The translations under genes were made by a program, and so were the position numbers. Positions 1 through 37,600 of a DNA stretch of 37,600 bases are shown here, piece after piece; position 1 is the stretch's first letter, and each line of letters opens with the position of its first letter. This DNA is from Hyphomicrobium sp. (lineage in GTDB: Bacteria > Pseudomonadota > Alphaproteobacteria > Rhizobiales > Hyphomicrobiaceae). The stretch spans positions 1-37,600 of the forward strand of contig NZ_JADZBI010000183.1 in NCBI RefSeq assembly GCF_020852195.1, written 5' to 3'. Below the pieces are notes generated by a model. The model made no database searches. It saw only the letters and a program-made list of their open reading frames with translations, and had not been told where the DNA came from.

Positions 1-18
1 CATCGTCCGCCGCGTCAT
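1..18 (-). CDS. 5' end of next flagellar gene, probably flgH (only about 6 codons visible)
   Basis: ATG (cat 16-18) directly after the motE-like stop codon (22-24); reads MTRRTM off the window edge; identity inferred only from Rhizobiales gene order. Confidence 0.3.
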
Positions 19-21
19 GGC

Positions 22-1026
22 CTAGGTCCCTCCGGGGGCGAGTGCGGCATCCTGAGACGCGGGTGAACCGTCCGGCGGCGAGGCCGCCGCCGGGGCAGCC
101 GTGCGCTGCCCTCGCGGGATCTTCGCAGCCCCTGAGATGATGGTCGCGATCTTGGCCGCACGCTCGGGGTCCATCTCGCCCATGATCTGGCTTGCCACTT
201 TCGTCTCGAGCTTCATCACCACGGCAGCAGCCATCTCCTCGTCGAGCGTCGCGAGTTGCACCGCCGCCGCATCGGCCCTCATACGCGAATAGAACCCCAC
301 CAGCTTTTCGTGAGCCTTGCGTGAGAAGTCGTCGCGCCGCTCGAGCCAGTGTTTGTATTCCTGGGTCTTGGCTTCAAGTTGCCGAGCCTTCTTGTCGAGC
401 TCGGCTTCCATGTCCTGGATTTTCTTGGCCTGCCAGGCAAAACGCGCATCCGCCGCGCTGTCGGCCGTGTTGAAGCAATACTGCTGGGCTGCACTGGCAT
501 CGGGCGGAAGGGCGTCGAGCGGCCCCGGCTTCTTGAACAGCGGCCCCTCCGCGGCGCCGTCCATCACGGCGGCTGATTCGCGGGCCGGTGTCTCGGCTTC
601 CACGGCATCTCCGGTCCCGTTCGCGCCAGCAGCTGCAACAGCCTGACGCGGCGTTGGCCTCACGGGCGTCAGGGCATCACGCGCCTCCGTCCCACGGTTC
701 GCACCCTGGGCCGGCGGCCGTCCAGCGGAACCCGGTAACGCCCCGGTCACAATCGGCGACCAGGCACCCTGCGGCAGGGGATTGCGCGGTGCCGGAGCGG
801 CGCGCGGCGACGGAAAATAGCGAGGATCGATTCGCGTTGCCTCGCGGTTGAGAGCACCGGGCAGGCTTCCGTCCGGGGTCGTTGCGATGGTCGGAGTCCA
901 GCTCTGCTGCGCCGATGTCGGCGAGATCAGGTGCAGAATGGCGAGCACGAGCGCCAGCACGGTCATGCGGAACAGCCGCGTAAAGCGCCTGACGTGCTTC
1001 CGGAAACGGCCGTCTCGCATCGTCAT
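22..1026 (-). CDS. motE: MotE-family / flagellar protein with coiled coil and MgtE-N/FliG-middle-like C-terminal segment
   Basis: Protein MTMRDGRFRKHVRRF...; 4-nt overlap with flgI stop; C-term LDEEMAAAVVMKLETKVASQIMGEMDPERAAKI typical of MotE-like proteins; position after flgI. Confidence 0.65.
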   Translation of the reverse strand: MTMRDGRFRKHVRRFTRLFRMTVLALVLAILHLISPTSAQQSWTPTIATTPDGSLPGALNREATRIDPRYFPSPRAAPAPRNPLPQGAWSPIVTGALPGSAGRPPAQGANRGTEARDALTPVRPTPRQAVAAAGANGTGDAVEAETPARESAAVMDGAAEGPLFKKPGPLDALPPDASAAQQYCFNTADSAADARFAWQAKKIQDMEAELDKKARQLEAKTQEYKHWLERRDDFSRKAHEKLVGFYSRMRADAAAVQLATLDEEMAAAVVMKLETKVASQIMGEMDPERAAKIATIISGAAKIPRGQRTAAPAAASPPDGSPASQDAALAPGGT

Positions 1027-2135
1027 TGCACGACCAGCTCCGCCTGCAGGGCTCCCGAGGTCTTGATCGCCTGCAGGATGGCGATGATGCCTGTCGGCTT
1101 GAGGCCCATCATGTTGAGACCGCGCACCAACGTCTCGAGGTTCGTGCCGCCCAGCATGGCGAGATTGGCGCCTTCCTGGTTGACCGAGACGAAGGTTTCC
1201 GGAACCACCACCGTCTCGCCGTCGGAGAACGGCTCCGGCTGCGAGACGTTCGCACCTTCCGTGATGCGCACCGTGAGGCTGCCGTGCGAGACCGCCACCG
1301 TCGCGATCTGCACATCGCGGCCGATCACCACCGTGCCGGTCCGCTCGTCGATCACCACCCGGGCTGGCCCGTCGGCTTCCGTGATGAGATCTCCGACCTC
1401 GGCCAGGAAACGGGCGGCGCTGATGTTGTAGGGGCGTTGCAGCGATACGCTGCGCAGATCCTGCTCGCGCGCGACGCGCTGGCCGTACCTCTCGGCCGCA
1501 AAGGCGTTGATGGTGTCGGTGATGCGCACCGCCGTCGTAAAATCCGGGTTGCGCAGCTCGAGGACGAGCGTCCCCTCGTCGTCGAGCGCTCCCGCAACCT
1601 CGCGCTCCACCAGCGCGCCGTTCGGAATACGGCCCGTGGTGGGCACGTTCTGGCTGATCGATTCCGCACGGCCGGTGGCCGCAAACCCGCTCACGGCTAC
1701 CGGACCCTGCGCCACAGCGTAGATCGTGGTGTCCGCGCCCGACAGCGGCGTCATGACCAGCGACCCGCCGGCGAGCGACGTCGCATCGCCAAGCGAGGAA
1801 ACGGTGACATCGATGCGCGATCCCGCGCCGGCAAACGCCGGCAGGTCCGCGGTGACGAGGACGGCCGCGATGTTGCGCGTCCGCGCGTTCGCGTTGCGGA
1901 TGTTGACGCCCATCTGGTCGAGCATCGACTGCAGCGACTGCTCGGTGAACGGCGCGTTGCGCAGGCTGTCGCCCGTGCCGTTGAGCCCCACCACGAGACC
2001 GTAGCCGATGAGCTGGTTGGCCCGCACGCCCTGCACGGCCGTGATGTCCTTGATGCGCACGCCCGAGCTTCCGCCGGCTCCCACCGGCAGGCTGATCAGA
2101 GTGAAAGCCAGGAAAAGCGCGAGGAAGCGGCTCAT
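1023..2135 (-). CDS. flgI: Flagellar P-ring protein FlgI
   Basis: MSRFLALFLAFTLISLPVGAGGSSGVRIKDITAVQGVRANQLIGYGLVVGLNGTGDSLRNAPFTEQSLQSMLDQMGVN; signal peptide; start re-set to 2135 from the longer ORF. Confidence 0.97.
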   Translation of the reverse strand: MSRFLALFLAFTLISLPVGAGGSSGVRIKDITAVQGVRANQLIGYGLVVGLNGTGDSLRNAPFTEQSLQSMLDQMGVNIRNANARTRNIAAVLVTADLPAFAGAGSRIDVTVSSLGDATSLAGGSLVMTPLSGADTTIYAVAQGPVAVSGFAATGRAESISQNVPTTGRIPNGALVEREVAGALDDEGTLVLELRNPDFTTAVRITDTINAFAAERYGQRVAREQDLRSVSLQRPYNISAARFLAEVGDLITEADGPARVVIDERTGTVVIGRDVQIATVAVSHGSLTVRITEGANVSQPEPFSDGETVVVPETFVSVNQEGANLAMLGGTNLETLVRGLNMMGLKPTGIIAILQAIKTSGALQAELVVQ

Positions 2136-2650
2136 GGCACACCCACCCGCACCGTGCCGTCGGGGTGCACGCGGCCCCGGATCGTGGTCCCACTTTCGGT
2201 GTTGCGCAGGCTGATCAGGTCCCCGGCCGAGCCGGCCTGTAGCGGAACGGCAACCCCGGAGATGATGAGCCCGCCCGCCTGGAAGATGACCACGGCCGGC
2301 TGGCCCTGCTGCACGGCGAAGGGCTCGCGCACGCCGCCCGCGGAGATGGGCGTGCGGGGCAGCAGCGTCGACCGCGCCACCTTGCCGACGAGCGCCTCGC
2401 GCGTCGCCGCAATCCCCGGCGCCTCGTAGTCCCGGCCGCGAAATGCCATGTCGACGAGCATGGCCTCGGTGATCACCTCGCCGGGATAGATGGTGACGCG
2501 CGGCACCGGAAGCACGACCTCGCGCGCGGCAGCGAGTGTTGCAGGCAGCAGGACAGCAAGCAGCATAGCGCCGAGGGCCGCACGCCCCAGGGGCGCGAGC
2601 CAGCCCCGCAATCTCGTGACGGGCCACCGTCCCCGCGCCATCGCCGTCAT
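2132..2650 (-). CDS. flgA: Flagellar basal body P-ring formation protein FlgA
   Basis: SAF-domain like sequence VPRVTIYPGEVITEAMLVDMAF...RTPISAGGVREPFAVQQGQPAVVIFQAGGLIISG; adjacent to flgI. Confidence 0.9.
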   Translation of the reverse strand: MTAMARGRWPVTRLRGWLAPLGRAALGAMLLAVLLPATLAAAREVVLPVPRVTIYPGEVITEAMLVDMAFRGRDYEAPGIAATREALVGKVARSTLLPRTPISAGGVREPFAVQQGQPAVVIFQAGGLIISGVAVPLQAGSAGDLISLRNTESGTTIRGRVHPDGTVRVGVP

Positions 2651-2662
2651 GATCCTTCAGCC

Positions 2663-3451
2663 CTAACGCATGTTGTTGGCGACCGTGCCGTACATCGAAT
2701 CGACCGTCTGGATGACCTTCGAGTTCATCTCGTAGGCGCGCTGCGCCGAGATGAGCTGCGTGATCTCCTTCACTGCATCAACGTTGGAGTTCTCGAGATA
2801 GCCCTGATGGATGCGGCCGAAGCCCGGATCGCCCGGCACGCCCGCCACCGGATCGCCCGACGACTCGGTCTGCTTGTAGAGGTTGCCGCCGAGCGGCTCG
2901 AGGCCGGCGTCGTTGACGAAGGTCGCGAGCGTGAGCTGGCCGAGGAGCTGCGGCTCTGTCTGGTTCGGAATCGTGACGTACACCTCGCCCGTCTCGTTGA
3001 CGATGATGTCCGTCGCATCCTGCGGAACCGTCATCGCCGGCTGCACTTCATAGCCGTCGAGGGTGACGATCAGGCCTTGGTCGTTCTTGTTGAAGGCGCC
3101 ATCACGCGTATAAAACGTCTCGCCCTCGGCGCCGGTGATCTGGAACCAGCCGCGCCCGTTGAGCGCCAGGTCGAGCTTGTTGGTGGTCTGCGCGAGCGAG
3201 CCCTGCTGATGCAGGTTGCGGATCGCGGCCGTGCGCACGCCGAGGCCGACATAGGCGCCTTCCGGCACGTTGGCCTGGCCCCCGCGCGCCGGCGCACCGA
3301 GTGCACGCTCCGCCTGGTAGAGCAGATCCGTAAACTCCGCCCGAGCCCGCTTGAAGCCGGTCGTGTTGATGTTCGCGATGTTGTTCGCGATCACCTCGAG
3401 ATTGGTCTGCTGCGCATTCATACCCGTCGCAGCGATCGAAAGCGCTCTCAT
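2663..3451 (-). CDS. flgG: Flagellar distal rod protein FlgG
   Basis: [46 protein letters not shown]...[28 protein letters not shown]. Confidence 0.98.
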
Positions 3452-3478
3452 GAGCCTGAACCTGTCCTGACTAGGCCG

Positions 3479-3820
3479 CTAGATGGTCATGCGGCTGATT
3501 TCGAGATAGGCGGAAACGACCTTGTCGCGGATCGCGATGCCGGCCTGCAGCGTCTGCTCGGAGGCCATGACGGCCTCCACCACCTGCTGCGTCGTGGCCT
3601 GCCCGCGCACGCCGAGCACGGCGGTCTGCTCGCCCTGCTTGAGCGTGCTGATCGCTTCCAGCGTCATCCGCCCGAGCACGGTTCCGAAGTCGGTCGGCAG
3701 CGGCTCGGTCGTGACGGCGTTCGGCGTGCCGGTCACGGGCGCGGGCTGCGTGAGCCCTTGCGCGTCGTTGAGGCCGCCGAGGCCGTAAGGCGAGACCTTG
3801 CCGACGCCGTCCAGCATCAT
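3479..3820 (-). CDS. fliE: Flagellar hook-basal body complex protein FliE
   Basis: C-term GEQTAVLGVRGQATTQQVVEAVMASEQTLQAGIAIRDKVVSAYLEISRMTI; gene order flgC-fliE-flgG. Confidence 0.92.
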   Translation of the reverse strand: MMLDGVGKVSPYGLGGLNDAQGLTQPAPVTGTPNAVTTEPLPTDFGTVLGRMTLEAISTLKQGEQTAVLGVRGQATTQQVVEAVMASEQTLQAGIAIRDKVVSAYLEISRMTI

Positions 3821-4236
3821 GAGCTCCTGAGCAGATCGATGGTCATGGAGGATAGCGCTCGCGCCTGCTTCACGACCTGCAGATTGGCTTCATAGGAGCG
3901 GTTCGATTCGCGCATGTCGGCGAGCTCGACCAGCATATCCACGTTGGGCAGCTTGACGTTTCCGTCCGCGTCGGCTGCCGGGTGGCTGGGATCGTATTCG
4001 ACGCGATAGGGCTTCTTGTCGATATCGACGCGATCGACCTTCACGAGGTTCGCGCCCGAGACGTCGTCGAGCACCGATTCGAAGCTCACGGTCTTGCGCG
4101 TATAGGGCTGCGCGCCAGGCGTGCTGCCCGTGGTCGAGGCGTTGGCCAGGTTCTCCGACACGACGAGCATGCGCCGCGACTGCGCCTCGAGCCCCGAGGA
4201 CGCCACCTGGATCGCAACCTTGATCGGATCAATCAT
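3817..4236 (-). CDS. flgC: Flagellar proximal rod protein FlgC
   Basis: IQVASSGLEAQSRRMLVVSENLANASTTGSTPGAQPYTRKTVSFE...NVDMLVELADMRESNRSYEANLQVVKQARAL. Confidence 0.96.
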   Translation of the reverse strand: MIDPIKVAIQVASSGLEAQSRRMLVVSENLANASTTGSTPGAQPYTRKTVSFESVLDDVSGANLVKVDRVDIDKKPYRVEYDPSHPAADADGNVKLPNVDMLVELADMRESNRSYEANLQVVKQARALSSMTIDLLRSS

Positions 4237-4239
4237 GGC

Positions 4240-4620
4240 CTACCCCCGCGACGATGCCAGTAACATGCGATGGAAGGTCTTCATCACGCCGGTGTTGCGC
4301 GCGTAGGCGCCCGACACTTCGCCCGCCTTCAGCATCTGCTCTTCGAGGCTGACGCTGTTGCCGGAATGGACGACCTGCCACTTCGCGTTCTCTTCGGTCT
4401 CGGCGTTGCTGCCGGCACCGCTCGTGGGGCTCAGGTGGTTCGCCTGCGTCTTGCGCATCTCGATGCCGGTCGCATTGAGAACGGCCTCGAAGGGCTCCAC
4501 GTCGAGCGCCTTGTAGCCGGGCGTATTTGCGTTCGCGACGTTCTGCGCAATCGTCGACTGGCGCACGGAGAGCCAGCGATTCTGCTGCGAGGCGAGCGAG
4601 AAGAAATTGACCGGATCCAT
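4240..4620 (-). CDS. flgB: Flagellar proximal rod protein FlgB
   Basis: MDPVNFFSLASQQNRWLSVRQSTIAQNVANANTPGYKALDVEPFEAVL; start at 4620 (MDPVNF) preferred because a purine-rich SD-like AGGTGGGA lies upstream; alternative 4650. Confidence 0.93.
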   Translation of the reverse strand: MDPVNFFSLASQQNRWLSVRQSTIAQNVANANTPGYKALDVEPFEAVLNATGIEMRKTQANHLSPTSGAGSNAETEENAKWQVVHSGNSVSLEEQMLKAGEVSGAYARNTGVMKTFHRMLLASSRG

Positions 4621-4754
4621 GGAAGCGCGAGGTCCCACCTGTGCTTCCATCGGTTTTAGGTCTTTAATCTTGCCCCAAGCTTGTGATCGGCTCGCGACGA
4701 GAGAGAAAAGCTTCGCTTCCTGAAAGTGTTAACGAGCCTGCGCCGGCTCGGCGC

Positions 4755-5393
4755 TCAGGCAACCTGCCCGATCAGTCCGCTCGCTCCGATGCCGTTGAAC
4801 AGCGCCTGCACCGCGATCGCGGCCAGGAGGATGCCGAACACGCGCATCAGCACCCGCTGCGCCGTCACGCCGAGGACGCGCGTGAGATCGTGGGCAACGA
4901 GCAACAGGACGAACGTCATGATCATGACCGTGGCGAGCGCCGCGATGGTGGCCGCAAGCTCCAGAGCATCGCCATGAGCGTTGGCGGCCAGGAGAATGCC
5001 TGCGCTCATGGCACCCGGCCCGGCCAGCAGAGGCGTCGCCAGCGGAAACACCGCGAGATCGTCCTTGCGCTGCGCCTCGGCCCCCTCTGACGGCGTGAGC
5101 TTGAAGGCGCTCGTCGGCTTGGCGAACACCATATCGATCGCGATGATGAGCAGGATGATGCCGCCTGCCGTCTGCAGCGCCGGAATGGTGACGCCGAGCT
5201 GCTTGAGCAGCGGCCCGCCGGCGAGCGTCGAGGCGACGAGGATCGAGCTTGCAATGGCGGTCGCGCGCACCGCGATTCGCCGCCGGTCGGCAGCCGACAC
5301 GCCCGGCGTCAGCGTCGCGAAGATCACCGCCGCCTCGATAGGGCCGACGGTGGCGAAGAACGTGGTGAAGCTGGTGAGCGCCGCGCTCAGCAT
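4755..5393 (-). CDS. MarC family (UPF0056) integral membrane protein
   Basis: TFFATVGPIEAAVIFATLTPG...GGIILLIIAIDMVFAKPTSAFKLT...PLLAGPGAMSAGILLA; multiple TM segments. Confidence 0.85.
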   Translation of the reverse strand: MLSAALTSFTTFFATVGPIEAAVIFATLTPGVSAADRRRIAVRATAIASSILVASTLAGGPLLKQLGVTIPALQTAGGIILLIIAIDMVFAKPTSAFKLTPSEGAEAQRKDDLAVFPLATPLLAGPGAMSAGILLAANAHGDALELAATIAALATVMIMTFVLLLVAHDLTRVLGVTAQRVLMRVFGILLAAIAVQALFNGIGASGLIGQVA

Positions 5394-5472
5394 GACCTCG
5401 GCCCCGACTGCGTTTTGAGCACTCTTAGGGGACGCGCTGCCCGCCCGCTAGTCAGACTGTTAGCAGCGTCCG

Positions 5473-5847
5473 GTGATTGCTGCTAAGCCTATGATTCAAA
5501 TAGAGAATATTGAAAATTCGGCCGGCTCGCTTTACCTTCATCCTGTCAACATTGCAATACCGGAGCCGACCTTGAGCACCGCCGACACCAACTTCGTCCG
5601 CATGCTTGCGGGCTACAGCTTGACCACCGCCGAGATCATCTACCGCCTGCCCGACCACCCGTCGCTGATGCAAAGCTACATCTGGCAGGACTACGATCTG
5701 CACCCCCGCTTTCCGAAGCTGAAGAGCTTTCTCGACTTCTGGTCACACAATCTCGAGGGCAAGCTGCATCAGGTGCTCGTCGCCCACTCCGGTCTGATCA
5801 AGCCGCGCGAGCTGCGCCTCGTCGGCGACGAGTTCAAGCTACAATAG
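5473..5847 (+). CDS. Usg family protein
   Basis: ADTNFVRMLAGYSLTTAEIIYRLPDHPSLMQSYIWQDYDLHPRFPKLKSFLDFWSHNLEGKLHQVLVAHSGLIKPRELR matches the remembered alphaproteobacterial Usg pattern (GYGLTTAEILYRMPDHP); true start may be TTG at 5572. Confidence 0.8.
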   Translation: MIAAKPMIQIENIENSAGSLYLHPVNIAIPEPTLSTADTNFVRMLAGYSLTTAEIIYRLPDHPSLMQSYIWQDYDLHPRFPKLKSFLDFWSHNLEGKLHQVLVAHSGLIKPRELRLVGDEFKLQ

Positions 5848-5879
5848 ATCGGGATCGGCTTCGAGCCCGCGGGAGCGGT

Positions 5880-6353
5880 TCACCCGCCCGCACGCGCGCC
5901 CTCCTCGGGCTGCCGATGGCGCTTGTGTGCGACCGGCACCAGGCGCGCATCCTCGATCGCCTCGACGAGTCGCGCGGTATTCTTGTCCGGATCCTCGGAG
6001 CCGCCCTCGAACGAGACGTAGCTGATTTCTATTCCGGCCTCGAGCGACCGCAGCACGAGCCGGAAGTAGACCGAGACGTTGAGGTGATGGAACTCCATGT
6101 CGAGCGAGATGCAAGGCGCGCACCCCCAGGGAGCATCCACCTCGCCCGAAAGCCCGAACGTGATCGTGCCGGGCTTGAAGAACATCTCCGTGGACGAGTT
6201 GACCAGATTGCGAAGATTTCCGAATTGCTCGGTCCGGATGTAAGCAATGAAATCGGCGGGATCGATGAGCCTCAGCTCCGTGGCAACATCTCTCAAGCCA
6301 TCGGCCAGCGCCTTTTCACGCTCGCGCGAATAATCTTTGCCCTGCTTCAGCAT
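5880..6353 (-). CDS. Hypothetical protein in flagellar cluster
   Basis: MLKQGKDYSREREKALADGLRDVATELRLIDPADFIAYIRTEQFGNLRNLVNSSTEMFF...; 4-side coding bias and intact ORF; start at 6353 preferred over 6389. Confidence 0.7.
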   Translation of the reverse strand: MLKQGKDYSREREKALADGLRDVATELRLIDPADFIAYIRTEQFGNLRNLVNSSTEMFFKPGTITFGLSGEVDAPWGCAPCISLDMEFHHLNVSVYFRLVLRSLEAGIEISYVSFEGGSEDPDKNTARLVEAIEDARLVPVAHKRHRQPEEGARAGG

Positions 6354-6363
6354 ATCTCGATCC

Positions 6364-7443
6364 TCACATGGCCCGCCGCGCCTGCCCACGCTGGGCGAGG
6401 AACAGGATGACGCCGGCGACGGCCTTGTAGAACTCCGGTGGAATCATCTTATCCACCTCCACGCTTGCGTAGAGCGAACGTGCTAGAGAACGGTCCTCGT
6501 AGACCGGTATTCCATTCTGCTCGGCAATGAAGCGGATCTTGAGCGCGATGAGGTCCTTGCCCTTGGCCACGACGACCGGCGCGCCGCCCTCCTCGCGCAC
6601 GTAGCGGAGCGCCACGGAGTAGTGAGTCGGGTTGGCGATAATCAGCGTCGCCCGTGGCACCGAGGCGATCATGCGCCGGCGTGCGCGATCTCTCTGCAGC
6701 GACCTCAAGCGCATCTTGATCAGGGGATCGCCTTCGACCTGCTTATGCTCATCCTTGACCTCCTGCCGCGTCATGCGGAGATCGCGGCGCCATGAGAACC
6801 GGCTCCAGGCAAGGTCTGCCGCGACAAGCACCGCCGTGGCGGCAGCCACCGCCGACAGGAAGCGCACGCTGAGATCCTGCATCAGCTTCGGCGTGGCCGT
6901 GGGCTCCATGAAGAGCGCATTGAAGATGTCGACATACGAGCTTTTGAGCGCGATGTAGCCGCCGAGCGCCACGATCGAGAGCTTGAACAGGCTCTTCAGG
7001 AACTCGACCTGACCCTTGAGACCGAAGATGCGGCTCCATCCCTTGATGATCGAGATGCGTTCAAGCTTGGGCTCGATCCGGTCGAAGACGAAACGCGGCT
7101 GGTTCTGGAACACCGAGCCCGCGACGCCCGCCATCGCCAGCACGATGATGATCGGGCCAACCACCTTTGCTCCCTCGAGCACGGCAACCATCAGGATCGC
7201 CGATGCATCGGCGCCATTGGAGATCAGGAAGCTCTCCGGCCGATCGATGAAGGTGGCCAGCGCGGACTTGAGCTTGATGACGTTATCGGAGAGAAGGAAG
7301 ACGACCGCGATCAGAATTGCGAGCATCGAGGCAAGCGTCGTGGCCTCGCGCGAATGCGGGACCTGACCCTTGTCGAGCGAGTCCCGTATCTTCTTCTCTG
7401 TTGCCTCTTCTGTTTTACTCTCTTTGTCTGGCTGTTCTGCCAT
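6364..7443 (-). CDS. flhB: Flagellar type III export protein FlhB
   Basis: MAEQPDKESKTEEATEKKIRDSLDKGQVPHSREATT...; autocleavage motif NPTHYSVALRY. Confidence 0.98.
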   Translation of the reverse strand: MAEQPDKESKTEEATEKKIRDSLDKGQVPHSREATTLASMLAILIAVVFLLSDNVIKLKSALATFIDRPESFLISNGADASAILMVAVLEGAKVVGPIIIVLAMAGVAGSVFQNQPRFVFDRIEPKLERISIIKGWSRIFGLKGQVEFLKSLFKLSIVALGGYIALKSSYVDIFNALFMEPTATPKLMQDLSVRFLSAVAAATAVLVAADLAWSRFSWRRDLRMTRQEVKDEHKQVEGDPLIKMRLRSLQRDRARRRMIASVPRATLIIANPTHYSVALRYVREEGGAPVVVAKGKDLIALKIRFIAEQNGIPVYEDRSLARSLYASVEVDKMIPPEFYKAVAGVILFLAQRGQARRAM

Positions 7444-7514
7444 AGAGACGAGACCTGCTCAGAAGAGGCAAACGAAAACGCCCGCCGATGCGTTGCGCCC
7501 GGCGCCGGCTTCCC

Positions 7515-7892
7515 TCACGCCACGCGCGTGGGCGCCGTCGCGCCAAGAACCTCGGTCAGCGAGACGCCAAAGCGCGAGTTGTCCTCGTCCAGAACGACGA
7601 CCTCACCGCGCGCGATGACGCGCCCGTTGACGACCACATCCACCGGCTCGCCGACCTTGCGGTCGAGAGGCACCACGGCGCCGCGCCCAAGCTTCAGCAC
7701 GCTCGCCACGGGCATGCTGGCCGAGCCGAGCACGACTTTCACCGAGACCGGGATCTGCAAAACCGTCTCGAGATGACGCGGCTTCTGCCCGGCGCCGGCC
7801 TTCGGCGCAACCTCGGCGGGCGCCTCCGCTTGCGCGGGATCGACGAGCGTCTGGAGCTCGTCTGCGGCGGGGCGGATGTCTTCCTGGCTCAT
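7515..7892 (-). CDS. fliN: Flagellar motor switch protein FliN
   Basis: LQIPVSVKVVLGSASMPVASVLKLGRGAVVPLDRKVGEPVDVVVNGRVIARGEVVVLDEDNSRFGVSLTEVL. Confidence 0.95.
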   Translation of the reverse strand: MSQEDIRPAADELQTLVDPAQAEAPAEVAPKAGAGQKPRHLETVLQIPVSVKVVLGSASMPVASVLKLGRGAVVPLDRKVGEPVDVVVNGRVIARGEVVVLDEDNSRFGVSLTEVLGATAPTRVA

Positions 7893-7943
7893 CGCGATTG
7901 ACCTGAGTTGAGTTCGATTTCCCTGCGTCGGTACGCGGCCTTG

Positions 7944-8822
7944 CTACGCGGCCTTCTTCGCCTCGCCTCCGCCTCCTCCCAGCGTCTCGGCTTCCACCTC
8001 GTCGATCGTCGGACGCTCGTAGGCCGAGATGGTCTTGCGGCCGTACTCGACCGCGACCTGCGGCATGGCGCCGTTCATGAACGCGAGCAGCGTCTGCTTG
8101 GTGACGATGTAGAGCCGCATCTGCTTCTCGCGGCCGGACTTCACCTTGGTGGCGAGGGGTGAAAAGACGCCGTAGGAGAAGAAGATGCCGGCAAACGTGC
8201 CGACGAGGGCCGCTCCGATCAGGTGGCCGAGCACTTCTGGCGGCTCGGTGATGGCGCCCATGGCCTTCACCACGCCGAGCACGGCGGCGATGATGCCGAT
8301 GGCCGGCAGTCCGTCCGCCACATTGGAGAGGGCTTGGTACGCCTTGAGCCTGTCGTTGCGCAGCGTCTGGATCTCCTCGTCCATCAGCGCCTCGACCTCG
8401 TGCGTGCGCGCGTTTCCAATGATGATAAGGCGGCAGTAGTCGCAGATGAACGTGGTGAGATCCTTGTTCTTGAGCACCGAGGCGAACTTCTGGAAGATCG
8501 GCGACTCCTCGGGCATGTCGATGTGCTTTTCGACCTCGTTGCGCGGCTTGCTCCTGAGCTCGCGCATGAGTGAGTAGAGCAGCCCCATGATGTCCAGATA
8601 CTGACGCCCCGACGGTGCCGCGTTGCCGAACGCCTCGCCGAGGCCCTTGCCGGTGTCCTTGATCACCTTCATGGGGTTGGCGACGATGAACGTGCCGAGC
8701 GAGGTGCCGAGGATGATGACGAACTCCCACGGCTGCCACAGAACCTCGACATGCCCGCCCATGGCCATGAAGCCACCGAGCATGCAACCGAGCATGACGA
8801 CAAGGCCGAGGATGATCGTCAC
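7944..8822 (-). CDS. motA: Flagellar stator protein MotA
   Basis: [57 protein letters not shown]...[49 protein letters not shown]. Confidence 0.97.
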
Positions 8823-9029
8823 GAGCCCACCTCGCGTTAAGGGTTGTCACCGCATTTCTAGCTGTGACCTCCTTGCGCGAGCCTGATCAGCGGCTACTCA
8901 CGTGAGCAAACACCTCGTTGCATCTTCAAATCCGCGCGTGGCTGTTGCCCGGTTGCAGAACGAAGTGGCGTCAGCCTGAGGCAAGCCGGTCTCTGCAGAC
9001 TGGCCTGCTGATACCCGCGGAGTCTTCCG

Positions 9030-9761
9030 ATGCAACCAAGCCTTTACGTCTCGCTCTCCGGCCAGATGGCGTTGATGCGGCGCATGGAGACGGTGGCCCA
9101 CAACGTGGCAAACGTGACCACCGCCGGCTTCCGCGCCGAGGAGATCAAGTTCGACGAGCTTCTCTCGCAGAAGACCGACGCGCCGACCGCCTTCGTGTCG
9201 GCCGGAAGCACGTACATCTCGCGCAAGGCCGGAGAGATCACACGCACGGAGAACCCGCTGGACGTGGCCGTGACCGGCGACGCGTGGCTCGCCTTCCAGG
9301 GCCCGAACGGTGCCGTCTACACGCGCGACGGCCGCATGACCATGACCCCCGAAGGCGAGCTCAGGACCCTCAACGGCCATCCCGTTCTCGATGTCGGCGG
9401 CGCGCCGATCCAGCTCAACCCGAACGGCGGCGCCCCGGCCATCGCCAGCGACGGCACCATAACGCAGGGCCAGCAGCAGATGGGCGCCCTGGGGCTGTTC
9501 ACGATCCCCGAGCAGGCGAACCTCATGCGCTTCGAGAACTCGGGCGTCCTCCCCGACATGCCGGCGGAACCGGCGCTCGACTTCAACCGAGTGGGGATCC
9601 GTCAAGGGTTCATTGAGCAAGCCAACGTCAATCCGGTCTCCGAGATTTCGCGGCTGATCCAGATCCAGCGCTCGTTCGACTCGATCAGCAACGCCATGAA
9701 CCGGTCCGAGGACACGCTCTCCTCGGCCGTGCGCACGCTGGGCGAGACGGGCGGAAGCTGA
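9030..9761 (+). CDS. flgF: Flagellar basal-body rod protein FlgF
   Basis: MQPSLYVSLSGQMALMRRMETVAHNVANVTTAGFRAEEIKFDELL...; upstream of fliI. Confidence 0.93.
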   Translation: MQPSLYVSLSGQMALMRRMETVAHNVANVTTAGFRAEEIKFDELLSQKTDAPTAFVSAGSTYISRKAGEITRTENPLDVAVTGDAWLAFQGPNGAVYTRDGRMTMTPEGELRTLNGHPVLDVGGAPIQLNPNGGAPAIASDGTITQGQQQMGALGLFTIPEQANLMRFENSGVLPDMPAEPALDFNRVGIRQGFIEQANVNPVSEISRLIQIQRSFDSISNAMNRSEDTLSSAVRTLGETGGS

Positions 9762-9790
9762 CGCCACTCCGGTCGCACTGAGGACATGCG

Positions 9791-11209
9791 ATGAGCGAGG
9801 CAATCTCCGAGGCCGAACCGAGGCCGTGTTCGCCGGCAAGCCGGCCGCCGACGGCGCTCGACCTCCTGGAGCAGCGCATCGCCCACGCCAAGACCGCACT
9901 CCCTTTCACGCGCATCGGCGGCACCGTTACCCACGTCACGCCCGCCTACGTGCAGGTGTCTGGCCTCTCCCGCCATCTGAAGCTTGGCGACTGCATTGCC
10001 TTCGGCAGCGCATCGGTGCCTCCGCTCGGCGAGGTGGTGCGCATCGACGAGGACGGCGCCACCATCAAGCCGTTCGACAACAATCTCAAGATCGGACCCG
10101 GCGAGATCGCGTGGCTGCACGGCGACCAGAGCCTGCGTCCCGACATCTCCTGGAAAGGCCGCGTCCTCAACGCACTCGGCATTGCCATCGACGGCCAGGG
10201 CCAGCTGCGCGAAGGCCCACGCGTCTACGCCTTCGACGCCGAGCCGCCCGCCGCCATGCGCCGCGAGCGCGTGCGCGCCCCGCTGAAATCGGGCGTGCGC
10301 GTTATGGACCTGTTCACGCCTCTCTGCGCCGGCCAGCGCATCGGCATCTTCGCGGGCTCCGGCGTCGGCAAATCGACACTTTTGTCGATGCTGGCCCGCT
10401 CGAACGGCTTCGACACCGTGGTCTTGGCGCTTGTCGGCGAGCGCGGACGTGAGGTGCGCGAGTTCCTCGAGGATGCCCTGGCCCAGAACCGCAGCCGCGC
10501 CGTCACCGTCGTCTCCACGGGCGACGAAAGCCCGATGATGCGACGCCTTGCGCCTAAGACCGCTCTCGCCATCGCCGAGTTCTTCCGCGACGCGGGCGAC
10601 AGCGTCCTCCTCATCGTCGACTCGGTCACCCGCTTCGCCCACGCCACGCGCGAGGTTTCGCTGGCAGCCGGCGAAGCACCCGTCGCACGCGGCTACACGC
10701 CCTCCGTCTTCAGCGAGCTTCCCAAGCTCCTCGAGCGAGCCGGCCCCGGCGCCGAGGGCACCGGCTCGATCACCGGCGTCTTCTCCGTTCTCGTCGACGG
10801 CGACGACCACAACGATCCGATCGCCGACTCAATCCGTGGCACGCTCGACGGCCACATCGTCCTCGACCGCAAGATCGCCGACCAGGGCCGCTACCCCGCC
10901 GTCAACGTACTGACGTCGGTATCACGCCTCGCCAACACCGTATGGTCCGCCGAGCAACGCAAGCTCGTCATGATGCTGCGCGCCATGATCTCGCACTTCG
11001 AGGATACGCGCGATCTTCGCCTCATGGGTGGCTATCAGAAGGGCGCCGACGCCGAGCTCGACAGGGCGATCGACATCGTGCCGAAGCTCTACGACGTGAT
11101 GAAGCAGACGCTCTCTGACCCGCCGAGCAGCGACCCCTTCCAGGAGATCGCCCGAGCCCTGACCGAGACGAAGGACGAAGGCCAGCAGCCCCCGCCCCAG
11201 CAGCGCTAG
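9791..11209 (+). CDS. fliI: Flagellum-specific ATPase FliI
   Basis: Walker A GIFAGSGVGKSTL; LVGERGREVREFLEDAL; Walker B-like SVLLIVDSVTRFAHATREVSLAAGEAPVARGYTPSVFSELPKLLER. Confidence 0.98.
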   Translation: MSEAISEAEPRPCSPASRPPTALDLLEQRIAHAKTALPFTRIGGTVTHVTPAYVQVSGLSRHLKLGDCIAFGSASVPPLGEVVRIDEDGATIKPFDNNLKIGPGEIAWLHGDQSLRPDISWKGRVLNALGIAIDGQGQLREGPRVYAFDAEPPAAMRRERVRAPLKSGVRVMDLFTPLCAGQRIGIFAGSGVGKSTLLSMLARSNGFDTVVLALVGERGREVREFLEDALAQNRSRAVTVVSTGDESPMMRRLAPKTALAIAEFFRDAGDSVLLIVDSVTRFAHATREVSLAAGEAPVARGYTPSVFSELPKLLERAGPGAEGTGSITGVFSVLVDGDDHNDPIADSIRGTLDGHIVLDRKIADQGRYPAVNVLTSVSRLANTVWSAEQRKLVMMLRAMISHFEDTRDLRLMGGYQKGADAELDRAIDIVPKLYDVMKQTLSDPPSSDPFQEIARALTETKDEGQQPPPQQR

Positions 11210-11213
11210 AGCC

Positions 11214-11675
11214 TCACGAGCGCGACGCCCCGCGCAGATCCTTCTTGGGGATGTAGGAGAGCTGGTCGATCAGCACATCCTGCACGATCTCGATGCCGAG
11301 CCGCTTGTTCACATTCTCGCCCAGCTTCTTGGCGAGCAGCGGCAGGTCCTGCTTCTTCATGTTCTGAAAGTTGACCTGCTCCCCGGCGTAGATGGTCTTG
11401 AACGCCTCGTCGAGAACGTAGATCTCCGGGTTGACCTGCATCTTCTTGAGCGCGTCCGCATCGACCGTGAACACGAACTGCGCCACCATGTATCCCTGGA
11501 TCGTGCCCGCGCCGATGATCGGCACGTTGATGGCCTTGGTGCGGAACTCTTCGATCTTCGTCTCGGCCTCGCTCGTCTTCGCCGGATCACTGAGCTTCTT
11601 CCATTCAAGCATGCCGAAGGCGGCACCGAGCGACACGATGGACGCCCAGATGCCGACAAGCAGGAGCTTCATCAT
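11214..11675 (-). CDS. Single-TM flagellar-cluster protein, FliL-like in organisation (identity uncertain)
   Basis: MMKLLLVGIWASIVSLGAAFGMLEW... N-terminal TM; last gene of ftcR-flgE operon; 4-nt overlap with upstream gene. Confidence 0.6.
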   Translation of the reverse strand: MMKLLLVGIWASIVSLGAAFGMLEWKKLSDPAKTSEAETKIEEFRTKAINVPIIGAGTIQGYMVAQFVFTVDADALKKMQVNPEIYVLDEAFKTIYAGEQVNFQNMKKQDLPLLAKKLGENVNKRLGIEIVQDVLIDQLSYIPKKDLRGASRS

Positions 11676-12106
11676 GGGCGCCTGCCCGCGGACGAGATCG
11701 ACTGCGTGTACGTGCCGTCAGATTCGGCATGCCGAATGGCATCCGAGAGCGAGGTCGAGATCTCGCGCACGGCCTCGAGATGCACCTTGAGCGCCGCCTG
11801 GTTGACGGCAAGCTTGACCTTGAGCGCTCCGACACGGGCCGCAAGCGCCGGATCTGGGCTGGTTCCCTGAACATGACGCAGCGAGCGCGTAAGCTCCAGC
11901 AGCGCCTGGCTTTTACGATCGTTGAAGTCTTTGAGATTGATCGCTTTCCGCGTCCTGAGTGCCAGCGTCTCCTGATCGACGATCTCCTCCAGCCGCTGGA
12001 TGGAGATCTCCAGCATCGGAACCACCGGTCCCCGCGAGGCGGACGCGGCGCTGTCGGACCGCGGCGGAGCGGACATCGTGGGTGAGGGCGACTGCGGGGG
12101 GTACAT
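11672..12106 (-). CDS. Helical flagellar protein, possible FlgN-type chaperone
   Basis: IQRLEEIVDQETLALRTRKAINLKDFNDRKSQALLELTRSLR...NQAALKVHLEAVREISTSLSDAIRHAESDGTYTQS; FlgN-like helical pattern. Confidence 0.55.
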   Translation of the reverse strand: MYPPQSPSPTMSAPPRSDSAASASRGPVVPMLEISIQRLEEIVDQETLALRTRKAINLKDFNDRKSQALLELTRSLRHVQGTSPDPALAARVGALKVKLAVNQAALKVHLEAVREISTSLSDAIRHAESDGTYTQSISSAGRRP

Positions 12107-12109
12107 GGC

Positions 12110-12511
12110 TTACTCTCCGGATACGGGGTTGACGTCGAGTTGCGCTGCGACGCCGTCCAAGCTTAAAGTGCGGCCCATGAGATCGAGCGGGTTGAACCCG
12201 CCTGACCGCGCGACCGGCGCCGCATAGCCAGCCCGCACTGTATCGGCGATCCCGATGCTGCCGCGCGCGGCCACCTGCTCGGCGACCTTCTCCGCGAGCA
12301 TCGACTTCCAGAAATCGCCGGAGATCCCTGACCCGAACACGCTCTCCTGTGTTTCCGGCATCATCTCCTGGATGAACGTCTGCAGCACGAAGGCTTCGAA
12401 CTTCTGCGCTGCGTCGGCGTTCTTATGCCCATGTGGCGCGCGCACGGCGACCTCGGACGCGCGGTCGGCCTGCGCCTCGCCGATGGGACGGATTGTGAGC
12501 TCTGTGGGCAA
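12110..12511 (-). CDS. FlgJ-type rod-binding protein
   Basis: NADAAQKFEAFVLQTFIQEMMPETQESVFGSGISGDFWKSMLAEKVAEQVAARGSIGIAD; TTG start at 12511 proposed with SD-like GGGAGGGG upstream; ORF is open to 12655. Confidence 0.75.
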   Translation of the reverse strand: MPTELTIRPIGEAQADRASEVAVRAPHGHKNADAAQKFEAFVLQTFIQEMMPETQESVFGSGISGDFWKSMLAEKVAEQVAARGSIGIADTVRAGYAAPVARSGGFNPLDLMGRTLSLDGVAAQLDVNPVSGE

Positions 12512-12554
12512 GACCGGCCCCTCCCGAGGGAGTCCTCTACGTTCGATGTATGAC

Positions 12555-12962
12555 TCACCGGTCTTGCTCGGAGCTTGCGCTGCGTCGCGCGAAGCCGGCC
12601 TCCAGCAGTCGCTCGAGCTCGCGGCGCTCGTCATCACGGGCGAGCTCGCGCGCAAGCTCTTCCGCGAGCCGCTCCGAGTTGCGCATGCGTCCTCCGTGCT
12701 CGACGAGAACGCGGGCCTGCGCCTCGATCTCGGGCGCGAGCCGGCGCTCCTCCTGCTGCAGCGACTTGATCCGGCGTACCGTCATGTCCAGGAACAGGCC
12801 GTGCAGGGCACCGTCATTGGACAGTGCCTCCGTCAGCGCCTGCTGCTCGCTCTGGCAACGGGCGGCCTGCTGCTTGAGGCGTGCGAACTTGAGCTCCTCC
12901 ACATTGTGGAGATGCCGTTGCACTTCGAGGATGCGCTTGAGGCTACGGGCACGGTCGCGCAT
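12555..12962 (-). CDS. FliJ-like coiled-coil export chaperone
   Basis: MRDRARSLKRILEVQRHLHNVEELKFARLKQQAARCQSEQQALTEAL...; Arg/Glu-rich coiled coil between fliR and rod-binding gene. Confidence 0.6.
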   Translation of the reverse strand: MRDRARSLKRILEVQRHLHNVEELKFARLKQQAARCQSEQQALTEALSNDGALHGLFLDMTVRRIKSLQQEERRLAPEIEAQARVLVEHGGRMRNSERLAEELARELARDDERRELERLLEAGFARRSASSEQDR

Positions 12963-12968
12963 GGAGGA

Positions 12969-13724
12969 TCACCCGTTGGCAAGGAAGGACTGGAATCCCG
13001 AGACGAACAGCGTCAACGCCTCGCTGAAGGTGAAATAGAGGAGCAACAGTCCCCCCGCCATGACGAACGGCGCTGAGATGAAGTAGACGGGAATGACCGG
13101 CGTCAGCTTGTTCATGATACCGAACAGAAAGTTGATGATCAGCGAATAGGCGAGGAACGGCGCCAGAAGCTGCGCGATGAGCAGGAACGAGTCCGATGCC
13201 GCGTCCGTCACCTTTGCGAGCCCGAACTGCGGATTATAGAGGTCCGTGACCGACATCACCGAGTACGACGCGATGAGCGCCCGCATCACCTCCACGTGCA
13301 GCCCCAGCGTGAACAGGAGCACGGTCGCCGTCAGCGTGAGCAGCGTCGCAATCGCGGGCGCGGGCTCACTCTCCTCGATCGGCGAATCCGGGGTGCCGGG
13401 ATAGCCGATCAGCATCGTCGCCGCGGTGCCCATGAACTGCAGCGCCAGGAAGAAAAGCCGCGCCATGACTCCGATCATGGCACCGATAAGCGTCTCGGAG
13501 GCGATGAGCTGCACCACGGTCGGCACCGTCGCCTTCGAGAGATCGCCCTCCACGATGGGAACGATCAGCGGAGCCAGCGCAAGCGTGATGGCGACCGCGA
13601 GAAAGAGGCGCACCTGCATCGGGATGCGCTGGCTGCCAAACCCCGGCATCAGCATCAGGCAGCCGCCGATGCGGCAGAACACGAGGAAGGTCAGGAGGAC
13701 CATTCCCGGTGTGATGGGCGTCAC
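12969..13724 (-). CDS. fliR: Flagellar export protein FliR
   Basis: [46 protein letters not shown]. Confidence 0.95.
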
Positions 13725-15808
13725 GAGATCGTCCCCATCGCCTTGACCTGCACACCGCGCGCAATCTCGAGGTGCGAGAGCACGGGCAGCGTCGGGAACA
13801 GGCGCTCCGTCACCATGCGCACGTACGGCCGCGCATCCGGCGCCGACACGAGCACGAACTGATGACCCTGATCCAGAAGACCGCGGATGACCTTCGAGGC
13901 CTCGGCCCCGAACTGCTCGATCAATCTCGGATCGATGTCGAACTCCACCACCTCGCCCTTGGCGTCGCGCTTGAGGCTCTGATGGAACGCGAGATCCCAG
14001 CGATTGCCGAGCCGCAGCACCTTGAGCACGCCGGCATCCGCGAGGTCGCCGCAGATCTGCTGCGCCATGCGCACGCGCACATGCTCCGCGAGCTGCTCGG
14101 CGCGGCGCACGTGCGGTACGATCTCCGCGATACTCTCCAGGATGAGGTGCAGGTTGCGGATCGAGATCCGCTCCGCGAGCAGAAGTTTAAGCACCGCCTG
14201 CAGCCCCGAGTAGGAGAGCTGCGAGGGGATGATCTCCTCGACCAGGCGCTTGTACTCGGGCTCCAGTCGCTCGATGAGCGAGCGCATGTCTTTGTAGGAC
14301 AGAAGCTGAGACAGGTTCCCGCGGATCACCTCGCGCAGATGCGTCAGCATCACCGACATCGGATCCACGGGGTTGAAGCCCTCCCGCTTCACCGTGGTGG
14401 CGAACATCTCCGACACCCAGAGCGCCTTCATGCCGAACGCGGGCTCCCGCGCCTCGTCGCCGGGCACATCCGGCACCGGCCCGTCGCCGGTGATGACCAG
14501 CACGTCGCCGATGCGCAGCTCCTCGGACGCCACCACCGTGCCGTGGATCTTGATCTGATAGATCTTGCCCGGAATGGCGAGGTCGTCCGAGATGCGGATC
14601 TCCGGCACCACGAAACCGTACTGCTTGGCGAAGGCCCTCCGCATCCGCCCCACGCGGTGCCCAAGCTCGCCCTGCGAGGCGAGCAGCGCCGTCGAGAGCT
14701 GCTTGCCGAGCGCGATCTCGATCTCCGCCGTCTTGAGCTGCTCCTTGACCGACTGCCGCGCCTCCTCCTGCGACAGGCGCTCGGCCTCCTGCTTGACGGC
14801 CTCCTCCGCCGCCTTGGCCTCGGCGATCTTCTTCGGGATCGAGATCGCGACGAAGAAGAAGCCTCCGGAGAGGATCGCGAACGGCAGGAACGGCAGGCCC
14901 GGCGCCAAGGCGAGCGCCATCAGCACCGCACCCGCGACGCCAAGCGCGCGCGGATAGTTGCCGAGCTGGGAGAACACCGTCATCTCGGCCGATCCGCGCG
15001 TCCCGCCCTTGGAGACCAGGAGGCCGGCGGCCAGCGAGATGATCAGCGCCGGGATCTGCGTGACGAGACCGTCGCCCACCGACAGCCGCACGAACACGTC
15101 GGCTGCATGGGCAAGGTCCATCTCATGGCGCGTCACGCCGATGATGATGCCGCCGAAGATATTGACGGCCGTAATGATCAGGCCGGCGATAGCGTCGCCG
15201 CGCACGAACTTCGAGGCACCGTCCATGGAGCCGAAGAAGGAGCTTTCCTCCTCGAGCTCGCGCCGGCGCCGCATGGCCTCCTTCTCATCGATGTTGCCAG
15301 CATTGAGGTCGGCATCGATGGCCATCTGCTTGCCGGGGATCGCATCGAGCGTGAACCTTGCGCCCACTTCCGCGATGCGCGTCGCGCCCTTCGTGATGAC
15401 GAGGAAGTTGACCGTGATCAGGATCACGAACACGACGACGCCGATCACGAAATCGCCGCCCATGACGAAGTTGGCAAAGCCCGCGATGACGTGCCCCGCC
15501 GCCGTATGCCCTTCCGCGCCGTTGGACAGAATGAGCCGCGTCGTCGCCACGTTGAGCGACAACCTGAGCATGGTCGCGATCAGGAGCACGGTCGGGAAGG
15601 CCGAGAACTCGAGCGGCCGGTGGATCCAGAGCGACACCATGAGGATGAGCACGGCGAAGGCGATCGAGAACGCTAGGCCGACGTCGATCATGATGGCCGG
15701 CAACGGCAGGAACAGCACCGTCAGGATGACGACGATGCCGATCGCAAAGCCGATGTCGCGTGTGCTGGTCTGTGCCGCTACGCCTTGAACGGCAACGCTC
15801 GTGGCCAT
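13721..15808 (-). CDS. flhA: Flagellar export protein FlhA
   Basis: [94 protein letters not shown]; start set at 15808. Confidence 0.98.
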
Positions 15809-15930
15809 ACCACCTCCCGGGCCCGATACCCCCGGCAGGAGTTTCAACCATAAACCTTGTGCGAAGGTCTCCGCCAGCCGCCCGAGCCCCCAAAAAAAGC
15901 AGCAGCCGGGAGGATTTAGCGATGTCCGGA

Positions 15931-16197
15931 TCAGAAGCCGTTCGGGATGCGTGCGTAGGTCTGCTCGGCGAACGAAAAGATCACCGCGCCCACGAACGGG
16001 GCCGAGAACGCGAGGACGACCAGAATGGCGATGATCTTGGGAACGAACGTGAGCGTGATCTCCTGCACCTGCGTCAGGGCCTGAAGCAGGGCGATCAGGA
16101 TGCCGACCAGCATGGCGGCGATGACGCCCGGCGATGCGGCAATCACCACGGTCCAGATCGCGGCCTGTCCGATGTCGAGTGCGTCGGCTGGGTTCAT
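15931..16197 (-). CDS. fliQ: Flagellar export protein FliQ
   Basis: [58 protein letters not shown]. Confidence 0.96.
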
Positions 16198-16649
16198 GTT
16201 TCCGTATCCCCGCTTTCGCCTCCCGTATCCCCGCTTCCCGCCGGAGGGGTCGCCGAGATCTTGACACCGGCATCGAGCAGAAGCTCCTTGCCGGAATCGA
16301 GCGCAACCACGGTGCCATTGGAGTAGATGTGCACCTCCTTCACCTGACCGCTGATCTTGCCGTCCATCGAGGTCACATACTTGCCGATCAGGCCGTCGAC
16401 CTGGGTCAGCGCCTGCGAGATGAGAAGCGCATCGAGCTTGCTGTTCGTCTTGATGGCCTGCTCGACGTTGGAAAACGAGGCGAGCTGAGCCACGAACTGC
16501 GTGGCATCCATCGGGTTGGTCGGATCCTGATACTGCATCTGCGCCGTGAGCAGCTTCAGGAACGAATCGTAGTTGAGCGATGCGCTCTGCGACGTCGAAG
16601 TGCTGGACTGCTGGGTGCTGGTGCTCGAGCCGACTGCTGCCACGGTCAT
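16194..16649 (-). CDS. flgD: Flagellar hook assembly protein FlgD
   Basis: [51 protein letters not shown]. Confidence 0.95.
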
Positions 16650-17080
16650 TGGCCCACCCCCACGACCCTGAGCTCGGACGACCGCGTCCCGCCGAGAATG
16701 GCGTCCTCGACCGGGATCAACGTGCGCAGCGTCTTGAGCGCCGCGAAGGGGCTGCCTTCTGCGACCTGCTGGCGGATCGTCTCGAGCCCGGCCAGCACGG
16801 CCGCGTTCGTTAAGGTCTCGCAGAGGAGTTGCATGGTCTCGAGATAGACGCCGCCCGCCCTCTCGAGGCCGCGAGGCTCCATGACCATCGTCTGCAGGAT
16901 GTAGTAGAGCTGCCGCAACGGAGTGCTGGTCTGCTGGGCGTGCATGATCTCATGCTCGACCAGATACGGCACGTCGTTGAGGATCTCGAGCGAGGAGCGG
17001 CCGTTCGATTTCAGCACCGCCCCGTTGATGAAGATGCGCTCGCCTGCTCGAAGCGTCACGCGCGTTGTCGTGGTGCTCAT
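16646..17080 (-). CDS. flbT: Flagellin biosynthesis repressor FlbT
   Basis: RVTLRAGERIFINGAVLKSNGRSSLEILNDVPYLVEHEIMHAQQTSTPLRQLYYILQTMVMEP. Confidence 0.96.
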   Translation of the reverse strand: MSTTTTRVTLRAGERIFINGAVLKSNGRSSLEILNDVPYLVEHEIMHAQQTSTPLRQLYYILQTMVMEPRGLERAGGVYLETMQLLCETLTNAAVLAGLETIRQQVAEGSPFAALKTLRTLIPVEDAILGGTRSSELRVVGVGQ

Positions 17081-17424
17081 CCCAATCCCTCTGAAATCGT
17101 TCGCGACACATCGATCAACGCGGTGAAATTCTTCGATCGGCCTTGCCGGATCTCTTCCGTCTCGCGCATCACCCACAGGCCGATCGATACGAGATCGGCC
17201 CTGAGCTTCGGCGGCAGGCCGTTCTCGGATTTGGCCAGGTCCTCGATGAAGACGCCCCACAGCCGGCGCACGAAGAAGATCGCCTCGATGGCCTCGCGCG
17301 ACTGCGGCCCCTTGTTCTCGGCCTCCTGCAGGAGGGCGATCGACCGCTCGAGTGCGGTGCGCTCCTGCGCCCGCGCCTCCTTGGGCGATTCGTCGAGAAC
17401 CTCGTCGTAGTAGAACTTGTACAT
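17077..17424 (-). CDS. flaF: Flagellar biosynthesis regulator FlaF
   Basis: MYKFYYDEVLDESPKEARAQERTALERSIALLQEAENKGPQSREAIEAIFFVRRLWGVFIEDLAKSENGLP. Confidence 0.95.
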   Translation of the reverse strand: MYKFYYDEVLDESPKEARAQERTALERSIALLQEAENKGPQSREAIEAIFFVRRLWGVFIEDLAKSENGLPPKLRADLVSIGLWVMRETEEIRQGRSKNFTALIDVSRTISEGLG

Positions 17425-17458
17425 GGAGTTCCCCAGGTCTCCCGGCGCCCCCCGCGCC

Positions 17459-18508
17459 TTAGATGTGATTGAGCAGGCTCAGGTTCTGCAAACGTGCGGT
17501 CAGTGCGTACGCGGTTTCGATCTGCGTCAGAAGAGAGTTGACCTTGACGGTCGCCTCGTAGGTGTCGACGCCTTCGAGCTGCAGGATGTGCTCGTTCAGC
17601 AGCGATTTCTGGATGTCGATGCGTTCGTTCGCCGCCGCGATGCGCTCTTCCGCGGTGCCGAGCCCGGCGCGAAGCTGCGTCAGGTCCGCGACGGCTTGGC
17701 CGACGACCTCGATCGCCTTGTTGATGACAGCCAAGTAGGCCTCGGAGTTGAGGTCCTCGAGGCCGATGTCGGCGATCATGGTGTAGGCTTGCGCGATGGC
17801 GCGGAACGGCCCCTCGTTAGCGTTGGTCGACGTGTCGATGCGCTCGTTGGTCGAGATACGGCTCGAGATGTTCTGATCCGACGCGGACGACCACGTCGTC
17901 GTCCAGTTCGCGTCATTGAACAGGTCCGCGAAGGCCCCGTTCAGGAAAGCTTCCATATCACTGCCGGAGATGTTCTCGACACCAGGCGCCGACTGCGCCA
18001 TTCCGAACTCGGTCGTGAAGGCGGCAGCCATCGCCGATTGCGCGGGCGATGGCGACGTGCCGAAATACTCGGTGACCGGCTTCACGTCGGTGTTGACGCC
18101 GGCAAAGATGTGCACGCCGTTCACCGTCGTGTTCATGGCGGCGGCGAACGATGTTAGCTTGTTCTTTGCATCCGTAATCGCGACGCCAGCGCTCGAGGGC
18201 GCCGAGCGCGCCGCCATCAGCGTGGTGAGAAACTCCTGCGCCGCCGACCCCAGTCCATCGAGCACCGTCTGCGACAGCTCGAGCCGCGAGGACGCAACGG
18301 TGTTCGTGTCCTTGAAGGTCTGCAGCCTGGCGTAGTCCTGCCGCAGCGACACGGTACGCTGCGTGAGGTAGCCGAGCGTCATACCCACGTCGGCAAACCG
18401 CCCGGTATTGGCCTCCTTCTGCGCCTCGACCAGCTTGGCCTGAAGGCTGACACGCGAATTGCGCGTGGCGTTGACGATGGCTACGGTTGAGATATTTGTT
18501 GTTTTCAT
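17459..18508 (-). CDS. flgL: Flagellar hook-associated protein FlgL (flagellin-like)
   Basis: MKTTNISTVAIVNATRNSRVSLQAKLVEAQKEANTGRFADVGMTLGYLTQRTVSLRQDYARLQTFKDTN; follows flgK. Confidence 0.9.
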   Translation of the reverse strand: MKTTNISTVAIVNATRNSRVSLQAKLVEAQKEANTGRFADVGMTLGYLTQRTVSLRQDYARLQTFKDTNTVASSRLELSQTVLDGLGSAAQEFLTTLMAARSAPSSAGVAITDAKNKLTSFAAAMNTTVNGVHIFAGVNTDVKPVTEYFGTSPSPAQSAMAAAFTTEFGMAQSAPGVENISGSDMEAFLNGAFADLFNDANWTTTWSSASDQNISSRISTNERIDTSTNANEGPFRAIAQAYTMIADIGLEDLNSEAYLAVINKAIEVVGQAVADLTQLRAGLGTAEERIAAANERIDIQKSLLNEHILQLEGVDTYEATVKVNSLLTQIETAYALTARLQNLSLLNHI

Positions 18509-18513
18509 CGCCG

Positions 18514-19962
18514 TTACCTGATCGCACCAAGCAACGCGTTGTACATGTTGTCGATGACACCGATCAGCTTCGACGATGTCGCGAAGGACCGCTCGAGCTC
18601 GAGCATCAGCGATAGCTCCTCGTCGAGGTTGACGCCCGTTGCACTCGTGAACGCCTCGTAGGAGCGATCGAAGAGAGTGGACTGGTAGGTATAATTGTCC
18701 TCGGCGACCTTCCGCTGCTCCTGCAGCCACCCGACCGAGATCGCGGAAAAGTTGGCAAGCGTGCCGCCCGCGAGCTTGGTCTCGGGGGCGAACGTATAAC
18801 TTGTGCCCATCTTCTCGATCAGCTCGTCGATGCGATCCGTGAAGCTTGCGGTGCCGTCCGTATTCGAGACATAGCCCGCGCCGTTGATGCCGCCGTCCCG
18901 CAGCAGATTGGCGTTGCCGCCCTGGTCCGGATCCACCGAAGGATGAACCGTGATGCGGCTTGCGAGGCCGCTGACGAGCGAGGTCGGGATGACCGCCGAA
19001 CCGTTATTGGTGAACAGACCGGCTAGGTCCGGAGGCGTTCCGTTCGTTTCCGAGAACGTCGTGATGAGCGCCCGCGCGATCTCGTCGAGTTGCGCCTCGT
19101 AGGTGAGCGAGATGTCGTCGCGCGCCTGCACGAGCCCCACGATCCGGCCCGACTGCAACGGCATGGTGGCGCCCGCACCCGTGACTTGCACGCCGTCGAT
19201 GTACACGGCGTTGCCTGCAACGCCCGGCGTGGCATTGAGCGTGCGCGTAAACGAGATGTTGCGCGGCGAGCGGTCGAACAGCGTCACGCCGCTGTCCGTA
19301 TAGATCGCCATATCGTTGTTTTCGCGCGAGACCGTGCGGATGCCGATCTCGTTCGAGATGCTGGCCAGGATCTGGTCGCGTTGATCGAGATAGTCGGTGA
19401 CGTCGCGCCCTGTGATCGTCCCCTTGACGATCTCCTCGTTCACGCTCTGGAACTGCTGCAGCAACGAGTTCACTCGGTCGACCGAGGCCTGGATTCCCGT
19501 ATCCGCCTCGTTGCGAACCGATTGCACGGTGGCCGCCGCGCTGTTGAGACCGGTCGCCAGATTGCGCGCCGAGCGGACGGCCGCCTCCGCCGCCAGCTGG
19601 CTGTGCGGCTGGGCGGAGAAGCTCTGCAAGGAGCTCAGGAGCTTGTTGATCAGCGCCGCGGGCGACGAATCGAGCTCGACGTCATTGATGGTGCCATTGA
19701 GGATGTCGAGCGAGTCGGCAACCGCTCCGTACATGGCCGATTGCGAGCTCGACGCAAGTATCTTGCGGAAGAGAACCGGCTCCTCGGCCCGCACCACCGA
19801 TGCGACGCGAACGCCGGAGCCGGGCATGGTGACGAGCTCGACCGACTTGCGCGTGTAATACGGCTTGTCGGCGTTGGCCATATTGCGCGAGATGACCGAC
19901 GTCCGCTCGCTCGATGCGAAGAGGGACGAGTTCGCGGTGGACAAACTTGCCGAAAGGCTCAT
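18514..19962 (-). CDS. flgK: Flagellar hook-associated protein FlgK
   Basis: MSLSASLSTANSSLFASSERTSVISRNMANADKPYYTRKSVELVTMPGSGVRVASVVR...; C-term LSLMLELERSFATSSKLIGVIDNMYNALLGAIR. Confidence 0.95.
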   Translation of the reverse strand: MSLSASLSTANSSLFASSERTSVISRNMANADKPYYTRKSVELVTMPGSGVRVASVVRAEEPVLFRKILASSSQSAMYGAVADSLDILNGTINDVELDSSPAALINKLLSSLQSFSAQPHSQLAAEAAVRSARNLATGLNSAAATVQSVRNEADTGIQASVDRVNSLLQQFQSVNEEIVKGTITGRDVTDYLDQRDQILASISNEIGIRTVSRENNDMAIYTDSGVTLFDRSPRNISFTRTLNATPGVAGNAVYIDGVQVTGAGATMPLQSGRIVGLVQARDDISLTYEAQLDEIARALITTFSETNGTPPDLAGLFTNNGSAVIPTSLVSGLASRITVHPSVDPDQGGNANLLRDGGINGAGYVSNTDGTASFTDRIDELIEKMGTSYTFAPETKLAGGTLANFSAISVGWLQEQRKVAEDNYTYQSTLFDRSYEAFTSATGVNLDEELSLMLELERSFATSSKLIGVIDNMYNALLGAIR

Positions 19963-19993
19963 CGCGCGTCATCCCTCTGGACCCCCAGGCGCG

Positions 19994-21280
19994 TCAGCGC
20001 TTGAGGTTGACGAGGACCTCCATCAGCTCGCCGCCGGTCTGGAACACCTTGGAGTTGGCCGTGAACGCGAACTGGGATTCGATCATCGTCGTAAGCTCGG
20101 TGGCCGTGTCCACGGTCGACTTCTCGAGCGCCGACGACCGGATGGTCCCGAACATGGTCGTGCCAGGAAAGCCGACCTGAAGATTGCCGGACGTTGCGCT
20201 GATCGAGTAGACGTTGCCCGCTTCGGGCGTCAGGTTGTCAGGGCTCGGCACGGTGGCCAGCGGAATCTGGTAGATGCCGACGCGCGCACCGTTGCCGTAG
20301 ACGGCATAGAGCATGCCGTCGGAGGCGAACTCGACGCCCTCGACCGAGCTCGGCTTGTTGCCGTTGATGGTCGGCATCAGAACCTGGAAGCTTTCTGCGA
20401 GCTCGCTCGACTTCGAGACGTCGAGGGTCAGCGCCTGGCCGTTCGGAACCGGAATGGAGATGACAAGACCCGCGGGATTGGTCGGCGCAACAGACGAGAT
20501 CTGGCCGGTACCGGCATCGAACGTCAGCGTCGTCGACGAGAGCGGCGAAGATCCCGCCGTGCCATAGGGGAACGGTGACGTCGAGGACGCCGCGTCGGCA
20601 GCGTTGAACACGTCCACCTGCCAGGTGTTGGTGCCCGTCTTCGTATAGTAGACGTCGAGTGTGATCTCGCGTCCGACGTTGTCGATCGCGGTGATCGACG
20701 TCTTCGCCGTATAGGCAGAGGTCGCGATGTTGTCCGACGGCCGGTTGCCCGAGGCCACGGCGGAGGCGCTGACCGGCACGTTGGCATGGAAGGTGCCGAT
20801 GGTGGATGGCGTCGCCTCGAGCGACATGGTCGCGATGTTGACCTCCGCCAGCCCCGCCGTGCCGTTAGACGAGGCCGCAGCCGATCCGTTTACGATCGGA
20901 TAGCCGAGAAGCTTGAAGCCGGCCGCGTTGACGAGATAGCCCTGGTCGTCCTTCACGAACGAGCCGGCACGCGTGAGGTAGGTCGAATCGCTACCGTCGG
21001 AAACCAGGAAGAACCCCTGACCGCTGACGGCGAGGTCCGTCGCCGAAGTCGTGTAGTCGAAGCCGCCCTGCTCCGAGATGCCGTACCGGATCGTCGTGTC
21101 GACGCTGCCCGGAACATAGCTCCCCGAGCCGGATTCGAGCACCACCGTCGAGAATGCGGTGAAGGCACGCTTGTAGCCATGCGTACTGGCGTTGGCGATG
21201 TTGTCGGAAACGGTCCCGAGGCGGCTTGACTGGGCTGCCATGCCGGACGCGCTCGTCCGCATCATGCCGGAAATGCTCAT
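19994..21280 (-). CDS. flgE: Flagellar hook protein FlgE
   Basis: [60 protein letters not shown]...; C-term [35 protein letters not shown]. Confidence 0.96.
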
Positions 21281-22053
21281 ACGACGGGATCCTTTGCGAA
21301 AAGCTCTGACCGTCCGAGTAGAGCATCCGCATCTTGTGTGAAGCTGGATTGAGCACAAGCTTCGCCCGTCTTCTCAGGCGCATCGACCACCAGCCGGTAC
21401 CCGAGATAGCGCTTCGAATCGATCGGGTCGTACCCAAGCCGATGGCGCAGGCGCTTCCTGAGCTTGCTGATGTGGCTCTCGACGACGTTCTCGTCGATGT
21501 CCTCGCTGAAGAGCCCATACACCGAGTTGAAGATCTGCGTCTTGTTGATCCGGCAACCGCGGTTGCTGACGAGGTATTCGAGAATGCGCCGCTCGCGCCT
21601 CGGAAGCTGCAGCACCTCGCCCTTCACCTCCGGGTCGCGCCCGTCGAAGAAGACGCGCATCTCGCCGACGTCCGTATAGTCCGGCGCGCCGGTCGCGCGG
21701 CGCCGGATGGCCTTGACGCGGGCGATGATCTCACGCACGTGGATCGGCTTCCTGACCACGTCGTCGACACCGGCTGCGAAGAGATCGAGCGTCTCCTCGA
21801 GCGACCGGTTCTCGTTCATGGCGATGACGGCCGCCGTTGTCGAGCGGCGGCGTATGATCTTCGCGAGCGCGGCGCGATTGCCGCAATCGCCGAGAAGGAA
21901 CGCCTCGACGGACCTAATGTCCTGCTCCGAGACGGCGCTGACCCAGCTCTCGAACTCCCCCGGCGCCAGCCCGCACGCGGAGATTCCCTCCCTATCGAAC
22001 CAGGAAGCATACCCTTCCGTAACGGTCGTCCGCTCGTCCACGACGACGATCAT
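21277..22053 (-). CDS. ftcR: FtcR/Rem-type atypical response regulator, flagellar master regulator
   Basis: [45 protein letters not shown]...; OmpR-type winged helix [72 protein letters not shown]; immediately upstream of flgE. Confidence 0.9.
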
Positions 22054-22190
22054 GTGATATTCCCCCGCCCATCGGCACCCCCGAATCACAAACGCAACCC
22101 CACCTAACCGGGATGCAGTGCGTCGCCCGTTCGATCAACGATTTGTTGAGGATTTCTCGGAAGCTGCTCCGATTCGCTCTTGTAGTGTTG

Positions 22191-22210
22191 CGGAAAGTGA
22201 TCACTTCCCG
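22191..22210. promoter_or_regulatory. 20-bp near-perfect palindrome, candidate operator between ftcR and 22318 gene
   Basis: CGGAAAGTGATCACTTCCCG; 9 of 10 base pairs symmetric, inner 12 bp AAGTGATCACTT fully palindromic. Confidence 0.55.
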
Positions 22211-22317
22211 AGACCAGCCGGAAAGTCCCGAAGGGTCGTACACGGAGCGGTCGGCGCGCGGCGGCGCATCTCAAGCCTGGCACAAGCCGGTGCCGCTTTA
22301 ATGCCCGCCGAACCTGG

Positions 22318-22752
22318 ATGAGGATGAAGCCCCGCATGCCGGCCCTTGCCAGAAGGAGCCTCGGCCTGACCCTGCTCTTCGCGCTGTGCACCGCGGCCAT
22401 GGGCGCGCGCGGCGAGGAGCCCTTTGCCATCGCTCTCGTGGGGCCGGGCATGAACCGCACCGAGCTCACGGCCGTGTTGGGGCCGCCGAGCTACATCCAG
22501 GTTAAAGGCCTGCGCGAGGCCTGGCAGTATTGCCCGGGGCGCTCCCTCATGCGCTTCCTTAAGGAGGTTCTCCGCCAGGAGGTGCCCCCAAAGCTCTACG
22601 TCACCGTATGGATCAATGAAGGCCGGGTCGCGCACATGCGCGCCTACCCGAGCAACGTCATGGGCCGCTGCGAGGACTTTCTGGCCGCGTTTAGCTGGGA
22701 GGACACCATCGAAGGCGTCTCAGGGTTCGAAGGCGGCTATAGAATAAAGTAG
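22318..22752 (+). CDS. Secreted protein with BamE/SmpA-like motif
   Basis: Signal peptide ARRSLGLTLLFALCTAAMGARGEE; GPGMNRTELTAVLGPPSYIQ resembles BamE/SmpA GMTxxEVxxLLGPPS motif. Confidence 0.6.
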   Translation: MRMKPRMPALARRSLGLTLLFALCTAAMGARGEEPFAIALVGPGMNRTELTAVLGPPSYIQVKGLREAWQYCPGRSLMRFLKEVLRQEVPPKLYVTVWINEGRVAHMRAYPSNVMGRCEDFLAAFSWEDTIEGVSGFEGGYRIK

Positions 22753-22762
22753 GACGTCCAGC

Positions 22763-23221
22763 TCACGTCCGTTCCGCCCGCTTCAGCGCCCGGTCGATCT
22801 CGGCATTGACTTCGGCCATGGCCGCAACGGCTTCCGCACGCAGCGCCTCCGGAACCTTGTCCGGATGATTGAGCGTCGCGAAGCGTCGCCTCAGCCGTCG
22901 GAGCTCGTCGGGCGAAAGCGCGCACCCGGCCAGCGACGCCTTGAGCTTGCGCGCCGCCTCCCCTGGCGGCTCGCGAGTGTGGATGATCTCGGCCGGAGGC
23001 TCGTCCGCCCCATAAGCGCGCTCGAGCGAAGCGGGCGCCACGTACCCCGAAGCGACGGAGATGTCGCCAAGGCTCCCGACGGCTGGCTGGGACAGCGGAT
23101 TTGAAAGCGCGGCATCGACGAAGTCTTCCAGCTCCGCGTCCGGCGTGAGCCGCGCCTCGTCGAGGGCTTCCTCGAAGGCATGCTTGCGCGCCCGGTGCCG
23201 GACCCGTGTTGGCCAGACCAC
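22763..23221 (-). CDS. C-terminal J-domain protein
   Basis: LSPDELRRLRRRFATLNHPDKVPEALRAEAVAAMAEVNAEIDRALKRAERT contains HPD motif in J-domain context. Confidence 0.75.
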   Translation of the reverse strand: MVWPTRVRHRARKHAFEEALDEARLTPDAELEDFVDAALSNPLSQPAVGSLGDISVASGYVAPASLERAYGADEPPAEIIHTREPPGEAARKLKASLAGCALSPDELRRLRRRFATLNHPDKVPEALRAEAVAAMAEVNAEIDRALKRAERT

Positions 23222-23299
23222 AAGAAATCTCCCTCGAGGGAATCGCCCCGAAGGACAGAGTGTGTTGCCGATACCTTGTTCGGACCTTGTGCCGGAAAA

Positions 23300-23358
23300 C
23301 TAGATCATGATCGCTTCAGACCCGATCAGTCCGAAGCGTGAATCATCGGTCTCTCTAG
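23300..23358 (+). repeat. CTAG-bounded palindromic repeat, copy A (hairpin module 1 only)
   Basis: CTAGatCATGATCGCTTCAGACccgatcaGTCCGAAGCGtgaATCATcGGTCTCtCTAG; about 50/53 identical to module 1 of copies B and C. Confidence 0.85.
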
Positions 23359-24200
23359 CGGCCGGAATCGCCGCCTTCGGTGCTCGCAATGGACGCATCC
23401 GCATGCACCGGCTGCGGCAGGAGGCGCACCGCGATCACCGTCGCGTTGTCCTGGTGCGGATCCTTCAGTGCCTCCACCGCGCGGATCAGCGCATTGGCTA
23501 CCGCTACGGCGCCGTCCTCGGCGTAGGCAGCGACGATACGCTCGATCTCCGCCGACTCGAGCGTCTGCAGCCCGTCGCTCGCAAGGATGATGTAGTCGCC
23601 CGGCTCCACCTTGAGCGGACGGCGCGACAGATCCACGAGATCGATGTCGTCGCCGGTCACCGCCGAGCGCAGCATGTGCCGCCTGGGATCGCGCTTGGCC
23701 TCGTCCTCCGAGATCGCCCCCGACGCCGCCAGCCGGTCGAGCTCGGGCGCCAGCGAATGATCCTCGTTGAGCAGCGCGATCTCGCCCCGCCGGTAGAGCA
23801 GCAGCGGACTGTCGCCCACGCTGACCCACTCGATGCCGTCCGCCCCGAAGGTCACGCCGACGAGCGTCGACCCCATACCCGCAAGCAGCGGATTGGCATC
23901 GACGGTCTCGGCGATGGCCTGGTTGGCGGCCGTCAGCGCCTCGACCAGCCGCTCGCGGTTGGAGCCCTCTTGCTTCGCATAGGCCTTGAGGAAGCTTTCA
24001 CACGCCATGCGGCTGGCGAGTGCGCCGCCCGCATGTCCGCCCATGCCGTCGGCGAGCACGGCCACGACGGCCGTCCCGTTGGCAACGGATGCCTCGGGCC
24101 CGGACGGCGTTGCGTCGCGTACGCTCCAGAAGAGAGCGGTATCCTCCTGGTAGCTCCGCGCCCCCTTTGTGGCGCGGCTGGCATGCTCGAAAGCTAGCAT
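23355..24200 (-). CDS. PP2C-family Ser/Thr protein phosphatase
   Basis: RSYQEDTALF, VLADGMGGHAGGALAS, ILASDGLQTLE, HQDNATVIAVRLLPQP motifs. Confidence 0.92.
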   Translation of the reverse strand: MLAFEHASRATKGARSYQEDTALFWSVRDATPSGPEASVANGTAVVAVLADGMGGHAGGALASRMACESFLKAYAKQEGSNRERLVEALTAANQAIAETVDANPLLAGMGSTLVGVTFGADGIEWVSVGDSPLLLYRRGEIALLNEDHSLAPELDRLAASGAISEDEAKRDPRRHMLRSAVTGDDIDLVDLSRRPLKVEPGDYIILASDGLQTLESAEIERIVAAYAEDGAVAVANALIRAVEALKDPHQDNATVIAVRLLPQPVHADASIASTEGGDSGR

Positions 24201-24206
24201 TCGTCC

Positions 24207-24980
24207 TTAGGTCTGTTCCTGGAGCGCCGCCCAATCGAAATCCGGGCCGCAGAAGGGCACGAACACGAGTTGCGTCCGTCCCATGGTTATCACGTCCATC
24301 TGCGCCAGCTCGACGGCGCCGGTTGGTCGCTTTTCATTGAGGGAGACGACATTGGTCTTAGCAAGGTTCGGCACGAAAAGGAACGACCGTTCCGACGAGT
24401 CGTAGCGGATATAGGCCTGCTCGTCCGTGGAGATGGCGTCGTCGCCGAAATCGATCGGGATGCGGTTGCCCGCCCCGCGTCCCATGGAGTTGTTGCCTTC
24501 GAAGATCGGCCGATACTGCCCGATGCCGGGACCGCCCACGACCACCAGCCAGCCGACCACCGGATCCTGCTCAAACGCGCCGCGCGCAACCTGCTGCTTG
24601 CCGCGCACCAGCGTCGTGCGCGCACCGCCGGCCTCGGAGGGCTTGGCTGACGCCCGCACGACCCGCGTCGTCGGCGGCGAGTCTGCTTCCACATGCTGGC
24701 TTTCCACCGTCACCCGCGGCGCGCGCGCTTCCCGCGCTGCTTCCGCCGCGGAGGGTGTCGCTCCCTCGGCACGCGGCGCCGGCAATTGCGCGGCAGCCTC
24801 CGGGCTCGGCGCTGCGATCACGGCCTCGCTGGCCTGAGCCGCCTGCGCCCGCTGCGCGACCGCCGCCTCCTGCCGCCCGGTATCTTCGCGGCTGGCCGCG
24901 ACGAGGGCATCCTTGAGAGAGCCGAGGAACCGGCCCGAACGTTGTCCTTGCCCTTGGGAGCCACCACCGCTCGATGACAT
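24207..24980 (-). CDS. FHA-domain protein (divergent FHA, Ala-rich N-terminus)
   Basis: MSSSGGGSQGQGQRSGRFLGSLKDAL...DPVVGWLVVVGGPGIGQYRPIFEGNNSMGRGAGNRIPIDFGDDAISTDEQAYIRYD... Confidence 0.8.
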   Translation of the reverse strand: MSSSGGGSQGQGQRSGRFLGSLKDALVAASREDTGRQEAAVAQRAQAAQASEAVIAAPSPEAAAQLPAPRAEGATPSAAEAAREARAPRVTVESQHVEADSPPTTRVVRASAKPSEAGGARTTLVRGKQQVARGAFEQDPVVGWLVVVGGPGIGQYRPIFEGNNSMGRGAGNRIPIDFGDDAISTDEQAYIRYDSSERSFLFVPNLAKTNVVSLNEKRPTGAVELAQMDVITMGRTQLVFVPFCGPDFDWAALQEQT

Positions 24981-25093
24981 GATCTCGTCCTCCTCATCCT
25001 CAGGGTTGTCGGGCGGGCTTGATGCTGAGAGCAACGCATGTCCGACCGCCTCTGTCCATCCGGAGCGCCAAGCCCCGGCCTTGGCCGCACCGC

Positions 25094-25882
25094 TCATCCC
25101 GAGGGCGCGGCGGAAAACTTCAATCGCGCATTGCCGAGTTCGATCAGGTCGCCACTCGCGAGCCGGGCTTCCGCTACCGCCCGTCCGTTCACCACCACGC
25201 CGTTGCCGCCCGCGCTCGAAAGATCGGTAATGACGAACTCGGCATCCTCGGTGCGATGGATGGCGGCATGGTAGCGATGCACGGTTATATCCTGCAGGCA
25301 AATATCGTTGTCGGTCTCGCGCCCGATCCTGAGCAGCGTGCGCGCAAGCGTATAGCGCTGGTCCGGAGACGCCGGCTGAACCTCGTCCGTGTTGACGATC
25401 TCGACCCAGGCCTCGAGCGGCCTCAGCGGGATGTGCCCGGTCTTCACCCCTTCGCGCGGTTCTGCGCGCGCGCTGCGTGGCGCGCGCCGCACCTGCGTCC
25501 GTGCTTCCGAGACGGCGGTCGATGCCTCCTGTCGCCGCAGCACCCACGAGCCCAAGAGGGCCAGAGGCGGCACTGCAACCAAGGCAGCGAGTCCGAGCAC
25601 CAGCGCCGGCGCGCGAGCATAGCTCGCGCCAACCCACTCCACAAATCCGGCCCACGACTGTGCATAAGCGTGGGCGACAAAAAGCGCCTCCCCCACCGGC
25701 AGCAACTCCGAAGCTGTGGATGCGGACGAGGTCAGCGCCGAAAATGCCAACCCACCGGTTAGAATTCGGATTGAAGGGCACCACGCGAATAGGGGCCGTA
25801 CTGCCTCCGGTTTGCTAAGTTGCATGGATATGCTCAGGCTCGAATCCGCCTTAGTCTTTGTTGTGTTCTGCGGCAGCAACAT
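25094..25882 (-). CDS. Membrane-anchored FHA-domain protein
   Basis: TM ARAPALVLGLAALVAVPPLALLGSWVLRR followed by FHA LLRIGRETDNDICLQDITVHRYHAAIHRTEDAEFVITDLSSAGGNGVVVNGRAV. Confidence 0.85.
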   Translation of the reverse strand: MLLPQNTTKTKADSSLSISMQLSKPEAVRPLFAWCPSIRILTGGLAFSALTSSASTASELLPVGEALFVAHAYAQSWAGFVEWVGASYARAPALVLGLAALVAVPPLALLGSWVLRRQEASTAVSEARTQVRRAPRSARAEPREGVKTGHIPLRPLEAWVEIVNTDEVQPASPDQRYTLARTLLRIGRETDNDICLQDITVHRYHAAIHRTEDAEFVITDLSSAGGNGVVVNGRAVAEARLASGDLIELGNARLKFSAAPSG

Positions 25883-26028
25883 GGCCACGGCGCATCCCTC
25901 GGTCGTTTTACAGTAACTTTGACCACAACGCGCACGCGCCCGCCACATTCCTGCTTCACAAGAGGCAGCGGAGGTGATTTGCACTCAGACCCCGGAATTG
26001 CCCGAGCGAACCGAGAGCCCGAGAGCGG

Positions 26029-28434
26029 ATGACGAACTTGATTGCGCTAAAAGGTGGCACGGAGCTGGTCGGTGACTACCGAATCGAGCGCGTGCTCGGC
26101 GCGGGCGGATTCGGAATCACCTATCTGGCCGAGGAGGTTGCGCTCGACCGCAACGTCACCATCAAGGAGTATTTCCCGTCCGATTTCGCGGCCCGCACCT
26201 CGACCTCGGATGCCGCCCCCCGCTCGCAGGACTGCGCCAGCGATTACCGCTGGGGGCTCGATCGATTCATCGAGGAGGCGCAAACGCTTGCGCGCTTCTC
26301 GCACCCGAACATCGTCCGCGTCTACCGCTACTTCAAGGCCAACAATACGGCCTACATGGTGCTCCATTTTGAGGAGGGCCAGAGCCTCAAGTCGTGGCTC
26401 AAGGGCCTGGGCCGCGCCCCGCGCCAGAAGGAGCTCGACGCCATCGTCGCGCCGCTCCTCGACGCGCTCGAGCTGATCCACAAGCAGGATTTCCTGCATC
26501 GCGACATCGCCCCCGACAACATCATCATCCGCAAGGACGGCACGCCGGTGCTGATCGACTTCGGCTCAGCGCGCGGCGAGATTCTGGCCCATTCGAAAAC
26601 CGTGTCGGCACTCGTGAAGCCCGGCTACTCGCCCTACGAGCAGTACGCCGAGACGAGCCGCCAGCAGGGCCCCTGGACCGACATCTACGCCCTCGCCGCC
26701 ACACTCTATCATGCGGTCACCGGCAAGCGCCCGTCCGACAGCCCGTCACGCATGGTCAAGGATGAGCTGATCCCGGCCCGCGAAGCCGCGCTCTCGGCCT
26801 ATCGCGCCGGCTTTCTCGCCGCCATCGACCACGCGCTGACTCTCCAGATCGAGGGCCGGCCGCAGTCCATCGCCGCCTGGCGCGGCGCACTGCTCGCGCC
26901 CGACTCCGCCAAGGGCGGCTGGTTCGCGAAGACGCCTCCGCGCAAACTGTCAGACGAGTTGGCAGAGGTCACGCCGCGCGCCGCGGCGGCCAAGAAGGCA
27001 GCCTCTTCTGCCATCGTTCCTCCGCCGCCTGACGCCCCAGGCCCGAAGGGCGGTATGCTCGATTTCCTCGATGGGCTGAAGAAGAAGCCGACCGAGCCCA
27101 AGCCCGCACCGGCGCCCGAGAAGGAGGCGGCCAAGGCCGCACCACCGCCCGCACCGGCGGCAGCAGCGACGCCGCAGGCCGCAACTGAGAAGCTCAGCAA
27201 GCCGCCCGAGCCCATCAAGCTGCCGCGCGTGCTCCGCAACAAAAAGGAGCCGAGCCGCGAGCTGGTCGTGAGGGAGCCGAAGAAGGCCGAGGCCAAGGAA
27301 AAGCGCAAGCCCGCAAGCCGGCCACGTCCGATCCGTCCCCGCCGCAACGTCGGCTGGCGTCCGATCCTCTTCAAGCTGCTGGTCGGAGTCGGCGTCGCCA
27401 GCGCCGCCGTCGCCATGCAGGAGCGCTTCCCGCAGTTCGAAAGCCGCGGCAGCGGTGAGACGACAGCAGGAACCACTACCACCACTGCCAACATCCGCAC
27501 GGCCTCCTTGCAGGAGGTGCCGGTCATCCGCCCACTCGCCGAGCTCAATGGCCACGTCGGCGCCGTGACGGCCATCGCCTATTCGAGCGACGGCGCGTCA
27601 CTCGCAACCGTCGGCGCCGACGCGCGCCTCAAGATCTGGAACGCGGGAACGAACACGCTCACGCGCACCATCGAGCTCGACAACGGCCCCGCCACCGCGC
27701 TCGCCCTGTTCGGCAACAACGCGCTGACCGGCCACGCCTCGGGCGACGTCGTGCTGTGGGACTGGCAACGCGCGGAGAAGCTTGCCGCCTTCAAGCGCAA
27801 CAACGCCGAGATCTGGTCGGTCGCCTTCGCCGGACGCGCTGACCGCTTCGTGGCGGCGAGCCACGACTGGAAACTCACCCTCTGGGATGCGGCGACGCCA
27901 TCGGGACCGGTTCAGGTCATCGACGCCCACGAGAGCGCCGCGCAAGCCGTGGCCTACGTCACCACCGAACGCGGCCCCCGGCTGGCATCCGGCGGCGCCG
28001 ACAAGATCGTCAAGCTGTGGAACCTCGATACGCTCGACCGTATCCGCACCTACCGCGGTCACAAGGACTTCATCTCGGCACTCGCCTTCTCGCCGGACGG
28101 CAAGCTGCTCGCCTCCGCGAGCCTCGACGGCAACATCCGCGTGTGGTCGACGACCTCGGGCCGGCTGCTGCGTCGCCTCTACGGTCACCGCGGCCGCGTC
28201 GGCAGTCTGTCGTTCTCACCCGATGGCAAATCGCTCGCTTCGAGCGGCGCCGACGGCCAGCTCCGCATCTGGGATGTTTCGCGCGGCCGCACGCTGCGCA
28301 CTATCGTCGGCCACACGGGCGCCGTGAATGCGGCGAGCTTTGCGCCGGACGGAGAGCGTCTCGCCTCCGCGGGTGAGGACGGCATCGTGCGCATTTGGGC
28401 CAACCCGATCATCGCCCAGGCCGTCACGAACTAA
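26029..28434 (+). CDS. Transmembrane Ser/Thr kinase with extracytoplasmic seven-repeat WD40 domain
   Basis: Kinase: VLGAGGFGITYLAEEVALDRNVTIKEYFP, FLHRDIAPDNIIIRKDGTPVLIDFGSAR, WTDIYALAATLYHAVTGKRP; TM PILFKLLVGVGVASAAVAM; seven WD40-like repeats ending in (K/R)xW/LW/IW. Confidence 0.95.
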   Translation: MTNLIALKGGTELVGDYRIERVLGAGGFGITYLAEEVALDRNVTIKEYFPSDFAARTSTSDAAPRSQDCASDYRWGLDRFIEEAQTLARFSHPNIVRVYRYFKANNTAYMVLHFEEGQSLKSWLKGLGRAPRQKELDAIVAPLLDALELIHKQDFLHRDIAPDNIIIRKDGTPVLIDFGSARGEILAHSKTVSALVKPGYSPYEQYAETSRQQGPWTDIYALAATLYHAVTGKRPSDSPSRMVKDELIPAREAALSAYRAGFLAAIDHALTLQIEGRPQSIAAWRGALLAPDSAKGGWFAKTPPRKLSDELAEVTPRAAAAKKAASSAIVPPPPDAPGPKGGMLDFLDGLKKKPTEPKPAPAPEKEAAKAAPPPAPAAAATPQAATEKLSKPPEPIKLPRVLRNKKEPSRELVVREPKKAEAKEKRKPASRPRPIRPRRNVGWRPILFKLLVGVGVASAAVAMQERFPQFESRGSGETTAGTTTTTANIRTASLQEVPVIRPLAELNGHVGAVTAIAYSSDGASLATVGADARLKIWNAGTNTLTRTIELDNGPATALALFGNNALTGHASGDVVLWDWQRAEKLAAFKRNNAEIWSVAFAGRADRFVAASHDWKLTLWDAATPSGPVQVIDAHESAAQAVAYVTTERGPRLASGGADKIVKLWNLDTLDRIRTYRGHKDFISALAFSPDGKLLASASLDGNIRVWSTTSGRLLRRLYGHRGRVGSLSFSPDGKSLASSGADGQLRIWDVSRGRTLRTIVGHTGAVNAASFAPDGERLASAGEDGIVRIWANPIIAQAVTN

Positions 28435-28448
28435 CCGAATCCAAGAGT

Positions 28449-29012
28449 CTAGACGCCGAACCGGCCGAACACGGCTTGCGTATCACCCCAGCTTCTGCGG
28501 TCGATCTCCGTGAAGCGCTCGGGCAGCACGACCTCCGCACTCGCACGCTCCTCGAGCACCACCACCGCGCCCGGCACGAGCCATCCGCCGTCGCGCAGCC
28601 CGACGAGCGCCGCCTCGCCAAGACCCTTGCCGTACGGTGGATCCAGGAACGCAAGCCCATAGAGCTCCATGTTCCCAGCCGGACCGAGGTCCGTCGCGTC
28701 GCGGCGGAAGATGCGGGTCACGCCCGTGAGCCCCATCGCCTCGATGTTGGTGCGGATCAGAGCCCGCGCCTCGGGCGCCTCCTCGACGAACAGGCAATAG
28801 GACGCCCCGCGTGACAACGCCTCGATGCCGAGCGCCCCAGTGCCGGCAAACAGATCGATCACGCGCTGCCCCTCAAGCGAGAAGCCCGCAACGCCATGCA
28901 ACAGGATGTTGAATACGGATTCCCGCACGCGGTCCGACGTCGGCCGCAGACCGGCGTGCTGCGGTGCTGCTAACGCACGCCCGCGGAACGTCCCGCCGAC
29001 GACACGCATCAC
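28449..29012 (-). CDS. rsmD: 16S rRNA (guanine966-N2)-methyltransferase RsmD
   Basis: MMRVVGGTFRGRALAAPQHAGLRPTSDRVRESVFNIL, VIDLFAGTGALGIEALSRGA, LAFLDPPYGKGL. Confidence 0.95.
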   Translation of the reverse strand: MMRVVGGTFRGRALAAPQHAGLRPTSDRVRESVFNILLHGVAGFSLEGQRVIDLFAGTGALGIEALSRGASYCLFVEEAPEARALIRTNIEAMGLTGVTRIFRRDATDLGPAGNMELYGLAFLDPPYGKGLGEAALVGLRDGGWLVPGAVVVLEERASAEVVLPERFTEIDRRSWGDTQAVFGRFGV

Positions 29013-29926
29013 TCGGCCCCGCGCTTGTATTTGCGCTTGGGCGGCCGCTTCGGCTTGTCCTCGCTCTTGTCGACCAGCCCGAACCGCGCCGCGAGTTCCG
29101 GCCCGATCTGATCAGCCAGCACCCGCCGCTTGACCACGTCAACCTGCCCAGGCGCGAGATCCAGGAGCTGGAACGGCCCGAACGAGATGCGGATCAGCCT
29201 GTTGACGTCGAGGCCGAGGTGCGAGAGCACCTTGCGCACCTCGCGGTTCTTGCCTTCGCGGATGCCGACAGTCAGCCACATGTTGGCACCCTGCGCGGTA
29301 TCGACGCTCGCCTCCACCGGCCCGTAGCGCACGCCCTCGATCTCGACACCCTCGCGGAGTCTTTCGAGATCCTCCTGCGTCACACGCCCCTTGGCACGCA
29401 CGCGGTAGCGGCGCAGCCAGCCCGTTGCCGGCAGCTCCAGGTGCCGCGCCAGCTCGCCGTCGTTGGTGAGCAGGATCAGCCCCTCGGTGTTGAAGTCGAG
29501 CCGCCCGACCGAGATCACGCGCGGCAGGCCCGGTGGCAGGCTGTCGAACACGGTGGGCCGCCCTTGCGGATCGCTGTGAGTTGTGACGAGCCCCTTCGGC
29601 TTGTTGTAGCGCCAGAGCTGAACGGGCTCCGCCACCGGCAGCGGCTGCCCGTCGACCAGAACGCGATCGCGCGGCTTGATCTCGACCGCCGGCGTCTTCA
29701 GCACTTGGCCGTTGACGCTGACACGCCCGTCGGCGATCCAACGCTCGGCCTCGCGCCGCGAGCAGAGGCCTGCCCGCGCCATCGCCTTGGCGATGCGCAT
29801 CGGCTCGGCAACCGTCTTTTCCGCGGCCCGTCTGCCGCCCGGGCCGCCCGATCCGCCTCGCCACCCCGTGGGCCGGTCTTGCGGCTTGCCCCGCGGTGGG
29901 CGATGTCCGAATGATGATTTGCGCAT
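29009..29926 (-). CDS. rluB: RluB/RsuA-family pseudouridine synthase
   Basis: RIAKAMARAGLCSRREAERWIADGRVSVNG (S4), YNKPKGLVTTHSDPQGRPTVFDSLP, VGRLDFNTEGLILLTNDGELAR, REGKNREVRKVLSHLGL. Confidence 0.92.
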   Translation of the reverse strand: MRKSSFGHRPPRGKPQDRPTGWRGGSGGPGGRRAAEKTVAEPMRIAKAMARAGLCSRREAERWIADGRVSVNGQVLKTPAVEIKPRDRVLVDGQPLPVAEPVQLWRYNKPKGLVTTHSDPQGRPTVFDSLPPGLPRVISVGRLDFNTEGLILLTNDGELARHLELPATGWLRRYRVRAKGRVTQEDLERLREGVEIEGVRYGPVEASVDTAQGANMWLTVGIREGKNREVRKVLSHLGLDVNRLIRISFGPFQLLDLAPGQVDVVKRRVLADQIGPELAARFGLVDKSEDKPKRPPKRKYKRGAE

Positions 29927-29952
29927 GGAGCTCCGACCCGGCACGGAAACGA

Positions 29953-30435
29953 ATGATGGAAGACGACCTTATGGCACCGCCGGCCCGCCTCGGCCACATG
30001 GAACGCGCCCTGTCGGAGGCGCGCGCCGCTGCAGCCCGCGGCGAGGTTCCCGTCGGCGCCGTGCTCGTGGGCCCGGCAGGCGAGGTGATCGCCGCCGCAG
30101 GCAACCGCACGCGCGAGCTGTCGGATCCCTCGGCCCACGCCGAGATGCTCGTGATCCGGGAGGGAGCCGCCAAGCTCGGCAGCGAGCGCCTGCTCGGCCA
30201 TGACCTCTACGTCACGCTCGAGCCCTGCCCCATGTGCGCAACTGCGATCTCGTTCGCCCGCATCCGCCGCCTCTACTACGGCGCGCCCGACCCCAAGGGC
30301 GGCGGCGTCGAACACGGACCCCGCATCTTCAGCCACGCGACCTGCCACCATCGCCCCGAGCTCTACCCCGGCCTCGGAGAAGCCGACGCGAGCGCGATCC
30401 TCAAGGCATTCTTCGCCGCCCGCCGCCCGGACTAG
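29953..30435 (+). CDS. tadA: tRNA-specific adenosine deaminase TadA
   Basis: SAHAEMLVIREGAAKLGSERLLGHDLYVTLEPCPMCATAISFARIRRLYYGAPDPKGGGVEHG; HAE and PCxxC zinc motifs. Confidence 0.93.
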   Translation: MMEDDLMAPPARLGHMERALSEARAAAARGEVPVGAVLVGPAGEVIAAAGNRTRELSDPSAHAEMLVIREGAAKLGSERLLGHDLYVTLEPCPMCATAISFARIRRLYYGAPDPKGGGVEHGPRIFSHATCHHRPELYPGLGEADASAILKAFFAARRPD

Positions 30436-30537
30436 ACCATGATCGCTTCGGACCCTATCAGTCCGAAGCGTGAATCATCGGTCTCATCAAAAGACTAGAG
30501 CGCGATCCCGATTCAATCAAAGCTGATCGCGCTCTAG
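30432..30537 (+). repeat. CTAG-bounded palindromic repeat, copy B (modules 1+2)
   Basis: CTAGACC...GGTCTCATCAAAAGACTAGAGCGCGATC...GATCGCGCTCTAG; 102/106 identical to copy C; perfect 10-bp and 13-bp stems. Confidence 0.95.
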
Positions 30538-31478
30538 CCCGGCGCCTCCCCGCTGCGGAGAGAGGCCGACACGCGAGCACCAGGCGGGAGAGCAAGCACC
30601 TGCTCGAGTTGCGCGCGGAGCTGCGCCTTCGCCGGCTCGGCAGCAGCGAGGATCTCGCGCACCTTGAGGAACTCGAGCGCCTGATAGCGCCCTGTCCCGG
30701 CGTCGATGTAGATGTCGGGCCGATGCGCCTTGAGCTTCTCGCGCACTATGGAGCGCTCGAACAGGAACGACGAGGCGAACAGCGCCTCGATCGCCGTCGG
30801 ACGCGGACGCGACGGTGACGGCACCGTCGTCCCCGACACATCGATCGCGACCAGGATATCCGCTTCGCCGGCGATGAGATCGAACGGCAGCGGATTGGTG
30901 AGTCCGCCATCGATGAGGCTGCGCCCGCCGAGCAACACCGGCTCGAAGATCACCGGCAGCGCCATGCTCGCAGCCACGGCAGCCCTGAGCGGGCCTGAGG
31001 AGAACACCGCCGCCTCGAGCGCGTAGAAGTCGCTCGCGACCACGCGCAACGGGATCGGAAGCTCCTCGAACGTCTGCGGCACGCCCTTGGGCAACACGAG
31101 ATCGAGCAGCGCGCCCGGAGCGAGGAACGCCGTGCGCGCCGCAACGAGATCCCAGAACCTGCCGTTGCCCTGCACCCGCGCCGCGAACAGATCGCGCACG
31201 AGCCCGATCCGCTTGGTCAGGACGTCCTCGGTGTGCGCACGAATGTCGCAGGCGGCAAGCCCGGCAGCATAAGCCGCCCCGTAGATCGCGCCGATGGACG
31301 TGCCGGCAATGATTTTCGGTTTGATTCCAAGTTCGTCGAACACTTCGAGCATGAGGATGTGGGCGAGCCCACGCGCCCCGCCACCGCCCAGAACGAGGCC
31401 GATTGAAGGCAGCCGCCCAGCCCCGTGCTGGCCGCGTTTTGCCGCAATGCGAGGGGTTGCCGTGTCTGCCATGATCAA
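30534..31478 (-). CDS. Patatin-like phospholipase
   Basis: IGLVLGGGGARGLAHILMLEVFDELGIKPKIIAGTSIGAIYGAAYAAG; catalytic Asp motif LIDGGLTNPLP. Confidence 0.92.
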   Translation of the reverse strand: MIMADTATPRIAAKRGQHGAGRLPSIGLVLGGGGARGLAHILMLEVFDELGIKPKIIAGTSIGAIYGAAYAAGLAACDIRAHTEDVLTKRIGLVRDLFAARVQGNGRFWDLVAARTAFLAPGALLDLVLPKGVPQTFEELPIPLRVVASDFYALEAAVFSSGPLRAAVAASMALPVIFEPVLLGGRSLIDGGLTNPLPFDLIAGEADILVAIDVSGTTVPSPSRPRPTAIEALFASSFLFERSIVREKLKAHRPDIYIDAGTGRYQALEFLKVREILAAAEPAKAQLRAQLEQVLALPPGARVSASLRSGEAPG

Positions 31479-31645
31479 GCCTCAGAGATAGCCTCTCTGC
31501 CCATCTTAGGCAGGTCCGGCGTCCGGACAAACCGGCTCGACGGAAGAGCGCCTGCCGCAAGTTCGATGAGCGCACGACAACGACCATGGCCCGCAAACGA
31601 GGCCAAAAAATAAAGCTCGCCGATCATCCAACAACGGAGACGATC

Positions 31646-32071
31646 ATGACTACCATCCGGGCGATCCGCGCCTCGATCCTGACGCTCGCCATCTCACTCG
31701 CCGCCACGGCTGCGACAGCCGCGCCCGCCGAGCACGCGTCGAGCCCGACCACCTCCATCGGCAACGCGATTGCCGCGCGCATCATTGCGATCAAGTGCAA
31801 TAGGCCGATGCTGCCGACCACCCTCACGCAGGCCGAGATCGGCGAGCTCGACACCTTCATCGACGAGCGTCAGACGGCATTCATGATGGAAAGCAAGGCC
31901 AACCAGCGTCTGAGCGAGATGGTCTTCCCGCAGCTCGCGCGCGACTATAATCAGCTCTACAGCACCCCCGACGCCTGTGACGCAACCGCACGCCACATGG
32001 CGAAGGCCACGCTGCAGCAGGTTCGCGAGGTCCAGGCCGGACTGAAGCAACGCGCTGAGGTCAAGCAGTAG
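31646..32071 (+). CDS. Secreted hypothetical protein
   Basis: Signal peptide MTTIRAIRASILTLAISLAATAATAAPAEH; start at 31646 preferred (upstream GGAGACGATC). Confidence 0.65.
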   Translation: MTTIRAIRASILTLAISLAATAATAAPAEHASSPTTSIGNAIAARIIAIKCNRPMLPTTLTQAEIGELDTFIDERQTAFMMESKANQRLSEMVFPQLARDYNQLYSTPDACDATARHMAKATLQQVREVQAGLKQRAEVKQ

Positions 32072-32129
32072 AATATCTGCGTTTCACGCAAAGGCCGGCA
32101 GCAAGACCACGGGCTGCCCTTGCCTTCCT

Positions 32130-32534
32130 TCATTTTCGCTCGTTTGAAAGCGGAGAGACCCCGATGGGACCGATCACCGTCTCGCGGTCGGGCGGTCCGA
32201 TACGCAGGCTGGGCCTCTCGATCTCGCTTGCGAGCCGCACAGCCGGGTTCGCATGGCGGTCCATCAGGAGCAGGATCGCTCCGTCCTCGATGGCACCGAG
32301 CTTGACGCGGATATCGCCTTGGCCGCTGCGTAGACGCAGCTCCCCGCCGCCGCTCTCGCCGAGATAGAGCTGCGCGCGCATCTCTCCGCGCTCGTTGACG
32401 AGCTCTATCAGGCGCGCGCGGATGACGTCCTCGGGCTTCGCCTGGGCATCAGCGCGCGTCGTGACCCAGGCCAGCGCAAGAAGCAACACGCCGTTGAGGA
32501 TGGCCTGTAGCGGCCAAACGCGGATTTTGGACAT
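32130..32534 (-). CDS. Secreted hypothetical protein
   Basis: Signal peptide MSKIRVWPLQAILNGVLLLALAWVTTRADAQA; intact ORF. Confidence 0.6.
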   Translation of the reverse strand: MSKIRVWPLQAILNGVLLLALAWVTTRADAQAKPEDVIRARLIELVNERGEMRAQLYLGESGGGELRLRSGQGDIRVKLGAIEDGAILLLMDRHANPAVRLASEIERPSLRIGPPDRETVIGPIGVSPLSNERK

Positions 32535-32601
32535 GCTTCGCCTCCCTGATGCTTTCGCACAGGAATGACGAGCGAGTACGTCTGAACCGTGACGGGAGCC
32601 C

Positions 32602-32707
32602 CTAGACCATGATCGCTTCGGACCCTATCAGTCCGAAGCGTGAATCATCGGTCTCATCAAAAGGCTGGAGCGCGATCCCTATGCAATCAAAGCTGATCGC
32701 GCTCTAG
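32602..32707 (+). repeat. CTAG-bounded palindromic repeat, copy C (modules 1+2)
   Basis: 106 bp, 4 mismatches to copy B; internal CTAG is CTGG here. Confidence 0.95.
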
Positions 32708-33672
32708 GCCAGCTTGAACGGCATGTCCTTGCCCGCAAAGAACGCGTCGATGTTGTCGAGCGCTTCGAAGCCCATCTGGTTACGGGCCTCGACGGCGGCG
32801 GAGCCGAGATGCGGGAACAGGAACGTGTTCGGCAGGTCGTAGTAGCCCTCGTTGATCTTCGGCTCGCCCGCGAACACGTCGAGGCCCGCATAGGCGAGAC
32901 GGCCGGACTTCAGCGCCGCGATCATGTCCGCGTCATTGACGAGGTCGCCGCGCGCCGTGTTCACGACGATGGCCCCCTTGGGCAGCTTCTCGATCGTCGC
33001 CGTGTTGAAGAAGCCGCGCGTCTCGGGCGTCGAGGGCGCGTTGATCGAGAAGAACTGCGAGATCGCGAGTAGACTGTCGAGGCTGTCGTGGTAGGTGGCG
33101 TTGTACTTCGCCTCCACCTCCGGCTTGGCCCGATAGATGTCGTAATAATGGATTTCCATGTCGAAGCCGCGCGCACGCTGCGCCAGCGCCTGGCCGATCT
33201 TACCGAAGCCGTAGATGCCGAGCTTCTTGTTGTCGAGCCGCTGGCCGACGAGTTGCAAGGGCTGCCACCCCGGCCACGAGCGCGTGCGGATCATGCGCTC
33301 GCCCTCGGACGCCCGCCGAGCCGAGCCGAGAAGCAGCAGCATGGCGATCTCGGCCGTTGCCACGGTGACGCCGTGCGGCGCGTTGCCGACCTTGATGCCG
33401 CGCGCCTTGCAGGCCTCGAGGTCGATGTGCTCGAAGCCGATCGAGAACGTCGAGATGCACTTGATGTTCTCGGGGATACGATCGATGACCGCCTTCGGGC
33501 ACTTCTCGTTCAGCGTCAGAAGAATGGCGTCGACCGACTTCGCCGTCTCGATCATCTCGTCGATGGTGATCTTCGGATCGTCCCCGTGCGCGACGACGTC
33601 GTAGGACTCGCGCGCCCGCGCCATGACGGCCTCAGGCAGAGGCCAGGTGATCAGGATCTTCTTCTTTGCCAT
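32704..33672 (-). CDS. Glycerate dehydrogenase / hydroxypyruvate reductase (D-2-hydroxyacid dehydrogenase family)
   Basis: MAKKKILITWPLPEAVMARARESYDVVAHGDDPKITIDEMIETAKSVDAILLTLNEKC...; GFGKIGQALAQRARGF; strongly resembles the Hyphomicrobium glycerate dehydrogenase sequence from memory. Confidence 0.95.
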   Translation of the reverse strand: MAKKKILITWPLPEAVMARARESYDVVAHGDDPKITIDEMIETAKSVDAILLTLNEKCPKAVIDRIPENIKCISTFSIGFEHIDLEACKARGIKVGNAPHGVTVATAEIAMLLLLGSARRASEGERMIRTRSWPGWQPLQLVGQRLDNKKLGIYGFGKIGQALAQRARGFDMEIHYYDIYRAKPEVEAKYNATYHDSLDSLLAISQFFSINAPSTPETRGFFNTATIEKLPKGAIVVNTARGDLVNDADMIAALKSGRLAYAGLDVFAGEPKINEGYYDLPNTFLFPHLGSAAVEARNQMGFEALDNIDAFFAGKDMPFKLA

Positions 33673-33978
33673 GGAGCGCGTGTCCTCCCCCGAAATCGAC
33701 TTTGGTATGAGACTGGCCGCGATCCATGCCGCATGAAACGGCCGGTGACAAGCCTTTCGAGGCGGATTTCGCCCCTGCTAACTCCTGCCGCGGTGCGAAA
33801 AATCGAGCACCCCGAACGCGTGCCCTGCAGCTCTTTCCGGCGTCCTCGTAACCATTTGTTGACCAAGCCGGCCGCACCCTGAGCCGACTGAGATCAAACG
33901 CCGCGGGCACGGGTCTCAATCAAAGGGCGGCCCGCATTCCGCGGCTGGTCCGTCTGGGACCGGGATTGCGATACCGTC

Positions 33979-34332
33979 ATGAGGGCCCTCATTCTCGCCC
34001 TGGCGCTGCTCGCCGGCACGAAGATCTGGATTCAGGACCACATCTACCGCACGGCGGCCGATGAGGCGATCGTCGTCGCCTATCGCGCACTCGCAGCCGA
34101 TGCCTGCACGTCGGCATCCCCCGATGTCGCGGCGAAAGGCAGCACCGGCTGGTCATCGGTGGCCGAGCCACGCGTCGCGGTCGGAAACCCCGCGTTGCCG
34201 GTTCGCTTCTGGGAGTTCGACCATGCCCTCTGGAATGCGCGCTTCCGCCAGCCCTACCTGGTCCTCTCGTTGGAGGGCGCCGCCTGCACCTACGACATTC
34301 TGGCCGGCACGGCCGCGATCACGCACGAGTAG
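33979..34332 (+). CDS. Small exported/membrane hypothetical protein
   Basis: MRALILALALLAGTKIWIQDHIYRTAADEAIVVAYRALAADAC... N-terminal hydrophobic segment. Confidence 0.6.
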   Translation: MRALILALALLAGTKIWIQDHIYRTAADEAIVVAYRALAADACTSASPDVAAKGSTGWSSVAEPRVAVGNPALPVRFWEFDHALWNARFRQPYLVLSLEGAACTYDILAGTAAITHE

Positions 34333-34363
34333 CGCGCTCGCCTGCAAGAGAACAGGAGCGCGC
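34332..34363. terminator. Bidirectional hairpin between convergent genes
   Basis: GCGCGCTC-gcctgcaagagaacag-GAGCGCGC, perfect 8-bp stem directly after TAG stop of + gene; no clear T tract. Confidence 0.4.
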
Positions 34364-34368
34364 GGAGA

Positions 34369-34926
34369 TCAGCCCCGCGAAGCCTTTTCCTCGTAGTCGG
34401 CGATCTGGCCTGCGAGATCCACGTAGGCCGCGCAGCGCGTTCCGCACCGCTCGGCGATCTCCTCGAGTTGCCCGCGCGCCTGATCGGGCTGGCCCTTGAT
34501 CAGGAACGCTTCTCCAAGATAGGCGCGCGCGACCACATAGTCCGGGTTGACCGCGAGGGCCTTCCGGTAAAGCGGCAGCGCCGCATCCACATCGCCGAGC
34601 TTGCGCGTTGCAAATCCGATGTAGGTCAGCACGCGCTCGTCCTTGGTCTGCGTAAGGTCCAGATAGCGCAACGCCTCGGCATACTGGCCGCTCTTGGCCA
34701 GCCAGTAGCCGGCATAGAACAGCTCCTCGTCCGCCATCTTGCGGCTCGCCGTGCCGACGCAGGCTGTCCAGGCCGCCGTGCCCTTGGCGTGCGCATCGCA
34801 CGCCGCACTCGCAGGCCCCGTGTCCTTGGCGACGCGCCCTTCCGCCGAGAGCGGCGAGCCGAACGCTACGGCGAGCGCCCCCGACGCCACGAGAAGCCCT
34901 GCCGTCCTGGACACGAGTTTTATCAT
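34369..34926 (-). CDS. Secreted TPR protein, paralog 1
   Basis: Signal peptide MIKLVSRTAGLLVASGALAVAFGSPLSAEG; TPR YIGFATRKLGDVDAALPLYRKALAVNPDYVVARAYLGEAFLIKGQPDQARGQLEEI. Confidence 0.8.
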   Translation of the reverse strand: MIKLVSRTAGLLVASGALAVAFGSPLSAEGRVAKDTGPASAACDAHAKGTAAWTACVGTASRKMADEELFYAGYWLAKSGQYAEALRYLDLTQTKDERVLTYIGFATRKLGDVDAALPLYRKALAVNPDYVVARAYLGEAFLIKGQPDQARGQLEEIAERCGTRCAAYVDLAGQIADYEEKASRG

Positions 34927-34989
34927 CTCAAAGTTCCCCTCGGGGGGCGCGGACCGCCCCGTCCTTTTCCTCAACCTGCGAAGCCGTGC

Positions 34990-35535
34990 TCAGCCACGCG
35001 CCGCGCGGGTGGCCTTGAACGCCCCAATCTCCCGCTTGAGATTCGCGAACGAGACCGAATCCGCGCCGACCCGCCGCGCGATCTCGCCGAGCTGCTCGCG
35101 CGCATGGATGACGTCGCCCTTGGCCAGGAACGCCTCGCCCAGATACGCGCGCGCCTGAACATAGTTGGGATCGATCGCGAGTGCACGCGCGTAGTAGGGC
35201 AGCGCCGCATCCACGTTGCCGAGCTTGCGCGTGGCGAAACCCATGGCGTTGAGCGCGCGCGGATCGTCCTTGTCCTGCACGGTCGCGAGCAACGCCAGCG
35301 CCTCGGCGTGCTTGCCCGCGTGTGCGAGCCAATAGGCGCCGTTGATGATCTCGTCGTCGAGCGCACTATGATGCGGCTTGCAGGCCGCCTTCTTCTTGTT
35401 CTCGGGCTTGGTGCAGTCGATGCGCGGCTTGCTCGGCCCGTCGTCGTCGGCAAAGGCTTGCAGAGGGGCAGCCACGGCAAACAGCGCCACCACGCCGAGC
35501 GCCGAGATGAGATGTTTCGTACTGACCTGTGTCAT
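34990..35535 (-). CDS. Secreted TPR protein, paralog 2
   Basis: Signal peptide MTQVSTKHLISALGVVALFAVAAPLQAFADD; TPR AMGFATRKLGNVDAALPYYARALAIDPNYVQARAYLGEAFLAKGDVIHAREQLGEI; SD AAGGAGGG. Confidence 0.82.
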   Translation of the reverse strand: MTQVSTKHLISALGVVALFAVAAPLQAFADDDGPSKPRIDCTKPENKKKAACKPHHSALDDEIINGAYWLAHAGKHAEALALLATVQDKDDPRALNAMGFATRKLGNVDAALPYYARALAIDPNYVQARAYLGEAFLAKGDVIHAREQLGEIARRVGADSVSFANLKREIGAFKATRAARG

Positions 35536-35590
35536 GAAACCCTCCTTAAGGTGCGCCTTACGCACCACAATCTAGTCCCGTGGCCCAGCG

Positions 35591-37150
35591 GTGTCCATGC
35601 GGCGCAGGCTGGGGATTGCGCGCATAATGTCTCGCTTGGCCAAAGCCCTGCCATCATTGGAGCACAAGGGTCAAAGATGGCGAATCGGGCTGCATTCCGA
35701 CCGGAATGCGGGATCGCTCATTCATGAGACATGGCGGTGGCGCAGCGCGGGGAAACACGTGGTCTGGTGGCGAAAACGCAATGAGGGTTTCGAGTGGCGC
35801 GACTACGTGCGCACGACCATCCTGGTCCGCCGTGAGCAGCGCCGCCAGCGCCTGAAGGACGTGCAGGCGGCCGCGGCCGCCCATGTGAAGGACGCGGGAA
35901 AGCGCGGGCTCGACGCCGGCTTGGCCGGGGCACGCAACGCCGGCACCGGCACCTGGGCCGGCATGAGGCGCGCGGGGAGTAGCCTCAAGGCCGCAGCGCA
36001 GACGCTGGGTGCCGCATCGATACGTGCTGCCCGCGCGACCGTCACGGCGATCGCCATGATCGCCGCTGGTATCTGGAGGGCCGTATCCGCCGTTGCCTTG
36101 CGCGTCAGCGAGCCGCTGGGGCCTGTCCTCGAGCCGCTCTTGAGCTTCGCCCGCGAGCCGAGATCCAGCCTGGCCCTGAAGATCGTCGCCGCGCTGGCCG
36201 GCCTCGGCGCGGCCTATCGCACATGGACGTTCGGCTTCGACGGCGACGCGATCTTTGCCACCATCCTATTCGCCGCGACGGCGAGCATCGTCCTTCTCGC
36301 CTACCTCACCGATCCTTACCGCGGCAGGCACCGGGCGGGCGCCCGGGAGGGCCTGCTGGACCGTCTGCGGACGCGCGAGTTCACGCTCCCCGGCGAGCGG
36401 CGCGTTTCCGCGGGGCTTGCGGCCCTGAGCCTCAGCGCAGTCGCCGCGGTCGGGGCTCTCGGGGCCGTGCTTTACAATTATGGACCCACGCTCTCGGTGG
36501 CGAATCTCACGCCCGCACCCCTCACCACCGGCGCCCTTCCCGACTCCGATCCGTCGAAGATCGAAGGCCGCGCCACGGCCATCACCGGCGATACGTTACG
36601 CGTTGCCGGGACGCGCATCCTGCTCGACGGCATCGAGGCGCCCGAAGCCACCCAGTCGTGCCGGCGCCGCAGCGGAACATGGCGATGCGGCGCCGCCGCC
36701 AAGGAGGCGCTGGCCGATCTCGTCCGCGGGCGGCGGGTATCCTGCGACATCATTGGCGAGCACGGGACCGCGAAGCGAGCCCGCTGCCAAGTCGGCGGCG
36801 CCGACATCGCCGAGCGCCTCGTGCGCAACGGCAGCGTGTTCGCCGACAGCGGCTTCTGGGGCAGCTACGCGGACGTCGAGAACGAGGCCCGCACGCAGAA
36901 GGTCGGACTTTGGGCAGGCGAGGCCGATCGCCCGCAGGACTATCGCGACAAGCGGTGGCAGGAAGCGAAGAAGAGCGCCCCCGAGGGCTGCCCGATCAAG
37001 GGACCGATCCGCGCCGGCGCACGCACCTACATTCTTCCGTGGGCGCCGAGCTACGACAGCATTCGCCTTCGCACCTCCAGGGGCGAGCGTTGGTTCTGCA
37101 GCGAGAGCGAGGCTGAGGCAGCGGGCTGGACGCGCGCCTCGCAATCCTGA
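35591..37150 (+). CDS. Membrane protein with C-terminal SNase (thermonuclease)-like domain
   Basis: TM segments around GAAYRTWTFGFDGDAIFATILFAATASIVLLAYL and VSAGLAALSLSAVAAVGALGAVL; SNase-like GRATAITGDTLRVAGTRILLDGIEAPEATQSC; start may be ATG at 35627. Confidence 0.75.
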   Translation: MSMRRRLGIARIMSRLAKALPSLEHKGQRWRIGLHSDRNAGSLIHETWRWRSAGKHVVWWRKRNEGFEWRDYVRTTILVRREQRRQRLKDVQAAAAAHVKDAGKRGLDAGLAGARNAGTGTWAGMRRAGSSLKAAAQTLGAASIRAARATVTAIAMIAAGIWRAVSAVALRVSEPLGPVLEPLLSFAREPRSSLALKIVAALAGLGAAYRTWTFGFDGDAIFATILFAATASIVLLAYLTDPYRGRHRAGAREGLLDRLRTREFTLPGERRVSAGLAALSLSAVAAVGALGAVLYNYGPTLSVANLTPAPLTTGALPDSDPSKIEGRATAITGDTLRVAGTRILLDGIEAPEATQSCRRRSGTWRCGAAAKEALADLVRGRRVSCDIIGEHGTAKRARCQVGGADIAERLVRNGSVFADSGFWGSYADVENEARTQKVGLWAGEADRPQDYRDKRWQEAKKSAPEGCPIKGPIRAGARTYILPWAPSYDSIRLRTSRGERWFCSESEAEAAGWTRASQS

Positions 37151-37169
37151 CCCACGACGCACGGACGCA

Positions 37170-37210
37170 CAAAATAAGAAGCCCGCGACCGGGGGGGCAG
37201 GTCGCGGGCT
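37170..37210 (-). terminator. Rho-independent terminator for minus-strand transcript
   Basis: Perfect 11-bp stem AGCCCGCGACC/GGTCGCGGGCT (37180-37190, 37200-37210) followed on the minus strand by TCTTATTTTG. Confidence 0.8.
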
Positions 37211-37458
37211 GAAGAACTGTGACGCCCCTAGGGGGGATAGGTGGGACGGCGCCACGTTCGCAAGTGCTATTGAAACCCCAAACAACCTTGCATTGCAAGA
37301 GATGGCGCAGATGAATTGCGCGTGTTGCTTAAGATTTTCGCCAGCAAGTAAGAAGAACTGTAGGAGTAAGCCGTTAGAAACCATCGCATAAAAGTCAACG
37401 TATTAAGGATATATGATTATCTTCAACGCTTTGCGCCGACAGCCCGAGTTGCTTGCAC

Positions 37459-37600
37459 TCACGGGGCGACCGACATCGGCATAGCGCGCGAAACTACGTC
37501 CTCCCCGCCGTCGAAAGCGCTGTCGTCGCGGTTGTAGAGGTCGTTGCGGAACTGGACGACGCCCCTCTCCTCCCAGGCCGTAAGGTAGATGCAGTGCACC
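37459..37600 (-). CDS. 3' end of L,D-transpeptidase (YcbB/LdtD-like), truncated by window edge
   Basis: Minus strand reads VHCIYLTAWEERGVVQFRNDLYNRDDSAFDGGEDVVSRAMPMSVAP*, matching the remembered C-terminal pattern (YxTAWxxxxGxVQFRxDIYGRD) of that family. Confidence 0.6.
   Translation of the reverse strand, partial: VHCIYLTAWEERGVVQFRNDLYNRDDSAFDGGEDVVSRAMPMSVAP

Follow-up and report, generated by a model that had tools for sequence, protein, structure and literature searches.

A two-hairpin repeat of Hyphomicrobium that probably inserts at the TA of CTAG-like targets and restores the stop codons at its edges

Results

A composite palindromic repeat abuts gene ends

The DNA analysed here (the window) is a stretch of 37,600 nt from one contig of a draft Hyphomicrobium genome (G000; 4.24 Mb, 267 contigs), and the relatives of its glycerate dehydrogenase recovered by search are from Hyphomicrobium. 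It carries three copies of a palindromic repeat, and four of their six edges are exact TAG stop codons, those of tadA and of the patatin, glycerate dehydrogenase and PP2C phosphatase genes. Gene ends were taken from an independent caller that uses dicodons and was trained on G000; it recovered all four of these genes. The features are as follows.

23300..23358, + strand: copy A, hairpin A only, with flanking CTAG at 23300-23303 and 23355-23358
23355..23357, - strand: TAG stop of the PP2C phosphatase gene (CGC-TAG)
30432..30537, + strand: copy B, full composite element with CTAG edges
30433..30435, + strand: TAG stop of tadA (GAC-TAG); TA would be target and G the first element base
30433-30434 and 30535-30536: putative duplicated TA of copy B
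30435-30534: predicted element proper of copy B (G...C)
30434..30484, + strand: hairpin A of copy B (AGACCATGATCGCTTCGGAC ... GTCCGAAGCGTGAATCATCGGTCT), carrying GANTC (GAATC)
30495..30537, + strand: hairpin B of copy B (CTAGAGCGCGATC ... GATCGCGCTCTAG), carrying GANTC (GATTC)
30534..30536, - strand: TAG stop of the patatin gene (GGC-TAG); TA would be target and G the complement of the last element base, C30534
32602..32707, + strand: copy C, a full composite element that shares 96% identity with copy B
32704..32706, - strand: TAG stop of the glycerate dehydrogenase gene (GCC-TAG, after FKLA)

The full repeat is about 105-106 bp long and comprises hairpin A (GACCATGATCGCTTCGGAC...GTCCGAAGCGTGAATCATCGGTC), a spacer (TCATCAAAAGG) and hairpin B (CTAG/CTGG-AGCGCGATC...GATCGCGCT-CTAG). 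Both hairpins are predicted to fold strongly as single-stranded DNA, with -33 kcal/mol and a z of about -8.3 for copy B. The terminal inverted repeats are weak (GACCATGATC versus GAGCGCGATC), and the stretch 3' of hairpin A in copy B is A-rich, not T-rich. Neither the left edge of copy A nor the left CTAG of copy C (32602-32605) is a stop codon. GANTC, the target of the CcrM methylase, is found in both hairpins of copy B, and hairpin B of copy C has lost its own. Rfam gave no match anywhere in the window. At 34442-35260 the window also contains a direct repeat of 195 nt, with 73% identity and a spacing of 624, that is unrelated to the hairpin element.

A first-pass annotation of the window had placed TAG stops preceded by GAC, GGC, GCC and CGC at these four edges, and they lie exactly there. 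It had also taken the dehydrogenase (...FKLA) to be full length, which is borne out by relatives: their proteins terminate at the same residue, and their stops are mostly TGA or TAA. We checked 27 stop-coincident gene ends in three relatives. The ortholog ends were identical to the residue in 47 of the 50 comparisons that were possible, and the stops used were TGA in 23, TAG in 17 and TAA in 10. The proteins at the element edges are thus not truncated. Among the stop-coincident genes are some that resemble GAPDH and lipoamide dehydrogenase, as judged by their C-termini. The element can lie exactly at gene ends, those of essential genes included, with the protein unchanged.

Empty sites in relatives

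In related genomes tadA and patatin converge with a four-base overlap. A single CTAG forms the stop of both genes in the element-free loci L049, L055, L056 and L062, the shared stops are CTAA/TTAG in the element-free L038 and L079, and tadA of L082 ends in GAC-TAG with no element. In the window this single CTAG appears to have become two, which flank copy B.

Other empty sites were found between H. sulfonivorans S1 (G070) and Hyphomicrobium sp. D-2 (G071), which are about 94% identical; several further pairs were uninformative, being both filled, partly deleted or flanked by sequence that could not be aligned. One lies at the stop of a groEL-like gene (protein end ...GGMGGMGDMGF), where the empty TTC-TAA-GCCCC corresponds to the filled TTCTAA-GACC...GCTC-TA-AGCCCC. 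The second reads CTGG when empty and CAGG...CTAG when filled, and the third CTGG when empty and CTAG...CTAG plus a second element when filled. Each of these empty sites contains one C-T-(A/G)-(A/G). Since the presence and absence of insertions differ between these close species, the repeat has moved recently on a species-level time scale. At L261 (G070:C6 near 244600), one target holds two different palindromic elements in tandem, an arrangement that fits the idea that every insertion provides a new CTAG for a later one.

The empty sites foreseen by the first-pass annotation were therefore found, as a single CTAG, CTAA or CTGG, with the shared tadA/patatin stop among them. Its proposals that stops are preserved on either side, that the target is essentially CTAG and that the proteins are full length agree with these comparisons.

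The duplicated part of the target

Thirty-one copies from four genomes have YTAR-like edges on both sides. Their left/right pairs are CTAG/CTAG in 18, TTAG/CTAG in 8, CTAG/CTAA in 2, TTAG/CTAA in 2 and CTAG/TTAA in 1. A matching 4-bp repeat is seen in 0 of the 13 pairs other than CTAG/CTAG, and TTAG/TTAG never occurs. In nearly all copies the left edge is YTAG and the right edge CTAR. Conservation ends at the YTAR boundary of the position profile, where position -1 on the left is G in 96% and position +0 on the right is C in 93%, the outer bases being less conserved. Because the two edges vary independently and no TTAG...TTAG is found, the duplicated part of the YTAR target appears to be TA only, and the G on the left and the C on the right would be borne by the element. 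Every edge pair except CTAG/TTAA (n=1) fits Y-TA-[G...C]-TA-R. The stop present after insertion would thus consist of the TA of the host and the G of the element. It had been proposed that CTAG is duplicated on both sides so that the stop is kept; the stop is kept, whereas the edge pairs point to duplication of TA and not of the whole CTAG.

Two copies do not fit, L265 (the groEL-like gene of G070) and L201 (G000). On the left they carry CTAA-GACC or CTAA-GTC, a single base beyond the prediction for a TA duplication. Solo copies of module A lack a clean right TA and have either decayed or moved otherwise.

Stop codons at edges exceed the CTAG background modestly

Genome G000 gave 41 BLAST matches to the repeat and 49 module-A cores, counted with the hairpin A pattern at up to 3 mismatches; the reversed pattern, used as control, gave 0. 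One copy (G000:C94:27367-27473) stops 1 base short of a contig end, and assembly breaks at repeats may conceal more copies in this draft.

The genome-wide count suggested by the first-pass annotation showed that an edge is an exact stop in 25 of 44 independent copies of G000, both edges being stops in 2 of these. The CTAG background was estimated over 437 kb of genome stretches, not the whole genome, and comprised 198 non-element CTAGs, with 111 within genes (56%), 35 at stops and 52 elsewhere. As a null, 35/87 or 40% of the extragenic CTAGs are stops, against 57% of copies with a stop edge (binomial p = 0.019). Copies with a CTAG edge have a stop edge in 23/33 (70% versus 40%, Fisher p = 0.0035), a figure that is too high, as CTAGs at stops are preserved by selection while others decay. 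The excess over the null is real, yet modest. The stop-edge fraction is 9/29 (31%) in G070 and 5/24 (21%) in G071, and the coincidence is thus not universal. Many copies lie away from stops, an observation that had been named beforehand as evidence against the first-pass proposal; obligate targeting of stops has to be given up, and targeting of CTAG stands.

Although 56% of CTAGs are intragenic, called genes contain only 1 of the 44 copies. With 40% of extragenic CTAGs being stops and so few copies inside genes, recognition of stops is therefore not needed, and CTAG targeting together with selection against hits within genes largely accounts for the coincidence. Avoidance of promoter regions would raise the excess at 3' ends further.

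Distribution and search for a transposase

The family is present in 7/7 other members of the genus that were searched and absent from the other genomes of the family and order in that search; a plasmid collection searched with the Hyphomicrobium element gave 0 matches. A different hairpin family (AGCATTTTCCGACGAAGTGG...) occupies the same dehydrogenase GCC-TAG stop in another Hyphomicrobium species (L070:6964-7070), apparently an independent use of this site. It has a B-like partner (CTAGAGCAGGATCC...GGATCCTGCTCTAG) and matches Methylobacterium, Chelatococcus, Bradyrhizobium and Sinorhizobium plasmids, among others. According to third-party annotation, a ring-cleaving dioxygenase gene in Chelatococcus and an acetate-CoA ligase gene in M. 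nodulans have the left CTAG of this family as their stop, and the other annotated places examined lie away from stops. The two plasmid sites, each with the related repeat at the stop of the upstream gene, are as follows.

L433:557-1504 and L434:1-1204: Chelatococcus and Methylobacterium plasmid sites

The coincidence of edge and stop is thus wider than one genus and not obligate.

Among the transposase families tested, none was found to have an intact member in G000. Y1_Tnp (PF01797), DUF4096 (PF13340, IS5-type), DDE_5 (PF13546, IS701-type) and DDE_3 (PF13358, IS630) gave 0 matches there, and DDE_Tnp_1 (PF01609) a fragment only. DUF4096 and DDE_5 transposases were accordingly rejected as movers in G000. 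DDE_3 is absent from most carriers; G006 has one and G074 has three. Element-like ends were sought at the DDE_Tnp_1 and DDE_3 loci of relatives and none were seen, and a search for an autonomous element sharing the ends of the repeat found none.

Discussion

The repeat is a family of a known kind, the short, palindromic elements that resemble MITEs and lie between genes in alphaproteobacteria. Among these, CIR of Caulobacter, reportedly the subject of Chen and Shapiro (2003), and RIME of Rhizobium are intergenic repeats of about 100 bp and are likened to it by description only. In its target choice it looks like a non-autonomous MITE of the IS630 or IS711 sort, IS711 being a member of the IS5 family. 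Bru-RS, a further named family of this kind, are palindromes 103-105 bp long found between genes (PMC2266754, PMC2267715), close to the 105 bp or so of the repeat, a likeness again of description and not of sequence. CIR repeats are given as CcrM-associated in work cited in PMC10969869, and the Hyphomicrobium repeat carries GANTC in both modules. IS630-type elements insert into TA and duplicate it (PMC2170065), and a 1991 paper cited there reports in its title a preference for the TA in 5'-CTAG-3'. IS630, ISY100 (IS630-Tc1/mariner) and MITEs of this type thus resemble the repeat in TA insertion and duplication and in CTAG preference, but the repeat has neither a transposase gene nor a matching autonomous copy, and DDE_3 is absent from G000. 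IS711 of Brucella likewise duplicates the TA of YTAR (PMC2266754), but is an autonomous element of 842 bp.

We propose, with a probability of about 0.75, that the repeat is a non-autonomous two-hairpin MITE that inserts at the TA of YTAR, prefers CTAG, brings its own G and C ends and so restores the stop. The target, the edge pattern, the full-length proteins, the empty sites and the polymorphism between close species can each be read from sequence comparison. Like a MITE, the repeat is short, multicopy and devoid of coding capacity, its insertions are polymorphic, and it has clean empty sites and an apparent TA duplication of YTAR; such duplication at TA targets with CTAG preferred is also what characterizes IS630/Tc1-mariner elements. 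The element would enter the TA of a YTAR target, CTAG being strongly favoured, and the TA would be doubled to give Y-TA-[GACC...GCTC]-TA-R. A Y-TAG or Y-TAA stop on either strand would become Y-TAG with the protein unchanged, and a palindromic CTAG stop common to two convergent genes would yield one TAG for each. Insertions within genes would be purged by selection. With few CTAGs in this GC-rich genome, with stops making up about 40% of the extragenic ones and with intragenic insertions lost, stop sites would be over-represented. Movement would be of the cut-and-paste type, driven in trans by a DDE transposase with specificity for TA (IS630/Tc1-mariner or IS711-like) now absent from G000, and the mobilising enzyme may come and go.

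Other readings of the edges were weighed. The whole CTAG could be a 4-bp target-site duplication, with the element proper running from ACC to GCT, as in MITEPsy1 of Pseudomonas syringae, a 100-nt MITE of similar size and target for which a 4-nt duplication of CTAG or YTAA is reported (PMC3189936). CTAG does flank most intact copies on both sides, and the groEL-like copy, whose edges are CTAA...CTAA, fits a 3- or 4-bp repeat. This reading is nevertheless unlikely, given that none of the 13 informative copies has matching non-CTAG edges and that nearly all read ...TAG on the left and CTA... on the right. Even less credence goes to a truncation or extension of genes near their 3' ends by a stop that the element brings, so that insertion itself makes the coincidence. 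Edge stops are nearly always TAG, with a G borne by the element, and the nearest dehydrogenase relatives have TGA or TAA, not TAG; yet the final residue was the same in 47/50 ortholog comparisons and the stop is already present at empty sites, which leaves this idea largely refuted.

The paired hairpins and the position at gene 3' ends also recall REP/BIME elements, which a RAYT (an IS200/IS605-like Y1 transposase) would insert 3' of CTAG with no duplication. Each of the two hairpins has a tetranucleotide at its foot, and solo A modules carry CTAG on the left only. Full elements, however, are flanked by YTAR on both sides, with a single copy at empty sites, and the Y1_Tnp gene (PF01797) was found in 0/8 Hyphomicrobium genomes, so that movement as a RAYT-borne REP was rejected and the reading is very improbable. 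A retention of elements at 3' ends by function (formation of transcript ends, mRNA stability or GANTC/CcrM sites), with the stop coincidence secondary, is somewhat less improbable than any of these, while still doubtful. Strong hairpins lie a few nt from the stop, GANTC is present in both modules, and a literature summary (PMC5082802) states that REPs up to 15 nt from the stop stall ribosomes and trigger decay by trans-translation. Against this, hairpin A of copy B is not followed by a T-rich stretch, and many copies are decayed, far from gene ends or polymorphic between close species.

Insertion of the proposed MITE at TA, with the stop rebuilt, is the part most worth reporting, as it offers a testable account of repeats that lie flush with gene ends; we found no description of such a geometry in the open-licence literature searched. 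As a tentative extension, which we put forward as possible though not probable, the terminal G and C may have been selected in a class of Hyphomicrobiales elements that rebuild TAG, for which stops, shared and essential ones included, would be a safe harbour where CTAG is otherwise rare, and different CTAG-edged hairpin families may share this harbour across the order. Insertion is predicted to convert TAA stops to TAG, to enter overlapping convergent genes harmlessly, and to place a strong hairpin directly 3' of the stop, with possible effects on translation termination and mRNA decay. For annotation, a repeat that abuts a stop codon does not imply that the gene is truncated.
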